Assembly: GCF_018785265.1 (NCBI RefSeq)
Contig: NZ_WQPK01000041.1
Span: 1 to 64,000, forward strand
DNA: 64,000 nt
Reading direction: 5' to 3'
Source: Collinsella aerofaciens
GTDB lineage: Bacteria; Actinomycetota; Coriobacteriia; Coriobacteriales; Coriobacteriaceae
Shown: positions 1 through 64,000 of the stretch, one piece after another
Position numbering within the stretch: position 1 is the first letter of the stretch
Layout: every line of letters starts with the position of its first letter
The notes under the pieces: model-generated
What the model was told of the DNA's origin: nothing
Databases searched by the model: none
Seen by the model: only the letters and a program-made list of their open reading frames with translations
Made by a program: the position numbers and the translations under genes

Positions 1-54
1 TCAGATTCTAGGACGAAGGCCGTTCTTCGTTAAACGGGCGCTAGAGCGTCACCC

Positions 55-1713
55 TTACACCAACATTTTCGACGCGATCCTGCCTAAATCCACTACCCCT
101 TCTACCGCGCCGACCATCTCGTCATCGTGAGAGACAACGATGATCAGCTGGCTTTGCTTGTTGCGCTTAACATAGGCCGCAAGCTCGGCGCGGCTTACAG
201 CGTCTAACCCAGTCGTGGGCTCGTCGAGTACCAAAACTGACGACTTGCGTGAAATCGCCGACCATAAGTACACTCGGCGCAGCTCACCGCCCGAAAGCGC
301 GGAGCAACGTTTCCCGAGCAACTCCTTCACGCTGTTTTCCAGCGAAAGTAGGCCATCTACACCCCGGTGATAGGAAGAAAAGGGTGTGTCGAAATACTCT
401 AACAGCTCTTTCACCGTTTCGTCCGGCGCGAAGCACGACTGTGGGCAGCACGATATCTCTCTCGCACGCATGTAATCCAAGTCGCATTCTTCGATTGGCA
501 CGCCGTTGTATTTTACTTTGCCTTTCGATGAGTATAGCCCGAGCATCAAGTAAAGAAGTGACGTCTTGCCTCTTCCGTTTTCCCCAACTATGCAATATGT
601 ACCAGGACCGGAAAACTTGAAAGAAAACCCGCCGAGGACCTCTCGGACAGATCCGTCTGGAAGGGCAACCGAGAATTCCAAATCAGATACCGAAATGTCA
701 TTTATTTCATCGAGTTTAGCTAAATCGGTCCGATTCCACCCCGATCTCTCCTTTTCTCTCGTCGCGATAGCCGTCCTATCCCATGATGCTTTGGCATCTT
801 GATAGGATTTGAACAATGACATCATACTTTTCAAAGTCTTAAAGAGAACCGCGAAGTATGTACCGATGATAGTGTACTCGCCTATTGACATAGTTCCGTT
901 AATGATTCGTACTCCGGAAACAACAAGTATCACCGCTTGAAACAACGCTGCGAAAAGACCATCGAGCGATGTCAGAGAATATGATAGCTTTCCGGAGCGC
1001 AAAACTTTGGGAAAATAGCTCTTAAACCCAGCGTCGAGCGCTTGTTCGCTCTTGCCGTACGAAGATGTCAGTTGAATGTTGAGAATCTGATTAAGCTGCG
1101 ATGCAATTGCGGCGTAAAAGGCGCTGTCCGCCTCTTTCTTCTCATACGTGACCCTATACAAAAGTTTCCTCAACCCAGTAATTACACAGAAATACACGAT
1201 GAGGAGAATGATGGAAAACACCGCGAGAGTTGAATCAATTGACCATATGATAAGCAATACGATGGGAATGGCTACAATGGACAGCGGCGCACTGATAAAA
1301 TTCGCCAAAACGAAGGATGAGACCACGCTGGAGTCGGAAATAATCCGTTGCGTTGTATAGGCTGGATCGATGGTCCGACTCACCAAGTAATCGTCTCTTT
1401 CAAAACGCAAGACGGCCTCCCTGAGAAGATCAAAGGAAAGTCTCGTGGTTATGCGAATGGAAAGTGTTCCTGCAAAATAAGTAAAGAGGGTGGAGAAAAC
1501 TCCTATTGACGCAACCAGGAGCGCGAAGAGTACGGCGTCTCTTTCGCTGCGGTTACCGAGAAGAAAATCTAAGAATTTCCCGTTCACGTATGGCATGGCA
1601 TAGGAGAGAGCGGTTCCAATCACCGTGATAGCAATGAAGACGAAAGCCCCTTTTGCTCTGATGAACCTCGAGAGAACGCATCGAATCAAGGAAGGCCCCA
1701 ATCTACCCGCCAC
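55..1713 (-). CDS. ABC exporter, fused permease and ATPase
   Basis: A 552-residue half-transporter with a membrane domain (about residues 1-310, several hydrophobic helices) followed by a nucleotide-binding domain. Visible motifs are Walker A GENGRGKTS near residue 375, the signature LSGGELRRV near 473, Walker B VLVLDEPTTGLD near 494 and the H-loop VVSHD. This is the architecture of bacterial type IV ABC exporters that pump peptides, lipids or drugs outward as dimers; the substrate cannot be read from the sequence. The start is a GTG with no strong Shine-Dalgarno, so an internal start is possible. The DNA is clearly AT-richer than the genes from 2.9 kb onward, and the gene upstream on the same strand is a methyltransferase pseudogene, which suggests an acquired and decaying cluster. 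Confidence 0.85.
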   Translation of the reverse strand: MAGRLGPSLIRCVLSRFIRAKGAFVFIAITVIGTALSYAMPYVNGKFLDFLLGNRSERDAVLFALLVASIGVFSTLFTYFAGTLSIRITTRLSFDLLREAVLRFERDDYLVSRTIDPAYTTQRIISDSSVVSSFVLANFISAPLSIVAIPIVLLIIWSIDSTLAVFSIILLIVYFCVITGLRKLLYRVTYEKKEADSAFYAAIASQLNQILNIQLTSSYGKSEQALDAGFKSYFPKVLRSGKLSYSLTSLDGLFAALFQAVILVVSGVRIINGTMSIGEYTIIGTYFAVLFKTLKSMMSLFKSYQDAKASWDRTAIATREKERSGWNRTDLAKLDEINDISVSDLEFSVALPDGSVREVLGGFSFKFSGPGTYCIVGENGRGKTSLLYLMLGLYSSKGKVKYNGVPIEECDLDYMRAREISCCPQSCFAPDETVKELLEYFDTPFSSYHRGVDGLLSLENSVKELLGKRCSALSGGELRRVYLWSAISRKSSVLVLDEPTTGLDAVSRAELAAYVKRNKQSQLIIVVSHDDEMVGAVEGVVDLGRIASKMLV

Positions 1714-1859
1714 AAAACATCAATCACTGATACCTTACACCTCAACACAACAGGAGCGAAGATTTGCCAATGAGACTGCTTTAAGATTGCCTTGGGCCAA
1801 TACGATCTCAAGCTCTTCCTACAAGAGAGTCGGAATCGGACATCTCCTCCGACGAACCT

Positions 1860-1903
1860 GGCAATCGGGCGGTTGAAATATCTTTTTCAACCGCCCGATT
1901 GCC
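1860..1903. repeat. Perfect 19-bp inverted repeat
   Basis: Two 19-bp arms, 1860-1878 and 1885-1903, pair perfectly around a 6-nt loop (TATCTT). It lies in the 315-bp gap between the exporter gene and the methyltransferase pseudogene; nothing else is visible in that gap. There is no run of T after either arm, so it is not a clear intrinsic terminator. It could be a transcript-stabilising hairpin or a small mobile-element footprint. Confidence 0.7.
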
Positions 1904-2028
1904 ACAATAGATTTGAGCATCCGCCCACAAACGTCCGCGTTTTATACCCATCAAATCCTTTGCCTTTTGTCGTCTAGACTAGAAAAATCGCTCGAAATAA
2001 CGCAACCGGCCTGCTCGCTTGAAGAAAC

Positions 2029-2678
2029 CTAAGCCCGTAACGTAGATGTGCAAACTTCCGAAACGCCTTGCGCGGCATAGTGCGTATAAACTTCGTCAAC
2101 CGCCTCAGAAATATCTGAGTATCGCGCCGGGTCAAAAGCATACGATGTCGCAGCTATACCCTGCACCCATTCGGAACGCGGATTAATTGAATAGCCACAC
2201 AGCATCATCATACATGCATCTAGACCTGATTTCCCAAGTATCCGACGTATTGATGAGAGCATCGCGGGTCGCCCCTGCACCATCGTCGTCACCCCTATTA
2301 GCAGTATTTACCGTTTTTCTCTAAATGCGTATCGCCACCCTTAAGAATACGAAGTGTTTTATCCAGACCCGATTGTCCTCCATCTCAAACGAAGGGATAA
2401 GGAATCTCATCCGGAATCGGCAGTAACGGAGGATTCACAACGACAAGCGAAAAACATGAGTCATCTCTCAGAGGGGAGTAAAGGCTCCCCTCAAGCACCC
2501 TAGTTTCGTCATCCAAAGAGTTGATGGCAGTGTTTTTCTTACAAAGGTCGACAACAAAAGGGTTGATTTCTACAGATGTTACATCCATGCCACAGTTGGT
2601 AAGTATCAGGCCCTGTATTCTGGGGCCAGAACACAAATCGAGAGCCTTCCGTGCGCTCTGCGGTGTAAGGCGCCAATC
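2029..2678 (-). pseudogene. Broken class I SAM-dependent methyltransferase
   Basis: Reading 5' to 3' on the minus strand, the first open segment carries motif I (ALDLCSGPRIQGLIL), the acidic motif II (VEINP) and the catalytic NPPLLP motif of small-domain methyltransferases. An in-frame TGA at 2385-2387 interrupts the sequence exactly where the family usually has V-G-D-G-G: the text reads V-stop-DGGQSGLD, so a GGA to TGA change fits. Further on, around 2298-2312, the frame shifts by one base between GKY and LLIGVTTM, and the C-terminal 87 residues continue in the new frame from a GTG at 2292. The N-terminal domain is also missing, because a stop at 2679-2681 closes the frame. Three lesions make this a pseudogene; the original substrate is unknown. 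Confidence 0.72.
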
Positions 2679-2978
2679 TCAGCAAATCTGTCCCACAATA
2701 CTGCGCTGAAGAACAAGACGGAACCCCTGAGCCAAACTCCCCTATACCTTATTAAGGCTAAGACAGGCAAGTTCACGCACCCGGCATATTCCAGAATAAC
2801 ATCCTATTGTTTTAGATGCTCTACAAGCATGAACAGCCGCGAATCGGAAAGATCTTCTAGTTTCGCCCCGACTGACCGCCAAGGGCCAAAATGGCCCCTC
2901 CATCCCCGGGCGACTGGCTCTGGCGCGCCGAGGAGTGTCCCCAAGTGCCGGCAGAAAAGAAACGTCCCTATCTGCCGG

Positions 2979-3917
2979 CTAGAGAGCACCGAAGAGGATG
3001 GCGTAGGTAGTGGATTCGCCGAGCTTGAGCTCGTCGCCGGGATTGAGTTGGGCGGAACGGCCGGGCTCGACCTGAATGCAGACGCGCGTGGCCCCGTTTA
3101 CCACCACGGTTCCGTTGGTGGACGACAAGTCCTCGACGTGCCAGATATTTTGAGCATCGCACCAGATATGGGCATGGCGGGCCGAGACATCGTCGCCGAC
3201 GTCGGTAATATCGCCCTCGCCAGTGGCCAGCGCGCCAATCTCAACACCCTGCTCGCTCGGCTGAATCCAGCGCGGGGCGCTCACGACAAAACTGTTTTGT
3301 ACGCGCAGCAAGCCCAAGGGGTGCGCCGGGGCGGGTTCGCGTTCGCCCGCGGTCATCGACATGCCAAGCGAACGCGGCGTGGATGTTCCTCCGCCACAGG
3401 TCGCGTGCGCGTAGTCGATGGCATAGTTCACCGAGGACCGCACATCCGCCGAACAACCGACGGCGACAAACAGCACCAGCACGGCCTCGGCGCGCTCGAC
3501 GGGCATGAGTTCCGCCGCCTGGGACAGGCGATCGAGCGCGTTGCGATAGAGATTCGTGTCCTGGTGGCACTCTTCGAGCGCGCGTACCATCGGTTCACCT
3601 GCAGGACCGCACACCATATTGATCACAGCCGTGGAGTCCATGGGATTGCGCTGGCGCAGGGCCAGTTGCGACATAATACGCGCAGCCGAGGTACCGTATT
3701 CGGCAAAGTAGCGATGCTGAAGCGTGCCGACCGGCGCGCGAACGATAAAGCGGGAAACCCAAGAGCGATCGGCGGCTCGGCTCTGCGGGCTGCGGCCGTC
3801 GGCGAGCGGACGGGACGAAAGCACCAAGCCGCACAGCTCGATATGGCTCAGATGCGCCGCGCGCTTAAAGATGTCAAACATGGCCCCGCATGGGGTGAGC
3901 TCAACTTGAGATGCCAT
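2979..3917 (-). CDS. FHA-domain protein
   Basis: 312 residues. The C-terminal third is a forkhead-associated domain (about residues 215-310) with the phosphothreonine-binding hallmarks SARHAHIW and VEDLSSTNGT. The N-terminal two thirds is an unrecognised globular region rich in Arg, Ala and Cys. FHA domains read Thr phosphorylation, and the gene starts 3 nt after the stop of a Ser/Thr kinase, with AGGAGG in the kinase 3' end as its ribosome site, so it is probably a substrate or adaptor of that kinase. A weak hairpin, GCCGGCAG (2947-2954) and CTGCCGGC (2972-2979), overlaps the stop. The 300 bp beyond it hold no supported gene. Confidence 0.85.
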   Translation of the reverse strand: MASQVELTPCGAMFDIFKRAAHLSHIELCGLVLSSRPLADGRSPQSRAADRSWVSRFIVRAPVGTLQHRYFAEYGTSAARIMSQLALRQRNPMDSTAVINMVCGPAGEPMVRALEECHQDTNLYRNALDRLSQAAELMPVERAEAVLVLFVAVGCSADVRSSVNYAIDYAHATCGGGTSTPRSLGMSMTAGEREPAPAHPLGLLRVQNSFVVSAPRWIQPSEQGVEIGALATGEGDITDVGDDVSARHAHIWCDAQNIWHVEDLSSTNGTVVVNGATRVCIQVEPGRSAQLNPGDELKLGESTTYAILFGAL

Positions 3918-3920
3918 GAC

Positions 3921-5765
3921 CTAGGCCTCCTTAGTCGTAGAAATAGAATCGGACGATACTTCGACAGGTCCGCCAAAAGTACGGGCAGCTGCGGCTCCAC
4001 CGGCAAGCGGAGTCGCCATCTGGGCTTTTGTGCGTCGCGGTGCCGAAACGGGAAGTTCAAAGGCAAAGCCCATCGCAAGCAAAAACCACGTAAGCGTATA
4101 GGTTGCAACCAGAGCGGCAACAAGGCCGCCCATCACGGCGCGTTGGGAAAATACGCTACATGCAGCCACAACCAGCACCGGAACCTCGCAGGCAGAAAGC
4201 GCAAGCACACCCTGCAGGAAGCCCGAGCGCCGATCGCGCGCAAGCGCCCCCGCGGCAACGCCGGCTATGCCTGGCAGCGCCAACGCCAGTGCGGCAATAA
4301 TACCCGGTAGCGACCCAGACCACACGAGCGATCCCAAAGTCGCCGTCACGCGAGCGCCCGACGCCAGCAGCGCGGCCGAAACCACGATCACAGCCCAAAC
4401 CACGCCACAGACGACCGTCGCGCCGACCATCAGCGCGCGACGAACCGCGCGGCCGGACGCATCCATGGGGCACGGCGTGAGCGGCTCGCCGCGGAGCGAA
4501 CGACCGACATTTTGTGCATAGTGGTCACAAAACGCCGAGAGCGCCGCCTCGACCGCCGCCGGCTCGGGACGATCTTTTTGATGGCTGGACAGACAGGCCA
4601 TCACCACGTCGAACAGCTGGGCATCGACAAACGCCAGCGCATCGCGTAGCTCCTCGGAATCCGGCTCAAGCCCCAACTGCTGGGCCTGCTCGGCCGCGGC
4701 GAGCGCCACATCGGGCTCACGACGAAGCAGCTGAGTCAAATCGCAACCGGGCGCATGGGCACCAATGGGATAGTCGGGCAGCGTGTCCATCTTGAGACGG
4801 TAGGGGCTGGCGATGTCGCGCGTCTTTTTGCGCGAACCCGAGGTGCCCGAAGTGCTCGGCGCAGCTTCGTATGGCGCGACGCCGGCAATGAGCTCGTAAA
4901 CCGTGCTTGCCGCGGCATAGACGTCGATCGCCGGCGACATACGCAAAGCGCGCAGGTCGGGAATATCGTCGGTGAGCATCTCGGGCGGAGCGTAGGCCAC
5001 CGTCGCGCGACGCAGCGTGGCATAGCGCTCGGTAAAGGATGCCTTGCCGCCGGTACCGGCCACGGCCGACGCAGGCTCGAGCGCCAGCGACGAGCCAAAG
5101 TCGATCAGGCACAGGTCAAAGGTGCCCTCGGCAAGCTGCCGGTCAAGCGGTAAACGCGCCGTACGCACCATAATATTAGCGGGCGAGATATCGCGATGGA
5201 CAAAGCCCTCCCCCACCAGGCTCATGCGGCAGAGCAGGTCGAACAGGTCGCGCCCCAAGCGCGCCGCCACAAGCGGCGATAGGCGTCCGGCATCGTCCAC
5301 GGCGAGTCGCGAACGCAAGCGGGCAAGCGTCTCGCCCTCGACCCATTCCATGACAATTGCAGGCACACCGTCGACCTCGCCCCAGCCATAGAGGCGGGGA
5401 AAGCCCTTAAGGCCCGAAAGGGCGCGATGGCATTCGTATTCCTCGCGAAACGCCGCCTTGAACTTGGCGACCAGCGCCTCGTGAGCGGCATCGTCGTCGA
5501 ACTCATCGCGCGTCGGCAAGATGAGCTGCTTGAGTGCCACGGCCTCGCCTTGGGCGTTGACGGCACGCGTCACGCGGCCGATACCGCCATGGCGCATGGT
5601 GGCATCGTCGGCAAACAGCATCGTAAAACGACGCAGATAGGTAGGCAGTTCGTCCTGACCGAGCGCAATGGCCGGCTCAAACCCGTCGACACGCGCCAGG
5701 CGCAGGCCGACCATGGGATCGCGACCGAGTGATTGTGGTGTGGTGGATACAAGATCGGTCATCAT
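3921..5765 (-). CDS. Ser/Thr protein kinase with polytopic membrane tail
   Basis: 614 residues. The kinase fold shows the catalytic lysine in VALKQLI (about 77), the catalytic loop HRDISPANIM (about 188) and the metal-binding loop LIDFGSS (about 223), so it looks active. The glycine-rich loop is unusual (HGGIGRV), and a basic Ser/Thr-rich insert follows the activation segment. From about residue 438 the protein has four hydrophobic segments and ends with a Ser/Thr-rich tail, in place of the single helix and PASTA repeats of PknB. The start ATG overlaps the stop of the upstream gene (ATGA, 5762-5765), so the two are translationally coupled; the FHA gene follows at 3 nt. It resembles the kinase at 12147 in layout. 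Confidence 0.9.
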   Translation of the reverse strand: MMTDLVSTTPQSLGRDPMVGLRLARVDGFEPAIALGQDELPTYLRRFTMLFADDATMRHGGIGRVTRAVNAQGEAVALKQLILPTRDEFDDDAAHEALVAKFKAAFREEYECHRALSGLKGFPRLYGWGEVDGVPAIVMEWVEGETLARLRSRLAVDDAGRLSPLVAARLGRDLFDLLCRMSLVGEGFVHRDISPANIMVRTARLPLDRQLAEGTFDLCLIDFGSSLALEPASAVAGTGGKASFTERYATLRRATVAYAPPEMLTDDIPDLRALRMSPAIDVYAAASTVYELIAGVAPYEAAPSTSGTSGSRKKTRDIASPYRLKMDTLPDYPIGAHAPGCDLTQLLRREPDVALAAAEQAQQLGLEPDSEELRDALAFVDAQLFDVVMACLSSHQKDRPEPAAVEAALSAFCDHYAQNVGRSLRGEPLTPCPMDASGRAVRRALMVGATVVCGVVWAVIVVSAALLASGARVTATLGSLVWSGSLPGIIAALALALPGIAGVAAGALARDRRSGFLQGVLALSACEVPVLVVAACSVFSQRAVMGGLVAALVATYTLTWFLLAMGFAFELPVSAPRRTKAQMATPLAGGAAAARTFGGPVEVSSDSISTTKEA

Positions 5766-6667
5766 AGGGCAAGCGCCGCCACGTTATTGTTGAAGTTACC
5801 GAGCGCGACGTCATCATCGCCGTAATGGCCGACCCATTGACATAGGTTGGTGTAACAGCCCCACAGATTGGCATACTGCTGATACCACTTTGACCGGGGC
5901 GAGAATGTCTGACGACCGAACTCGGCTCGAATGACAAACATCTCCCCGACCAGGCTGTCGCACGGCCTGGGATCTCCCGTAGAGTTATAGGTCGAGACCA
6001 CGTCATTGGCACGAGAAACGTAGCCGTCGAGCATGTTGTACTTGGTCACAAGCCAACTGTGAATGCTCTCTTCCTCAGCAGCGGAAAGGCCACCGGAGTT
6101 TGCATCGTTGTCAGTGTTGCCGCCCGTCGAGCCGCCATTTCCAGACCCTCCGGTAGAGGAGCCCGACCCAGAGCCGCCGCTCGAACTCGACGAATTCGAG
6201 CCGGAGCCAGAAGTATCCGAGCTACCGGGCTTTCCGGACTGCTGGGCGTCCTGCTCCTTTTGCTGCTCGACCTTATTCACCGTTGCCGCCACGCTATTGT
6301 TGGACAACCGATCGATGATCTTGGTGTTGGTGAGCACGATGGTTTTGCCATTGGCAAGCGTGACTTCGTTGTCCGGGGCCTCGGCGCCGTCCGCATCGTC
6401 GGTGCCAAACACAATATGCCCGACCACACTTGCCCAAGCATATCCAGTCGTGGTGCCCAGATCGCTTTTGACCTCATGCCCCACGCGCGGTTCGCGTGCG
6501 GCATGCGCCTGCATCATGGACGGCACGGTCATGCCATAGGCAGAAACGCCAGCTATGACCAGCACCAGCGAGCACGATAGCAGTGCGTACGCCCGCGGCG
6601 CCAAGCCCAGTCGGCGTCGTATGCGCACCGCGGCGCCGCGCTTTGTCTGAGTGCCACCGGGCCGCAT
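5762..6667 (-). CDS. Membrane-anchored extracytoplasmic protein of unknown function
   Basis: 301 residues from an ATG at 6667 preceded by GGAGGAG at good spacing; the frame extends further upstream (to 6760) but across a terminator-like hairpin, so the shorter start is preferred. There is a short basic cytoplasmic end, one transmembrane helix (about residues 22-42), an extracytoplasmic region, then a long linker of Ser, Gly and Asn (about 150-200), and a C-terminal Trp/Cys-containing domain of about 95 residues. I do not recognise the family. It is first in an operon with a Ser/Thr kinase (4-nt overlap) and an FHA protein, so a sensory or substrate role for that kinase is plausible but inferred. 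Confidence 0.75.
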   Translation of the reverse strand: MRPGGTQTKRGAAVRIRRRLGLAPRAYALLSCSLVLVIAGVSAYGMTVPSMMQAHAAREPRVGHEVKSDLGTTTGYAWASVVGHIVFGTDDADGAEAPDNEVTLANGKTIVLTNTKIIDRLSNNSVAATVNKVEQQKEQDAQQSGKPGSSDTSGSGSNSSSSSGGSGSGSSTGGSGNGGSTGGNTDNDANSGGLSAAEEESIHSWLVTKYNMLDGYVSRANDVVSTYNSTGDPRPCDSLVGEMFVIRAEFGRQTFSPRSKWYQQYANLWGCYTNLCQWVGHYGDDDVALGNFNNNVAALAL

Positions 6668-6680
6668 GCGTTCTCCTCCA

Positions 6681-6708
6681 ACAAAAACACGCCGCTCGGG
6701 AGCGGCGC
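6681..6708 (-). terminator. Intrinsic terminator downstream of recR
   Basis: Stem CGCCGCT (6690-6696) with AGCGGCG (6701-6707); on the minus strand it is followed by TGTTTTTGT. It sits downstream of recR and just before the ribosome site of the gene starting at 6667, so it either ends the recR transcript or attenuates the operon below. Between it and recR lie two further weak hairpins (6778-6797 and 6846-6875) without T tracts. Confidence 0.65.
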
Positions 6709-6912
6709 ATTCATTCGAATCCATATTTGAGTGTATCAGCGAACCAAAAAGGTTGCGCAACGAATGGACAAATTAAGGATGCGAGCGGAAGCATCCATGC
6801 GATAAGCGGATACGAAGCATCTTTGTTGCACAACAAACTCACAGTCGCACGGGGAAATTATGACTACCCCGTGCGTCGCGAGGAAAACATACGGCAGGAG
6901 CAGGCTCGCCAC

Positions 6913-7509
6913 CTAAATCGCGCGGCGGGCCTCGATGGCGCGGCCAAGCGTAAGCTCGTCGGCATACTCCAAGTCGCCGCCCACGGGAAGGCCGCTTGCC
7001 AGACGCGACACCTCGACGCCCAACGGCTTGATGGTACGGGCCAGATAGCTCGCCGTGGTCTCGCCCTCAATATTGGGGTTGGTGGCGATGATGACCTCGT
7101 GGATGTCCTCGTGGCCCAAGCGTGCCAGCAGCTCTCGAATGTGCAGCTGCTCGGGGCCAATCTTGTCCATGGGACTGATCACGCCGCCCAATACGTGGTA
7201 GAGGCCGTGGTAGCTGCCCGTGCGCTCGATCGCCTGGACATCGCGCGGCTCGCCCACCACGCAAATGCGAGTGGTATCGCGCATCGGGTCCTGGCAGATG
7301 GAGCACTCGTCGGCCGTGGCGTAGTTAAAGCAGCGGCTGCAAAAGTGGACCTCCTGCTTGACCTCCAGGATGGCCTCGGCCAGGCGGCGCGCCTCCTCGG
7401 CGTCGGCCTCCAACAGGTAATAGGCGATGCGCTGGGCCGACTTGGGACCAATGCCCGGCAGACGGCCCAGCTCATCGAGCAGTTTTTGCAGACTGTGGTT
7501 GGCACTCAT
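6913..7509 (-). CDS. recR: Recombination mediator RecR
   Basis: 198 residues, the usual length. N-terminal helix-hairpin-helix ([20 protein letters not shown]), a Cys4 zinc finger (CSRC and CSIC, about 57-72), a Toprim domain starting at [15 protein letters not shown] and the C-terminal Walker-like segment [17 protein letters not shown]. With RecF and RecO it loads RecA on gapped DNA. It follows ybaB by 13 nt on the same strand, the classic dnaX-ybaB-recR order. ATG start at 7509. Confidence 0.97.
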
Positions 7510-7522
7510 ATATATGCGTGTC

Positions 7523-7843
7523 TTAGAACGGCATGCCCGGGATGTTGAGGCCGCCGGTGATGGCGCCCATCTGCTTGTTGGCGAGCTCGTTGACGCCGCG
7601 GACGGCCTCGTTGACGGCAGCCATGATCATATCCTGCAGCATATCGACGTCCTCGGGATCGAGCGCATCGGGATCGATGGTGAGGTTGACGAGCTCCATC
7701 TCGCCGTTAACGGTCACCTTGACCATGCCGCCGCCGGCAGAGGCGTCGACGGTCTGGGACTTGAGGTTCTCCTGCGCGGCGGCAAGCTGCTCCTGCATCT
7801 TGCGAGCCTGCTTCATCATCTGCTGCATGTTCATACCGGCCAT
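7523..7843 (-). CDS. ybaB: Nucleoid-associated protein, YbaB/EbfC family
   Basis: 106 residues, normal for the family. N-terminal [19 protein letters not shown] is the typical amphipathic helix, followed by the conserved [18 protein letters not shown] strand region and a C-terminal helix with [15 protein letters not shown]. These small dimers bind DNA and are usually encoded beside dnaX and recR. AGGAGC before the ATG acts as ribosome site. Its promoter region contains a palindromic operator-like site at 8006-8040. Confidence 0.95.
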
Positions 7844-8005
7844 GATGGCTCCTTTACGTGCGGCCGCACGCCGAGCTGCAAGGGCAGCCGGAGCACGGCG
7901 GGACTTTCAAACTCAAAAATCGTACCACGGCGCGCGGCGAGAGAGCGGGGCGGACGTGTTACCTCAGTCGATATACATGTCCTCCAATACAAACCGCACT
8001 CAAAG

Positions 8006-8040
8006 ATTATGCAAGGTCGAATTATGCAAGGTTGCATAAT
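8006..8040. promoter_or_regulatory. Operator-like repeat upstream of ybaB
   Basis: The 12-mer ATTATGCAAGGT occurs at 8006-8017 and again at 8021-8032; the second copy continues as a perfect 9-bp inverted repeat, ATTATGCAA-GG-TTGCATAAT (8021-8040). It is placed between the divergent genes ybaB (minus) and 8183 (plus), consistent with a dimeric repressor site plus an extra half-site. No candidate regulator lies next to it. Confidence 0.5.
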
Positions 8041-8182
8041 ATCGCACACTCAATCTAGTAGAGCCGAATCCGGCATTTCATGTGCGCCACTAAATAGCTA
8101 AATGCCGAACCGCTGCTCGAGGCGGCGCACATGGCGGCAGGGTATAATTTGATTGCCATAGATAGTAATTTGGAGGTGCCCC

Positions 8183-8656
8183 ATGAATGCCCCCAACGCG
8201 CTCCAAAACATCCGCTCAAAACACCCCGTTGCATATGTGGTTCTCTATCTCTTTGTCGGCTGGGCATTGCTGGTTGTCATCACCCATGCCATAGCTTTTG
8301 GAGCAGAACTGCTGATAGCCAGCTCGGACCAGCCCGTCGTCAAATGGGAGACGACCGATGAGTGCACCGACGGAACCCGAACCGTCTACTACAACAGCCC
8401 GTCCCTCTATCAAGAGTTCAAGGTCAAGATAAAGGACTTCAAGATTGTCGATGCCGAGCTAGGCGTTTATTTGGCAATCGGAGCAACCATTAACGCCGAG
8501 CAAGTCGAGTACACGGACAGCCATGCGACGTATCGTATCGACCTCAGCATCCTAGGCCGACCGTCACGCACCTGTCTGCTCAAATGCGACATACGCGGCA
8601 CCACACTACACATGTCCGAAATACAGATGCGCCCGGACAAGGGGTCCTCTTCTTGA
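8183..8656 (+). CDS. Small membrane protein of unknown function
   Basis: 157 residues. One N-terminal transmembrane helix (about 17-42), then an extracytoplasmic domain of about 110 residues predicted as mainly beta strands with a single Cys pair (CLLKC). GGAGGTG lies 6 nt before the ATG and a TATAAT box at 8143-8148 gives it its own promoter. It is on the plus strand between dnaX and ybaB, which normally form one operon, and ends 21 bp from the dnaX stop in convergent orientation. I do not recognise the family. Confidence 0.75.
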   Translation: MNAPNALQNIRSKHPVAYVVLYLFVGWALLVVITHAIAFGAELLIASSDQPVVKWETTDECTDGTRTVYYNSPSLYQEFKVKIKDFKIVDAELGVYLAIGATINAEQVEYTDSHATYRIDLSILGRPSRTCLLKCDIRGTTLHMSEIQMRPDKGSSS

Positions 8657-8677
8657 GCAGTATACCCGCCTGCGCAG

Positions 8678-11161
8678 CTACTCCACCGGCTTGAAGATGG
8701 TGGCCTGGCCAAAGACGCTGCGGATGAGGGCCTTGGCCTCGTCCTCGGTCTGCGGGATGCTCGGGGCTGCGCCCTGATGGCCGAAGGGACTGCCGGCGCC
8801 GGGGTTGGACTCCCAGGGGGCTGCAGGAGCGTCCTCCTCTTTGGGGGCAGTTGCAGCGGGCTTGGGCGCGGACGCCGCACCCGGCACGTCGAACGGGGGC
8901 AGATCGTCCCCGCCGGCATCGGCAGCAAAACCACCGACCATAGCATCGTCGTAGGGCACCTGCTCGGATTCCCATGGCGCAGCCTGCGCAGGCGGCTGAG
9001 CCATGGGGACGGACGCGCGCTCGGGCGCTCGGGGCGCGGGCTCGGTCGGGAGCTTGCCCGTGGCAGGAGCACCGGCAGGGTTGTCGGAGCGCAGCCAAGG
9101 GGCCTTGGCCAGGTCGGATGACTTGGGCGCAGGCGCGGCAGCGGACTTGGGCGCGGGGATCGGAGCAGCCGGTTTGGGCGCAGCGGGTTCAGGCGCCGAC
9201 GGGGTCGGTGCCGCTACCGGCGCCGCTTTTGGCTGCGTCGCGCTGGCGCTCGAGGATGCAGGGGGCACCGAGGACACGGGTTGCGGGTCCGCAGATGCCG
9301 CAGCCCGTGCAGATGGAGAATGCTCCTCATGTTGAGGAGCCGGCGTGCCACCCCCATCCAGGACATAGTCGACGGTACGACGACCGAAGACCGCGCAGAC
9401 CGTCGGCAGGACCACCGACTGCGTATCGGCGCGACCGAGCATCTTAATGGCAAAAGTCGAACCCGCGGGGAACGAGACCGTGAGCTTGGAGCCGTCGTCG
9501 GCCGTGGCGCGAGCGTTGAGCAAAAGCCCTGCGTAGGAGGCCTGACGAGCCTTGACGCGCTCGACGACCTCGGCCCATTTGCGCTGGAGCTCGCCGGCGT
9601 CCTCAACCGCGGGGGTCTCGGCAGCACCGGCGGCGGCAACCTGGGCGGCATTGTTGGACTGGGGCTTAGGTGCCGGAGCGGTGGCAGGCGCGGGGGCCGC
9701 AACGGGCTGAGGCGTCGGAGTCGGCGCAGGCTGAGGTGCAGGCGCTGCAGGCTTGGAAGCTGACACGGACGCAGAACGGGGCGCAGGCTGAGCCGCCGGA
9801 GCGGCAGCACCACGGTCCCAAGGCATACCGCCCTGGCGCGCGGACGTAGCAGCGGGGACAGCGGATGCCGCCGGAGCGGCAGCACGGGCGCCCGAAATGA
9901 GCGTCGGCTGCTGGGCAGCAGCGGGTACGGATGCTGCAGGCGCGGCGGCCTGAGCAGCAGCCACGCTCGCCGGAACGGCGGCATTGGCAACCATGGCCTC
10001 CAAGCGAGCCACGCGCTCGGCCAATGCCTCAATCGTTAAATCAGCCTCGGGACGCGCCAGACGCGTGCAGGCAATCTCGAGCACCAGGCGCACGTCGCTC
10101 GCGCCCCTCATCTCCAGTGCGGCATCGTCGAGCACCGTCAGCACACGGGCCAGGCGGTCGGCAGGATGCTCGCCAAAGGCAGCGGCCTCGGCAGCAAGCG
10201 CCTCGGCCTGCTCGGCACCGCCCTCAAACAACTCGGCACGGGCACCGGCAACGCAGGCAACATACACGTCGCGCACGTGCGCCACCAGGTCGCGCGTCAG
10301 CTCCAGCAGGTCGTTTCCTTCCTCGACCTGCGCACGGATCAGTCCATAGAGCTCGGCAACATCGCGATCGGCAATGGCGCGGGAAAACTCGCCCAGAATC
10401 TGGTCCGAAACCTCGCCCAAAAGCGAGCGGGCGTCGTCCGCATGCACAGAACCGTTGCCAAAGACGCTCAGCTGCTCCAGCGTGGAAAGCGCGTCGCGCA
10501 TACCGCCCTTGGCATGGCGCGCCACAATGGCGAGTGCCTCGTCGTCGTAATCGAAGCCCTCCTGCTCGCACACGTAAGACAGGCGATGCTCGATATCCTC
10601 GTTGCCGATGCGGTGGAAATCGAAGCGCTGGCAGCGTGAGAGAATGGTCTCCAGAATCTTTTGCGGGTCGGTGGTGCACAGCACAAAGATCACGTGTGCC
10701 GGCGGCTCCTCAAGCGTCTTGAGCAGCGCGTTGAACGCCGCCGTCGTGAGCATGTGGACCTCGTCGATGATATAAATCTTGTACTTGCCGCGCACCGGGG
10801 CAAAGTTGACGGAGTTGATGATTTCCTCGCGCACATTGTCCACGCCCGTGCGGGAGGCGGCATCGAGCTCGTAGACATCGGGGTGGTTACCCTCGGCAAT
10901 GAGCTCGCACTCCTCGCAAGTACCGTCGGGCATGCAGCCGCTTGCACCCTCGGCGCGCGCCGCCTCGGCATTGCGACACAGCAGCGCCTTGGCCAGAATG
11001 CGCGCCATGGTGGTCTTGCCCGTGCCGCGCGGTCCGCAGAACAGGTAGGCGTGGGACAGGCGCCCCTCGGTGATGGCGTGCTCGAGCGTCGAGACGATAT
11101 GCTGCTGGCCCACCACGGAGTCGAAGGTGAGCGGGCGATACTTTCGGTACAACGATTCCAT
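8678..11161 (-). CDS. dnaX: DNA polymerase III gamma/tau subunit
   Basis: 827 residues from the ATG at 11161, preceded by a GGGGGAG ribosome site; the open frame continues upstream but only as antisense of the neighbouring gene. The AAA+ clamp-loader core starts YRKYRPLTFDSVVGQ, with Walker A GPRGTGKTT (about 45), a Cys zinc knuckle (CMPDGTCEEC), Walker B DEVHML and the sensor segment TTDPQKILETILSRCQRFDF. After about residue 370 there is a long Ala/Pro-rich linker, then a folded block KWAEVVERVKARQASYAG and another low-complexity stretch to the end. Long enough to be tau; I see no clear frameshift signal for a gamma form. Confidence 0.95.
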   Translation of the reverse strand: MESLYRKYRPLTFDSVVGQQHIVSTLEHAITEGRLSHAYLFCGPRGTGKTTMARILAKALLCRNAEAARAEGASGCMPDGTCEECELIAEGNHPDVYELDAASRTGVDNVREEIINSVNFAPVRGKYKIYIIDEVHMLTTAAFNALLKTLEEPPAHVIFVLCTTDPQKILETILSRCQRFDFHRIGNEDIEHRLSYVCEQEGFDYDDEALAIVARHAKGGMRDALSTLEQLSVFGNGSVHADDARSLLGEVSDQILGEFSRAIADRDVAELYGLIRAQVEEGNDLLELTRDLVAHVRDVYVACVAGARAELFEGGAEQAEALAAEAAAFGEHPADRLARVLTVLDDAALEMRGASDVRLVLEIACTRLARPEADLTIEALAERVARLEAMVANAAVPASVAAAQAAAPAASVPAAAQQPTLISGARAAAPAASAVPAATSARQGGMPWDRGAAAPAAQPAPRSASVSASKPAAPAPQPAPTPTPQPVAAPAPATAPAPKPQSNNAAQVAAAGAAETPAVEDAGELQRKWAEVVERVKARQASYAGLLLNARATADDGSKLTVSFPAGSTFAIKMLGRADTQSVVLPTVCAVFGRRTVDYVLDGGGTPAPQHEEHSPSARAAASADPQPVSSVPPASSSASATQPKAAPVAAPTPSAPEPAAPKPAAPIPAPKSAAAPAPKSSDLAKAPWLRSDNPAGAPATGKLPTEPAPRAPERASVPMAQPPAQAAPWESEQVPYDDAMVGGFAADAGGDDLPPFDVPGAASAPKPAATAPKEEDAPAAPWESNPGAGSPFGHQGAAPSIPQTEDEAKALIRSVFGQATIFKPVE

Positions 11162-11276
11162 GGGTGCTCCCCCGGGTATACTGAGTCTTGTTGCCGCGAC
11201 GGCCATGCGGTCGCACGGCATACTGCATTCATAATAACCCGTACGGCGAGCCCGCCGCGATAGGAGTCCAAAGAGC

Positions 11277-12002
11277 ATGGCAGACGCAGAGAGCAACCTC
11301 GTTCCCTCCGAAGCAGCCGACCAGGTCGAGGTCGCGCTCGAGAAGCAGGCCGCGGCCGATGACGGCATCCTGTACCTCAACGAGTACCAGTACGAAAACG
11401 ACCTGGTCACCGACTTTGCGCGCCTGGTCGCCTCGCCCAGGCGTCGCGGCTCGCTGTATGTCGCCGCGGCAATTGCCGCGCTCATCGGCATCGGCATGTT
11501 GGTGGCCGGCGGCAGCTGGATCAAGTTTGGCGTCGTGCTGATCATATTCGGCACCTTTTTGGCCTGGTGGAGCAAAAACCTGCACCACACCCTCGCCCGT
11601 GACTTTATCGACGCCGTTGAGGCCGACGAGTCCATGGGTGGCCGCTATCGCCGCGTCGCCGCCAACGAGGATGGCCTGATGGTTTGGGGCAAGAGCGGCA
11701 AGTCGCAGTTCTTCCCGTTTGAAAAGCTCGACCACGTGCTCGACGGCGAGCGCATCTTTGTAGCCATGTTCGCCGACCAGGGCGTGACGATCCCTAAGGA
11801 CACCTTCGTCCGCGGCGATGCCGAGCAGTTCGGTCCCTTCCTCAAGACCCGCATCAACAAAAAACTCCGCATCGAGACCAAACGCAAGAAAATGAAGGCC
11901 GAGAAGGCCGCCGCCGAGGCCAAGCAGGGCAACAAGGCCGACAAGCCCCAGGACAACAAGGGCAAGCAGCGCAAGCAGAAGAAGAACAAGAAGAAGCGCT
12001 AA
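11277..12002 (+). CDS. YcxB-like membrane protein with Lys-rich tail
   Basis: 241 residues. An acidic cytoplasmic N-terminus, two adjacent transmembrane helices (about 62-80 and 83-98), then a compact domain with the pattern DGLMVWGKSGKSQFFPFEKL and VTIPKDTFV, as in YcxB-type proteins, and a highly basic C-terminal tail of about 45 residues made of Lys, Ala, Asn and Gln. Function unknown; the tail may bind nucleic acid or acidic lipids. It is divergent from dnaX across a 115-bp gap that must hold both promoters. Confidence 0.8.
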   Translation: MADAESNLVPSEAADQVEVALEKQAAADDGILYLNEYQYENDLVTDFARLVASPRRRGSLYVAAAIAALIGIGMLVAGGSWIKFGVVLIIFGTFLAWWSKNLHHTLARDFIDAVEADESMGGRYRRVAANEDGLMVWGKSGKSQFFPFEKLDHVLDGERIFVAMFADQGVTIPKDTFVRGDAEQFGPFLKTRINKKLRIETKRKKMKAEKAAAEAKQGNKADKPQDNKGKQRKQKKNKKKR

Positions 12003-12146
12003 GGCCAAGCCAGACAGGCAGCCTCGCATCCCGCTATCCTCCCCATGCACCCGAGCGTGCTACACTAGCAGCATCTATGCCACCGCGAACGGCTCGGCCC
12101 CGCGCCCGCCGCTCGCAAACGAACTTTAAACGCACGAGGGTTGGCC

Positions 12147-14000
12147 ATGCCGCTTTTCTCGCAACATACCGCCCGGTTCTCGCCGGACGTTCCTTTGGAG
12201 GGCACCAGCTCTCGCGAGCTGCTCAAGCGGTACCAGCCGCTCGAGACACTTGCGACCGGCGGTTTTGGCTCCATCGAGATCTGCCGCGACACGCACCTGC
12301 GCCGCCGCGTCGCCATTAAACGCATCCCCCTTATCAACGGTGCCGGCATGCCCGCCAGCGACATCATGGATGTCCTGCGCGAGGCGCACACTGCCGCCAT
12401 GCTTCAACATCCCAATATCGTGCAGGTCATCGACTTTACGCACGACACAGCCTATGCCTACCTGGTCATGGAATATGTCGATGGCATGTCGCTGGCCGAG
12501 TTTTTGCATCGCGTAGACGGCCACTCCCTTACCTTTGACGAGGCCGCGGCCATTGCCGATGCCTTGGGCCAGGCGCTCACCTTCGCCCATAGTAATGGCG
12601 TACTCCACCTGGACATTAAGCCCGCCAACGTGCTCATCGACCACTCGGGCAATGTAAAGCTCACCGACTTTGGCATGGCGCGACTGTCGTCTGCCGGTGG
12701 CTTTGGCGGCTCACGCGGCGGCACCATCGGCTACATGCCGCCCGAGCAGCTCGATATCGAGACCGGCACGGTCGACGAGCGCGCCGATGTCTTTGCCCTC
12801 GCCTGTGTGATCTACGAGGGCCTGTGCGGCAGCGCTCCCTTTATGGCGGCCACGCCCGCCGACTCGCTCGGCCGCATCATCGGCGGCGCCACCTATCCCA
12901 GCGAGCTGATACCACACTTCCCCCCGGGAGCCGAGGCCGCGCTCATGAGCGCGCTCTCCCCCATGCCGCAGGACCGCCCCAACAGCATCGAGGCATTTTG
13001 CGACCAGCTCCTTGCCGGTCTGGGCAGCGTGCGCGAGGGCCGTCGCAGCCTAGAGCAAATGGTTGGCGAACTTTCGGATGACGAGCAGGAGCTCGACGAT
13101 ATCGAGCCGTCGCACTACGAGGACGACGCCATCGAGGTCGACCCCGCACTCGGCTGGGCGGGCACGCGCTGGAGCCATACGCGCGACTACACCATGCGCA
13201 CTATCTCGGCGCTAACGTGCGGCACCTTTAGCTTTTTGCTGATGCAAACGGCCGGGGTCGCGGCGCTTCCCGGCCTGGTCATTGCGGCCATCGCGATCGG
13301 AGCGGCGGCTGGCCTGGCCCCCCAGATTGGCTCGGCCATCTCGGCTGTGGGCTTTTTGGTGCTCATGGCCAACGCCACCATGCAGGCACAGGGCATCCTG
13401 TCGATGCTGCCCGTCGCGGTGATCTTTGCCGCCGCCGTGTCCGGTTGGTGGATCGCCTGGGGTCGCACCGAGACTGCCGCGAGCGCCACGCTCACCTGTG
13501 CACTCGCGCTTGGCTGTCTGACCGGCAATACCTTCCTGGCAGCTGGGGTCGCCGCCGGCGTCGCGTCATTTTGGCTCGGCCCGGCAAGCGCCGCCGCGGC
13601 AACGGGCATGGGCGCGCTTTTTGCCCGTCTGGCCAGGGTCGCGCTTTCAGCCGGAGGCGTGCTGGGGCTCGGTAACGTTGCCGCAGCGCTGGGAGACCCG
13701 CTCCTTTGGGCTGCCTTTGTGCTGGTCGCGGCAACTGCCGCGGCGTCATCTGCGCTGCTCAATGTCCATGCCAAGCGTGCCAATCAGGGCTCAAACCTTG
13801 CCGCAATCGCCGCCATCGCTGTCACCGGCATCGGCTGCGCAGCGGCGTCCTGTCTTGCACACCATATGGAAATTGCCAGCCTTGCAGCCGCGGTCATCGC
13901 CAAGGCGGCGGTTGCGGGAATCCTATCCTCTATAATCGTTGGGATATGCCTATATTTGCTCGGATACCAAAGAACCTATACGGAGAGTGATCTTTCGTGA
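12147..14000 (+). CDS. Ser/Thr protein kinase with polytopic membrane tail
   Basis: 617 residues from ATG 12147 (GAGG 7 nt upstream); a TTG two codons earlier is less likely. Kinase motifs are the glycine loop ATGGFGSIEI (about 36), catalytic lysine VAIKRI (56), catalytic loop HLDIKPANVL (about 153, His-Leu-Asp in place of His-Arg-Asp), DFG in LTDFGMAR and the P+1 segment GYMPPEQL. The missing Arg makes it an RD-minus kinase, which often means no control by activation-loop phosphorylation. After an acidic linker, eight or nine hydrophobic helices follow (about 348-600). It opens the FHA/PP2C/SEDS-PBP/PknB cluster and overlaps fhaA by 4 nt. Confidence 0.92.
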   Translation: MPLFSQHTARFSPDVPLEGTSSRELLKRYQPLETLATGGFGSIEICRDTHLRRRVAIKRIPLINGAGMPASDIMDVLREAHTAAMLQHPNIVQVIDFTHDTAYAYLVMEYVDGMSLAEFLHRVDGHSLTFDEAAAIADALGQALTFAHSNGVLHLDIKPANVLIDHSGNVKLTDFGMARLSSAGGFGGSRGGTIGYMPPEQLDIETGTVDERADVFALACVIYEGLCGSAPFMAATPADSLGRIIGGATYPSELIPHFPPGAEAALMSALSPMPQDRPNSIEAFCDQLLAGLGSVREGRRSLEQMVGELSDDEQELDDIEPSHYEDDAIEVDPALGWAGTRWSHTRDYTMRTISALTCGTFSFLLMQTAGVAALPGLVIAAIAIGAAAGLAPQIGSAISAVGFLVLMANATMQAQGILSMLPVAVIFAAAVSGWWIAWGRTETAASATLTCALALGCLTGNTFLAAGVAAGVASFWLGPASAAAATGMGALFARLARVALSAGGVLGLGNVAAALGDPLLWAAFVLVAATAAASSALLNVHAKRANQGSNLAAIAAIAVTGIGCAAASCLAHHMEIASLAAAVIAKAAVAGILSSIIVGICLYLLGYQRTYTESDLS

Positions 14001-15010
14001 ACTTCCTGAACATCTTCGAGGACCACGTGGCCGGCATCTTCGGTGCCACCCGTGCCCCGTTCTCCTTTAAGAAGCTTGCCAAGCAGGCCGCTCGCGACAT
14101 GGAGGATCAGACTCTGGTGATCAACGGCGTCAACACGGCGCCGGCACTCTATACCATCCTTATCGCCGCCGACGACGATCCCATGCTCGCCCCGTTCTAC
14201 CCCGAGCTTTCGCGCGAAGTCCGCGAGTTTGTGAAGGCACAGGCCGAAAAGCGCCGCTATGTCTTTGTCGGCGAGCCCCTCGTGCGCTTTATGATCGATC
14301 CGCAGCTGCGTGCCGGCAAGTTCTCGGTCTTTGCCGAGAACGTCGATGCCCCCACGCTCGGCCGCCTGTACGAAGAAGAGCGCGCCTATCAAAACGGCCT
14401 GGGCCAGAACAACTCCGCGGCAAGCCGTGCCGCCAGCGCCCCGCGCGCCGGCCAGCAGCAGTTTGCTGCCCCGCAGCAGCAGCGCCCCGCCGCCATGCCC
14501 CAGCAGCAGCCGACGCCTCGCGCCGCCGCTCCCGACCCGCTTGCCGTGGCAGACCCCTTCGCGCCTAGCGTCCCCGACCCCGCCGCAGCACCCATCCCGG
14601 TGCCGCAGACCGTCTCGCGCGACGCGCTTGCCGGCATGGGCGGAGCCGCCGCGACCGGTGCCGCCGTGGGCCTAGGCGCCGCAGCCGGCATCGCCTCCAA
14701 CATGGCGAGCACTCGCGCCCCGCAGCGCCCGCTCGCCCAGCTCGTCGACGTCGTGAGCGGCGAGAGCCATAGCATCACCTCCGCACAGGTAACCATCGGT
14801 CGCGAGCGCTCAGTTTCCGACATTGCCCTGCGCGACCCCAACGTGTCGCGCCGCCACGCCCAGCTCACCTTTACGGGCTCGGATTGGTCGATCGAGGACC
14901 TCAATTCCACCAACGGCACGCTCGTCAACAACCGCCGCATTACGCGCTGCCCGCTGCGCAACGGCGATCTGCTGACGTTTGGCCTGAGCACCTTTGAATT
15001 TAGGGGATAG
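13997..15010 (+). CDS. fhaA: FhaA-like protein: DUF3662 plus FHA domain
   Basis: 337 residues. The N-terminal 115 residues match the FhaA DUF3662 domain (MNFLNIFEDHVAGIFG, FSFKKLAKQAARDME, VFVGEPLVRFMIDPQLRAGKF). A Gln/Pro/Ala-rich linker (about 130-245) precedes an FHA domain with VTIGRERSVSDI, SRRHAQL and EDLNSTNGTLVNN. In mycobacteria FhaA binds phosphorylated MviN and restrains peptidoglycan synthesis; the same order of genes here supports a cell-wall signalling role. GTG start at 13997 overlapping the kinase stop (GTGA). Confidence 0.93.
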   Translation: MNFLNIFEDHVAGIFGATRAPFSFKKLAKQAARDMEDQTLVINGVNTAPALYTILIAADDDPMLAPFYPELSREVREFVKAQAEKRRYVFVGEPLVRFMIDPQLRAGKFSVFAENVDAPTLGRLYEEERAYQNGLGQNNSAASRAASAPRAGQQQFAAPQQQRPAAMPQQQPTPRAAAPDPLAVADPFAPSVPDPAAAPIPVPQTVSRDALAGMGGAAATGAAVGLGAAAGIASNMASTRAPQRPLAQLVDVVSGESHSITSAQVTIGRERSVSDIALRDPNVSRRHAQLTFTGSDWSIEDLNSTNGTLVNNRRITRCPLRNGDLLTFGLSTFEFRG

Positions 15011-15016
15011 TCGCTT

Positions 15017-15433
15017 ATGAACATCGATATCGTCCTTTTTGCAGGCCGCATCGTCCTGGTCGCCCTGCTCTATATCTTCCTGTTCGCCGTCATGAAGACC
15101 GGCGTGGGACTTGTGCGCGGGCAGCGCCGCGACTCGGCTATCTGGACGATTGATGTGGACAAGGGTCCGCGCGGTATCCGCGGCATCCACGTAGACATGC
15201 TCGGCCCCGTCATCGTCGGTCGCTCGCCATCTTCGGACATCTGCATCAACGAACCGTTCGTCTCGGCCTCGCATGCGCGCTTTTCGCTGCAGGGCCCGGC
15301 GCTCATCATCGAGGACCTCAACTCGCTTAACGGCACGCTCGTCAACGGCCGCCAGCTCGTGGAGCCCGCGACGCTGCGTGAGGGCGACGAAGTCCAGATT
15401 GGCGACGTGGTCATGAAGGTGAACCGTCGATGA
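15017..15433 (+). CDS. fhaB: FhaB-like protein: membrane helix plus FHA domain
   Basis: 138 residues. One transmembrane helix at about 5-27, a short basic linker, then an FHA domain (about 55-137) with IVGRSPSSDICI, SASHARF and EDLNSLNGTLVNG. FhaB (FipA) in mycobacteria links the kinases to FtsQ and FtsZ at the septum. It starts 6 nt after fhaA and its stop overlaps the next gene (ATGA, 15430-15433). Confidence 0.92.
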   Translation: MNIDIVLFAGRIVLVALLYIFLFAVMKTGVGLVRGQRRDSAIWTIDVDKGPRGIRGIHVDMLGPVIVGRSPSSDICINEPFVSASHARFSLQGPALIIEDLNSLNGTLVNGRQLVEPATLREGDEVQIGDVVMKVNRR

Positions 15434-17346
15434 TCGACGAGGAGAACAAGTCCGCAACTATGACCGAGGCACCGGCTGCCGCCGCAGCTGCGCCGGCCCA
15501 CGCCGCTCCGGCGGGCTCCGCACCCGTGGAACCCGAGGACACCGTGTTCTCCCTGTCTCTTTCGCATGTAACGCATGATATTTCGGATCTCGCCGATAAC
15601 GAGGACGAAGAGGATGCCGTAGCGGCGCCCATCGGCGCACATGCTGCGGAACAGCCCACAGCGCCCGAAGCAACCCCGGCGCCGGCTCACTTTGCAGAAC
15701 CCGTCGCCGCGGCAATCAACGAGAGCGCTGCGGTGTTTGCAGCGCCCGAGCCCGCCGCGCCGGCGTTTCCCATAGCCCCGGCATCCGAGGTTGCGCCCGA
15801 GGCAGGGCCATCCCCCGAGGACGGCCCTGCACCCAAGGCCCCACAGTCTGCGCCCGCAAACGAGTCCGATGCCGTGGCCGAGCCCGCCGCCCAGTCGCAA
15901 AGCACGCCCGCGCTGTCGCACTTTGCGACGCCCGAGCCTATAGACGTCAGCCCGCAAGACGACGAGTCGACCGCCCGCGTGTCCGAGGAGCCCGGCTCCC
16001 CGGACAACGGCGATTCCGAATCAAACGCCGAGACCGACACCGTCTCTCCCGGTGACACAGCAGAGATCGACGTTGCCGCCGTTGAGGCCAAGCTCAAAGA
16101 CCCCGGGTCGACCATGAGCTTTGAGCCCCTGACCGAGGAACGCATCGAGACCGACTCGACCTATGATGCCGGCACCACCACGCAACTCATGTGGGGCGCC
16201 CGCTCCGACGTTGGCTGCGTGCGCCCGCACAATGAGGATTCCTACCTAGTGCAGTCGCCGCTCTTTTGCGTATGCGACGGCATGGGCGGTCACGCCGCCG
16301 GCGAGGTAGCCTCTTCCATCGCCGTCGAGACTATTGCCAAGACGGCCCCACAGTCCGCCGACGCAGCACGCCTGGCCGCAGCCGTCGAGGCAGCCAACGC
16401 CGCCGTAATCGAGGCGGCCCTGAATGGCCTGGGCAAGCCCGGCATGGGCTGCACAGCCACTTGCGCCTATATCGAAAACGACACGCTCGCCATCGCCCAC
16501 GTGGGTGACTCTCGCGCCTACCTGCTCCACGAGGGCACGCTCATCCGCGTGACCCGCGACCACTCCTACGTGGAGGAGCTCGTGGACGCCGGCGAGATCA
16601 CGGCAGACGAGGCTCGCGTCCACCCCAACCGTTCGGTCATCACCCGCGCGCTGGGCTCGGACCCCGCCATGTATGCCGACCACTTCACTCTGCATATCGA
16701 GGAAGGCGACCGCCTGATCCTGTGCTCCGACGGACTTTCGAGCATGATTCCCGATAGCGATATCGAGAACATCGCCACGCAGTCCTCAACCGCGCAAATC
16801 TGCGTCGACAACCTAGTGGACGCGGCGCTTGCCGCCGGCGGCCACGACAACGTGACCGTAGTAGTCGTTGACCTGGTTGACGATGGCGTTATGCGCGAGG
16901 CGCAGCGCGTGCGTCGCCGCAACATTACTATCGCCGCCATTCTGGCCCTCGTCTTTGTGCTGGCAGCTGGCATCTGGGCCTACACGGGTGTCACCGGCTC
17001 GTACTACCTGGGTACCTACCAGGGCAATGTCGCCGTCTGGCGCGGCCTGCCCGGCAAGCCGCTCGGACTCAAGCTCCACTGGCTCGAAAGCGAAACCAGC
17101 ATCAAGCTGTCCGACCTGCCCGAAGACACGCAAAACCGCCTCAAGGCGGGCATTCCGCAAACAAGTGTCGACGATGCGCAGGACACGATATCCAAGTACC
17201 GCCACCAGATCGACGAGGAGCAGACCCGCCAGGTGATCGACGCGCAAACGATTCGCGACAACACCAATCAGGGATCGACCTCCGAATCAGATTCCGAGAA
17301 AACCGCCGAACAGTCCGCCGAGGCCGAAGCCTCCGATAAGAATTAG
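15430..17346 (+). CDS. pstP: PP2C-type Ser/Thr phosphatase with long N-terminal extension
   Basis: 638 residues. The PP2C domain lies at about 254-480 with the metal-binding motifs RPHNEDSY, CDGMGGHAAGE, HVGDSRAY, LCSDGLSSM and GGHDNVTVV. It is followed by one transmembrane helix (about 497-520) and an extracytoplasmic domain of about 115 residues ending in a Ser/Glu-rich tail. Unlike mycobacterial PstP, the catalytic domain is preceded by about 250 residues of acidic, Ala/Pro/Glu-rich sequence that look disordered. Coupled start (ATGA) with fhaB. It should reverse the phosphorylation made by the cluster's kinases; a later start would remove part of the extension, but none has an obvious ribosome site. 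Confidence 0.92.
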   Translation: MIDEENKSATMTEAPAAAAAAPAHAAPAGSAPVEPEDTVFSLSLSHVTHDISDLADNEDEEDAVAAPIGAHAAEQPTAPEATPAPAHFAEPVAAAINESAAVFAAPEPAAPAFPIAPASEVAPEAGPSPEDGPAPKAPQSAPANESDAVAEPAAQSQSTPALSHFATPEPIDVSPQDDESTARVSEEPGSPDNGDSESNAETDTVSPGDTAEIDVAAVEAKLKDPGSTMSFEPLTEERIETDSTYDAGTTTQLMWGARSDVGCVRPHNEDSYLVQSPLFCVCDGMGGHAAGEVASSIAVETIAKTAPQSADAARLAAAVEAANAAVIEAALNGLGKPGMGCTATCAYIENDTLAIAHVGDSRAYLLHEGTLIRVTRDHSYVEELVDAGEITADEARVHPNRSVITRALGSDPAMYADHFTLHIEEGDRLILCSDGLSSMIPDSDIENIATQSSTAQICVDNLVDAALAAGGHDNVTVVVVDLVDDGVMREAQRVRRRNITIAAILALVFVLAAGIWAYTGVTGSYYLGTYQGNVAVWRGLPGKPLGLKLHWLESETSIKLSDLPEDTQNRLKAGIPQTSVDDAQDTISKYRHQIDEEQTRQVIDAQTIRDNTNQGSTSESDSEKTAEQSAEAEASDKN

Positions 17347-17353
17347 AAAGGGA

Positions 17354-20233
17354 GTGCCACTTATGAGTCGCCGCAACACCGAGCTGCTCTTGCTCATCGC
17401 CTCGGCGTTCCCCGTCATCCTGCTGTATGCGATGTACGTGCTCACCGCGGGCGCTGCCATCTCCTTTGAGACGCTCGCCGTACCGATCGGCCTCTTTGCC
17501 GCCTTTGCCGCGGCCCACATTGCCGTGCGCATCTTGGCGCCCGGTGCCGACCCCGCCATCCTACCCATCGTATTTATACTTTCGGGCATCGGCATCACGT
17601 TCGTGACGCGTCTCGCCCCCGCTCTCGCCATCTCACAGCTCATCATCCTGTTTGTCTCGGTGGCGCTCATGGTGGGAACGCTTGCACTAGTCAAAAACCT
17701 CGACGTGGTCATGCGCTACAAGTACACCTTTGGCATCATCGGCATCATTCTGCTGATGCTGCCTATCTTTATCGGCACCACGATCTCGGGCTCCAAGCTG
17801 TGGATTCGCATCGCGGGCTTTACCATCCAGCCCGGCGAGTTCGCCAAGGTCTTTATCGTGCTGTTCCTGGCCGGGTACCTGGCCGAGAACCGCGAGCTGC
17901 TCTCCATCTCCAACCGCAAGATCCTGGGCTTTAAGATCCCTCGCCTGCGACTGCTGCTGCCGCTGTTTGCCGTGTGGGGTGTGTGCCTGCTCGTCGTCGT
18001 CTTCGAACGCGACCTGGGTTCGGCCGTGCTGTTCTACACCATCTTCTTGCTGATGCTCTACGTTGCCACGGGGCGCTTTTCGTATGTCGTTATCGGCCTT
18101 GCGCTCTTAGCTGTTGGAGCCGTGGGCGCCTACAAGTTCCTGTCGCACGTTCAGGTGCGCTTCCAGGTTTGGGTCGATCCGTTTAAGGACGCCCAAGGCC
18201 AGGGCTACCAGATCGTCCAGTCGCTCTTCTCGCTTGCCGATGGCGGCCTGGTCGGTGTTGGCATCGGCAACGGCATGGCCAACAACATCCCTGTCGTCGA
18301 GTCCGACTTTATCTTCTCGGCCATCGGCGAGGAGATGGGTCTTTTGGGCGGCGGCGCCGTACTCATCCTGTTTATGCTCTTTGCCGTTCGCGGCCTGACC
18401 ACAGCTGCCCGCGCAAAGTCCGACCTTGCCGCCTTTAGCGCCACCGGTCTTACGGCAGCCATCAGCTTCCAGGCCTTCTTGATCGTGGGCGGCGTAACCC
18501 GCCTGATCCCGCTGACCGGCGTCACCCTGCCCTTTATGAGCCAGGGCGGCTCCTCGCTGCTGGCAAGCTTTATCATCGTCGCGCTCCTGCTACGTGCCGG
18601 TGACGAGGCGACCGGACGCGAGGCGGAGCTTACCGGCACCGGCACCATGGCCGCCATCACCGATGATCAGGTCGCATCTGCCGCCGCCCCGACGGGCACG
18701 CGCTTTGCCACCTCGTCTTCCTACGGCAGTGGCAGCCATTCCGTCGGCTCACGCATGCGTCGTCGCCTGCTCGACACACCTGAATCCGGTGTGCTCGGCC
18801 GCGTGGCGCTCGCCAACCGTCTAACCCGTGCGGTGCTCGCCTTTACGGCGCTGTTCGCCATCCTTATCGGCAACCTCACCTATGTCCAGGTCATTAAGGC
18901 CAAGGACTATCAGGACATGCCGACCAACAACCACACCATCGCCCGCTCCAAGTACATCCAGCGCGGCTCCATCATCACGTCCGACGGCGTGACGCTGGCC
19001 GAGTCGCTGCAGCAGGAGGACGGCACCTACGTACGCTCCTACCCCAACGGTAACCTGGCAGCGCACGTGGTTGGCTACGTGAGCCAGCAGTATGGCACCA
19101 CCGCCATCGAGAGCGTCATGAACGACACGCTCACCGGTTCTAAGGACTACTCCAGCTGGAACAACGCCATCGCGTCGCTCGCGGGCCAGACCCAGCCGGG
19201 CAACACCGCCAAGCTCACCATCGACTCGCGTATCCAGACGGCGGCCGAGCAGGCGCTCAAGGGCTTTAAGGGCGCTGTAGTGGTCATCGACCCGCGTACC
19301 GGCGCGGTGCTCGCATGTGCCAGCTCGCCCACCTACGACAACACCAACATCGATGCCCTGCTGCAGACGGGCGGCGGCGAGGACGGCTCCATGTACAATC
19401 GCGCCATGGACGCGCTGTACACGCCGGGCTCAACGTTTAAGGTCGTTACACTTTCCGCGGCACTCGAGACCGGTACCGCCAGCCTTACCAGCACCTACCA
19501 GGCGCCCGGCTCCATGGACATCGGCAACGCACCGGTCACCAACGATGCCAACGAGAGCTACGGCACCATCAGCCTGCAGCAGGCCTTTGCCGTGTCCTCC
19601 AACGTCGTCTTCGGCCAGGTGGCAAACGAAGTTGGTGCAAACACGCTCGTGCAGTTTGCCAACGCCTTTGGCTACGGCCAAAAGCTCGGCCAGGACCTGA
19701 CCTCCGCGGCCTCCATCATGGCCGACCCGTCGCTCATGACCGAGTGGGAGACCGCCTGGGCCGGCGCCGGCCAGCCTGTCGGCATGGACCACACGCCCGG
19801 CCCGCAGACCACCGTCATGCAAAACGCCGTGATTGCCGCCGCCATCGCTAACAGCGGCGTGGTCATGGACCCGTACTTTGTAGCCCAGGTACTTGCCCCG
19901 GACGGAACCGTGGTCAAGACCACGCAGTCCCGCTCGCTGGGTCAGGCCGTCAGCTCCGCCACGGCCGACCAGGTCAAGCAGGCCATGCTTGCCGTCGTCC
20001 AGTCCGGCACCGGCACCGATGCCCAAATCCCCGGCGTCAAGGTCGCCGGCAAGACCGGCTCGGCCGAGACTGGCGGCACCAACGTCAACTCGATGTTCGT
20101 TGGCTTTGCGCCTTACGATTCACCCACGGTCGCCATCTCAGTGGCCTTGGAGGATTACGACAAGCATGACGTCAAGGCCGCCAAGATCGCCGGTATCGTC
20201 CTGACCGCGGCGCTTGCCGCACAGGGAGCGTGA
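17354..20233 (+). CDS. SEDS glycosyltransferase fused to class B penicillin-binding protein
   Basis: 959 residues in one open frame. Residues 1-410 form a FtsW/RodA-type SEDS domain of about ten helices with the conserved FERDLGSAVLFY and PFMSQGGSSLL segments. After a linker there is another transmembrane helix (about 494-514), the pedestal domain, and a transpeptidase with active-site STFK (Ser about 692), SSN (about 748) and KTG (about 899). In mycobacteria the same two activities are the separate adjacent genes rodA and pbpA. Here polymerase and crosslinker are covalently joined, so their 1:1 pairing is fixed. GGGAG 7 nt upstream of the ATG; 7 nt after the phosphatase gene. Confidence 0.95.
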   Translation: MPLMSRRNTELLLLIASAFPVILLYAMYVLTAGAAISFETLAVPIGLFAAFAAAHIAVRILAPGADPAILPIVFILSGIGITFVTRLAPALAISQLIILFVSVALMVGTLALVKNLDVVMRYKYTFGIIGIILLMLPIFIGTTISGSKLWIRIAGFTIQPGEFAKVFIVLFLAGYLAENRELLSISNRKILGFKIPRLRLLLPLFAVWGVCLLVVVFERDLGSAVLFYTIFLLMLYVATGRFSYVVIGLALLAVGAVGAYKFLSHVQVRFQVWVDPFKDAQGQGYQIVQSLFSLADGGLVGVGIGNGMANNIPVVESDFIFSAIGEEMGLLGGGAVLILFMLFAVRGLTTAARAKSDLAAFSATGLTAAISFQAFLIVGGVTRLIPLTGVTLPFMSQGGSSLLASFIIVALLLRAGDEATGREAELTGTGTMAAITDDQVASAAAPTGTRFATSSSYGSGSHSVGSRMRRRLLDTPESGVLGRVALANRLTRAVLAFTALFAILIGNLTYVQVIKAKDYQDMPTNNHTIARSKYIQRGSIITSDGVTLAESLQQEDGTYVRSYPNGNLAAHVVGYVSQQYGTTAIESVMNDTLTGSKDYSSWNNAIASLAGQTQPGNTAKLTIDSRIQTAAEQALKGFKGAVVVIDPRTGAVLACASSPTYDNTNIDALLQTGGGEDGSMYNRAMDALYTPGSTFKVVTLSAALETGTASLTSTYQAPGSMDIGNAPVTNDANESYGTISLQQAFAVSSNVVFGQVANEVGANTLVQFANAFGYGQKLGQDLTSAASIMADPSLMTEWETAWAGAGQPVGMDHTPGPQTTVMQNAVIAAAIANSGVVMDPYFVAQVLAPDGTVVKTTQSRSLGQAVSSATADQVKQAMLAVVQSGTGTDAQIPGVKVAGKTGSAETGGTNVNSMFVGFAPYDSPTVAISVALEDYDKHDVKAAKIAGIVLTAALAAQGA

Positions 20234-20365
20234 TGCCCATGATCGAATCGGACACCCGAGGCGCGCCGCGGCCTAAGGGTTAGCGGCAACGCGTCACACG
20301 GCCCCAGCGGCCACATCGTAGGTACTACACACATCGTTGAGCGAATAGTTATGTTAGGAGCAGGA

Positions 20366-22333
20366 ATGGAACAGAGGGTCCTCGGGGGAAGATACCTCCT
20401 CAAGGATAAGGTGGGAACAGGCGGCATGGCGACCGTCTACCGTGCACAGGACCAGGTTCTCGACCGCACGGTAGCCGTCAAGATCATGCTGCCGCAGTAT
20501 GCTGGCGACGCGACCTTCGCCGCACGCTTTAAGCAGGAGGCCCAGGCAGCAGCCGGTCTCTCCTCCCCTTATATCGTGGGCGTCTACGATTGGGGCAAGG
20601 ACGGCGACACCTATTACATCGTCATGGAGTACCTGCGCGGTACCGACCTTAAGAGCGGCATCAAGAGCCACGGCGCCCTCGACCCCAAGAAGGTCGCCCA
20701 GATCGGCTCGCAGATCAGCTCCGCGCTTTCGGTCGCCCACAAGCACGAGATCATCCACCGCGACATTAAGCCGCAGAACATCATGGTGCTGCCCGACGGC
20801 AACATCAAGGTGATGGACTTTGGCATCGCGCGCGCCAAGAACAGCCACCTCACGCAAGACAACAACGTGCTGGGAACCGCCCACTACGTCAGCCCCGAGC
20901 AGACCCGTGGTCAGGACCTCGGCCCCACCTCGGATATCTACTCGCTGGGCGTCGTGATGTATGAGTGCGCCACCGGCCGCGTTCCCTTTGACGGTGACGA
21001 CGCTATCTCGGTCGCACTCAAGCAGGTCAACGAGCTGCCTATTCCGCCGAGCCAGATCAACTCCGGTGTCGACGCCGACCTTGAGCGCATCATACTCAAG
21101 TGCATGGAGAAGGACCCCGCAAACCGCTTCCAGACCGCCGACGAGCTGCGTCAGGTGCTCAACAGCTACCTGTCGGGCCGTGCCGTCAACGTCTCGGAGC
21201 CCACGCGCATCATCGGTGCCCTCGGTGAGCTGGGCGCCACCAAGACTCGCGAGCTTTCCGATCAGACGCGCGCCATGGTGCGTCCCGTCTCGGGCGTGAG
21301 CGGCCAAAATACCGCCCGCAGCTCGGTTTCGGGCTCCACCGGCTCCTACGAGGTCGAAAAGCCCAAATCCAACAAGAACAAGATCATCGCCGCCGTGGTG
21401 GCAGCCGTTGCCGTCATCGGCATCGTGGTGGCCTTTGCCACAGGACTCTTTGGCGGCGAGCAGGTCACCGTGCCCGATGTGCTGGGCAAGGACCAGCAGA
21501 CTGCCGTCGAGCTGATCAAGGAAGCCGGCCTCGAGGTCGGCACCATCGACCAAAGCTACAACGACGATGTCGACGAGGGCAAGGTCGCCGAGCAGACGCC
21601 CAACGGCAACACCAAGAAGGCCAAGGGCACCAAGGTGAACCTGGTAATCTCCAAGGGCCCCAAGCCCTCCGAAAAGGTTGAGGTTCCCAAACTTGTCGGC
21701 CTGACCAAGGACCAAGCAGAAGCCGCACTGGCAAGCGTTGGCCTGAAGGGCAACGCCTCCGAGGAGGCCAACGAGGCTGATGAGGGCCAGGTCTTTGAGC
21801 AGGGCACCGAAGCCGGTAAGGAAGTCGCGAAGGGCACGACCATCTCGTACAAGGTCTCGAGCGGCCCGGATACCACGTCCGTCCCCGACCTGACCGACAT
21901 GACCGAGGCCCAGGCGCGCAACGCCCTCGATATGGCAGGCTTTGGTGTCGACGTGAGCTACCAGGAGAACGACTCGGTTACCGAGGGCACCGTGATCAGC
22001 TGGAACCCCAGCGGCAAGCAGAAGCCCGGCGCCACGATTACCGTCGTCATCGCCAAGAAGTCCGGCAAGGCCACCGTCCCGGGCAACCTGTACGGCAAGA
22101 GCATTTCCGCCGCCGTTACCGCGCTCAACAACGCCGGTTTCTATAACATTGGCTTCTGTGACCAGAACGGCAATCCCGTAAGCGGTAACGAGGATGCCAC
22201 CGTTACGGGCGTCTCCCCCACTGGAAAGCAGTCCACCGACAGCACGATTACGCTGACGGTCGCACTTTCTGGTTCGGGCTCGGGCTCGGGCTCGGGCACG
22301 AGCACGGGCGACGATTCCGGTACGACCAACTAG
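20366..22333 (+). CDS. pknB: PASTA-domain Ser/Thr kinase PknB
   Basis: 655 residues from ATG 20366, with AGGAG 5 nt upstream; the ATG at 20351 contains that site and is less likely. Kinase domain (about 6-270) with GTGGMATVY, VAVKIM, HRDIKPQNIM (about 130), VMDFGIAR and a Thr-containing activation loop. A juxtamembrane segment, one transmembrane helix (about 337-357) and four PASTA repeats follow, ending in a Gly/Ser repeat tail. PASTA domains bind muropeptides or lipid II, so this is the wall-sensing kinase of the cluster. It lies 132 bp after the SEDS-PBP gene; that gap holds no other gene. Confidence 0.96.
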   Translation: MEQRVLGGRYLLKDKVGTGGMATVYRAQDQVLDRTVAVKIMLPQYAGDATFAARFKQEAQAAAGLSSPYIVGVYDWGKDGDTYYIVMEYLRGTDLKSGIKSHGALDPKKVAQIGSQISSALSVAHKHEIIHRDIKPQNIMVLPDGNIKVMDFGIARAKNSHLTQDNNVLGTAHYVSPEQTRGQDLGPTSDIYSLGVVMYECATGRVPFDGDDAISVALKQVNELPIPPSQINSGVDADLERIILKCMEKDPANRFQTADELRQVLNSYLSGRAVNVSEPTRIIGALGELGATKTRELSDQTRAMVRPVSGVSGQNTARSSVSGSTGSYEVEKPKSNKNKIIAAVVAAVAVIGIVVAFATGLFGGEQVTVPDVLGKDQQTAVELIKEAGLEVGTIDQSYNDDVDEGKVAEQTPNGNTKKAKGTKVNLVISKGPKPSEKVEVPKLVGLTKDQAEAALASVGLKGNASEEANEADEGQVFEQGTEAGKEVAKGTTISYKVSSGPDTTSVPDLTDMTEAQARNALDMAGFGVDVSYQENDSVTEGTVISWNPSGKQKPGATITVVIAKKSGKATVPGNLYGKSISAAVTALNNAGFYNIGFCDQNGNPVSGNEDATVTGVSPTGKQSTDSTITLTVALSGSGSGSGSGTSTGDDSGTTN

Positions 22334-22385
22334 TCGCCACCCCACCGCTCATCGCGGCTTTCGCCGCAAACATATTCGCTCACAG

Positions 22386-22421
22386 GCGCCCGCTTGCTCC
22401 CCCAGCAAGCGGGCGCTTTCT
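22386..22421 (+). terminator. Intrinsic terminator after pknB
   Basis: 13-bp stem GCGCCCGCTTGCT (22386-22398) and AGCAAGCGGGCGC (22404-22416) with a CCCCC loop and a TTTCTTT tail. It closes the kinase/wall-synthesis cluster. Confidence 0.9.
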
Positions 22422-22450
22422 TTATCTGAAGCAGCGAATACTACGGCATG

Positions 22451-22653
22451 CCTTAAACCAAAAGAGCCCGGCACCGTAACGGTACCGGGCTCGATATTCC
22501 TCTGGTGCCCCCGGGCGGATTCGAAAACTCCCCCCCGCGGGGAAATTGGTGACGCGGGTGTTGACGGCTCGAATCCTGCCCTTAGACCAGAAGAGCCCGG
22601 CACCGTAGCGGTACCGGGCTCGATATTCCTCTGGTGCCCCCGGGCGGATTCGA
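22451..22653. repeat. Tandem 74-bp copies of tRNA 3' end plus terminator
   Basis: Segments 22451-22524 and 22580-22653 are near-identical, 129 bp apart. Read on the minus strand, each is the 3' end of a tRNA-Arg gene (T-arm and acceptor), a short spacer, and a hairpin of GAGCCCGG and CCGGGCTC followed by TTTTGG or TTCTGG, the normal terminator of that tRNA. The inner segment 22525-22579 resembles a degenerate, inverted tRNA 3' fragment. This looks like the scar of an older integration next to the present attL. Confidence 0.75.
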
Positions 22654-22676
22654 ACCGTCGACACCCGCTTTAGGAG
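22629..22676. other. attL of the tRNA-Arg element
   Basis: 48 bp identical to 31918-31965. It contains the anticodon-loop-proximal part, T-arm and acceptor 3' strand of tRNA-Arg(CCT), displaced about 9.3 kb from the intact tRNA gene. The identity ends at 22677 and 31966, defining the core. Confidence 0.9.
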
Positions 22677-22783
22677 GTCATGGTCATTTACCTTACCTGG
22701 GCAAATGCAATTTTGCCCTATTATATATATTCGCAGGTAGATTAGCTGTTTTTGAGTTTCTGCTGGTTCTTATTAGAATTCTA

Positions 22784-22804
22784 TTTCACCTCTTTTTCAC
22801 CCCT
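22784..22804 (+). repeat. Candidate integrase arm-binding repeat, left end
   Basis: 21-bp sequence containing TTCACC twice in tandem (TTTCACCTC then TTTTTCACCCCT). The same 21 bp with one mismatch is at 31830-31850 near the right end. An inverted GGGGTGAAA follows at 22828-22836, mirrored by one at 31786-31794 on the right. Confidence 0.6.
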
Positions 22805-22839
22805 AGCAGTTGCGCTTACGGCTTGCAGGGGTGAAAAGT

Positions 22840-22894
22840 TTACGTTAGGCTCGGGGCCGAGGCCCTCAAAGCCCCGGCCCCGAGCCTAACGTAA
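22840..22894. repeat. 20-bp inverted repeat just upstream of the integrase
   Basis: Arms 22840-22859 and 22875-22894 are perfectly complementary (outer ends TTACGTTAGG and CCTAACGTAA) with a 15-nt loop. It ends 7 bp before the integrase ribosome site. Without a T tract it is not a standard terminator; it may block read-through from the chromosome or be an integrase or excisionase site. The rest of 22677-22839 is AT-rich and shows no gene. Confidence 0.65.
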
Positions 22895-22912
22895 TCCCCT
22901 TGGAGGACACTT

Positions 22913-24211
22913 TTGGAAACCAGAATCAAACCAACCGCAAAGGGAACATCTGAGCCCATCAAGGGAAAGCCCGGCTCATTCAAGATTTACTTCTCTCTTG
23001 GGAGAGACCCGAACTCCGGAAAGAACGGCAGCAAAGTTAAGTATCTCAAAACACCCAAGAGGACCATCCATTGCAAGAGCAAGAACCCGAAGAACTGGCC
23101 TAGCGAAGTCGCAAACGCTCTCAACGAGTACCGCGAGGAACTTGAGAGCTATGAACCATCTAGAGATGCTCCGAGCACCGTAGCGGCATATGCCGAATCC
23201 TTCCACGTGCTCCGAGAGAGCTCATTCGGCTCCCCTCTCTCATATGAGCGAGAGGGATACGACGTGCGACACATACGCGAACTGTTCGAAGACGTGCCCC
23301 TAGCCGACCTGAGGCCCGACGATGTTAAACGCGCCTACGCTGAGGCCCGTTCAAATGGAAGGTTCACCGACGCCGAGATCCGTCGCATTCACGTCAAGCT
23401 TAAGCAGGTCATGCAAGATGCCCTTGAGAACGAACTGATTGGCCGCAATCCTTGCATCGGCATAAAGCTGCCGAAACCGGACCTGCGAGCACGAAACTTT
23501 CTCCCTCCCGATGAGCTCCCAAGATTCACTGAGTGCTTGCTTTCCGAGCCGATGGGGCCCATGACCGTCTGCACCATGCTTATATTTCACCTCGGGCTGA
23601 GGAAAGGCGAGGCTTTAGGGCTCAGCTGGCTCGATTACGACCCCGAAGCCATGGAGCTCCGAATCGTCCGGCAGTACACCAGCGACAAGACCTTGAGGCC
23701 CCCGAAATCGGAGATGAGCAGACGCATTCTCTCCATAGACAAAGCTCTGGCCGAGTATTTAGACAAGTGGAAGACTATGCAGCGCGACATATTCAGACGT
23801 CGCGGGTTGGAACAAAAGGATACCGACCCCATCGTCCACGCATTCAGCGTTGGAAAGGATGCCGACGGTTTCCGCAGCATAAGCATCACCAGACCAAGCG
23901 GGCACAACTACTCTCGATGGTTTAGGGACTTCTGCGTCGATAACGGCTATGGGACTTATAGCGATGTGACGAAGCAGTTCATGCGAGACGGCAAGCTTCA
24001 TACGCGCGGCACTGGTTACTCAGGACTTGTTCCCCATGGCCTCCGTCACACCGCCGCGACCGCTCTCGTGGCGAGCAACGTCGATTTAAAGACCGTTCAG
24101 GCGCGAATGGGCCATGCCTCCGCAAGCACAACGGCTAATTTCTACACCCATGCAATCAGGGCCAATGACCGAAACGCAGCAGAAGTCTTTGAATTGCTGT
24201 CATCTAAGTAA
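22913..24211 (+). CDS. int: Tyrosine recombinase (integrase)
   Basis: 432 residues from a TTG start with GGAGG 6 nt upstream. N-terminal AP2-like arm-binding region (LGRDPNSGKNGSKVKYLKTP), a SAM-like core-binding domain (about 80-180) and the catalytic domain with Arg in HLGLRKGEALGL (about 228), HGLRHTAATAL (about 374), GHASASTT (about 400) and the nucleophile Tyr in NFYTH (about 410). It would integrate and excise the element at the tRNA-Arg 3' end. It lies next to attL, as is usual for such elements. Confidence 0.95.
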   Translation: METRIKPTAKGTSEPIKGKPGSFKIYFSLGRDPNSGKNGSKVKYLKTPKRTIHCKSKNPKNWPSEVANALNEYREELESYEPSRDAPSTVAAYAESFHVLRESSFGSPLSYEREGYDVRHIRELFEDVPLADLRPDDVKRAYAEARSNGRFTDAEIRRIHVKLKQVMQDALENELIGRNPCIGIKLPKPDLRARNFLPPDELPRFTECLLSEPMGPMTVCTMLIFHLGLRKGEALGLSWLDYDPEAMELRIVRQYTSDKTLRPPKSEMSRRILSIDKALAEYLDKWKTMQRDIFRRRGLEQKDTDPIVHAFSVGKDADGFRSISITRPSGHNYSRWFRDFCVDNGYGTYSDVTKQFMRDGKLHTRGTGYSGLVPHGLRHTAATALVASNVDLKTVQARMGHASASTTANFYTHAIRANDRNAAEVFELLSSK

Positions 24212-24323
24212 TGGCTAGTTTACCTCGATGTTCACTATCTCTTCATACGGTGGGCTACTACTAGGGCTACATGCGCCGTCTGATGGTATGATGATTGCAG
24301 ACAAACGATTGGAGGTGAATAAA

Positions 24324-25052
24324 ATGGTCTATAAGAAGAAGGCCGAGAAGCGTATCCGCATACCCGAAAACCTCAAGACCCCCTTCTCACAGATGGTCTC
24401 CGACGAGGCTTACCTTCGAGCGACCGATGAGTCAAAAGCCATTATCGGCCTTGTCTTTGACGAGGTGCTTCCCTCCCCGGCATTTCCGAGGGACAGGATG
24501 CTCGACGTCTACAGCGGTGGTGGTCTGTTTGCGAGCGTCTCGGACGTTCTGCGTTCGAACGTCACTGGCGCGACGGGAACCGTCGCCCACGGCGGCTATA
24601 AGCCCATTGTCGAGTTCGGTTTCGAGCTAATCCACGAGAGGCGTTGTGAGACCGCGCTCTTTACCGGCGCGATGGACATGCCGCACCTTCGCCGCTGCTT
24701 TGATTCCGTCATTGACTTTATGGAGCACAAGGTTCCGCGCGATCCCTCAGACCCCTTTGTCGATTACGAGACCGACAGGGCGGTGAAGTACGGCCGCGCC
24801 CTGATGGACGAGGCGTCCACCAACTATAACCGCGCCCCCGTTGTGGCGCTCGTGCGCTTCGCCATCGAATATTTTGACGAAATCGGCCAGCTGAACGCGA
24901 CATGCGCCTATCTCGCCGACGCCTTCTCCGCGCTCGAAGAGAGCGTCACGACCTCTGCCGCAGACTGCGGCAACCAGCACGTACTCCCGGATACCCCGGA
25001 GTTGCGTCGCAAATGGAGCAGTCTTCTTGAAGAGGTTTGTTCCGACTGGTAA
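24324..25052 (+). CDS. Element-encoded protein of unknown function
   Basis: 242 residues from ATG 24324, chosen because GGAGGTGA lies 5 nt upstream; an upstream in-frame ATG at 24228 has no ribosome site. Basic N-terminus (MVYKKKAEKRIRIPENLK), then a soluble, mixed helical protein with no membrane segment, no nucleotide-binding loop and no motif I can name. It is placed between the integrase and the Xis-like gene, so replication, excision control or mobilization are possible, none supported directly. Confidence 0.75.
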   Translation: MVYKKKAEKRIRIPENLKTPFSQMVSDEAYLRATDESKAIIGLVFDEVLPSPAFPRDRMLDVYSGGGLFASVSDVLRSNVTGATGTVAHGGYKPIVEFGFELIHERRCETALFTGAMDMPHLRRCFDSVIDFMEHKVPRDPSDPFVDYETDRAVKYGRALMDEASTNYNRAPVVALVRFAIEYFDEIGQLNATCAYLADAFSALEESVTTSAADCGNQHVLPDTPELRRKWSSLLEEVCSDW

Positions 25053-25131
25053 TAAAAAACGGCACCCGACTCCCCTCTCTTAGTCGCCAAACCTCGAAGA
25101 GGAGCCGAGCACCCCAAACAAGGAGTTTATC

Positions 25132-25374
25132 ATGCATCTTGCAGATGACCCCAAGGTTGACGCCATTTCCGCAGGCATCAACCTTCGTCGCACTGGTCCC
25201 AAGCGTATCTTGAGCCGTCTCGATGTTCAGATTCTCACCGGCATTGGCCAGTCGAGCGCCATTAAGCTCATGAAGTCGACGCACCATTGCTTCCGCATCG
25301 CCAACCAGTATTTTGTCATGGAAGAAGACCTCATCGCCTATTTCAGGACTTTGGCTGAAGAGGCGAACGAGTAA
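25132..25374 (+). CDS. Excisionase-like small DNA-binding protein
   Basis: 80 residues. The middle reads LSRLDVQILTGIGQSSAIKLMKS followed by a strand pair FRIANQYFVMEEDLIAYF, the layout of MerR-like winged-helix excisionases (helix-turn-helix then a wing and a C-terminal helix). AAGGAG precedes the ATG. It overlaps the next gene by one base (TAATG). Xis function is inferred from size, fold pattern and context. Confidence 0.65.
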   Translation: MHLADDPKVDAISAGINLRRTGPKRILSRLDVQILTGIGQSSAIKLMKSTHHCFRIANQYFVMEEDLIAYFRTLAEEANE

Positions 25375-26270
25375 TGCAGTGCCCGGCCCCCAACCCTCTC
25401 GTTTTCGAATCCGATAGGCTCGATGAGCACCTCAGCGCCCTTAGGGGTGACCAACCTATCGCCCTCTTCGGGCTCAAGGCCCTTAACGACATCCTCGGCG
25501 GAGTCCATCCCGGGCTCAATTATGCCATCGGCACCGGTCCCGGCAGGGGCAAGACGACCTTGGCCTTGCAGGAGGCCGACAAGCTTGCGAACGACAGTCA
25601 CCCAGTAATCTATGTCTCCGCCGAGCTTCCCGCGCATAAGCTCTTGGAGAAGAGCCTTGCACGACTCAGCGGAGGCAAGCTTGCCCTTTCCGAGGTCGCG
25701 GACGCGGCGGCGGCAGACCATCCCAAGCACGAGGCCTTCGAGGCTGCTCTCGACATGTATCGCAGCTGTATCGCCCCGAATCTCTGTATTACCGGCCCGT
25801 TGAACACCGTTGAACTCTCGAACCTCGTTGGGCTGATAGCACGTGAGCGCAACGAGGCCCCTATCGTTTTCATCGACTATCTCCAACTCCTCGCCTGCGG
25901 TATCACGGCGGGACAGCAGTTCATCGACGAGCGCTTGGCAATCACAGCGTGCGTAAAGGGCTTGCGCGAAATATCAAACCTCTACGGCTCGCCAGTCATC
26001 GCCCTGAGCTCGACCACGCGCGAGTCCTACAAGTCTGGCAAGTCGAGCAAGCCCAACCTCGGCATGTTCGGCGGCTCTTCGACGGTCGAGTACAGCTTCG
26101 ACTCCGTTCTTTTTCTTGCCGACGATGACGGAAAACCCGACTTCCCTTTTGAGGCCCCCGCGAGCGGCACCCCGCTCAAGCTCGTTGCCCTCAAGAATCG
26201 CTACGGCACGTTAGGCGAAGCTCGGCTCGACTTCGACGGAGCCCACGCTACCTTCCTCGATAGGGGCTAG
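25374..26270 (+). CDS. DnaB-like RecA-fold ATPase
   Basis: 298 residues, matching only the C-terminal RecA-type domain of replicative helicases. Walker A is GTGPGRGKTTLAL (about 52-64), Walker B is PIVFIDYLQLL (about 163), and the L2-like segment VIALSSTTRESY follows. There is no DnaB N-terminal domain and no primase. In mobile elements such proteins act in replication of the excised circle; this is inferred. It sits between the Xis-like gene and mobC with overlapping or near-overlapping junctions, so they form one operon. Confidence 0.8.
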   Translation: MQCPAPNPLVFESDRLDEHLSALRGDQPIALFGLKALNDILGGVHPGLNYAIGTGPGRGKTTLALQEADKLANDSHPVIYVSAELPAHKLLEKSLARLSGGKLALSEVADAAAADHPKHEAFEAALDMYRSCIAPNLCITGPLNTVELSNLVGLIARERNEAPIVFIDYLQLLACGITAGQQFIDERLAITACVKGLREISNLYGSPVIALSSTTRESYKSGKSSKPNLGMFGGSSTVEYSFDSVLFLADDDGKPDFPFEAPASGTPLKLVALKNRYGTLGEARLDFDGAHATFLDRG

Positions 26271-26273
26271 GCG

Positions 26274-26624
26274 ATGCGCGGCACTAGCAGGACCGCGCAT
26301 ATCAACGTTCGTATGACCGATGGAGAGCGGGCCGAAATCGTGGCCCGCTCTTCCTCTTTCGGCATGCCCCCATCAACGTTTTTGCGCGAGGCCGCCCTCC
26401 GAATCGGCGAGAAGCCCGTCAAGGTCGCCGACGAGTCGACCCTCCGGCAAATGCTCGTCGAGATGAAGCGGCAGGGCAACAACCTCAACCAAGCTATGCG
26501 CTCCATAAACGCCTATGGCATCGACCGGCAAACGGCCGTCCAGCTTGAAAACGCCGTCCAGTTGATATCGAGCACAGCTTCCGAACTCTCAACCCTTCTG
26601 TCGAAAGCAAAGGAGCGGCTATGA
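26274..26624 (+). CDS. mobC: Relaxosome accessory protein, MobC-like
   Basis: 116 residues. N-terminal ribbon-helix-helix (AHINVRMTDGERAEIVARSS, then FGMPPSTFLREAALR) and the MobC-type segment EMKRQGNNLNQAMRSINAYG with a C-terminal helix. These proteins bind oriT and help the relaxase nick. It overlaps the coupling-protein gene by 4 nt (ATGA). Confidence 0.88.
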   Translation: MRGTSRTAHINVRMTDGERAEIVARSSSFGMPPSTFLREAALRIGEKPVKVADESTLRQMLVEMKRQGNNLNQAMRSINAYGIDRQTAVQLENAVQLISSTASELSTLLSKAKERL

Positions 26625-28537
26625 AAAGCAAGATGTTCACCGCCCTCATATCATCCGTCTTCATTGCATTCCTCGTCTGCCCAATCCTTGCCGCCCCTAT
26701 CGGCGATATTGCCTCCGGGATCATGCCCGACGCGTCAGCCCTCCCCTCTGCGCTCGATGCGGCCACGGTTCTCGGCTGGTGGCTCTCGGGCGCATTCATC
26801 GCCCATATCACGGGGACCGTCCTCACCTTCCTCCTCACGCTCTGCATCTGCTCCCTCGTTGCCTATTCGAGCGCCCTCAACTCGCGTGCCGACGATGGCG
26901 GCGTGCTCGGCAATGCTTGCATCAAGACGGGCCGCAATGCGGTGAAAGGTTCGATTACATGGGACGGCTCGGCTAACCCCTCTTCACGCGGGTTCGTCTA
27001 CGGGTTCACCAGATGGCTCGGCAAACCCTGCTACCTCTTCGAGCCAAAGAAGATGGTCTATGTTTCCGGGTCCACTGGCTCTGGCAAGTCCCGCTTCCTC
27101 TACCTGCCCTCAATCGATTTGCTCTCGTACGGCGACGGCGCAAACGGCTCCGAGCCCGCGACCCTCGTCGTCTCCGACGTCAAGAACGAGCTCATAGAGC
27201 TCACGGGTGACGAGCTGGCCCGACGCGGCTACAACGTCCTCCTGCTCGACACGCAGCGACCTTATCGAGGCCAGAGGTTCAACCCGCTCAAGCAGGTCAT
27301 CGACCTCCACGCCGAAAGCCGCGACCAAGAAGCCGAGCAGGCGGCTGACACCATTGCGGAGCTCGTGGTGCAGGATGACGAGAACGGCAAGGGCTCGCAC
27401 TGGACCGCATCCGCGCGGGGCCTCCTGTCTGCCCTCGTCTTGCTGGTCTCCATGTCCGATGAATGCCCCAAGGAAGCAAAGCACCTTGCGACCGTCTGCG
27501 AGGTGCTGGACCGTGGCACCGAGGCAGAGGGTGACGACCCGGCCGAGCCACTCAAGAGCGTTTTCCGCGCCCTACCAAGCAGACACCCCGCTAAAAACAG
27601 AGCCTCGCAGTTCGTCTCCTCGGGCGGCAACGAGCTCAGAAGCATCCTCTCGACGCTCAAGGTGGCGCTGCGCCCGTTCTCGTCGGCCCCAGTCGCATGG
27701 ATGACGTCCGGGTCCGACATCGACCCTCGCGCGGTTCTTGAAACCAAGAGCGCCGTATTCCTCCATATGCTCGACGAGGGCTCGCCATACAACTGCATAG
27801 CGGCGATATTCCTCTCCCAGCTCTGGGAATCCGTCCAAATCGTCGCCGATTCCAACGGCGGAAGACTTCCGCGCCCCGTCCAGATTCTCGGCGACGAATG
27901 GGGCAACCTGCCCCGCATCGAATGCCTGCCCGCCCTCCTTTCGCTTGGAAGGTCGTTCCAGATTTACTGGACGGGGGCAACGCAAGATATATCCCAGCTT
28001 AATAAATACGGAGAGAGGGACGGACGGAGGAAGATTCTCGCGAACTGCGGCGTAAAAGTCGCCATGAAGCTCGCCGAGGAGGAAGACCGCCGATACTTCA
28101 CGGAGCTCATCGGCAAGACCACCCGCCACACGCAGGGCACGAGCAGCAGCAAGGCGGCGTCGGGTTCGTCGGCATCGACCTCCTACAGCGAGAGCGCAGA
28201 CGACGTGATACACGCGTGGGAATGGCGCGACATGGCCCCGGACAGGGACGGGATAATCGTCGTCAAGCACGCGGATAACGGAATACCCGCCGAGCGGGCC
28301 GGGGTCTTCCGCTCACCCGTCGCCGATTGCACCAAGACGCCCACGAAGGAGCACTTCGACCTCGGGACTCCGGAGCACGAGGCGGAGAAGCGCCGTGCCT
28401 ATCAAAAGCAACTGGACGAGGCCGCTGCCGAGAAGATGGGCGAACGCGTCGGCCTCTGGTGCCCCAAGTGGCCCGAGCCGAAGAAGAAAGCCGAGATCCA
28501 GCCGACCGGCAAATTCAGCGGCCTTTCGCTCGACTAG
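26621..28537 (+). CDS. Type IV coupling protein, VirD4/TraG family
   Basis: 638 residues. Two N-terminal transmembrane helices (about 5-28 and 50-80), then a P-loop ATPase with Walker A VSGSTGSGKSR (about 149), the family motif SDVKNEL, Walker B ILGDEWGNLP (about 423) and the conserved TGATQDISQLNKYG segment. It would carry the relaxase-DNA complex to a mating channel. The element lacks channel genes, so a helper T4SS is needed. Confidence 0.93.
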   Translation: MKSKMFTALISSVFIAFLVCPILAAPIGDIASGIMPDASALPSALDAATVLGWWLSGAFIAHITGTVLTFLLTLCICSLVAYSSALNSRADDGGVLGNACIKTGRNAVKGSITWDGSANPSSRGFVYGFTRWLGKPCYLFEPKKMVYVSGSTGSGKSRFLYLPSIDLLSYGDGANGSEPATLVVSDVKNELIELTGDELARRGYNVLLLDTQRPYRGQRFNPLKQVIDLHAESRDQEAEQAADTIAELVVQDDENGKGSHWTASARGLLSALVLLVSMSDECPKEAKHLATVCEVLDRGTEAEGDDPAEPLKSVFRALPSRHPAKNRASQFVSSGGNELRSILSTLKVALRPFSSAPVAWMTSGSDIDPRAVLETKSAVFLHMLDEGSPYNCIAAIFLSQLWESVQIVADSNGGRLPRPVQILGDEWGNLPRIECLPALLSLGRSFQIYWTGATQDISQLNKYGERDGRRKILANCGVKVAMKLAEEEDRRYFTELIGKTTRHTQGTSSSKAASGSSASTSYSESADDVIHAWEWRDMAPDRDGIIVVKHADNGIPAERAGVFRSPVADCTKTPTKEHFDLGTPEHEAEKRRAYQKQLDEAAAEKMGERVGLWCPKWPEPKKKAEIQPTGKFSGLSLD

Positions 28538-28546
28538 GGAGGACCC

Positions 28547-29485
28547 ATGACAGCGATTAAACAGACAAGCGTGTGCAGCGAGAAGCACCTCTCCCGCCTC
28601 AAGGACTATCTCTCATGGGACAGGGACAAAGCTCTCGCGCACGACACGCAGAACATCATCAGTAAAGAGCGCTGGTTCCAAGAGATGGCAGACACGAGGA
28701 AGGCCATGGGGCATGACAAGCCGGGGAAGGCGGGGGCGAAGTGCACCTACATGCAGCATCAGATACTTGGTTTCCTCCCCGACGAGTGCGACCTCAACGG
28801 CGGGAAGATGACGCCGGAGATGTGCATGCGATACGCACGCGACTACGTGGCCGAGCGCTATCCGAACCAAGAGGTCGTCATAGTTCTGCATCGCGAGCGC
28901 TGCCGCTCCGATGACACCGACCGCTATGCCGTGCACCTCGGCATCAACCGCAGCGACCTTGAGACAGGCAGGAGGCTCGACGAGGGCCCCGCACGCAAAG
29001 CCGCTGCCGCACGCGTGAAAACCGTTCGCACCTTGGACGAAAGGTATGGGCTCAAACAGCTTGAGCGCGGCAAGGCCAACTCGCGCGTCCACGCGAGACA
29101 GCCGGGCAGGGAGGAACGCGACATGGCCCGCAAGGGGCAGGCCGAGCGCTCCGAGAACGCCCGCGTCCGCGTGGCGGTCGCCCGTCGCGTCGAGGAGGTC
29201 GGACGAATGAGGGACTGCCCCGACCGCATGGCCGAGCTCGACCGGCGGCTCAGGCGAGATGGCATCGAGCTCGCGAGGTCGAAGGGCGGGAGCCTCCAGT
29301 ACCGCTTCTTCTCGAAGGCCCTCGGGGCCGTGCGGAAAGTCAACGGCGGCAGGCTCGGCTTCGCGGTCGACCGCTCAACCGGCCTCGTCGTCCGCTTCAC
29401 GCTGCGCGGGATCGCGACGGCGATGAGGGCGTTCTGGGAACTTGAGCGCAAGTCGTGGGAGAACCAGAACGGGCGAGGGGACTGA
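28547..29485 (+). CDS. Compact relaxase (mobilization nuclease)
   Basis: 312 residues. The N-terminal half has relaxase features: a Tyr/His block CTYMQHQILGFLPDE (about 65-80) and the motif-III-like segment RYAVHLGINRSDLETGRRL (His about 130), which resembles HxHxxxN of MOBP/MOBQ relaxases but lacks the first His of the pair. The C-terminal half is highly basic and helical. It follows the coupling protein by 9 nt with GGAGGA as ribosome site, and the structured oriT-like region follows. Assignment rests on this motif plus the mobC/T4CP context. Confidence 0.78.
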   Translation: MTAIKQTSVCSEKHLSRLKDYLSWDRDKALAHDTQNIISKERWFQEMADTRKAMGHDKPGKAGAKCTYMQHQILGFLPDECDLNGGKMTPEMCMRYARDYVAERYPNQEVVIVLHRERCRSDDTDRYAVHLGINRSDLETGRRLDEGPARKAAAARVKTVRTLDERYGLKQLERGKANSRVHARQPGREERDMARKGQAERSENARVRVAVARRVEEVGRMRDCPDRMAELDRRLRRDGIELARSKGGSLQYRFFSKALGAVRKVNGGRLGFAVDRSTGLVVRFTLRGIATAMRAFWELERKSWENQNGRGD

Positions 29486-29810
29486 GCGCTTGGGCCGGGA
29501 CGCAACAAGCGTCCCAGCTTATTATTGGCGGGAGCGACTTCGGAGCGGTTCGCCCTCCGCCGCAGGCGGCAAGATGATTCCGTGCAACGGAATCCATATC
29601 TTGCCTGCACGGAGCGAGCCGGTTGCCGAGGCAACGCGAGCCCGGGCAGGTGAGCGCCGGTTGAGCCGACGCCGAGGAGACGCGACCCATGGGGAGCGTC
29701 GCACGACGGTGCTCGGCGACCCGGCGGGCGGGGCCGGTGTGAGCGGAGGCGGACGGAAACGCGATCCTTGGGAGCGTTGCAGGAAGCCGTAGCGAGAGCG
29801 ACGCCACGCG
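29486..29810. other. oriT candidate: dense hairpin region
   Basis: Noncoding stretch after the relaxase with successive hairpins: GGGACGC/GCGTCCC (29497-29515), CCGCC/GGCGG (29557-29569), a long two-tier hairpin 29568-29605 (outer GGCAAGAT/ATCTTGCC, inner GATTCCGT/ACGGAATC), and GTTGCC/GGCAAC (29622-29635). CATATCTTGCC at 29595-29605 resembles the nic core of IncP-type oriTs (ATCCTG-like). Two imperfect direct repeats of about 23 bp begin near 29679 and 29759. Position beside the relaxase and mobC operon fits an oriT. Confidence 0.5.
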
Positions 29811-29816
29811 TCGCGG

Positions 29817-29901
29817 GGGTCCCGCTTATGGGCGGGACCCATCGGCCGCAAGGCCGATCGATGAACATTAAGAAAGCTCCGGCCATTTGGTCGGGGCTTT
29901 C
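29817..29901 (+). terminator. Three consecutive hairpins ending the mobilization operon
   Basis: GGGTCCCGC/GCGGGACCC (29817-29840), ATCGGCC/GGCCGAT (29841-29858), then AAAGCTCCGGCC/GGTCGGGGCTTT (29873-29900) followed by CCTT. The last is a plausible bidirectional terminator between the relaxase operon and the convergent surface-protein gene. Confidence 0.6.
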
Positions 29902-29936
29902 CTTGCCTGAATAGACGATTGCCTTGCTCTTTCAAG

Positions 29937-31205
29937 TTACTTCGTGGCACCGCAGGAAGAGCACTTATAACCGGTGGTCACGGTTTCATCCCATGCCGCA
30001 CTAACCTGCACCTGCTCGTCATATGCCGCTTTGTCGGTCACGGTTTCATAATACCCCTGCTTTACAGTCACATAGGTAGAGTGATAGCTTCCGCAATTAC
30101 CACCATTCATAAGAGAGTTGTTAATATGCCCCCAAGGGTCAGACGTGATATCCGCACCACACTGATTGCAGATATAGTGTTCCTCCGTCACCGCGTCATG
30201 CCATACCTGATGCGTCACCGCGTCGTGGTGGACGGTCTTGTACTGAGCGTCGTGATGGACGGTTTTTGTCTGGGCAACCCAGTTGTGCTGATGCGCCGGG
30301 GTGTCATCCTTCTTTGAGGAGCTGCCGGAATTGGAGCTGTTGTTGCTTCCACTCGGCTTGCTGTCTGACTTGTTGTCGGAACCACTGTTCCCGTTATCCT
30401 TCTTGGAGCCGTTGGATGAGCCTGAATCGCTCTTCTTGCTGTCGGAAGTTTCCGGGGTCTTCGCGTCGGACTTCTCTTCCTTGGCGGACTCCTGAGCCTT
30501 CTCGGTCTCCTTCTCGACGGCATCGGTATCGGCGTTCGGGTTCTTCTTGATGTTGTCCTCGAACTTCTTCACGACCTCAGCGCCCTTGTCCCCGGTCAGG
30601 GTGGAATCGCCCTTCTTCACGGCTTCCGCAACGTCCTTGGCAATGGCTGTCAAGTCATCTTTCGTCACCTTGTCCGCATCCACCTTATCGAAAGTCACAC
30701 CCGTGCTGGCCGTCTTCTTATCGGCCTTCCCGGCGGTAACCTTCTTCGATGACACCTTATAGATGGAACCGTCGGCGTTCACCGGTGAAATGAATGTGAC
30801 GGTATAGGTACCGGACTTGCCGACCCTCACGGTCACCTGCTTGTTCGCAGCGATGGCGGTGTAGAAGTCTACTTTCCCGTCCTCATCCTCGATATGGGCG
30901 ATGACGGGCGTGGAGGTTTCCGTATCCCAGCCGTCAGCCTTCACCTCAAGGGAAAGCACCATGTCCTGCTCCTCATCGTCCTTTGACTGGGGCACCGCAG
31001 GGGCGTTCGCTTTGCCCGTCCACCCGGCATGTGTGATGGCATACCCACCGCCGCCGATGAGAAGCGCCGCACAGAGGATTCCCGCACCAGCCGCGCAGAC
31101 CTGCTTACGGGAGAACTCGCGCCCGAAGAGCACGAGCGGCTTCTTAGCATTCTCCTCCTTCGTCGAATCCGATCGTTTAATTTCCCGAGAGCCGTACTCA
31201 TCCAT
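29937..31205 (-). CDS. Anchored surface protein with zinc-ribbon C-terminus (element cargo)
   Basis: 422 residues from ATG 31205 (TGGAG 7 nt upstream; a TTG at 31223 is less likely). Short charged cytoplasmic end, one transmembrane helix (about 34-58), an extracytoplasmic beta-type domain (about 75-190, containing PVNADGSIYKV), a low-complexity Lys/Ser/Asp/Asn linker (about 225-305), and a His-rich C-terminal domain with VHHDA repeats and two zinc-type Cys pairs (CNQCG, CSSCG). The middle domain resembles that of the chromosomal protein at 41207. It runs opposite to the rest of the element, as cargo often does. Function unknown; cell-surface display is likely. Confidence 0.85.
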   Translation of the reverse strand: MDEYGSREIKRSDSTKEENAKKPLVLFGREFSRKQVCAAGAGILCAALLIGGGGYAITHAGWTGKANAPAVPQSKDDEEQDMVLSLEVKADGWDTETSTPVIAHIEDEDGKVDFYTAIAANKQVTVRVGKSGTYTVTFISPVNADGSIYKVSSKKVTAGKADKKTASTGVTFDKVDADKVTKDDLTAIAKDVAEAVKKGDSTLTGDKGAEVVKKFEDNIKKNPNADTDAVEKETEKAQESAKEEKSDAKTPETSDSKKSDSGSSNGSKKDNGNSGSDNKSDSKPSGSNNSSNSGSSSKKDDTPAHQHNWVAQTKTVHHDAQYKTVHHDAVTHQVWHDAVTEEHYICNQCGADITSDPWGHINNSLMNGGNCGSYHSTYVTVKQGYYETVTDKAAYDEQVQVSAAWDETVTTGYKCSSCGATK

Positions 31206-31352
31206 CGGCAAACTCCAGTTCAATTATCAGAGGTCTAACTTAGCGGCATTGTATTCCAAATTGTCACTTATATAGGTGTGACTCATATAGAACCGAAACG
31301 AATCATTGGCACAACCTATTAGGAGGTGCCAATAACTCAGTTAGATATAAAG

Positions 31353-31562
31353 ATGAGGGTCGGGCTGAGAATAAAAGAGTTGAGAAACGAACTCGGCTAT
31401 AGCCAGGAAACTATTGCGTACTCTATCGAAATGTCCCGAACATACTTCGCTGAGGTCGAAACCGGCAAGCGGAACATATCAATTGAAAATATCGACCGGA
31501 TTGCACAAGGGCTCGGCGTTTCCCTGAAAGAGTTCTTCAACTCTGACCTCTTTGTCAAATAA
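31353..31562 (+). CDS. XRE-family helix-turn-helix regulator
   Basis: About 69 residues from ATG 31353; a GTG at 31326 would add nine residues, but it overlaps the AGGAGG at 31320-31325, so the true start is uncertain. The HTH is LGYSQETIAYSIEMSRTYFAEVETGKRNISIENIDRIAQGL split over the usual five helices, ending VSLKEFF. It is the last gene of the element, divergent from the surface-protein gene, and may repress that gene or mobility functions. Confidence 0.85.
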   Translation: MRVGLRIKELRNELGYSQETIAYSIEMSRTYFAEVETGKRNISIENIDRIAQGLGVSLKEFFNSDLFVK

Positions 31563-31696
31563 GACAGAGCACAAATCGAATTAGAACGAAAGGACAGACT
31601 TCCAACGTCATCTAATGTCCAACAGGGCTTCAATAGCAATCAAAAGGTATCAAAGGGCTGCCGGAAACTGGCTTGCCCTACGGCAACGACAGCCTA

Positions 31697-31766
31697 GGTT
31701 TTCAACGCTTTCCATAGCCGGAGGGTCCCACATCCAGCCCGTAGGCTGTGGGAAGGGTTGAAAACC
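31697..31766. repeat. Nested inverted repeat at the right end of the element
   Basis: Outer arms GGTTTTCAAC (31697-31706) and GTTGAAAACC (31757-31766) enclose CCCACA/TGTGGG and AGCC/GGCT hairpins. It lies in the 355-bp gap between the XRE gene and attR, which holds no gene. It may be an integrase or excisionase complex site or a read-through block. Confidence 0.55.
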
Positions 31767-31829
31767 GGCCCTGAGGGTGAAACTCTGGGGTGAAATATGA
31801 AGTCGCGATGTTTTCCCCATAGAATGAAC

Positions 31830-31850
31830 TTTCACCCCTTTTTCACCCCT
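31830..31850 (+). repeat. Candidate integrase arm-binding repeat, right end
   Basis: Same 21 bp as 22784-22804 with one mismatch and in the same orientation (TTTCACCCC then TTTTTCACCCCT). An inverted GGGGTGAAA lies at 31786-31794. Matching sites near both ends fit integrase arm binding. Confidence 0.6.
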
Positions 31851-31917
31851 CAGGCGGGTTTTACCCCTATCCATACAGAAACAGGTCAGACGATTTATAC
31901 CGTCTGACCTGCTATTT

Positions 31918-31965
31918 CTCTGGTGCCCCCGGGCGGATTCGAACCGTCGACACCCGCTTTAGGAG
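31918..31965. other. attR of the tRNA-Arg element
   Basis: 48 bp identical to 22629-22676. It forms the 3' part of the intact tRNA-Arg gene, so integration kept the tRNA functional. Confidence 0.9.
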
Positions 31966-31996
31966 AGCGGTGCTCTATCCCCTGAGCTACGGAGGC
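31921..31996 (-). tRNA. tRNA-Arg (anticodon CCT)
   Basis: 76 nt with CCA encoded. The acceptor stem GCCTCCG pairs with CGGGGGC (one G-U), D-arm GCTC/GAGC, anticodon stem CCGCT/AGCGG with loop CTCCTAA, T-loop TTCGAAT. The T-stem has one A-C mismatch. It is the integration site of the mobile element; the 3' 45 nt lie in attR. Confidence 0.93.
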
Positions 31997-32055
31997 ATGT
32001 TGTACTAGTGTAGCAGATTTACTGCATCGCAATACGTCGCATGACTAGACTTCGA

Positions 32056-32122
32056 AGTTGCGGTGGAATAGTTCCTGTCTGAAGCATCTAAAGCCGTATT
32101 TAGGAACTATTTCACCGCAACT
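32056..32122. repeat. Intergenic palindrome, GTTGCGGTG family, copy 1
   Basis: 21-bp arms 32056-32076 and 32102-32122 (one mismatch) around a 25-nt loop; outer ends AGTTGCGGTG and CACCGCAACT. A second copy with the same outer 16 bp is at 44369-44434. It sits between tRNA-Arg and manO. Confidence 0.7.
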
Positions 32123-32131
32123 TATGAGGAG

Positions 32132-32530
32132 CTAGTTACCTTTGTGGAAGAGGTTTTTGATAACGGAGGGGATGCTCTTGGCGCCCTTGGCCGTCACATC
32201 GATAAAGTCGGGCGAACGCACAAGCTTATCCTCGTCGACGTACTTGCGGACAGCACGAAGCGTCTCTTTGTCGTCGCGCGTCGAAAACGTAAAGTGACCG
32301 TTGTCCTTGGTGAAGATGGCAAAACGCGTGATCTTCTTGGTGCCGCGTAAAACCTCGGCGGCAATATAGTCGACCTCATCCCACGGGATTTGAATATAAT
32401 CCTCGGGATTGCGCTCGTTGTAATACTCGAACGCCTTATTGCCCACCATCACGTTGCCGTGGCTGGTAAGCCCCATCAGGCAGGTTGCCGGCGTTGCCAG
32501 ATCGACCGTGCTGTTCTGAGATTGCGCCAT
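32132..32530 (-). CDS. manO: ManO, DUF956 regulator-like protein of mannose PTS
   Basis: 132 residues from ATG 32530; the frame extends upstream through a terminator and is not used. The family segment GNKAFEYYNERNPEDYIQIPWDEVDYI is clear (split here around residues 33-60), followed by TRFAIFTKDNGHFTFSTRD. DUF956 proteins are encoded at the end of manXYZ operons and are thought to modulate that PTS. It lies 120 bp after manZ, beyond a terminator-like hairpin, so its level may be set by read-through. Confidence 0.9.
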   Translation of the reverse strand: MAQSQNSTVDLATPATCLMGLTSHGNVMVGNKAFEYYNERNPEDYIQIPWDEVDYIAAEVLRGTKKITRFAIFTKDNGHFTFSTRDDKETLRAVRKYVDEDKLVRSPDFIDVTAKGAKSIPSVIKNLFHKGN

Positions 32531-32558
32531 GCGCGCCTCGCCCTCCAAATAAAACAAT

Positions 32559-32594
32559 CGGACCGCATCCAGTGTACCCACCGGGTGCGGTCCG
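32559..32594 (-). terminator. Terminator or attenuator between manZ and manO
   Basis: Stem CGGACCGCATCC (32559-32570) with GGGTGCGGTCCG (32583-32594); on the minus strand it is followed by ATTGTTTTATTT. It would end most manXYZ transcripts while letting some through to manO. Confidence 0.75.
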
Positions 32595-32650
32595 TTTCAA
32601 TGGCTCAAAAGCCCTTGCCTAGCAATTCTCGGTCTTAAGCCGAAACGTGC

Positions 32651-33571
32651 TTACATGAAGCCGCAGACGCGACCGATGATGCCGATGGCGAAGAGAGCCA
32701 GGATGATGACGATCGGGCTGACCTTCTTCTTGAGGAGCTTGCAGACCAGCAGGGTCAGGCACACGGCGGCAAGGCCGGGGATGAGCTGATCGAGGTTGGC
32801 CTGAAGCGTGGTGACCTTCACCTGATCAAGGGCGTTAGCACCGATGGAGTTATACATCGTCAGTGCTTCCTTGACACCCTCAGAACCGGAGGGCAGGTTA
32901 GCCCAGTCGATAAAGGCGCCAGCAGACTGCGTGACCTTGGAGACGACCGGGGTGAAGGAGATGGACACCCAGCGCTCGACCAGGGCGCCGATGATGAACA
33001 TACCCAGGATGGATGCACCCTCGGTGACCTTGCCCATCAGACCGCCGGAGAGGTCCTTGGCGATGGAGGAGCCGACCTTGTAGCCAAACTCCTGCGTGTA
33101 CCACAGGAAGGCGTAACGGATGATGTTCCACGCGAAGAAGAACAGCAGCGGACCGGCGATGCTGCCGGACAGGGCCAGGGAAGCGCCCAGAGCGCCCAGA
33201 ATCGGGCGAAGGGTGAACCAGAAGGCGGGGTCGCCGACGCCGGCGAGCGGGCCCATCATACCGACCTTGACGCCCTGAATGGCGACGTCGTCAATCGGGG
33301 CACCGTTGGCGCGCTCCTCCTCGAGAGCGAGGGTAACGCCAATGACGGGGGCGGAAACATAGGGGTGGGTGTTATAGAACTCCAGGTGGCGCTTAAGAGC
33401 GGCAATCTGGTCATCCTTGCTGGTGTAGAGCTTCTTGATCGCAGGGATCATTGCGAAGCACCAGCCGCCGTTCTGCATACGCTCGTAGTTCCACGAGCCC
33501 TGAAGGAACTGATGACGGAAGCAAACCTTCTTGCGGTCAGCCTTGGTGAGCTGAATCTTGTTCTCTGCCAT
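32651..33571 (-). CDS. manZ: PTS mannose-family IID component
   Basis: 306 residues from ATG 33571 with GGGGAG upstream. Opens KADRKKVCFRHQFLQGSWNYERMQNGGW, typical of IID (split over residues 9-36), with ALEEERANG and the GPLAGVGDPAFWFTLRPILG region, then C-terminal membrane helices ending CGFM. With IIC it forms the sugar channel of the mannose/fructose/sorbose PTS superfamily. 16 nt after manY. Confidence 0.95.
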   Translation of the reverse strand: MAENKIQLTKADRKKVCFRHQFLQGSWNYERMQNGGWCFAMIPAIKKLYTSKDDQIAALKRHLEFYNTHPYVSAPVIGVTLALEEERANGAPIDDVAIQGVKVGMMGPLAGVGDPAFWFTLRPILGALGASLALSGSIAGPLLFFFAWNIIRYAFLWYTQEFGYKVGSSIAKDLSGGLMGKVTEGASILGMFIIGALVERWVSISFTPVVSKVTQSAGAFIDWANLPSGSEGVKEALTMYNSIGANALDQVKVTTLQANLDQLIPGLAAVCLTLLVCKLLKKKVSPIVIILALFAIGIIGRVCGFM

Positions 33572-33587
33572 ATGTATCACTCCCCTC

Positions 33588-34406
33588 CTACTCGTAATCG
33601 TTCAGAATGTCGCCGAGCGGGTCACCGGAGCCGCCGCCCATGCCGCCACCCTGCTTGGCCAGATCCTTAAGGCCAAGGTAGATGAGGGCAAGGGAGATGC
33701 CGATGAGGCCAAGGGCGATCAGCGTGAGCTGAGGGATGGCAGCAAGGACAAAGCCGAGGATGAAGAACGGCCAGGTCTCCTTGGTGGCCATCATGTTGAT
33801 AACCATGGCGTAACCGACGGAAGCGACCATGCCGCCGCCGACAGCCATGCCGCCGGACAGCCAGTCGGGCATAGCGTTAAGCGCGTTGGTAACAGCCTCG
33901 GCCGGGATGATGCACAGAAGTACTGCCGGGATGGCGATACGAAGGCCCTGCATGAGGATGGCAGCGTACTGCCAGCGCTCGATGCCGGAGAAGTCGCCCT
34001 TCTCGGCGCAACCGTCCATGGCGTGAGCGATAGCGGTAGCCAGGGTACGGCAGATCATGGTCAGGAACAGACCAGCGACCGACAGCGGGACGGCGACGGC
34101 GATGGCGGCGGTAACGGCCTTGGCCGAATCGGTGGCGCCACCGTTGAGAGCGAGCACCATGATGATCGAAGAAGCGACCGAGGCCAGAGCGGCGTCAGGC
34201 GCGACAGCGGCGCCGACGTTAGCCCAGCCAAGGGCCATCATCTGGAGCGAACCGCCCAGGAGGATGCCCTCCTGAAGGTGACCGGTTACGAGACCGATAA
34301 GCGTGCATGCCACGAGCGGCTGATGGAACTGGAACTCATCCAGAATGCCTTCCATACCGGCAAGCAACGCGACAATCGCAACAAGCAGAATAGTGATTGC
34401 AGACAT
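33588..34406 (-). CDS. manY: PTS mannose-family IIC component
   Basis: 272 residues, polytopic. Family signatures EFQFHQPLVACTLIGLVTG and GGSLQMMALGWANVGAAVAP are present near the N-terminus. A Gly-rich stretch (KQGGGMGGGSGDPLGD) near the C-terminus is unusual in length. It forms the membrane channel with ManZ. 18 nt after manX with AGGAGG-like site. Confidence 0.96.
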   Translation of the reverse strand: MSAITILLVAIVALLAGMEGILDEFQFHQPLVACTLIGLVTGHLQEGILLGGSLQMMALGWANVGAAVAPDAALASVASSIIMVLALNGGATDSAKAVTAAIAVAVPLSVAGLFLTMICRTLATAIAHAMDGCAEKGDFSGIERWQYAAILMQGLRIAIPAVLLCIIPAEAVTNALNAMPDWLSGGMAVGGGMVASVGYAMVINMMATKETWPFFILGFVLAAIPQLTLIALGLIGISLALIYLGLKDLAKQGGGMGGGSGDPLGDILNDYE

Positions 34407-34424
34407 GTATCGGACCCTCCTTTA

Positions 34425-35414
34425 CTATGCTTGAGCGGCCAGTTCGGCCTTAGCTTTCTTCAACATGGCGTCGAGATCCTCGGAGGAATCCGAAGGAACC
34501 TTGCGGACCTCGAACTTGACGCCCTTGGCCTTGAGGGCCTCGAGAGTCTTGACGTCGTCATCGCCCATAGCGACGGCGTTGGTGACGACGACCTTGCCCT
34601 TGGAGTGAGCCATGGAACCGATGTTGACTTCCTTGATGTCGACGCCGGCCTCGATGGCCTTGAGCAGATCCTGCGGGTTCTCGAAGAGCAGCATGGCCTT
34701 GGTGTCACCAAAGCGCGTGTCCTTGACGACCTCGGCCATCTTCTTGATGGGAACGACGTTGGCATGGACTCCCGGAGGGGCAGCCTGCTCGATCATGGTC
34801 TTGCGGAGCTCGTCGTGAGCGACGCCGTCGGAAACCACGATGATGCGGTTGGGGTTGATCTGCTTGGTCCACGTGGTGGCCACCTGACCATGAAGCAGAC
34901 GGGTGTCGATACGGACGTGGGCAATCTTGATGTGCCCGTCGCCGATGACCGTTCCCGGAGGGATGGCGCCTGCAGGAGCAGCGGCGGCCGCAGCCGGCTT
35001 CTTCTCCTCGGGCTCCAGAGACTCGGGCTTGACGCGCACGCCAGCCTTAGCCTCAGTCACGAGATGTTTTGCGATCGCATGTGCAGTGTTCTTTGCGTCA
35101 AAGCGCTGCGAATATGCCTCGATGAGCATAGGCAGGTTGACACCGGTGACGATAGCCCAGGAATCGTGGCCCTCGATGAGCCCGCTGATCTGGTTGAACG
35201 GCGTGCCGCCCCACAGATCAACGAGGAAGAGCACCTGCTCCTGGTCCTCGAAGGAAGCGACTGCTTCCTCGACCTTGGCACGGAAATCGTCGGGGCCCAT
35301 GCTCGGCTCGAGCGAGACCACGGCAACAGACGGCTGATCGCCAAAGACCATCGAGCCCGTCTGCTTGATTCCAGCTGCCAAGTCCCCGTGGCTAGCAAGA
35401 ACAATACTTACCAT
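34425..35414 (-). CDS. manX: PTS mannose-family IIAB component
   Basis: 329 residues from ATG 35414 with AGGAGG 7 nt upstream. The IIA domain (1-135) has the phosphorylated His in IVLASHGDLAAG; an Ala/Pro-rich linker (about 150-165) joins the IIB domain, whose phospho-His lies in IDTRLLHGQVATTW. It passes phosphate from HPr to the sugar. First gene of the manXYZ operon; sugar specificity (mannose, glucosamine or another hexose) is not decided by sequence. Confidence 0.95.
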   Translation of the reverse strand: MVSIVLASHGDLAAGIKQTGSMVFGDQPSVAVVSLEPSMGPDDFRAKVEEAVASFEDQEQVLFLVDLWGGTPFNQISGLIEGHDSWAIVTGVNLPMLIEAYSQRFDAKNTAHAIAKHLVTEAKAGVRVKPESLEPEEKKPAAAAAAPAGAIPPGTVIGDGHIKIAHVRIDTRLLHGQVATTWTKQINPNRIIVVSDGVAHDELRKTMIEQAAPPGVHANVVPIKKMAEVVKDTRFGDTKAMLLFENPQDLLKAIEAGVDIKEVNIGSMAHSKGKVVVTNAVAMGDDDVKTLEALKAKGVKFEVRKVPSDSSEDLDAMLKKAKAELAAQA

Positions 35415-35751
35415 CACATAACCTCCTTTTTGTCTACGTATTTCCTACACGACATGAAAGGAGTATACCTGTTTGGATTGTGGAATTATAGCTAAAATCG
35501 CAAAAGGTTGGATTATTTGTTTAAACGTCTATGTTTGTTACAAATTGATTACGTTGCTGGCTTATAGCTCATTGCCTGCTAAAACGTGATTTGCTGATTG
35601 TTTTCAAAGACATATAAAGGTGCACCGTTCGTTAAGACCGCTTTTAGGTGAATCCCAATGCGTCTGCGTGCCACCATTTTGTTTAAACAGACATGACTTG
35701 ACTAACCGAAGCAAATATGTTTAGAACTCTAGCCCATGTAGACATTAGATG
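35415..35751 (-). promoter_or_regulatory. manXYZ promoter region
   Basis: A TATAAT box on the minus strand (35485-35490) lies about 70 nt before the manX start. Two identical octamers GTTTAAAC at 35519-35526 and 35681-35688, each preceded by TTT, may be regulator sites. I see no sigma-54 -24/-12 pattern (GG-N10-GC with TTGCA). The rest of this 337-bp AT-rich gap has no gene. Confidence 0.5.
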
Positions 35752-36180
35752 TTAGGCGATGTGGAGGGGGTTGGCGGCGTCGACGGCATCGGGGGCGTCG
35801 GAGAGGCCGTCAGGAGCAGCGTCTGCCGGGTCCTCGTCGGGGGTCTCGATCTGTTTGATCATTACCTCTTGGCCCTGCAGCAAATAGGTCTCGCCGCTAC
35901 CGCAATGGGGACAGGTCTTGCCGTGCTCGACCGTCGCGTAGTCGCAGCCGCACGCCTCGCAATGCGTCACGGCTTCGACAGGCTCCACGATAAGCTCCGC
36001 GCCCTGCGCGATAGGCTTTTTATCTGCTGCCCAGCGCCAAGCGTCGAGCAGCAAGTCGGGAACGACGCCCGAGACCTCGCCCAGCAGCAACGTCACGCTC
36101 GAAACGCGACGCACGCCATGAGCGCGCGCCACATTCTCGACATCGCGAATGATGTGATACACGATTCCCAATTCATGCAA
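35752..36180 (-). CDS. hypA: Hydrogenase nickel metallochaperone HypA
   Basis: 142 residues. MHELGIVYHIIRDVENVA gives the nickel-binding MHE start; the zinc site has two CxxC pairs (CEAC and CPHC, about 73-93). It delivers nickel to NiFe hydrogenase and sometimes urease. The C-terminus carries an extra acidic tail of about 25 residues (PDEDPADAAPD and on) beyond the usual length. No hydrogenase genes are in the window, so the enzyme must be elsewhere. Confidence 0.93.
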   Translation of the reverse strand: MHELGIVYHIIRDVENVARAHGVRRVSSVTLLLGEVSGVVPDLLLDAWRWAADKKPIAQGAELIVEPVEAVTHCEACGCDYATVEHGKTCPHCGSGETYLLQGQEVMIKQIETPDEDPADAAPDGLSDAPDAVDAANPLHIA

Positions 36181-36225
36181 GGTAGAAACCTTTCAACAAC
36201 GGTTGATGCGATGCAAACTCAAAGC

Positions 36226-36261
36226 AAGGGGACGGCGAAATCTAGTCTGCGCCGTCCCCTT
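36226..36261 (-). terminator. Hairpin downstream of the oxidoreductase gene
   Basis: 12-bp stem AAGGGGACGGCG (36226-36237) and CGCCGTCCCCTT (36250-36261). It lies between the oxidoreductase stop and hypA; the T tract on the minus strand is weak (TTGCTTTG). Confidence 0.5.
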
Positions 36262-36276
36262 ACCCGCCATGGTTAC

Positions 36277-39054
36277 CTATTTACGACCGAACTTGATTTT
36301 GATTGCACGCTTTAAAGCATACTTGCCCAGGCTCGGGAGCTTTTGCTCGTATTTGACCATCGTGGAGCACTCGGGGCGGTCGCGATCTAGATGGATGGCG
36401 TCGAACGCGCACTTGGTGGTGCACAGGCCGCAGCCGATGCACTTGTTGGGATCGACAATCGAGGCGCCGCAGCCCAGGCAGCGGGCGGTCTCGGCGCGCA
36501 CCTGTTCCTCGGTAAAGGTCTCAACATACTCGCTAAACGGCGCAGCCTTCTCGCGCTCGCGGTCCACATGCGCAACCTCGCGGCTCGCGTTGTCGTAGCC
36601 CTCGAGAACAACGTCGTCGCGGTCGAGCGCGGTATAGCGGCGCTGGTTGCGGCCGATGGTGAGCGTGGAGCCCGGCTGCACAAAGCGATGGATGGACACG
36701 GCGGCCTCGTGACCGGCGGCGATGGCATCGATGGCAAAGCTGGGGCCGGTATAGACGTCGCCGCCCACAAAGATGTCGGGTTCGGCGGTCTGGTAGGTCT
36801 GGGGATCGGCAAGGGCGCCCTGACCACGGCCAAGCTCCACCTTGGAGCCAGCCAGCAGGTCGCCCCACACGATGGACTGGCCGATGGACATGACCACGCG
36901 GTCGGCATCGACGCGGCGCAGGTCGTTCTCGTCGTACTCGGGCGCAAAACGGCCCTCGTCATCGTAGACGCGCGTGCAGCGCTTAAAGGTGATGCCGCAC
37001 ACACGGCCGGCCTCGTCCAGATGGACCTCCTTGGGGCCCCAACCGCAACTGATGTGCGCGCCGTCCTCAACGGCCTCGCGACGCTCCTCCTCGCTGGCGG
37101 GCATCTGAGCCTCGCTCTCCAGGCAGAACATCTCAGCGTGCTCGGAACCCAGACGGCAGGCGTTGCGTGCGACATCGATGGCCACGTTGCCGCCGCCCAC
37201 CACGATGGTGCGGCCGGGCAGCGCGTCGATCTTGCCACTGTTGACCTCGCGCAAAAAGTCGACGGCCAGGGCCACGTCCTCGGCATCCTCACCCGGAATA
37301 CCGGCAAGGCGGCCGCCCTGGCAGCCAATGGCAACGTAGAAGGCCTTAAAGCCCTGCGCGCGCAGCTCGTCGAGCGTCACGTCGCGACCGACTTCCACGC
37401 CGTAGCGGAACTCGGCACCCATCAGGCGAATGACCTCGACCTCGGCCTCGATAACATCCTTCTGCAGCTTAAAGCTGGGAATACCGTAGGTGAGCATGCC
37501 GCCCGGGCGCTCGTTTTTCTCGAACACGACGGGCTTGTAACCCTTCTCGGCCAGATAGAAGGCGCAGGACAGACCGGCCGGACCGGCACCGATGATGGCG
37601 ATCTTCTGGTCAAAGCCGCCGGCACGCGTCGGGGTCACCACAGGTGGGACATAGCGGGTCGCGGCATCCAGATCGCGCTGGGCGATAAACTTCTTGACTT
37701 CGTCGATGGCCACGGCGGCGTCCACACGGCCGCGGGTGCAGGCATCCTCACAGCGGCGGTTGCACACACGGCCGCAGATAGCGGGCAGTGGGTTCTCGCG
37801 CTTAATGAGTGCTAGGGCCTCGTCATAGCGACCCTGAGCCGCGAGCTTCAAATAGCCCTGAACAGCAACGTGCGCTGGGCAGGCCGTCTTGCAGGGAGCG
37901 GTGCCGGACTCATGCGTCTCGATGCGGTTGTCGTTGCGGTAGTTGGGCGACCACTTGGTGTGGTCCCACTTGGTGGCATCGGGCAGCTCCTGGCGCGGAT
38001 ACTCGGGCACCTGTCCGCCGGCCTTTTTGCTGCAGAGCTTCTGGCCCAGCTTGGCGGCGCCGGCCGGACACACCTCAACGCAGCGACCGCAGGCCACGCA
38101 CTTGTCCTTCTCGACCTTGGCGACATAGGCCGAGCGCGACAGGTTGGGCGTGTTGAACAGCTGCGAGGTGCGCAGGGCGTAGCACACGTTGACGTTGCAG
38201 TTGCAGATGGCGAAGATCTTGTTCTCGCCGTCGATATTGGTGATCTGGTGCACAAAGCCGTTGTCCTCGGCCTGGCGCAGGATGTCGTAGACCTCGTCGC
38301 GCGTTACATAATGGCCGCGGTCGGTCTCAACCACGTAATCGGCCATATCGCCCACGGCGATGCACCAATCGGCCGGGTCATCGGCGCAGCCCTCACCCAT
38401 CACGCGACGGCTCGCGCGGCAGCTGCAGGTGCTGGCGGCATACTTACCCTCGTATTTGTCGAGCCAGTGCTCGATATGCTCGATCGGCACCGAGGTGCTC
38501 GCGGCGTCGATGGCCTTCTCGACCGGAATGACGTGCATGCCGATGCCGGCGCCTCCGGGCGGCACCATCGGCGTGGCCTTGGACAGCGGTCCCTTGGACG
38601 CCTGCTCAAAGAACTTGGCATAGACCGGGTGCTCCTCGAGCTGGCTCACGCGCATGTTGAGGAACTCGGCGGAACCCGGCACCAGCATGGGCAGCACCCA
38701 CTGCTTGGCGCGCTCGGGGTTTTCCCAGTTGTACTCGAGCAGACCCGTGTAGCTCATGTCGTCGAGCATCTTCTCGATATCGGCTTCGGGCATGCCGGTG
38801 AGCTTGACCATCTCGGGCAGCGTATAGGGACGGCGCATCTTCATCTTGCAGAGCACTTCGGCCTGCTCGTCAGTCGCGGCCTCGGCAAACGACCAGTACT
38901 CGTAGCCCAGCAGCTCATCGCGATGCAGCAGACGGTTGGTGCAGTGCTCGCACAGCTTGACGATGGCCTCGCGCGGATGCTCCGGCAGCGGCGCCACGAA
39001 CTCCGAACCGATGTCGGGCTCGGTGTAGCTAATCCCCGGTCCGTTGAGAATCAT
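36277..39054 (-). CDS. Multidomain Fe-S/FAD oxidoreductase, GltD-like
   Basis: 925 residues from ATG 39054 (GAAGGG upstream); the longer frame runs into the divergent promoter. Order: helical N-terminal region with a winged-helix-like part; a Cys-rich block with CSC and CNC pairs (about 225-310); a ferredoxin-type site CVACGRCVEVCP (about 325); the GltD-like CICGRVC-type region (AICGRVCNRRCEDAC); FAD-binding GAGPAGLSCAFYLAEKG; NADP-binding VGGGNVAIDVARNA; and a C-terminal 4Fe-4S site CIGCGLCTTKC. It should move electrons between NAD(P)H and ferredoxin or a bound substrate. The actual substrate is unknown. It is divergent from a TetR gene with palindromic operators between them. Confidence 0.87.
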   Translation of the reverse strand: MILNGPGISYTEPDIGSEFVAPLPEHPREAIVKLCEHCTNRLLHRDELLGYEYWSFAEAATDEQAEVLCKMKMRRPYTLPEMVKLTGMPEADIEKMLDDMSYTGLLEYNWENPERAKQWVLPMLVPGSAEFLNMRVSQLEEHPVYAKFFEQASKGPLSKATPMVPPGGAGIGMHVIPVEKAIDAASTSVPIEHIEHWLDKYEGKYAASTCSCRASRRVMGEGCADDPADWCIAVGDMADYVVETDRGHYVTRDEVYDILRQAEDNGFVHQITNIDGENKIFAICNCNVNVCYALRTSQLFNTPNLSRSAYVAKVEKDKCVACGRCVEVCPAGAAKLGQKLCSKKAGGQVPEYPRQELPDATKWDHTKWSPNYRNDNRIETHESGTAPCKTACPAHVAVQGYLKLAAQGRYDEALALIKRENPLPAICGRVCNRRCEDACTRGRVDAAVAIDEVKKFIAQRDLDAATRYVPPVVTPTRAGGFDQKIAIIGAGPAGLSCAFYLAEKGYKPVVFEKNERPGGMLTYGIPSFKLQKDVIEAEVEVIRLMGAEFRYGVEVGRDVTLDELRAQGFKAFYVAIGCQGGRLAGIPGEDAEDVALAVDFLREVNSGKIDALPGRTIVVGGGNVAIDVARNACRLGSEHAEMFCLESEAQMPASEEERREAVEDGAHISCGWGPKEVHLDEAGRVCGITFKRCTRVYDDEGRFAPEYDENDLRRVDADRVVMSIGQSIVWGDLLAGSKVELGRGQGALADPQTYQTAEPDIFVGGDVYTGPSFAIDAIAAGHEAAVSIHRFVQPGSTLTIGRNQRRYTALDRDDVVLEGYDNASREVAHVDREREKAAPFSEYVETFTEEQVRAETARCLGCGASIVDPNKCIGCGLCTTKCAFDAIHLDRDRPECSTMVKYEQKLPSLGKYALKRAIKIKFGRK

Positions 39055-39146
39055 GGTTGTCCCTTCTCTTGCCACAGCCCGGCGGGACCGCGGCGCCCCT
39101 CTTTTTTGCAGGCCGGGCATGCCCCCATGCCGTTCACCCGCCATTG

Positions 39147-39184
39147 TTGACATTGTGTCAAAAATAGTATTGACGAACCGTCAA
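39147..39184. promoter_or_regulatory. Paired TetR-type operators
   Basis: Two palindromes of the form TTGAC-N5-GTCAA: TTGACA-TTG-TGTCAA (39147-39161) and TTGACG-AAC-CGTCAA (39170-39184), 23 bp centre to centre. They sit between the divergent oxidoreductase and TetR genes, so both are probably controlled by the TetR product. Confidence 0.7.
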
Positions 39185-39242
39185 CAATATTCAAGACTGT
39201 TAGGCGAACGGTCAGGCAAAAGAGGATGAAAGGCGGCAAAAC

Positions 39243-39905
39243 ATGGGCAACAACACAGCAGGTACCTCTGTGGTCGATGCCGTCCCCGCATCCGATAGCG
39301 CGGCAAAGCGCCTGACGGGCGACGAACGCCGTCGCGAGATCCTCGATGCCGTGCGCACCGTAAGCTCCGAGCTGGGCGTGTCCCACCTATCGGTATCGGC
39401 CGTGACCAAGCGAGCCGGCTGCACGCGTTCATTGTTCTACCACTACTTCGCCGACATGGACGCCGCCGTCACCGCCGTCATGGACGAGACAATCGACGGT
39501 TTTATCTCCGAGCTCGAGCAGTGGAATGCCAACCGCACCGTCGGTGATATCGAGGGCGCGCTCGACACCGTCGCCCCGCTCTTTAAGCGCCTGGTCGCCA
39601 GCGGCCACGAACTGCCGCACACTCTGACCTCCAACAGCGGCGCGCTCTACGGCGGCTTTTTGCACAATGTGGTCCAGCGCGTGGCGCAGTATATCTGCGA
39701 CACCACCGTGGTGGATTTTGTCGCCCATCATGAGCTACGCATCGATCATGTCTACGAGACGTTCTACACCCTCATCATGGGTCTTTTGATGTATATCCGC
39801 ACGCACCCCGATGTGCCCGACGAGACGGTCAAGGAAATCATCGCCTCGACACTCCACATCGAGGGCTATACCGCCAAGTATTCGGAGCGCAAGCCCCAGA
39901 ACTGA
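39243..39905 (+). CDS. TetR-family transcriptional regulator
   Basis: 220 residues. After about 20 flexible residues, the HTH reads RREILDAVRTVSSELG and SAVTKRAGCTRSLFYHYFADMDAA; the rest is a helical ligand-binding domain. Divergent from the Fe-S oxidoreductase and 63 bp before the DUF5692-like gene, which it may also control. Ligand unknown. Confidence 0.92.
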   Translation: MGNNTAGTSVVDAVPASDSAAKRLTGDERRREILDAVRTVSSELGVSHLSVSAVTKRAGCTRSLFYHYFADMDAAVTAVMDETIDGFISELEQWNANRTVGDIEGALDTVAPLFKRLVASGHELPHTLTSNSGALYGGFLHNVVQRVAQYICDTTVVDFVAHHELRIDHVYETFYTLIMGLLMYIRTHPDVPDETVKEIIASTLHIEGYTAKYSERKPQN

Positions 39906-39968
39906 CGACATTTGGCCAAACTGCCCGCGATCAGAAGAGGGGCCGCGGGCGTGTGAAAGGAGAGCAGC

Positions 39969-40976
39969 ATGCTGTTCGATGTTTGGGGTAGCGATACCCT
40001 TATCCACTGGGCCGGCTGGGCCATGGTCTTTATTGGCCTGATCGTGCTCAACGAGGTCGGCCGTCGCACCAAGCTGGGCGCGGCAATCATCTTTGGCGTG
40101 GCTCCGCTGGCCATGACCATCTACTGCGTCGCTATCGCTATCGGCGTCTCACAGGGCGCCGAGTGGGCGCTCACCAACCCCACCCATGTGTACCAAAACA
40201 GCTGGTTCCACTACGCCAAGGTATACGCGGCGCTGGCCGGTTGCTGGGGCTTCATCGCCATTAAGTACCAGTGGGGCAAAATCGGCAAGGCGCATTGGTT
40301 CCGCGCGTGGCCGTTTGTGATCGTCGCCATCAACATCATGATCGCCGTCGTGTCCGACTTTGAGAGCGCCTATCACTTCTTTGTCCTGGGCGAGCCCACC
40401 TGGGTCACCTCCGAAGGTGCTACGCAGCTGGCCGGCTGGAATAACGTGTTCAACGGCATCGCCGGTATCATCAACATCTTCTGCATGACCGGTTGGTGGA
40501 GCGTCTACGCCTCCGAGGATCAGACCGACATGCTGTGGCCCGACATGACCTGGGTCTACATCATCGCCTACGATATCTGGAACTTCTGCTACACCTACAA
40601 CTGCCTGCCCACCCACTCCTGGTTCTGCGGCTTTGCGCTGCTGCTGGCGCCCACCGTCGCCGCCTTTATCTGGAACAAGGGCGGCTGGATCCAGAACCGC
40701 GCCTTTACGCTGGCCATTTGGTGCATGTTTGCCCAGGTGTTCCCGTACTTCCAGGAGGAGTCCATCTTTGTGACCCACTCCACGCTCGACCCCGGCGCCG
40801 CTACCGCGGTCTCGATCGCCGCACTGGTCGCCAACGTCGCCGCGATCATCTACATCGCCTACCGTGCCAAGAAGCTCGGCCGCAACCCCTACAAGCAGGA
40901 TGTCTTCGAGGGCACCAGCGATTGGGAGAAGGCTACCGCTCGCCGCGCCAAGGTGGATTACGCGCACGCCGAGTAA
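39969..40976 (+). CDS. Polytopic membrane protein, DUF5692-like
   Basis: 335 residues with about nine transmembrane helices and many Trp/Tyr. Characteristic segments are WAMVFIGLIVLNEVGRRTK, AEWALTNPTHVYQNSWFHYAK (read over residues 58-78), LWPDMTWVYIIAYDIWNF and WNKGGWIQNRA. I associate this with the DUF5692 family from memory; function is unknown. GGAGAG precedes the ATG. Located downstream of the TetR gene and ended by a strong terminator. Confidence 0.8.
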   Translation: MLFDVWGSDTLIHWAGWAMVFIGLIVLNEVGRRTKLGAAIIFGVAPLAMTIYCVAIAIGVSQGAEWALTNPTHVYQNSWFHYAKVYAALAGCWGFIAIKYQWGKIGKAHWFRAWPFVIVAINIMIAVVSDFESAYHFFVLGEPTWVTSEGATQLAGWNNVFNGIAGIINIFCMTGWWSVYASEDQTDMLWPDMTWVYIIAYDIWNFCYTYNCLPTHSWFCGFALLLAPTVAAFIWNKGGWIQNRAFTLAIWCMFAQVFPYFQEESIFVTHSTLDPGAATAVSIAALVANVAAIIYIAYRAKKLGRNPYKQDVFEGTSDWEKATARRAKVDYAHAE

Positions 40977-41046
40977 CGCGCCTGACGCAAACATCGCTTG
41001 AACGTGAAGCCGCCTGGCCGGCTCCGCGCAATGCAACGTATTGCAT

Positions 41047-41086
41047 GCCCCCGGAAAGCGATTTGTCCGCTTTCCGGGGGCTTTTT
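41047..41086 (+). terminator. Strong intrinsic terminator
   Basis: Stem GCCCCCGGAAAGCG (41047-41060) and CGCTTTCCGGGGGC (41068-41081), then TTTTTG. Ends the TetR/DUF5692 transcript. Confidence 0.92.
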
Positions 41087-41206
41087 GTTGCCGCGAGGAT
41101 GCGGCCCAGGATGCGCTCAGGTTAAATCGGATCTTATATTTCGTATGCGCTTTATATGGCTCCATTTTTGGGTACAGTGTTGAGCCGATATTGCATTGGG
41201 GGATAT

Positions 41207-42712
41207 ATGAGCGATGAGACGCGTGGCCGCGAGGATGCGGCCCAGGATGCACAAGCTTGTGCCGAGGCCCTGGAGAGCCTTGACTGGATTGCGCTAGACG
41301 AGCTCTCGTTGAGCGATTCGGCCGTCGACGCGCAGGACGAGGCGCACGAAGACACTGAGCACGAAAGCAGCGACGCCAAAGACGTTCCTGACGAGGACGA
41401 AGCCGAGGCCGAGGCCGAGGCCGAAGAGGACGATAGCAAGGGCGACGACCAGCCGGAATCCGACTCGGGAGAAGAGACCGTCCTGCTTGGCAGCTTGCCT
41501 GCCGACGACTCGCTCACCCGCGAGCTTCCCGGCCTGGGCTCCGCGCCTGCCGTGGACGAGACCATCGCCATGGGCGATATTCCCCTGCCGTCCGTTCCCT
41601 CGGCACATGAGGCCGAGGCCCGTCACCGCAAGATGTCGCCCCAGCGACGCAACCTGATGGTGGCAGGCGTTGTTGCCGTCGCGCTCGTCGCCGGCGGCGC
41701 GGGCTATGCGGCTTGGAACGGATACCAACAAGAGCAGGCCGCCGTGGTTGCCGCAAACGCCCATACCATGATGTCGGTGCAAATTGGCGTACATGCCGCG
41801 GGGCTCGACTGCTCCACCGGCTCAAAGATCCCCGTGCAGGTGAGCGGCCAGGACTCCGACGGCTCTTCTGTGAGCGAAACACTCTACGTTGACGAGCACG
41901 GTCGCGGCATCAAGCTGCTGCCCGGTGACTATACGCTCTCCATCGCTGGGTCCCCCATCGCAGCCGACGGTACCATTTACACCGTGCCGACCACCAAGGC
42001 GCAGGTCAGCGTAAAGAGCGACGGGCAGGACCTGAGCGCTCAGGCATCCTTTAAGCTTAAGGTACCTTCGGCAGACACGGTGACCGACGACCAGATCGAT
42101 GCAGCAGCCAAATATGCCGAGGAGGGCGGTTGTAGCTCTGCCGCGGCCGCCAAGATACTTCAGCAGGCGGCAACCGCTCGCCGTGATGCCGCCGCCAACG
42201 CTGTGAGCGCGAGCGAAGCGCAGGCCGCGCGCGATGCCGATGCTCGGCATAAGGCGACGGATCTGTATCAGCTCGATATCCCCGTCGAGTGGTACGGTAA
42301 GGTTGCTACCTGGCAAAATGGCAGCACGCTGTGCATCTATCTGGGCGATGACGCCAATACGCCAATCGTGACGCTTGTCGCAGTGCGCGACGGCGAGAGC
42401 TTTACGCCCGATGAGGGCGATGCGGTTTTGGGTGCGGCAAACCTCGGCAACGGCTACACCGTCTACGCCAGCGGCCCCGTCTATCCGTACGTGGTGCCCC
42501 AGACCATCAACGGACGGACGCAAGACCCCGTGTCGACCTACCCCATGGATACGGCGATTGAGCTTGTCGAGCTCACGACCGGCAACCGCTACACCTATAG
42601 CCAGATCAAGAACGTGCTGGTCGGCAAAGACGGCAAGGCCGACGCCGCCACCAAGCTCGAATGCGACTACCTCGCCCAGATTCTGATGCCGAGCATCAAA
42701 GCCCAAGACTAG
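41207..42712 (+). CDS. Anchored surface protein of unknown function
   Basis: 501 residues from ATG 41207 (GGGGGA upstream). A long acidic cytoplasmic part (about 1-135, with Glu/Asp/Ala repeats), one transmembrane helix (about 148-168), then an extracytoplasmic beta-type domain (about 180-290) with SPIAADGTIYTV, a Cys-containing helical Ala-rich stretch, and a C-terminal domain of about 140 residues ending MPSIKAQD. The middle domain resembles that of the mobile-element cargo at 29937. It has the layout of a signalling or substrate protein facing both sides of the membrane. Family not recognised. Confidence 0.82.
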   Translation: MSDETRGREDAAQDAQACAEALESLDWIALDELSLSDSAVDAQDEAHEDTEHESSDAKDVPDEDEAEAEAEAEEDDSKGDDQPESDSGEETVLLGSLPADDSLTRELPGLGSAPAVDETIAMGDIPLPSVPSAHEAEARHRKMSPQRRNLMVAGVVAVALVAGGAGYAAWNGYQQEQAAVVAANAHTMMSVQIGVHAAGLDCSTGSKIPVQVSGQDSDGSSVSETLYVDEHGRGIKLLPGDYTLSIAGSPIAADGTIYTVPTTKAQVSVKSDGQDLSAQASFKLKVPSADTVTDDQIDAAAKYAEEGGCSSAAAAKILQQAATARRDAAANAVSASEAQAARDADARHKATDLYQLDIPVEWYGKVATWQNGSTLCIYLGDDANTPIVTLVAVRDGESFTPDEGDAVLGAANLGNGYTVYASGPVYPYVVPQTINGRTQDPVSTYPMDTAIELVELTTGNRYTYSQIKNVLVGKDGKADAATKLECDYLAQILMPSIKAQD

Positions 42713-42741
42713 CCGGGCGCATCATGGTGCTCCCCAACCGT

Positions 42742-42769
42742 GATAAAGGGGCCAGGAGGTCCTGGCCCC
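42742..42769 (-). terminator. Terminator of the AAA/DUF4143 gene
   Basis: Stem GGGGCCAGGA (42748-42757) with TCCTGGCCCC (42760-42769), followed on the minus strand by TTTATC. Confidence 0.75.
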
Positions 42770-42785
42770 ACAGATCCGTAGATGA

Positions 42786-44138
42786 TTAGGCAAGGAGCCA
42801 CTTCCATGCGGGCACAACGTGTACCACACCGTGTTCGCATGGAATATCGGCCTGCTCATCCATGGTAACGATTGCCGACTCGCCAAGATCGAACTGGGCC
42901 ATCGAGGCATCAAGCGCGGCAATTTCGCGCTCGCGCGTTTTCTCACTTGCCATATCCACACTCACCTGAATCAGGCTATAAGCCCGCATGAGAAGTGCGT
43001 CCCCAGCCACAAAGTCCACCTCATGGCTTTTGCTCTTCTCTTTGATTAGCAGGCGGCAGACCGAGCCGGTCCTCACCGCGGGAGTCTTTCTTCTTAGCGC
43101 ATTGAACACTGCGGTCTCGAGCCTCTGGCCCTGGTCCAATGCCGATGCGGGAGAGAATGCTCCAAACATCGCAGGGTCGACAGCGTAGACCTTAGACGCA
43201 GACCGCATGTTATTTGCCAGTGAACGCGTGAACTCCGGCACAGAAAATAACAGGTAGGCGTCCTCATAATACTCAAGTAAGTCGCTGAGCGAATTACGAC
43301 TGACGGGTATCTGTCTGCTCTTGAACTCGTTGTACACTTTGTTCACTGACAGCTCTCGTCCCGAAGATGCCATACACCGCGTCAAGAACAGCGATGCCAG
43401 GCGAGGGTTCTTGACGTCGTAACGTTCAACGACGTCCATGGCGACCGTTCGCGAAGCATATTCCTGTAGCAGCTGAATCGCGTCTGCAGGCGTCTGCTCA
43501 AGTGTCGCGATGAATCCCCCTCGTTCAAGATACCCGATCAGATGATGTCGAAGCAGCGCTGCATCGCTCGGGGAAAAGGTCGCATCTGACTCGAGAACGC
43601 TCCCCGTCTTATATCGAACGTATTCCGAAAAACTCAACGGAAAAAGCTCTCGCACAAGAGAACGACCCCTGAACTCGCTCTTAAGTTCTGAGGACAGCAT
43701 CTTAGAAGAAGATCCCGTCACATAGACGGTCGCTTTCTCCGTATCGACTACACGCCGCAGAAACGCACCCCATTCGGGAATTTCCTGGATCTCGTCAAAG
43801 AAAATGTAAGCGCCCTCGGTTCGAGCAACAGGATACAGCGCATAGAACGTGTCGAGCACGTCCGCCAGCAGCGATGGCTCATACGGGCGCAAGCGCTCAT
43901 CCTCAAAATTGAAGTAAAGCATCCGGTCAAGCTCGACGCCCCGGTTCTGAAGCCGCCACATCTCCTGATACAGGCGATACGTCTTTCCACAACGGCGGGC
44001 CCCCACAATCACATTTACGATGTTGTCGCGCTTTGGCTCCTGTGGGTTTCCTAGATCAAGGTCTCGCTCAAAGACCTGCGGAACCCCCTGCTGTTCAAAG
44101 TCCTTTATTTTCTGGGCGATCAAGTCGTTGAATGCCAT
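42786..44138 (-). CDS. AAA ATPase with DUF4143 domain
   Basis: 450 residues. N-terminal AAA domain with Walker A VGARRCGKTYRL (about 46) and Walker B FFDEIQEI, then the VTGSSSKML sensor region, a winged-helix part, and a DUF4143/nuclease-like C-terminal domain with KSKSHEVDFVAGD. This family is widespread, often duplicated, and without a settled function. The gene has more AT than its neighbours and stands alone between terminators; a 19-bp direct repeat flanks it (42650-42668 and 44283-44301). Confidence 0.9.
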   Translation of the reverse strand: MAFNDLIAQKIKDFEQQGVPQVFERDLDLGNPQEPKRDNIVNVIVGARRCGKTYRLYQEMWRLQNRGVELDRMLYFNFEDERLRPYEPSLLADVLDTFYALYPVARTEGAYIFFDEIQEIPEWGAFLRRVVDTEKATVYVTGSSSKMLSSELKSEFRGRSLVRELFPLSFSEYVRYKTGSVLESDATFSPSDAALLRHHLIGYLERGGFIATLEQTPADAIQLLQEYASRTVAMDVVERYDVKNPRLASLFLTRCMASSGRELSVNKVYNEFKSRQIPVSRNSLSDLLEYYEDAYLLFSVPEFTRSLANNMRSASKVYAVDPAMFGAFSPASALDQGQRLETAVFNALRRKTPAVRTGSVCRLLIKEKSKSHEVDFVAGDALLMRAYSLIQVSVDMASEKTREREIAALDASMAQFDLGESAIVTMDEQADIPCEHGVVHVVPAWKWLLA

Positions 44139-44368
44139 TATTCTCCAATCTTGCTCTCTAGCTAATCAAAATTATAGTGATTCTTGATTAATTAGAGAGC
44201 AAGATTATATCTGACTTGATTAACACTTAAGCAAGTTTTTTCACTATTACTGCTCGAAGGATGCCGAGTGGCTGAGAGGACAACCAAGCTCGAATGCGAC
44301 TCCCTGGACAGTCGATTTGGGACGGGACTTTTTTGACTACCCTCCCCCTGTAGAAAAATCCCTAACGC

Positions 44369-44434
44369 AGTTGCGGTGAAATAGGGCTGTTTTTGCTGGT
44401 CAAACCGCAAAACAGTCCCTATTTCACCGCAACT
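44369..44434. repeat. Intergenic palindrome, GTTGCGGTG family, copy 2
   Basis: Arms 44369-44393 and 44409-44434 with one bulged base; outer ends AGTTGCGGTGAAATAG and CTATTTCACCGCAACT, as in copy 1 at 32056-32122. It is in the 320-bp gap upstream of the AAA/DUF4143 gene, which otherwise holds only a degenerate fragment near 44262-44330. Confidence 0.7.
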
Positions 44435-44458
44435 TATTGGTGGCCTTTTGGGTGGCAC

Positions 44459-44653
44459 TTAGCGCCACGGGTCGGCTTCGAACAGCGGCTCGCGCTCGGG
44501 GCGGCGATCGCTGTAGGGATCGTAGCCGTCATCGTCCTCGTTCTCGGCACGGATGTAGGGGTCGCGCGGCTTGGGTGCCGGCTTAGGCACAGGCTTGGGT
44601 GCGGCGGGTGCGGCATCGGTCGCCGGCGCACTTGTCTTGATCTCGTCTTTCAT
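44459..44653 (-). CDS. Small Pro/Lys-rich hypothetical protein
   Basis: About 64 residues from ATG 44653 with GGAG 8 nt upstream (an ATG two codons earlier is possible). Low complexity: Ala/Pro/Lys repeats (APKPVPKPAPKPRDPY) then an acidic end (ENEDDDGYDPYSDRR). No transmembrane segment. Downstream of clpB beyond a terminator. Real translation is supported only by the ribosome site. Confidence 0.5.
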   Translation of the reverse strand: MKDEIKTSAPATDAAPAAPKPVPKPAPKPRDPYIRAENEDDDGYDPYSDRRPEREPLFEADPWR

Positions 44654-44709
44654 CTGCATAGCTCCTTGCATCGCATCCGTTCAACATTATCGATTGTCGC
44701 ACGAATAAG

Positions 44710-44737
44710 GGCGGCGGACCCAATTGGATCCGCCGCC
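44710..44737 (-). terminator. Terminator after clpB
   Basis: Stem GGCGGCGGACC / GGATCCGCCGCC across 44710-44737, followed on the minus strand by CTTATT. Also just upstream of the small gene at 44459. Confidence 0.8.
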
Positions 44738-44785
44738 TTTGGCGTTTAGAGACGGCTGGCAGATTTTAAGGCATGTCCCATAAAT

Positions 44786-47413
44786 CTATTCGGCGTCGGG
44801 GACCTCGTAGGTGGCCGCCGGCGTGTTGTCGCACACGACGGTAAAGCCGCCGTCCTTGTCGGCATCGACCGTCACCTGATCGCCCTCGCGCACCGTGCCG
44901 TCGATGATAGCGGCGGCGATGGCATCCACGACCTCGCGCTGAACCAGACGCTTGAGCGGACGGGCGCCAAAGACCGGGTCCAGGCCGCCCACGGCGAGCA
45001 TCTGCTTGGCCGCCGGGGTGATGGCAAGCGTCATGCGCTCCTTGGCCAGACGCGCGCGGACGTCGGCGAGCTGGATGTCGACGATCTTCTCGATCTGCGC
45101 CATACCGAGCGGATGGAACACCACGATATCGTCGATACGGTTGAGGAACTCGGGGCGGAAGGTCTGAGCCATGGCAGCGTCGACCTGATGGCGCATCTCC
45201 TCCTCGTCCTTACCGGACAGATCGGCGATAGCCTTGGAACCCACGTTAGACGTCATGATGATGATCGTGTTCTTGAAGGACACCTGACGACCCTGGCCAT
45301 CGGTCAGACGGCCGTCGTCGAGCACCTGCAACAGCACGTTGAAGACATCAGGATGAGCCTTCTCCATCTCGTCGAGCAAGATTACGGAGTACGGGCGACG
45401 GCGCACGGCCTCGGTGAGCTGGCCGCCCTCGTCGTAGCCCACGTATCCGGGGGGCGCACCGATCAGACGCTGGACGCTGAACTTCTCCATGTATTCGGAC
45501 ATGTCGATACGCACGAGCGCGCGCTCGTCATCGAACAGGCACTCGGCCAGCGCCTTGGCGAGCTCGGTCTTGCCTACACCGGTGGGGCCCAGGAAGAAGA
45601 AGCTGCCGATGGGCTTGTCCGGATCGGAGAGACCCGCACGGCTGCGGCGCACGGCCGCGGCAACGGCGGAGACGGCCTCGTCCTGACCGATGACGCGCTT
45701 ATGCAGCTCGCCCTCCAGGCCCTTGAGCTTGTCGAGCTCGCCCTGCATCATCTTGGACACGGGCACGCCGGTCCAGGCACTCACGACCTCGGCGATCTCG
45801 TCGGAGGTCACCTGCTCGTTGAGGCCCTCGCCGTCCTGCTGCTTTTGTGCCTCGAGCGCAGCCTCGGAATCCTGAATCTGCTGCTGCAGGCCCGGAATCA
45901 CGGAGAAGCGCAGCTCGGACGCACGGCCCAGGTCGCCGTTGCGCGTTGCACGCTCCTCTTCGCTCTTGGCCTCGTCAAGCTGGCCCTTAAGCTCCTGCAC
46001 GTGGTCGATGGCGTTCTTTTGGTTGAGCCAGCCGGCCTTTTGCACGTTGAGCTTTTCCTGGACCTCGGCAATCTCTTGGCGCAGGGCCTCCAGACGCTCC
46101 TTGGAGGCGTCGTCGGTCTCCTTCATGAGCGCCTGCTCCTCGATCTGCAGCTGGGTGAGCTGACGCATGGTGGCGTCGATCTCGACTGGCATGCTGTCGA
46201 GCTCCATGCGCAGGCGGCTTGCGGCCTCATCGACCAAGTCGATGGCCTTGTCGGGCAGGAAGCGATCGGCAATGTAGCGATCGGAGAGGTCGGCGGCGGC
46301 CACGAGCGCGCTATCGGTGATGTGCACGCCGTGGAAGATCTCGTACTTTTCCTTGAGGCCACGCAGGATCGAGATGGTGTCCTCGACGGTGGGCTCGCTC
46401 ACCATCACGGTCTGGAAACGACGGGCGAGCGCCGCGTCCTTCTCAATGTACTTGCGGTACTCGTCGAGCGTGGTCGCGCCGATCGCGTGCAAGTCGCCAC
46501 GGGCAAGCGCCGGCTTCAGGATGTTGCCGGCGTCCATAGAGCCCTCGGTGGCACCCGCGCCCACGATGGTGTGGAGCTCATCGATGAACAGGATGACCTT
46601 GCCCTCGGATTTTTGCACTTCTTTGAGCACGGCCTTCAAGCGGTCCTCGAACTCGCCGCGGTACTTGGCGCCGGCGACCAGCGCGCTCATATCGAGCTCG
46701 ATGAGGTCGCGGTCGCGCAGGGTACTCGGCACGTCGCCGGCCACGATACGCTGGGCGATACCCTCGACGATGGCCGTCTTGCCGACGCCCGGCTCGCCGA
46801 TGAGCACGGGATTGTTCTTGGTGCGGCGGGACAGGACCTGAATAGTACGACGGATCTCGTCGGTACGGCCGATGACCGGGTCGAGCTTGCCGGCGCGGGC
46901 CAGATCGCAGATGTTGCGACCGTACTGCTCCAACGCCTCAAACTGAGTCTTGTCCTCGGCAGACGTCACGCGGTCATCGCCACGCAGCTCCTCGTAGACC
47001 TGCTCGATGCGCTCCTTGGTGACGCCGGCGTCGCGCAGCACGCGACCCGCCTCGCCCTTGTCCTCGGCAAGCGCCATGAGCAGATGCTCGGTCACCACAA
47101 AGCTGTCGCCCATCTTGGTGGCCTTCTTCTCAGCCTTCTCGATGACGCGAACGAGCTCGTTGGAAAGACCCATCTGCTGGCCCTCGCCCGAAACCTTGGG
47201 CGCGTGGTCGATGGCATCCTGCGTGGAACGCGCGAGCTGAGCGGGATCGGCGCCGATGCGCTCGATGATCACGGAGATGTTACGCTCGCCGGCGCCGAGC
47301 AGGGCAGACAGCAGGTGGATCGGCTCCACCGCGCCGGCCTGCGCGTCGGCAGCCGTGCTCATGGCGGTCTGCAGCGCCTCGCGCGACGTCATTGCTAGCT
47401 TATCGATTCTCAT
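44786..47413 (-). CDS. clpB: ATP-dependent disaggregase ClpB
   Basis: 875 residues. Clp N domain, first AAA+ module with Walker [14 protein letters not shown], a complete coiled-coil middle domain (about 410-530) and a second AAA+ module with [13 protein letters not shown] and [13 protein letters not shown]. It rescues aggregated proteins with DnaK. GAGAGGTG precedes the ATG. Its upstream region carries a 27-bp sequence almost identical to one before dnaK, so it belongs to the same heat-shock regulon. Confidence 0.98.
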
Positions 47414-47502
47414 GGAATCACCTCTCTTGGGGCGGCCGCCCTACGGGGCGGCTTCACGTTGTTCGAGAAGTATTGTTGCCAGCTTTGCGCGTTCTTATAC
47501 AC

Positions 47503-47529
47503 AAATCTAAGTCTCTATATATAAGATTT
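47503..47529 (-). promoter_or_regulatory. Shared heat-shock operator, clpB copy
   Basis: 27 bp with ends AAATCTAAGTC and ATATAAGATTT, an imperfect inverted repeat. The same ends and spacing occur at 57773-57799 upstream of dnaK. Best candidate regulator is HspR, encoded at 53364. Confidence 0.72.
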
Positions 47530-47591
47530 TCTGAGTGATTGAAAGATAGGAAGCAGGTGCGCTCACCCGCTACGGCCTCGTCCCCTTACTA

Positions 47592-47727
47592 TCTCAATCT
47601 GTAACATCTAGTCAGCAAATAGAGCTCTATCTGTTACAAATCGAGACGAACAGAAAACACCCGGATCAAAAATCTAAATCTGTAACACCAGGCCCACTTT
47701 TAGCGGCCAAGATGTTACAGATCGAGA
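47592..47727. repeat. Two 55-bp palindromic units (A, B)
   Basis: Unit A 47592-47646 and unit B 47673-47727, each with 15-bp arms (TCTCAATCTGTAACA or TCTAAATCTGTAACA, and TGTTACA-type partners ending TCGAGA) and a 25-nt loop. Start-to-start distance is 81 bp. Three more units of exactly 55 bp occur at 49467-49682. Confidence 0.75.
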
Positions 47728-47737
47728 CAGACCGAAA

Positions 47738-47772
47738 ACCACCACAAAGAGGGCAGGCACCTTTGTGGTGGT
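47738..47772 (-). terminator. CACCACAAAGG palindrome, copy i
   Basis: Arms ACCACCACAAAG (47738-47749) and CTTTGTGGTGGT (47761-47772), then TTTTCGG on the minus strand. It lies 8 bp beyond the stop of the gene at 47781 and 10 bp from unit B. It may act as a terminator; it is also a repeated family. Confidence 0.65.
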
Positions 47773-47780
47773 CGCGGTCT

Positions 47781-48452
47781 CTACTCCTTCGCCGAACCCG
47801 TACTTCCCGATTCGACGGTCCAGGGCATCTCATCCTCGAACAGCCATGTACGGGCAGACCCACTATCGCGTGCAGTCTGCGGGTCAGGCAAGCAGGTCTG
47901 TTTATAGGCATCTTGGATACACTGACCCATAAAATCGTTGAGCTCGGTCTGGTCGCCCTCCATGACATAGGCGACATCGCCGTCCATGATGTAGATGCCC
48001 GGACCCTCATTGCCCTCGTAGCCCGGATCGTACGAGACATCACATAACTTTGCGCCGTTTGCAGTGTCCAGCTCGATGGAAGAGTGGCATCCGCCAACCA
48101 TGTCGTTCGCTTTTGCCCGATAGGACGCATATCCGTACCAACGCTTAAGTGTTTTGCCCTTGAGTAGCTCAGACGCCCTATCGATCAGGCTTGTATCCGT
48201 GGTATAGCGCATGGCCCCAAGCTGAATACGCGGATAATTGCTAATACCCAGCACAGCCGGCTGCTCATCAAAATCAACGGTAATGGTCTCGGGCTTGTCG
48301 TCGCCGGTCAGAAGTTCGACAGATTGAGTCACAGGCTTGACCACCGGCTCCGTCACCGCAGCAGGTAGAAATGCCATACCGACAGCGCCCACACCAACCA
48401 CGGCGATCGCAAGCGCCAGAGCAATCAATCCAATACGGGCAGAGCGACTCAC
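47781..48452 (-). CDS. Small anchored protein, paralog 1
   Basis: About 223 residues from GTG 48452 (GAGG 7 nt upstream, and the resulting short N-terminus matches the paralog at 49731); an ATG at 48485 is an alternative. One N-terminal helix (about 6-28), then an extracytoplasmic domain containing SNYPRIQLGA, DGDVAYVMEGDQ and a C-terminal block QTCLPDPQTARDSGSARTW. The last 50 residues are almost identical to paralog 2, while the rest is about one third identical. Function unknown. Confidence 0.75.
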   Translation of the reverse strand: MSRSARIGLIALALAIAVVGVGAVGMAFLPAAVTEPVVKPVTQSVELLTGDDKPETITVDFDEQPAVLGISNYPRIQLGAMRYTTDTSLIDRASELLKGKTLKRWYGYASYRAKANDMVGGCHSSIELDTANGAKLCDVSYDPGYEGNEGPGIYIMDGDVAYVMEGDQTELNDFMGQCIQDAYKQTCLPDPQTARDSGSARTWLFEDEMPWTVESGSTGSAKE

Positions 48453-48539
48453 AGCAAAACACCTCGCAATGCAGATCTGCGTCATTTGCCCTAATGATAC
48501 CGTCAGCTAACACTATCACCAAAAGAAGCCGCTCGCTCC

Positions 48540-48576
48540 CCACCACCACAAAGGAGACAGGCACCTTTGTGGTGGG
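48540..48576. repeat. CACCACAAAGG palindrome, copy ii
   Basis: Arms CCACCACAAAGG and CCTTTGTGGTGG with a GAGACAGGCA centre, followed by GTTTCGAC. It lies between the divergent genes 47781 and 48687. Confidence 0.7.
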
Positions 48577-48686
48577 TTTCGACGCTAACGGTCGACAATC
48601 TCACGCCATGAGATTAAACTTAATTTGTTATCTGAATTTATCTATTTCTATCTATCCTCAACAGCTTTTTGTTTCGGGGAGATCAT

Positions 48687-49355
48687 ATGAAGCCGTCTCA
48701 TTCCACCGGTCGCAACGTCATCGCCATTCTCGCCGTACCCATCGTGATGCTCTTCCTTATCGTCATCACGCCCTTTTCTCTCGGTATCGCCTCGCCCTTC
48801 GATTTGTGCGGGATGGTCGACGCCGGCTCGCGTGCCACCTCGCTCTCCTTTGTCTGCCGTGGCGTGTTCTACGAATATGCAATTCCCACCGGAAGTTGGC
48901 AGTCCAAGTTACCGTTGCTCGGCAAGGTCGACGGATGCTCCCCCTATTTCTGCCTTGAACCTCAGGCGCTAAACTATCTGATCGACGACCAGCCACTCGA
49001 CTCCATCACCCTCGCCTACGACTACGCACCAAACACCGATGAGCGCCACATGAACCAAGTCCTCGACAAGCTGCTTGGACAGTGCGGGCTCACCGCGGAA
49101 GCCGGTCGAACCATCTATAGCAACCGGAAATTAAAGCGAACAGAACTCCGCCGTGTCGGAAAAATCAAAGGGCGAAACGGGGCCGCCTACTGGGATGCCT
49201 GGGCAACACGCGACAAGGGCGAATTCGGACACAGCACCTATATGGTCACTGTCTACACCAAAGACGGAATTAAGGACAATGTTGACGATTTCGCGTCATC
49301 CAAACTCGGCATCCCCAAAACAACCAAACCCGCCACCCCAGATGAAATCCTGTAG
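48687..49355 (+). CDS. Small anchored protein of unknown function
   Basis: 222 residues from ATG 48687 with GGGGAG upstream. One N-terminal helix (about 12-35), then an extracytoplasmic domain with Cys residues (CGMVD, FVCRG, DGCSPYFCLEP) and a Pro/Thr-rich end. Similar in size and layout to the two neighbouring paralogs but not clearly homologous. It has opposite orientation and is flanked by palindrome copies ii and iii. Confidence 0.75.
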   Translation: MKPSHSTGRNVIAILAVPIVMLFLIVITPFSLGIASPFDLCGMVDAGSRATSLSFVCRGVFYEYAIPTGSWQSKLPLLGKVDGCSPYFCLEPQALNYLIDDQPLDSITLAYDYAPNTDERHMNQVLDKLLGQCGLTAEAGRTIYSNRKLKRTELRRVGKIKGRNGAAYWDAWATRDKGEFGHSTYMVTVYTKDGIKDNVDDFASSKLGIPKTTKPATPDEIL

Positions 49356-49411
49356 AGACATTCATTAAAATGCTGCCCAGCAATCACAATAACATCGAGC
49401 CCGCCCCCCAC

Positions 49412-49442
49412 CACCACAAAGGGGACAGGCACCTTTGTGGTG
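49412..49442 (+). terminator. CACCACAAAGG palindrome, copy iii
   Basis: Arms CACCACAAAGG (49412-49422) and CCTTTGTGGTG (49432-49442), then ATTTTCGAC. Downstream of the gene at 48687; terminator-like in that orientation. Confidence 0.65.
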
Positions 49443-49466
49443 ATTTTCGACTCCGGCGCTCATCTG

Positions 49467-49682
49467 TCTCGATCTGTAACATCTAGCGGCCGTTTTTGAC
49501 CCCAGATGTTACAGATTGAGATGAAATGCTCAGCGGCGCCCGTTTATCTAAATCTGTAACAACTACTCGGCAAATAAGGGTCCACCTGTTACAGATCGAG
49601 ATAAACAGAAGACACCCGAATCGATAATCTAAATCTGCAACACCAAGCCCACTTTTAACGGCCCAGATGTTACAGATCGAGA
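49467..49682. repeat. Three 55-bp palindromic units (C, D, E)
   Basis: C 49467-49521, D 49547-49601, E 49628-49682, each 55 bp, start-to-start 80 and 81 bp. Arms are 15-18 bp (TCTCGATCTGTAACA type with TGTTACAGATCGAGA type). Loop sequences of D and E match those of A and B at 47592-47727, so D-E-palindrome iv and A-B-palindrome i are duplicates; C is extra. The 375-bp gap holds no gene. Confidence 0.78.
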
Positions 49683-49692
49683 CAGACTGAAA

Positions 49693-49722
49693 ACCACCGC
49701 AAAGGGGCACCTTTGTGGTGGT
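49693..49722 (-). terminator. CACCACAAAGG palindrome, copy iv
   Basis: Arms ACCACCGCAAAGG and CCTTTGTGGTGGT with a 4-nt centre, followed by TTTTCAG on the minus strand. 8 bp beyond the stop of the gene at 49731 and 10 bp from unit E, the same spacing as copy i. Confidence 0.65.
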
Positions 49723-49730
49723 CGCGTTCT

Positions 49731-50420
49731 CTACTCTTTTGCCGAGCCCGTGCTTCCCGATTCGGCGGTCCAGGGCATCTCATCCTCGAATAGCCATGTA
49801 CGAGCAGATCCACCATCGCGTGCAGTCTGCGGGTCGGGCAGGCAGGTCTGGTCGTACGCGTCCATCACGCAACAATCCAAAAAATCGATCACCTGCTGCT
49901 GGTCGCCTTCAAGAATGTAGGTCACGCCGCCATCTTGGATATAGACGCCGTCCCCACCTCCGGCTTTTGCGTATTCCGGATTGTAGTTAACGGTGCGCAT
50001 CAGTTTGCCATCAGATGAATACAACTTCAGCGTTGTATAGTAGCCACCGTTCACAGAACCACGTCGGCGCTCATAGGCATCCCAACCGTCCCAGCGTTTG
50101 AACGAACGCCCGTTTAGCAAATCCAGCGCCTGTCGGGACAACTTCTCGTCCTTGGTATAGCGAGACGAGCCAAGTTCAATCATGGGGTAGTTGCTTATGC
50201 TTAGAATGCCCGGCGTTTCCTCGATATCGAGCGTTATCTCATCGGGCTTTGTAACGTCCGAAATCATTTGCCCGGGCATCGATGCAACAAGGGACGCCAT
50301 CTCAACCGTCTGCTCAACCCCACTCGGCCCATAGAAGATAAGCGAGCCAAATAGGACCACGCCCGCAGCAGCGACGACGCAAGCCACCAACAGCAACAAA
50401 ACAGAAGTGCAACGCTTCAT
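49731..50420 (-). CDS. Small anchored protein, paralog 2
   Basis: 229 residues from ATG 50420 with TGGAG upstream (GTG at 50432 is part of that site). One N-terminal helix (about 4-28), then a domain with SNYPMIELGSSRYTKD, RSFKRWDGWDAYERRR and DGGVTYILEGDQQQ, and a C-terminal block nearly identical to paralog 1 (QTCLPDPQTARDGGSARTW). Function unknown. Sequence identity with paralog 1 is concentrated in the last 150 bp of the gene and the palindromes after it. Confidence 0.78.
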   Translation of the reverse strand: MKRCTSVLLLLVACVVAAAGVVLFGSLIFYGPSGVEQTVEMASLVASMPGQMISDVTKPDEITLDIEETPGILSISNYPMIELGSSRYTKDEKLSRQALDLLNGRSFKRWDGWDAYERRRGSVNGGYYTTLKLYSSDGKLMRTVNYNPEYAKAGGGDGVYIQDGGVTYILEGDQQQVIDFLDCCVMDAYDQTCLPDPQTARDGGSARTWLFEDEMPWTAESGSTGSAKE

Positions 50421-50582
50421 CTTCAACTCCACAAACGAGAGTGTTTTGAGCTCACTTTAAAGCGCCAACTTCATACTGTCAATTCTAGATAGCATATGAA
50501 CAAAGGCGCACTCCCCCATAGAGGAGAGTTGCAACCTCGATTTTAGCGCCCTCAAGACCCAACGAGCAGCACTTAACAAGTA

Positions 50583-50654
50583 GCCCCGGTTATACCTTTC
50601 TCTGACGCGACCCTCGCGAAGCGCGTGAGCGGCAGGGAAAGGTATAACCGGGGC
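50583..50654. repeat. 18-bp inverted repeat downstream of the hydratase gene
   Basis: Perfect arms 50583-50600 and 50637-50654 (outer GCCCCGGTTATACC and GGTATAACCGGGGC) with a 36-nt loop. Lies 15 bp after the hydratase stop; no T tract. Confidence 0.65.
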
Positions 50655-50669
50655 GGACAAGTATGTGCG

Positions 50670-52970
50670 TTACTCGGCAGCGGCCTTGAACTTGTTGTAG
50701 TTGATCAGACAGCCGGCCTTGACGATGGCACGCTCCTCTGCCGTCATATCGGCAATATAGAGCTCAATCTGCTCGACCGCACCATCGGCACGCACCACGT
50801 AGGCGGCGATGTCCTTTAGGTCGCCATCGAGCGCGGCGCGGATACCCGGCACAAAGACGTAATCGCCCACCTCAAAGTTGGGCTCGGCCTCCATCTGGAA
50901 GGGCACCATGCCCCAGTTCATCACGTTGGAGCGATAGCGCTTGGTGGCGTACTCGTGGACGATGTTGGCCAGGCCGCCAATTACGCGCTGGCAGCTCGCG
51001 GCCTGCTCGCGGGCAGAACCGTCACCGGGCTTCTTGGCATAGAGCATGGAGCCGTACTCGGTCGCCTTGGCATCGGCCGCGACGCCCGCGCCGGCCAGTG
51101 CCTCAAACACGCCGGCAAGCTCGGCATCGAGCGCCGCCAAGTCGCCTGCCGCCTCGCCGGCAACGCGGCGCTTTTCCACCGCGTCGACCTCCTTGGAGCG
51201 ACCCACGTAGGCCGGATCGCGGCGGCTGAGCGTAAACTCGGCCAGACCCAGCGGGTTGGAGCGGAAGGAGCTCGTCTCGCCCGAAGGAATGAGCTCGTCA
51301 GTCGTGGTAACCGGGTCCATGATCTTAGAACACACCTTGAGCAGGATGTCGTCACCGAGGGGTTCCATCGCGGGCCACGGCTTGATGTTGGGGCCTTCGA
51401 CCAGCTCGTCGGCAGGCTCCGCCTTGCCAAAGCCCCAGTACACGCGCTTCTTGTAGGGAGCGTCGTCGAAGGTGTACTCGCAGGCCTCGTCCCAAGTCTC
51501 CTCGGGCAGATCGGTCGCCGGCGTCAGGACGCCGCCGTTGGCAGCCGTCGCCGCAATGGAGCGGGCGTCCATCAGGGCCACGGCACTCAGCTGGCCATTG
51601 CCCGGCTTGGAACCCTCGCGGTTGGGGAAGTTGCGCGTGGTGTGGCGGATCGAAAGGCCGTTGTTGGCAGGCGTGTCGCCGGCACCAAAGCACGGGCCGC
51701 AGAACGCCGTGCGCACAATCGCGCCAGCCTCCATAAGGTCGTAGATATAGCCGCGGCGTGTAAGCTCGAGCGCCACGGGCTGGCTCGTGGGATAGACCGA
51801 CAGCGAGAACTCGCCGCAGCCGGTGTTGGCGCCCTTGAGCACGCGGGCAGCCTGGACCACAGAGTCGTAGTTGCCGCCCGAGCAGCCGGCGATAACACCC
51901 TGCTGCACGTGCAGCTTGCCGTCGACGATCTTGTCGAGCAGGCTAAAGTGCGTCTTGCCCTCGCCGATCTTGGCGGCCTCGAGCTCCACCTCGTGCAGGA
52001 TGTCCTCGAGGTTCTCGTTGAGCTCGTCGATCTCAAAGCCGTTGGAAGGATGGAACGGCAGCGCGATCATGGGCTTGATGCTCGACAAGTCGACCTCGAC
52101 GCAGCCGTCGTAGTAGGCGACATCGGCGGGCTTGAGCTCGCGGTAGTCGTCGCCGCGGCCGTGCATGGTCAGGAATGCGTGCGTGTCCTCGTCGGTGGCC
52201 CAGATGCTCGACAGGCAGGTGGTCTCGGTGGTCATGACGTCGACGCCGTTGCGGTAGTCGGTCGTCATGCTCGAGATGCCGGGACCCACGAACTCCATGA
52301 CCTTGTTCTTAACGTAGCCCTTGGCAAAGACGGCGCGGATGATGGCGAGCGCCACGTCGTGCGGGCCGACGCCGGGGCGCGGGGCACCCGTGAGGTAGAT
52401 GGCAACGACGCCGGGATAGGCGACATCGTAGGTGTCGCGCAGCAACTGCTTGGCCAGCTCGCCGCCGCCCTCACCCACGGCCATGGTGCCTAGGGCGCCG
52501 TAGCGGGTGTGCGAGTCGGAACCCAGGATCATCTTGCCGCAACCGGCAAAGTTCTCACGCATAAAGGAGTGGATAACGGCGATGTGCGGCGGGACGAAGA
52601 TGCCGCCGTACTTCTTGGCCGCGGAGAGGCCAAAGACGTGGTCGTCCTCGTTGATGGTGCCGCCCACGGCGCACAGCGAGTTATGGCAGTTGGTGAGCAC
52701 GTAGGGCAGCGGGAACTGCTCCATGCCCGAGGCACGCGCCGTCTGGATGATGCCGACAAAGGTGATGTCGTGGCTCGCCATGGCGTCGAAGCGAATCTTG
52801 AGCGCCTCGGGGTCGCCGGACGTATTGTGTGCCTGGAGGATCGAATACGCGATGGTTCCGCGTTTGGCATCCTCGGGCGCCTGCGTAATGCCGCGCTCGG
52901 CAGCCTCGGCCGCAGGCACGACCTCGCTGCCGCCGCGCAGGTAGATGCCGTCCTCGTACAGCTTGACCAT
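50670..52970 (-). CDS. Aconitase-family hydratase
   Basis: 766 residues from ATG 52970 (GGGAGA upstream). Aconitase core with [21 protein letters not shown], the Fe-S cysteines in [10 protein letters not shown] and [14 protein letters not shown], and a C-terminal swivel domain. The length and composition resemble the E. coli YbhJ-like hydratases more than AcnA or AcnB. Substrate may be citrate or another tricarboxylate or methylcitrate; I cannot decide. Single gene between hairpins. Confidence 0.85.
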
Positions 52971-53070
52971 ACTGTCTCCCACTCTGCCCAAAAGATTTGG
53001 GCGCATAGCATAAATTCGTTCAATATCGTGCCATAGAACGGTTGCGAGTGGGTTACGAATCTGCACGTTC

Positions 53071-53088
53071 ACTTTATCTAGGTAAAGT
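53071..53088. promoter_or_regulatory. Operator-like palindrome upstream of the hydratase gene
   Basis: ACTTTA-TCTAGG-TAAAGT, a near-symmetric 18-bp palindrome about 100 bp before the hydratase start. A second, looser inverted repeat TAGTCATT / AATGACTA is at 53144-53172. Confidence 0.4.
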
Positions 53089-53225
53089 AAAGGACGTGCC
53101 GGTCGAGGGCCGGAAGATTTTGTGCAAGAGCGTCCCTTTCGACTAGTCATTTAAGAACGTCCCCAATGACTACCCTACCGCATCCGGAGCAAGGCAACGC
53201 CGCAGGCAGAGGACGGACAGCGAGC

Positions 53226-53325
53226 GCCGTCCAGAGCGAACAAGTTGGCATGAAAAAGGCAAGGCATAGACCTTCTGGTCATGCCTTGCCCTTTGAATGA
53301 CAAATTGTCGCTCTGGACGGCGCGC
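53226..53325 (-). terminator. Nested terminator ending the dnaK operon
   Basis: Inner stem GGCAAGGCATAGACC (53260-53274) and GGTCATGCCTTGCC (53279-53292), followed on the minus strand by TTTTTC. It is enclosed by 16-bp perfect outer arms 53226-53241 and 53310-53325 (GCGCCGTCCAGAGCGA and complement). Confidence 0.85.
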
Positions 53326-53363
53326 AGCGTCAACTGGTCCGCCGTTCGTCAGAACGGCGGAAC

Positions 53364-53780
53364 CTAGAGATCTCCGCCGGCGCCCAGTAGCTTGCGCATG
53401 ACTTGCTCGGGGTTAACCGAGCCATCGCGCGGGGCCAGGGCGGTGATCTTCTTCTGCATCTTGTACTCGTGCAGCTCATCCTCGAGCTGGCGCACGCGAG
53501 CGCGGAGCTTCTCGTTCTCGCGCTCGCGCTCCTCGGCACGCTCCTTCATATCGAGAATGCGCACCACGCCGGCAAGGTTGATACCCTCGTCAGTCAGCTG
53601 GTTGATGAGCTCCAGACGCTCGATATCGGCACGCGAATACAGGCGCGTGTTACCGCCCGAGCGCTGGGGGTTCACCAGGCCCTTAGACTCGTAGACGCGC
53701 AGAGTCTGCGGATGCATGCCGGTCAACTCGGCCGCCACGCTGATCATGTACAGCGGTTTGTTCCTATTGTCCTCGGCCAT
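53364..53780 (-). CDS. hspR: Heat-shock repressor HspR (MerR family)
   Basis: 138 residues. MerR-type HTH PLYMISVAAELTGMHPQTLR and YESKGLVNPQRSGGNTRLYS, then a coiled coil (ERERENEKLRARVRQLEDEL) and a basic C-terminus. In actinobacteria HspR, with DnaK as co-repressor, represses the dnaK operon and clpB. It is last in the dnaK-grpE-dnaJ-hspR operon, 72 nt after dnaJ. Candidate operators are at 47503 and 57773. Confidence 0.93.
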   Translation of the reverse strand: MAEDNRNKPLYMISVAAELTGMHPQTLRVYESKGLVNPQRSGGNTRLYSRADIERLELINQLTDEGINLAGVVRILDMKERAEERERENEKLRARVRQLEDELHEYKMQKKITALAPRDGSVNPEQVMRKLLGAGGDL

Positions 53781-53852
53781 GCTACCTGACCCCTTTCCGT
53801 CTCGCTATCGTCCATCATAAGCCCGCGGGCGCGGGCGCGCGCCGCGACCTTC

Positions 53853-54818
53853 CTAGTACGTCGCCTTGTAACGGTTGACCTTCTCGCGATAGTCGCGCGT
53901 GTCGGCCTCGCGCAGCTTGGTCATGGCATCGCGCTCGTCATCGGATAGGTTCGTGGGGACCTGCACCTTGATCTCGACGAGCAGCGCGCCCGTACGGGCA
54001 CGGTGCTTAACGTCGGGCGCTCCCATCTCCTTAAAGCGGAACTTCTTGCCCGTCTGAGTACCCGCGGGCACTTTCAAACGGACCGTCGCACCGCCGGGTG
54101 TGGGCACGTCCACCGTGCAGCCGAGCGCCGCCTCGTAGACCGAGACCGGTACCTCCATGGTCACGTCGGCGCCTTTGCGCTTGAACAGCGGGTGCTCCTC
54201 CACATGCGTGGTCACGACCAGGTCGCCGCGCTCGCCACCCGCAACGCCATACTCGCCGCGACGCTTGTAGCGTAGCTTGCCGCCGTCGACCGCGCCCGCG
54301 GGCACCGAGACCGTAATGGTCTGCTGCTCGCCTGTCGAGGGAATGCGATAGGTGACCTTGTGCGTCACGCCGCGAAACGCGTCCTCGGCCGTCACATCGA
54401 CGGTCAGCGACAGGTCGCCGCCCTTGCGAGCACGGCTGCGACCCGCGCCGGCACCGGCAGCGCCCGCAGCCCCGGCAAAGCCCGAGCCCCAATCGCTGCC
54501 CCAGGCGCCGTTGCCGCTAAAGATGCTGTCGAAGATGTCGCCCCAGCCGCTGGCACCCGCGCCGGCACCGTAGCCGCCGCCATACGCGCCGCCCGCGCCC
54601 GGCATGCCGCCAAACATGAGCATCTGGTCGTACTCTTTGCGCTTCTTCTCGTCCGAAAGCGTCTCGTAGGCCTCGCTGATCTCCTTGAACTTGGCCTCGT
54701 CACCGCCGGCATCGGGGTGATATTTTTGCGCGAGCTTGCGAAACGCGCTCTTGATCTCTTTGTCGGAGGCGCTCTTGGATACGCCCAGGATGTCATAGAA
54801 GGTTTTGCCTGCAGCCAT
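53853..54818 (-). CDS. dnaJ: DnaJ-type co-chaperone without zinc fingers
   Basis: 321 residues. J domain (1-70) with the HPD motif in KYHPDAGG, a Gly-rich region (about 75-135), then the two C-terminal beta domains. The CxxCxGxG zinc-finger repeats of classic DnaJ are absent; there are almost no Cys, so it is a CbpA-like type B J-protein. It stimulates DnaK ATPase. 107 bp after grpE, with a hairpin between them. Confidence 0.93.
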
Positions 54819-54892
54819 CGTAGCTCCTCTCCTGTTTCATCCGTCGCCCAGCGGGCGGCGGTTCATGCTTTCATATGGCACTAGGCCAGAAA

Positions 54893-54918
54893 GGGCCCCG
54901 GGTGTTGCCCCGGGGCCC
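54893..54918 (-). terminator. GC-rich hairpin between grpE and dnaJ
   Basis: GGGCCCCGGG and CCCCGGGGCCC around GTGTTG, then TTTCTGG on the minus strand. A likely partial terminator that lowers dnaJ and hspR relative to dnaK and grpE. Confidence 0.7.
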
Positions 54919-54925
54919 TTCTCAA

Positions 54926-55768
54926 TTACTCCTCGGTGCTCTCGGCCGTATCGGCCGCAGCATCCTCGGGCGCCGCTTCGGGCTCCGGTGCGGGGCGCTT
55001 CTCGCCACCGTAGGTCACCGTCACCATCGCGGAACGCAGGATGCGGTCCGCCATGCGGTAGCCCTTCTGGTACACGTCGTTGACGGTCTCGTCGTACTGC
55101 GATGCGTCCTCGACGCGACCCACAGCCTGATGCTCGAGCGGATCAAACGCTTCGCCCTTGGGGTCGATGGGCTCAACGCCCTCATGCGCAAACACGTCGA
55201 GCAGCTTGGCATGCACCGCGTCGACGCCGTCGACGAACTGCTTAAAGTCGTCGGCAAGCTCCTGACTGCGGGCGTGGTCGATCGCACGCTCGATATCGTC
55301 GACCACCGGCAGCAGCGCAGTGACGAGCTTCTCGGTCGCGCGCTCGCGCTCGGCGATACGCTCGTTGGCGGTGCGGCGACGGAAGTTCTCCCAGTCGGCC
55401 TGCAGACGGGCGGTGCGCTCGGTGGCGTCCTTTGCCTTGTCCTCGGCGGCCTTCTGAGCCTCTGCCGCAGCATCGAGCTCGTTGCGCACGTCGGCAAGCT
55501 CTTTCTGAGCCTGCTCGAACTTGAGCTTAAAGTCGTTGTCGGCGGCTTCCTCACCGGCGCGGATAGCGGCTTCCACCATCTCGTCCTCGGTCATCGTCGC
55601 CTCCTTGTTGGAATCCTCTACTTGGTTCTCGGCAGCCTCGGCGGCCGGGGCCTCGTTGGCCTCGGTAACGTCTGCGGCCTCTACGGGAATCTTCACGTCC
55701 TTCTCCTCAGAGTCAACGGGGGCGGCACCAACGGCGGCCGCCTCCGTGCGAGCTTTACGAGCGGACAT
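54926..55768 (-). CDS. grpE: Nucleotide exchange factor GrpE
   Basis: 280 residues, longer than the usual 190-200 because of an acidic Ala/Glu-rich N-terminal extension of about 80 residues. The core has the long helix (KLKFEQAQKELADVRNELDA and on), NFRRRTANER and the C-terminal beta domain with YQKGYRMADRILRSAMVTV. Follows dnaK by 2 nt. Confidence 0.95.
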   Translation of the reverse strand: MSARKARTEAAAVGAAPVDSEEKDVKIPVEAADVTEANEAPAAEAAENQVEDSNKEATMTEDEMVEAAIRAGEEAADNDFKLKFEQAQKELADVRNELDAAAEAQKAAEDKAKDATERTARLQADWENFRRRTANERIAERERATEKLVTALLPVVDDIERAIDHARSQELADDFKQFVDGVDAVHAKLLDVFAHEGVEPIDPKGEAFDPLEHQAVGRVEDASQYDETVNDVYQKGYRMADRILRSAMVTVTYGGEKRPAPEPEAAPEDAAADTAESTEE

Positions 55769-55770
55769 GA

Positions 55771-57663
<1,893 letters not shown>

Positions 57664-57772
57664 TAGAAATTCCCTCTCTCTTTTGCGTTCGCGCCGCCTC
57701 GACGGTCTGTCGCGCGGCGCTTCGGCTTGTCTTTCAGGATGTAGTGTATCCCCTTATGGGCCGGAATATACA

Positions 57773-57799
57773 AAATCTAAGTCAATTCATATAAGATTT
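57773..57799 (-). promoter_or_regulatory. Shared heat-shock operator, dnaK copy
   Basis: 27 bp with ends AAATCTAAGTC and ATATAAGATTT, identical to the clpB copy except for five or six central bases. It overlaps the probable dnaK promoter (TGTATATT on the minus strand just downstream). Confidence 0.75.
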
Positions 57800-57954
57800 C
57801 TTATTGCCAAGAGTTTAGGTTCGCAAATATGCAGGTAGACGCGCTGTTTGAGTTCTGGGCAGATCTATCGAGATCTATGTAGAGATGGCTGAGGTTTGCG
57901 TCCGGGGGTGCCTGGGGGCCGTCTTGCGGAAAGCTCATCCCGGTTTGATCGTGG

Positions 57955-58115
57955 ATTCCGGGTCGCAGTTTCCGTCTGAAGGCTCAACCGGAAACCGTAT
58001 CCCGTTTTGAGAGCTGATACCGGCTCGCATTTTCCGCTAGCGGGCCTAACCGGAAACTGCAACCTGTTTTTCGACAAAATAATGGGATGCGGTTTCCGCA
58101 AGCACGCTCAATCGC
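57955..58115. repeat. Degenerate tandem repeat of about 62 bp
   Basis: Two and a half units sharing TCGCAGTTTCCG, GGCTCAACCGGAAAC and CCCGTTTTGAGA or near variants, starting about 57957, 58021 and 58083. Each unit has an internal inverted pair GTTTCCG/CGGAAAC. Nothing else is visible between the dnaK operator and the ferredoxin promoter. Confidence 0.55.
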
Positions 58116-58232
58116 CCTATATTTCAAGTCACCTTTAGCTAACATTTATGCAGCTCAACGGCCCCACCTGCGCGTTTTTTAGTAAACCTTGGCATACTCG
58201 GCGAACGGTATGAAGATGCCAGCCAGAGGGTA

Positions 58233-58260
58233 TTGCAAACGGTCGCTCCCGTGGTATGTT
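58233..58260 (+). promoter_or_regulatory. Promoter of the ferredoxin gene
   Basis: -35 TTGCAA (58233-58238) and -10 TATGTT (58255-58260), 16-bp spacer, 60 bp before the ATG. Confidence 0.55.
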
Positions 58261-58321
58261 TTTGCCCGAATCAAACCGGCGCGCATCGCCTGTAGCGTCG
58301 GTCAACAGAGAGGAAACTACC

Positions 58322-58507
58322 ATGGCTCATCCCGTAATTGATGCCGACGAGTGCATCGCTTGTGGCGTTTGCGTCGACTCCTGCCCCGCTGGCGTTCTGG
58401 AGCTCCAGGACGTCGCTACCGTCGCTGACGAGGACTCCTGCGTCGCCTGTGGCGCTTGCCAGGACGCTTGCCCCGCTGGCGCGATCACCGAGATCGTCGA
58501 GGAGTAA
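58322..58507 (+). CDS. 2[4Fe-4S] ferredoxin
   Basis: 61 residues from ATG 58322 (AGAGGAAA upstream). Two CxxCxxCxxxCP motifs, CIACGVCVDSCP and CVACGACQDACP, in the duplicated clostridial-type fold, with an acidic end. A soluble low-potential electron carrier for an anaerobic metabolism; a possible partner of the large Fe-S oxidoreductase at 36277. Confidence 0.96.
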   Translation: MAHPVIDADECIACGVCVDSCPAGVLELQDVATVADEDSCVACGACQDACPAGAITEIVEE

Positions 58508-58549
58508 CAACTCCCCCACTTGCACACTCAAAAGTACACCGTGCACAAA

Positions 58550-58587
58550 AAAGGAGGCTTCCGCATCGCCGCGGAGGCCTCCTTTTT
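58550..58587 (+). terminator. Terminator after the ferredoxin gene
   Basis: 15-bp stem AAAGGAGGCTTCCGC / GCGGAGGCCTCCTTT with a 6-nt loop and a run of seven T. Confidence 0.93.
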
Positions 58588-58638
58588 TTGTGCGGATAAC
58601 TAATTTGGCACCGCCGTTGGTTGAACTCGCGCCAGCGA

Positions 58639-58736
58639 AAACGCCCCATTTGAGGCAAGGTGGCCTGAAAGAGGAGGGAAGCGTACTCTGGTACGCGACC
58701 GACGATTGAAGGCCAGATTGTCCAAATGGGGCGTTT
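58639..58736. repeat. 98-bp composite palindrome
   Basis: Perfect 14-bp outer arms AAACGCCCCATTTG (58639-58652) and CAAATGGGGCGTTT (58723-58736), middle pair GGCCTGAA/TTGAAGGCC (imperfect), central hairpin GCGTAC-TCTG-GTACGC (58681-58696). It lies between the convergent ferredoxin and niaR genes and may be a terminator for niaR or a dispersed element. Confidence 0.65.
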
Positions 58737-58746
58737 GCAGCGTCGG

Positions 58747-59292
58747 CTAAGAGAGATCGTCTTCGTAGGGCATCAGGTCTGCAAGGTAGCCTTTCTCCTT
58801 GAGCATAGCCTCGATCTCGTCGAGGGTTTGCTCGTCCTCCGCCGCGATGCGATGGAAGTGATAGCCGCTCGTCACCGTTAGTAGCGGGAAACTCTTGCCG
58901 CTCTCGATATCGCGCAGATAGCGCTCAACATCGCGACGGTTGCGGATGTCCAGGTCGGCCGTGATCTTGCCGTACACACGATGGTTGACGATCACGTTGA
59001 GCACGGCGCCACCCGCGTCGACGATACTCGTGAGCTCGTCGCCCGCCTGCTCCACACTGTGGCGCACCTTAACAAGACGCGTGGGCACGGCGGGGCTACT
59101 CGCGGCCTCCTGCAGCACGTAGCCGCGATTGGTCGCCACGATATCGTGCCCATCGGCGCGCAGCAGGGCGATGTCCTGCACCACGACCTGGCGGCTCACA
59201 CCCACCTCGTGGGCAAGCGCGCTGCCCGATACGGGTCCCTTGGCTCGCTCGAGCACGGCCATGATGGCACGGCGACGCTCGCGGGCGTTCAT
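58747..59292 (-). CDS. niaR: NAD biosynthesis repressor NiaR
   Basis: 181 residues. HTH_11 winged helix (RRRAIMAVLERAKGPVSGSA, SRQVVVQDIALLRADG) and a 3H domain with the metal-binding histidines in VRHSVEQAG, VNHRVYGK and YHFHRI. NiaR represses nad genes in response to nicotinic acid. Overlaps nadC by one base. Its likely operator is the palindrome at 62655. Confidence 0.93.
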   Translation of the reverse strand: MNARERRRAIMAVLERAKGPVSGSALAHEVGVSRQVVVQDIALLRADGHDIVATNRGYVLQEAASSPAVPTRLVKVRHSVEQAGDELTSIVDAGGAVLNVIVNHRVYGKITADLDIRNRRDVERYLRDIESGKSFPLLTVTSGYHFHRIAAEDEQTLDEIEAMLKEKGYLADLMPYEDDLS

Positions 59293-60152
59293 TATTTACC
59301 GTCCAGCAGACGCAGGTGCTTAAGCGAGAGGTCGAGAATCGGCGCGGAGTGCGTCAGGGCACCCGAGCTAATAAAGTCAACGCCCAGGTCGGCAAGCGCG
59401 CGGATATTGCTGGCATCCACGTTGCCCGAGCACTCGGTCTTGGCGCGGCCGGCGATAAGCTCAATCGCGTCAGCCATGTCGTCGTGGGTCATGTTGTCGA
59501 ACATGATGATATCGGCACCGGCCTCCACGGCCTCGCGCACCATGTCCAGGTTCTCGCACTCGATCTCGACCGTCGTGGTAAACGATGCATGGGCGCGCGC
59601 CATCTCGATCGCACGCGTCACACCACCGGCGGCGTCGATGTGGTTGTCCTTGAGCATGACAGCCGTCGACAGGTTGTAACGGTGGTTGCTGCCGCCGCCG
59701 ATCTCGACCGCGGCCTTCTCGAAGACGCGCATGCCCGGCGTGGTCTTGCGCGTGTCGACAAGCACGGTCTTGGTACCCTCGAGCGCAGCCGCCATCCGAT
59801 GCGTGTAAGTAGCGATGCCGCTCATGCGCTGCAGGTAGTTGAGCGCCACGCGCTCGCCCGAAAGCAACACGCGCGCGTCGCCGCGCACCTGACCCACATG
59901 GTCGCCGGCGTGCACCTCGTCGCCATCCGAGACATCGAACAACACGGAGCTCTGCGGATCCAGCAGCTCAAAGGTGCGGGAGAACACGTCTAGGCCGGCG
60001 ATGATGCCATCGGCTTTGGCGATAAGCTCCACCGTGGCGGGGCGCGCCGTGGGGCACACGCTCGCCGTGCTCACGTCCTCAAAGGTAATGTCCTCGCGCA
60101 GGGCCTGCAAAATCAGATCATCGACGACGAGCTTCATGGTAATGGGATTCAT
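59292..60152 (-). CDS. nadC: Quinolinate phosphoribosyltransferase
   Basis: 286 residues. Key segments ALNYLQRMSGIATYTHRMA, DTRKTTPGMR (PRPP/quinolinate binding), GGGSNHRYNLSTAVMLKDNH and EIECENLD. Makes nicotinate mononucleotide from quinolinate and PRPP. 3 nt after nadB. Confidence 0.97.
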   Translation of the reverse strand: MNPITMKLVVDDLILQALREDITFEDVSTASVCPTARPATVELIAKADGIIAGLDVFSRTFELLDPQSSVLFDVSDGDEVHAGDHVGQVRGDARVLLSGERVALNYLQRMSGIATYTHRMAAALEGTKTVLVDTRKTTPGMRVFEKAAVEIGGGSNHRYNLSTAVMLKDNHIDAAGGVTRAIEMARAHASFTTTVEIECENLDMVREAVEAGADIIMFDNMTHDDMADAIELIAGRAKTECSGNVDASNIRALADLGVDFISSGALTHSAPILDLSLKHLRLLDGK

Positions 60153-60155
60153 GGT

Positions 60156-61532
60156 CTATTCCTCCACGGCCTGCGTGCCGGCGGCACGGGCCAAATCATC
60201 GATTGCCAGGGTGTCGGCGCCCAGGGCGCGATGACGGCCATCGAGCGCGGGATCGCCTGCCTGCTCCACGGCCAGTGACTCGCCGGTACGCATATACCAC
60301 GCGGCGCGACGACCCCAGACCAGCGCCTCGAGCAGGCTGTTTGAAGCCAGGCGATTCTTGCCGTGAACGCCGTTGCAGGCCGTCTCGCCGGCGGCGTAGA
60401 GCTCGGGCATCGAGGTGCGGCCGTCCTTGTCGACCCACACGCCGCCCATAAAGTAGTGCTGCGTGGGCGTAACGGGGATGGGCTCGTCCAAGATGTCGCG
60501 GCTGTCCTCCAGGCAGCGCGCGCGAATGTTGGCAAAGTGCCCGGTCACCACATCGCGCTCGACGGGGGCAAAACTCAGCCACTCGTGCTCGGTACCGTCC
60601 TGCTTCATCTGCTCGCGAATAGCGGCGGCGACCACATCGCGCGGCTGAAGCTCGTCGGTAAAGCGCTCACCAGCGGCGTTGAGCAAAATCGCGCCCTCGC
60701 CGCGGCAGCTCTCGCTGATCAGGAAGGTGCGGCCCGGCTGCGGCGAGAACAGTCCCGTGGGGTGAATCTGCACGTAGTCCAGGTGCTCCATCTTAATGCC
60801 ATGCTCCTGAGCGATGTAGCAGGCGTCGCCCGTGAGCTGCGGGTAGTTGGTCGAGTGGTCGTACACGCCGCCAATGCCACCCGTCGCCCACAGCGTGTGG
60901 CGGGCATGGATCTTAAACGGCTTACCGGCATGCACGCCCTCAACGGCATTTGCCAGCTCGTCGGCGGGGCGAACCGAGTTGTCCTCGTCCACGGCTACGG
61001 CGACGACGCCGGTGCACACCGTGGCGCCATCGCGCTCGGCGGTCAGGATGTCGGTCATGGCCGCGTGCTCCAAAATCTGCACGTTGTCCAGCTTGCGAAC
61101 GGCCTGGAGCAGCTTGGTCGTGATCTCCTTGCCCGTAATGTCGGCATGGAAGGCAATGCGCGGACGGCTGTGCGCGCCCTCGCGGGTAAAATTGAGGCTG
61201 CCGTCGGCCTTGCGCTCAAAATCCACGCCCATCGCTAGCAGGTCGTTGATGACCGAGCGGCTCGAGCGAATCATGATGTCGACGCTCTCGCGGCGGTTCT
61301 CGTAGTGGCCGGCGTGTATGGTGTCCTCAAAGAAGGCATCGTAGTCCGAGCCTTCGGGCAGCACGCAAATGCCGCCCTGCGCGAGCATCGAATCGCACTC
61401 ATCGACCGCGCCCTTGGAGAGCATGATCACGCGCGTGCTCGTCGGCAGATTGAGGGCCGCGTACAGACCCGCCACGCCGCAGCCGGCAATGACGACGTCG
61501 CACTCCATATCGGGGTATTGCTTGGTTTCCAC
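60156..61532 (-). CDS. nadB: L-aspartate oxidase
   Basis: 458 residues from GTG 61532, which has GGGAGAGG 6 nt upstream; the frame runs further but without a site. FAD-binding AGCGVAGLYAALNL, QGGICVLPEGSDYD, the substrate-binding HSRPRIAFHADITG and GGIGGVYDHSTNYPQLTGD. The C-terminal helical domain is shorter than in E. coli NadB (540 residues). Oxidises aspartate to iminoaspartate for NadA; in anaerobes fumarate can be the acceptor. Confidence 0.94.
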   Translation of the reverse strand: METKQYPDMECDVVIAGCGVAGLYAALNLPTSTRVIMLSKGAVDECDSMLAQGGICVLPEGSDYDAFFEDTIHAGHYENRRESVDIMIRSSRSVINDLLAMGVDFERKADGSLNFTREGAHSRPRIAFHADITGKEITTKLLQAVRKLDNVQILEHAAMTDILTAERDGATVCTGVVAVAVDEDNSVRPADELANAVEGVHAGKPFKIHARHTLWATGGIGGVYDHSTNYPQLTGDACYIAQEHGIKMEHLDYVQIHPTGLFSPQPGRTFLISESCRGEGAILLNAAGERFTDELQPRDVVAAAIREQMKQDGTEHEWLSFAPVERDVVTGHFANIRARCLEDSRDILDEPIPVTPTQHYFMGGVWVDKDGRTSMPELYAAGETACNGVHGKNRLASNSLLEALVWGRRAAWYMRTGESLAVEQAGDPALDGRHRALGADTLAIDDLARAAGTQAVEE

Positions 61533-61587
61533 AGGAATCCTCTCCCTTGAATGTGACATAAGGGACCGTCCCTCATGCAACATTGTT

Positions 61588-62613
61588 CTAGCGTGCTGCG
61601 TACTCGAGCATACGGTCGAGCGTGAGCTTGGCCTGGTCGGCAGCCTCGTCCGACACGCCGATCTGCACCTCGCCCTCGCCCGTCTCCAGGCAGCGCACGA
61701 GCTTCTCGAGCGTGATGAGATCCATGTTGACGCAGGTGGGCTGCACCGCGGGGAAGTAGAACTTCTTGCCGGTGCCCTGGCAGCGGCGCTCGAGCTCGTA
61801 GAGCACGCCGCGGACCGTCACGATGATGAATTCGCTCGCGCCGGACTCCTCGGCATACTTGATGATGCCGGCGGTGGAGCCGATGTAGTCGGCCTCGGCC
61901 AGGACGTCGGCCTTGCACTCGGGGTGCGCCAGCACGAGCGCGTCGGGGTGGGCCTCCGTCGCGTCGACGATCTGCTCGACGGTGATGATGTGATGGCGCG
62001 GGCAGTAGCCGTTGTTGAGGATGACGTGCTTTTGCGGCACCTGCTCGGCTACGAAGCGTCCCAGGTTTTGGTCGGGAATGAACAGAATATGCTGCTGCGG
62101 CAGCTCGGACACGATCTTAACGGCGTTGGAACTGGTGACGCACACGTCGCTCCAGCTCTTGATCTCGACCGTGGAGTTGACGTAGCACACCACGGCCAGG
62201 TCGTCGCCGTACTCGGCGCGCGCCGCGTCGACCGTCTCGCGCTTGACCATGTGCGCCATGGGACAGTCCGCGCCCGGCTCGGGCAGCAGCACGGTCTTAG
62301 TGGGATTGAGCAGCTTGGCGCTCTCGCCCATAAACTCCACGCCGCACAACACGATGGTCTGCTGCGGCAGGCTTTTGGCGAGCTTTGCCAGGTAGAAGCT
62401 ATCGCCGACGTAATCGGCAACGGCTTGGACCTCGGGCGCCACGTAATAGTGCGCCAGGATCACCGCGTCACGTTGGGTTTTTAGTTGCTGAATGGCCTCG
62501 ACGAGCTCTGCGGGCACCAGTGCCGCACGCTCCGTTGCCGTCGTTGCCGATGCCAGGCCGGCCGCGATATCGCGTGCAAGCTCCGACGCATCCATGTTCG
62601 CGCTCTGTGCCAT
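61588..62613 (-). CDS. nadA: Quinolinate synthase
   Basis: 341 residues from ATG 62613 (GAGAGGGG upstream). [4Fe-4S] cysteines in CGVEFMGESAKLLNP, HPECKADV and QPTCVNMD, plus ILAHYYVAPEVQAVADYVGDS split over residues 53-73. Condenses iminoaspartate with dihydroxyacetone phosphate. First gene of nadA-nadB-nadC-niaR; the de novo NAD pathway is complete to NaMN. Confidence 0.97.
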   Translation of the reverse strand: MAQSANMDASELARDIAAGLASATTATERAALVPAELVEAIQQLKTQRDAVILAHYYVAPEVQAVADYVGDSFYLAKLAKSLPQQTIVLCGVEFMGESAKLLNPTKTVLLPEPGADCPMAHMVKRETVDAARAEYGDDLAVVCYVNSTVEIKSWSDVCVTSSNAVKIVSELPQQHILFIPDQNLGRFVAEQVPQKHVILNNGYCPRHHIITVEQIVDATEAHPDALVLAHPECKADVLAEADYIGSTAGIIKYAEESGASEFIIVTVRGVLYELERRCQGTGKKFYFPAVQPTCVNMDLITLEKLVRCLETGEGEVQIGVSDEAADQAKLTLDRMLEYAAR

Positions 62614-62654
62614 CAAGGCCCCTCTCTTTTGGCGAATCTTGGGGCTTTAGTATG

Positions 62655-62698
62655 ACACCTAGGTTTACAGCTGACAAGACAGCTGTAAACCTAGGTGT
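62655..62698 (-). promoter_or_regulatory. NiaR operator candidate upstream of nadA
   Basis: Perfect inverted repeat with 19-bp arms 62655-62673 and 62680-62698 and a 6-nt centre. Each arm itself contains the palindromes ACCTAGGT and CAGCTG, so two ACCTAGGT sites (62657-62664, 62689-62696) are 32 bp apart, three helical turns. It lies 42 bp before the nadA ATG. The rest of the 292-bp gap to the LytTR gene has no other gene. Confidence 0.75.
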
Positions 62699-62905
62699 AA
62701 AGTTGAAATAAAGATTCAATCATGTGGCAGGTCCATTTTCGAACTGGCAAGCTGAGGATAGCTGAGCTCTCGATGGCGCAGGAGGCATCTTTCGCCACCG
62801 CAACACCGCTTGGCGCGAGCTGCACGCCGTGGGGCGCAAACGGTCCGCACCCCCGCAAGCGGCGCGTGCCCGATGTGGCAAAATCGAACTACTTAAGGGG
62901 GCCGA

Positions 62906-63628
62906 ATGCTCAAGATTATTGCCTGCGACGATGATGTCGCTTTTCTAGATAGACTGCACCGGATGATCGACCGTTGGTCGACCGAGACGGGCACGGCGGT
63001 CGATGTTGCGCTCGTCACGCGCGGCGAGGACCTGCTGGCCCGCCATGCCGCATCGCGCGCCGACATCATTCTGCTCGACATGATCATGCCGCTCGTCAAC
63101 GGCATGGACACCGCACGCGAACTGCGCCAGGCCGACACCGCCGTGCGCCTGGTGTTCCTCACCTCGTCGCCCGAGTTCGCGCTGGAATCCTACGAGGTCC
63201 GCGCCTTCGACTATCTGCTCAAGCCCGTGACTTACGAACGCCTGGCGAGATTACTCGACGAGCTTTCGAGCATGCGCCCGGCGGCAACCGACGAGCTCGT
63301 GATCAAAACTTCCTTTGGCTACCACGCCCTGCGCCTGTCCGACATCGAATATGCCGAGGCGCGCAACAAGCACGTGGTCTTCCACCTGCGCGACGGACGC
63401 GATATCGAGGCACTCGAGTCGTTCCGCAGCGTCGAGGACCGCTTGGAGCAAAACGCGGTCTTCTTTAAATGCCACCGCAGCTACCAGGTCAACCTGCGCA
63501 ATATCGATCACTTTGACCGCACGGACATCGTCATGCGCTCGGGCGCGTGCATCCCGCTTTCGCGCAGCTGCAAGCAGGGATTCCAAGACGCCTACTTTGC
63601 GGCGCGCTTTGAGGGCGGGAGGCGCTGA
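62906..63628 (+). CDS. LytTR-family response regulator
   Basis: 240 residues. Receiver domain with acidic pocket CDDD, phospho-Asp in IILLDMIMP (about 55), and the Lys in YLLKPVTYE; LytTR DNA-binding domain (about 130-235) with EARNKHVVFHL and FFKCHRSYQVNLRNI. AgrA/VirR-like. Overlaps the sensor gene by one base (TGATG), so they are a two-component pair. Confidence 0.94.
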   Translation: MLKIIACDDDVAFLDRLHRMIDRWSTETGTAVDVALVTRGEDLLARHAASRADIILLDMIMPLVNGMDTARELRQADTAVRLVFLTSSPEFALESYEVRAFDYLLKPVTYERLARLLDELSSMRPAATDELVIKTSFGYHALRLSDIEYAEARNKHVVFHLRDGRDIEALESFRSVEDRLEQNAVFFKCHRSYQVNLRNIDHFDRTDIVMRSGACIPLSRSCKQGFQDAYFAARFEGGRR

Positions 63629-64000
63629 TGGTCTCCTCGGTCGAAATGGTCCTTTGGGCAATCCACCACGCCACGACGCTGCTCTTTGGCGTCTTTGCCT
63701 CGGCGGCGCTGTGCGGTGTCGAGATCAACCGGCGTCATGCGCTTGAACTGGTGTTGGTCGGTGCCGTAACCGGCGCTGCCTTTTCGATCGCCAATGCCGT
63801 CGGCGGAGAGCTTTTCGCCCGCCAGGTATATCCGCTCGTCGTGCATCTGCCGCTCATCATCTATTTGTGCGCGCGCTACCGCCTGAGCCCGCTGCTTGCC
63901 GTGCTCGGCATTACGAGTGCCTATCTGAGCTGCCAGTTCAGCAATTGGATGGGCATCGCCGCATTTGCCGCAACCGATTCTCAGATCGCGTACTATCTGG
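63628..64000 (+). CDS. Sensor kinase, N-terminal part (cut by window end)
   Basis: 124 codons visible before the window stops. Polytopic: hydrophobic helices around residues 14-32, 40-60, 65-85 and 90-115, starting MVSSVEMVLWAIHHA. No catalytic domain is in view. Position after a LytTR regulator with overlapping start suggests an AgrC-like histidine kinase with a GHKL domain beyond the window; that part is inferred. Confidence 0.7.
   Translation, partial: MVSSVEMVLWAIHHATTLLFGVFASAALCGVEINRRHALELVLVGAVTGAAFSIANAVGGELFARQVYPLVVHLPLIIYLCARYRLSPLLAVLGITSAYLSCQFSNWMGIAAFAATDSQIAYYL

Follow-up and report, generated by a model that had tools for sequence, protein, structure and literature searches.

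A predicted HspR operator with a local HAIR spelling before the chaperone genes of Collinsella aerofaciens

The DNA analysed here, a stretch of 64,000 nucleotides referred to as the window, belongs to a Collinsella aerofaciens genome of 2250767 bases (2.25 Mb; G000) and carries, on its minus strand, a dnaK-grpE-dnaJ-hspR operon and a clpB gene (Table 1). The final gene of the operon encodes a MerR-type heat-shock repressor whose score exceeds the curated NF047375 cut-off; it is the only gene of the genome to pass it, and its product is matched at 100% along 138 residues by proteins of three Collinsella aerofaciens strains.

Table 1. Chaperone genes and predicted regulatory features of the window (positions are those of the window)
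Feature	Position	Strand	Sequence	Basis
clpB	44786..47413	-		TIGR03346, 1301.4 bits, cut-off 1232.1
possible -10 box adjoining clpB operator	47494..47499	-	TATAAG	sequence
predicted HspR-type operator, clpB	47503..47529	.		
clpB operator, strong arm	47503-47512			
clpB operator, 7-bp spacer	47513-47519			
clpB operator, weak arm	47520-47529			
hspR, MerR-type heat-shock repressor, final gene of dnaK operon	53364..53780	-		NF047375, 119.6 bits, cut-off 105
dnaJ-type co-chaperone	53853..54818	-		TIGR02349, 249.7 bits, under cut-off 377.2
grpE	54926..55768	-		best NCBIfam match NF010738, 130.1 bits, just under cut-off 137
dnaK	55771..57663	-		NF001413, 1019.6 bits, cut-off 648
possible -10 box adjoining dnaK operator	57765..57770	-	TATATT	aligns with -10 position of relatives, two-base shift
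predicted HspR-type operator, dnaK-grpE-dnaJ-hspR	57773..57799	.		same place has a site in 76/76 dnaK upstreams of the class
dnaK operator, strong arm	57773-57782		AAATCTAAGT	
dnaK operator, 7-bp spacer	57783-57789			
dnaK operator, weak arm	57790-57799		TATAAGATTT	
weak second HspR-like site, uncertain	57871..57897	.		3 mismatches to AAATCTNANN-N7-ACTTAGATTT

The same 27-bp element with identical 11-bp ends stands before dnaK and clpB, as the initial annotation had pointed out: scanned over the whole window, AAATCTAAGTC-N5-ATATAAGATTT is matched exactly at the two operators of Table 1, upstream of dnaK (136-110 bp from its start) and of clpB (116-90 bp from its start), with no third place in the window at up to 3 mismatches and 0 matches in 100 dinucleotide shuffles of it. 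This 11-N5-11 parse, literally true of the letters, was dropped in favour of 10-N7-10, which fits both the dyad and the relatives. The window sites then read AAATCTAAGT-N7-TATAAGATTT, with one arm eroded with respect to ACTTAGATTT; on the gene strand, the strong arm is ACTTAGATTT and the weak arm AAATCTTATA. The full dyad AAATCTAAGT-N7-ACTTAGATTT occurs with 0 mismatches before hsp20 in two genomes (G083 and G098) of the window genome's own family.

Genome-wide, at up to 3 mismatches, AAATCTAAGTC-N5-ATATAAGATTT is found at three places, the third (contig C40, 12275-12301) lying before groES-groEL, and the palindrome AAATCTAAGT-N7-ACTTAGATTT at four, namely before dnaK-grpE-dnaJ-hspR, clpB, groES-groEL and hsp20; the backward-read control gave 0 in each search. 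All four are chaperone genes, and at this threshold no site was found in the genome before non-chaperone genes; the unrelated, non-heat-shock targets that would have told against the proposal did not appear. In Mycobacterium tuberculosis, HspR controls an Hsp20 gene. The htpG upstream of the window genome has one arm only, in a 27-bp stretch that ends ~62 bp before the start; htpG has a fuller site in front of it in G005 and G019, where the gene is named by Pfam, and in G144, where it is named by its N-terminal sequence only. HrcA has no match over its cut-off in the window genome and CtsR (PF05848) no match there, which speaks against a CtsR operator; nor is this a case of CIRCE (TTAGCACTC-N9-GAGTGCTAA) at groES together with hrcA, the best groES CIRCE of the genome having 6 mismatches. 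A definition of the site by AAATCT-N15-AGATTT alone was also considered and abandoned; one match to it, in G028, lies inside a frame that by eye is lysyl-tRNA synthetase-like.

Conservation was followed through the class. An HspR-family match is present in 118 of its 119 genomes and exceeds the cut-off in 110; because nearly all genomes have such a match, presence of HspR cannot be correlated with presence of the operator. The surroundings of HspR were taken from 80 of the 109 other genomes over the cut-off, giving 81 sets with the window's own, five of them without a usable dnaK start; all the remaining 76 dnaK upstreams, the window's included, score over the 99% shuffle score with position weights fitted to the same sequences as were scored. 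Weak sites among them are those of G060 (score 5.7) and G094 (13.5), the shuffle maximum being 13.2. The same threshold is exceeded at dnaK in 61/61 named loci with a usable dnaK upstream (61 of 80 loci). For groES, assembled from 80 of 113 other genomes with a match plus the window's own, 77 of 81 upstreams pass, again with weights fitted to the scored sequences. In a DnaK tree of 60 rows (at most two rows per genus plus the window, with row G060 on a long branch), the families f1 and f5 group together with an SH-aLRT of 100, beside f2; the evidence suggests that f1, to which the window genome belongs, is Coriobacteriaceae, f2 Eggerthellaceae and f5 Atopobiaceae. The HspR-type pattern is present without mismatch in 18/18 groES upstreams of f1. 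At hsp20, 20 of the 21 upstreams of f1 lie within 3 mismatches and the 21st at 5, as against only 4 of 9 within 3 mismatches in f5; 150 shuffles of the two families together never fell below 7. The groES sites of f5 (e.g. L151 and L152) often fit a 6-bp spacer better than a 7-bp one.

The known HspR operator, HAIR, is CTTGAGT-N7-ACTCAAG in the available portions of PMC6102357 and PMC7464140. The initial annotation had held the 27-bp element to differ from it, which is right for the letters, as the strong arm TCTAAGT of the window sites agrees with CTTGAGT at 4/7 positions and the weak arm TCTTATA with the HAIR arm at 2/7; it does not extend to the inverted repeat with its 7-bp spacer, the T-A-G core of the arms or the position before dnaK- and clpB-type genes in a genome with hspR, all of which are those of HAIR. 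The likeness of the arms was hidden because the N5 parse had been used. Collinsella arms are TCTNAGT/ACTTAGA within AAA/TTT, one arm being eroded to TCTTATA at dnaK and clpB. Relatives connect this spelling with the literal one: HAIR itself, within the same AAA/TTT flanks, stands before groES of G085 as AAACTTGAGT-N7-ACTCAAGTTT, groES of G099 has AAATCTGAGC-N7-ACTCAGATTT, and two named loci of Acidimicrobia have AAAGTTGATR-N7-ACTCAACTTT at dnaK, nearer to HAIR. In 53 distinct groES sites from outside f5, arm position 6 is invariably T in both arms, position 8 is nearly always A, and position 9 is G in 52/53 right arms and 29/53 left arms; these positions correspond to T3, A5 and G6 of HAIR. 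Matching between the arms is barely above composition (0.74 versus 0.61 at position 4, for example) and so favours the dyad only weakly. Membership in HAIR is thus one of geometry and context, not of literal letters; the kind of element, an HspR/HAIR operator, is already known and the letters of this lineage are a variant of it. The Bifidobacterium HAIR (AAAsTTGAGysw-N6-CTCAAsTTTT), in the part of PMC9004370 available, shares the AAA...TTT flanks and the sites before dnaK and clpB; in contrast, its core arms are literal TTGAG, and the table of that paper assigns groES and groEL to CIRCE/HrcA, with HspR given for neither.

At clpB, an own site is present in 9 of 10 upstreams of f1 within the 260 bp examined, the tenth (G019) having a clpB-type site just beyond this distance, and in 13 of 18 upstreams of f5; in f2 (0/15) and f12 (0/12), where clpB comes after hspR, no upstream has such a site. 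Given that f1 and most of f5 possess what f2 and f12 lack, it is conceivable that the clpB promoter arose as a copy of the dnaK promoter and that copying is the main cause of the likeness of the two window sites, which have in common the eroded arm plus one further base at each end of the centre. Such an origin would be compatible with both being HspR sites; as the main cause it is nevertheless unlikely, since the groES and hsp20 sites have the same dyad with other centre and arm letters, and a copy accounts for the origin of the likeness but not for its retention.

The protein expected to read these operators is constant where the operators vary. Across 81 HspRs, H23-R28, Y30 and E31 are invariant, and this region is presumably the recognition helix, as in MerR-type proteins; the solved structures closest to HspR by sequence are those of GlnR and TnrA. 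A change in HspR specificity was considered as the cause of the new letters and rejected, none of the first 80 columns being uniquely fixed in f1 and f5; the operator letters therefore drifted without visible change in HspR. An unrecognised heat-shock repressor that replaced HspR at these promoters and now owns the site would also agree with a letter switch to which no HspR residue change corresponds and with letters so unlike literal HAIR. However, the spacing, dyad and T-A-G core of HAIR are kept, intermediate and literal HAIR sites occur at the same promoters in relatives, and hspR itself sits within the first controlled operon; with neither HrcA nor CtsR turning up in the window genome, one HspR gene in it and four sites that all precede chaperones, the regulator other than HspR that the initial annotation had allowed for is very unlikely.

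The dnaK and clpB sites cover the stretch that holds the -35 box and spacer in relatives. In the families other than f1 and f5, dnaK mostly has CTTGACA as its left arm; the TTGACA within it is spaced 17 bp from a -10-like box, so that site and core promoter overlap. In f1 and f5 an AAATCT-like arm has taken its place and no -35 match is left. A sigma-70 scan finds no full promoter at either the dnaK or the clpB operator. That the element is no operator at all and merely the -35 box and spacer of a heat-shock promoter, as the overlap might suggest, can hardly be correct, because the dyad is kept in f1 and f5 where TTGACA is not, the groES site faces the opposite way and lies further upstream than at dnaK and clpB (mostly ~75-95 bp upstream of CIRCE in HrcA-positive genomes), and hsp20 has a dyad that is almost perfect, with no mismatch at all in G083 and G098. 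In this Coriobacteriaceae lineage the 27-bp element very probably serves HspR as its operator, in a local spelling of HAIR; the lineage-specific HspR site initially put forward is well supported by regulon content, by conservation and by the graded series to literal HAIR.

The groES operator brings in the second repressor, HrcA, which scores over the cut-off in 66 of the 119 genomes of the class, with 15/15 in f2 and 0/19 in each of f1 and f5. Two f5 genomes of g32 (G123 and G128) have near-full-length HrcA matches just under the cut-off; no other f5 genome sampled combines an HrcA match with CIRCE, and the clade around them is free of HrcA. On the DnaK tree at least five changes of the HrcA label are needed when the short form of G042 is counted as positive; HrcA may have disappeared on several occasions and been retained in g32, or have disappeared a single time, with g32 regaining it later. 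CIRCE, at up to 4 mismatches, is present in 42/42 groES upstreams classed with HrcA (the two of g32 counted in) and in 2/37 from HrcA-less genomes, G052 with a perfect copy and G081 with 4 mismatches overlapping the HspR site; among the 81 upstreams, G042 (CIRCE present) and G111 (CIRCE absent) are unclassed for HrcA. The short HrcA, in which the middle of the profile is absent, was also seen in genomes of f6 (e.g. G153 and G157), as in G042 (f13), in each case with a perfect groES CIRCE. Most groES upstreams of f1 and f5 have lost CIRCE and keep the HspR-type site.

A held-out set of 30 genomes gave 25 groES upstreams, two of them from f2 and the others from further families of the order. CIRCE was present in 13/13 with a full or short HrcA and in 1/12 without (G152, 80% complete). 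The HspR site passed in 15/25, that is, in 10/12 genomes without HrcA, 3/6 with a full HrcA and 2/7 with the short form; dual control is therefore common but not universal, and genomes with the short HrcA are mostly without the HspR site. Comparable arrangements are described elsewhere. In Helicobacter and Campylobacter, according to the available portions of PMC6102357 and PMC7464140, HspR sites at groESL lie upstream of the promoter and CIRCE near the start, a layout that recurs in many HrcA-positive Coriobacteriia; by comparison, the Collinsella family is without HrcA and CIRCE, and HspR alone is left. In Mycobacterium tuberculosis, a double deletion of hspR and hrcA raises groES (PMC5335608, in the part available), although there both repressors are present.

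These distributions make it likely that HspR acts alone as dedicated repressor of the chief chaperones of the cytosol (DnaK, ClpB, GroESL and Hsp20, in some species also HtpG) in the Coriobacteriaceae and in most of the Atopobiaceae, that an ancestral control of groESL by both HspR and HrcA let HrcA and CIRCE vanish without a gap in control, and that the letters drifted from HAIR to TCTNAGT under a constant HspR recognition helix. A dimer of HspR, product of the last gene in the dnaK operon, would bind the dyad AAATCTAAGT-N7-ACTTAGATTT and repress dnaK-grpE-dnaJ-hspR, clpB, groES-groEL and hsp20, and heat or misfolded protein would draw it off its sites. Relief of repression might come about by titration of DnaK, as reported from work on Streptomyces. 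The scheme offers a testable heat-shock regulon for Collinsella, a common human gut genus, and a natural series for how one repressor takes over the targets of another and for the extent to which the letters of an operator may drift while the recognition helix stays constant. A search that left subscription journals mostly outside returned no literature linking HspR with Coriobacteriia, which is weak evidence of novelty; with the same coverage, HrcA and Collinsella were found joined in one paper only, apparently a general review.

The weak site at the end of Table 1 lies 98 bp further upstream than the dnaK operator and has a like sequence in the near relatives G108, G135 and G007; 0.20 matches to the degenerate pattern behind it are expected per window, and it could be a second low-affinity site. 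Other features of the window concern its repeats and paralogues. Two neighbouring genes (47781-48485 and 49731-50432) encode paralogous proteins with no NCBIfam match, 50% identical over 201 residues, with C-termini that are almost the same. A pair of 62-bp direct repeats (71%), flanked by inverted repeats, is found at 57923-58102, between dnaK and a gene judged ferredoxin-like by eye. Upstream of clpB, two 68-bp copies (47591-47658 and 47672-47739; 71% alike) are palindrome-like with TGTAACA arms, and similar arm letters occur on contigs C18 and C66 of the same genome.
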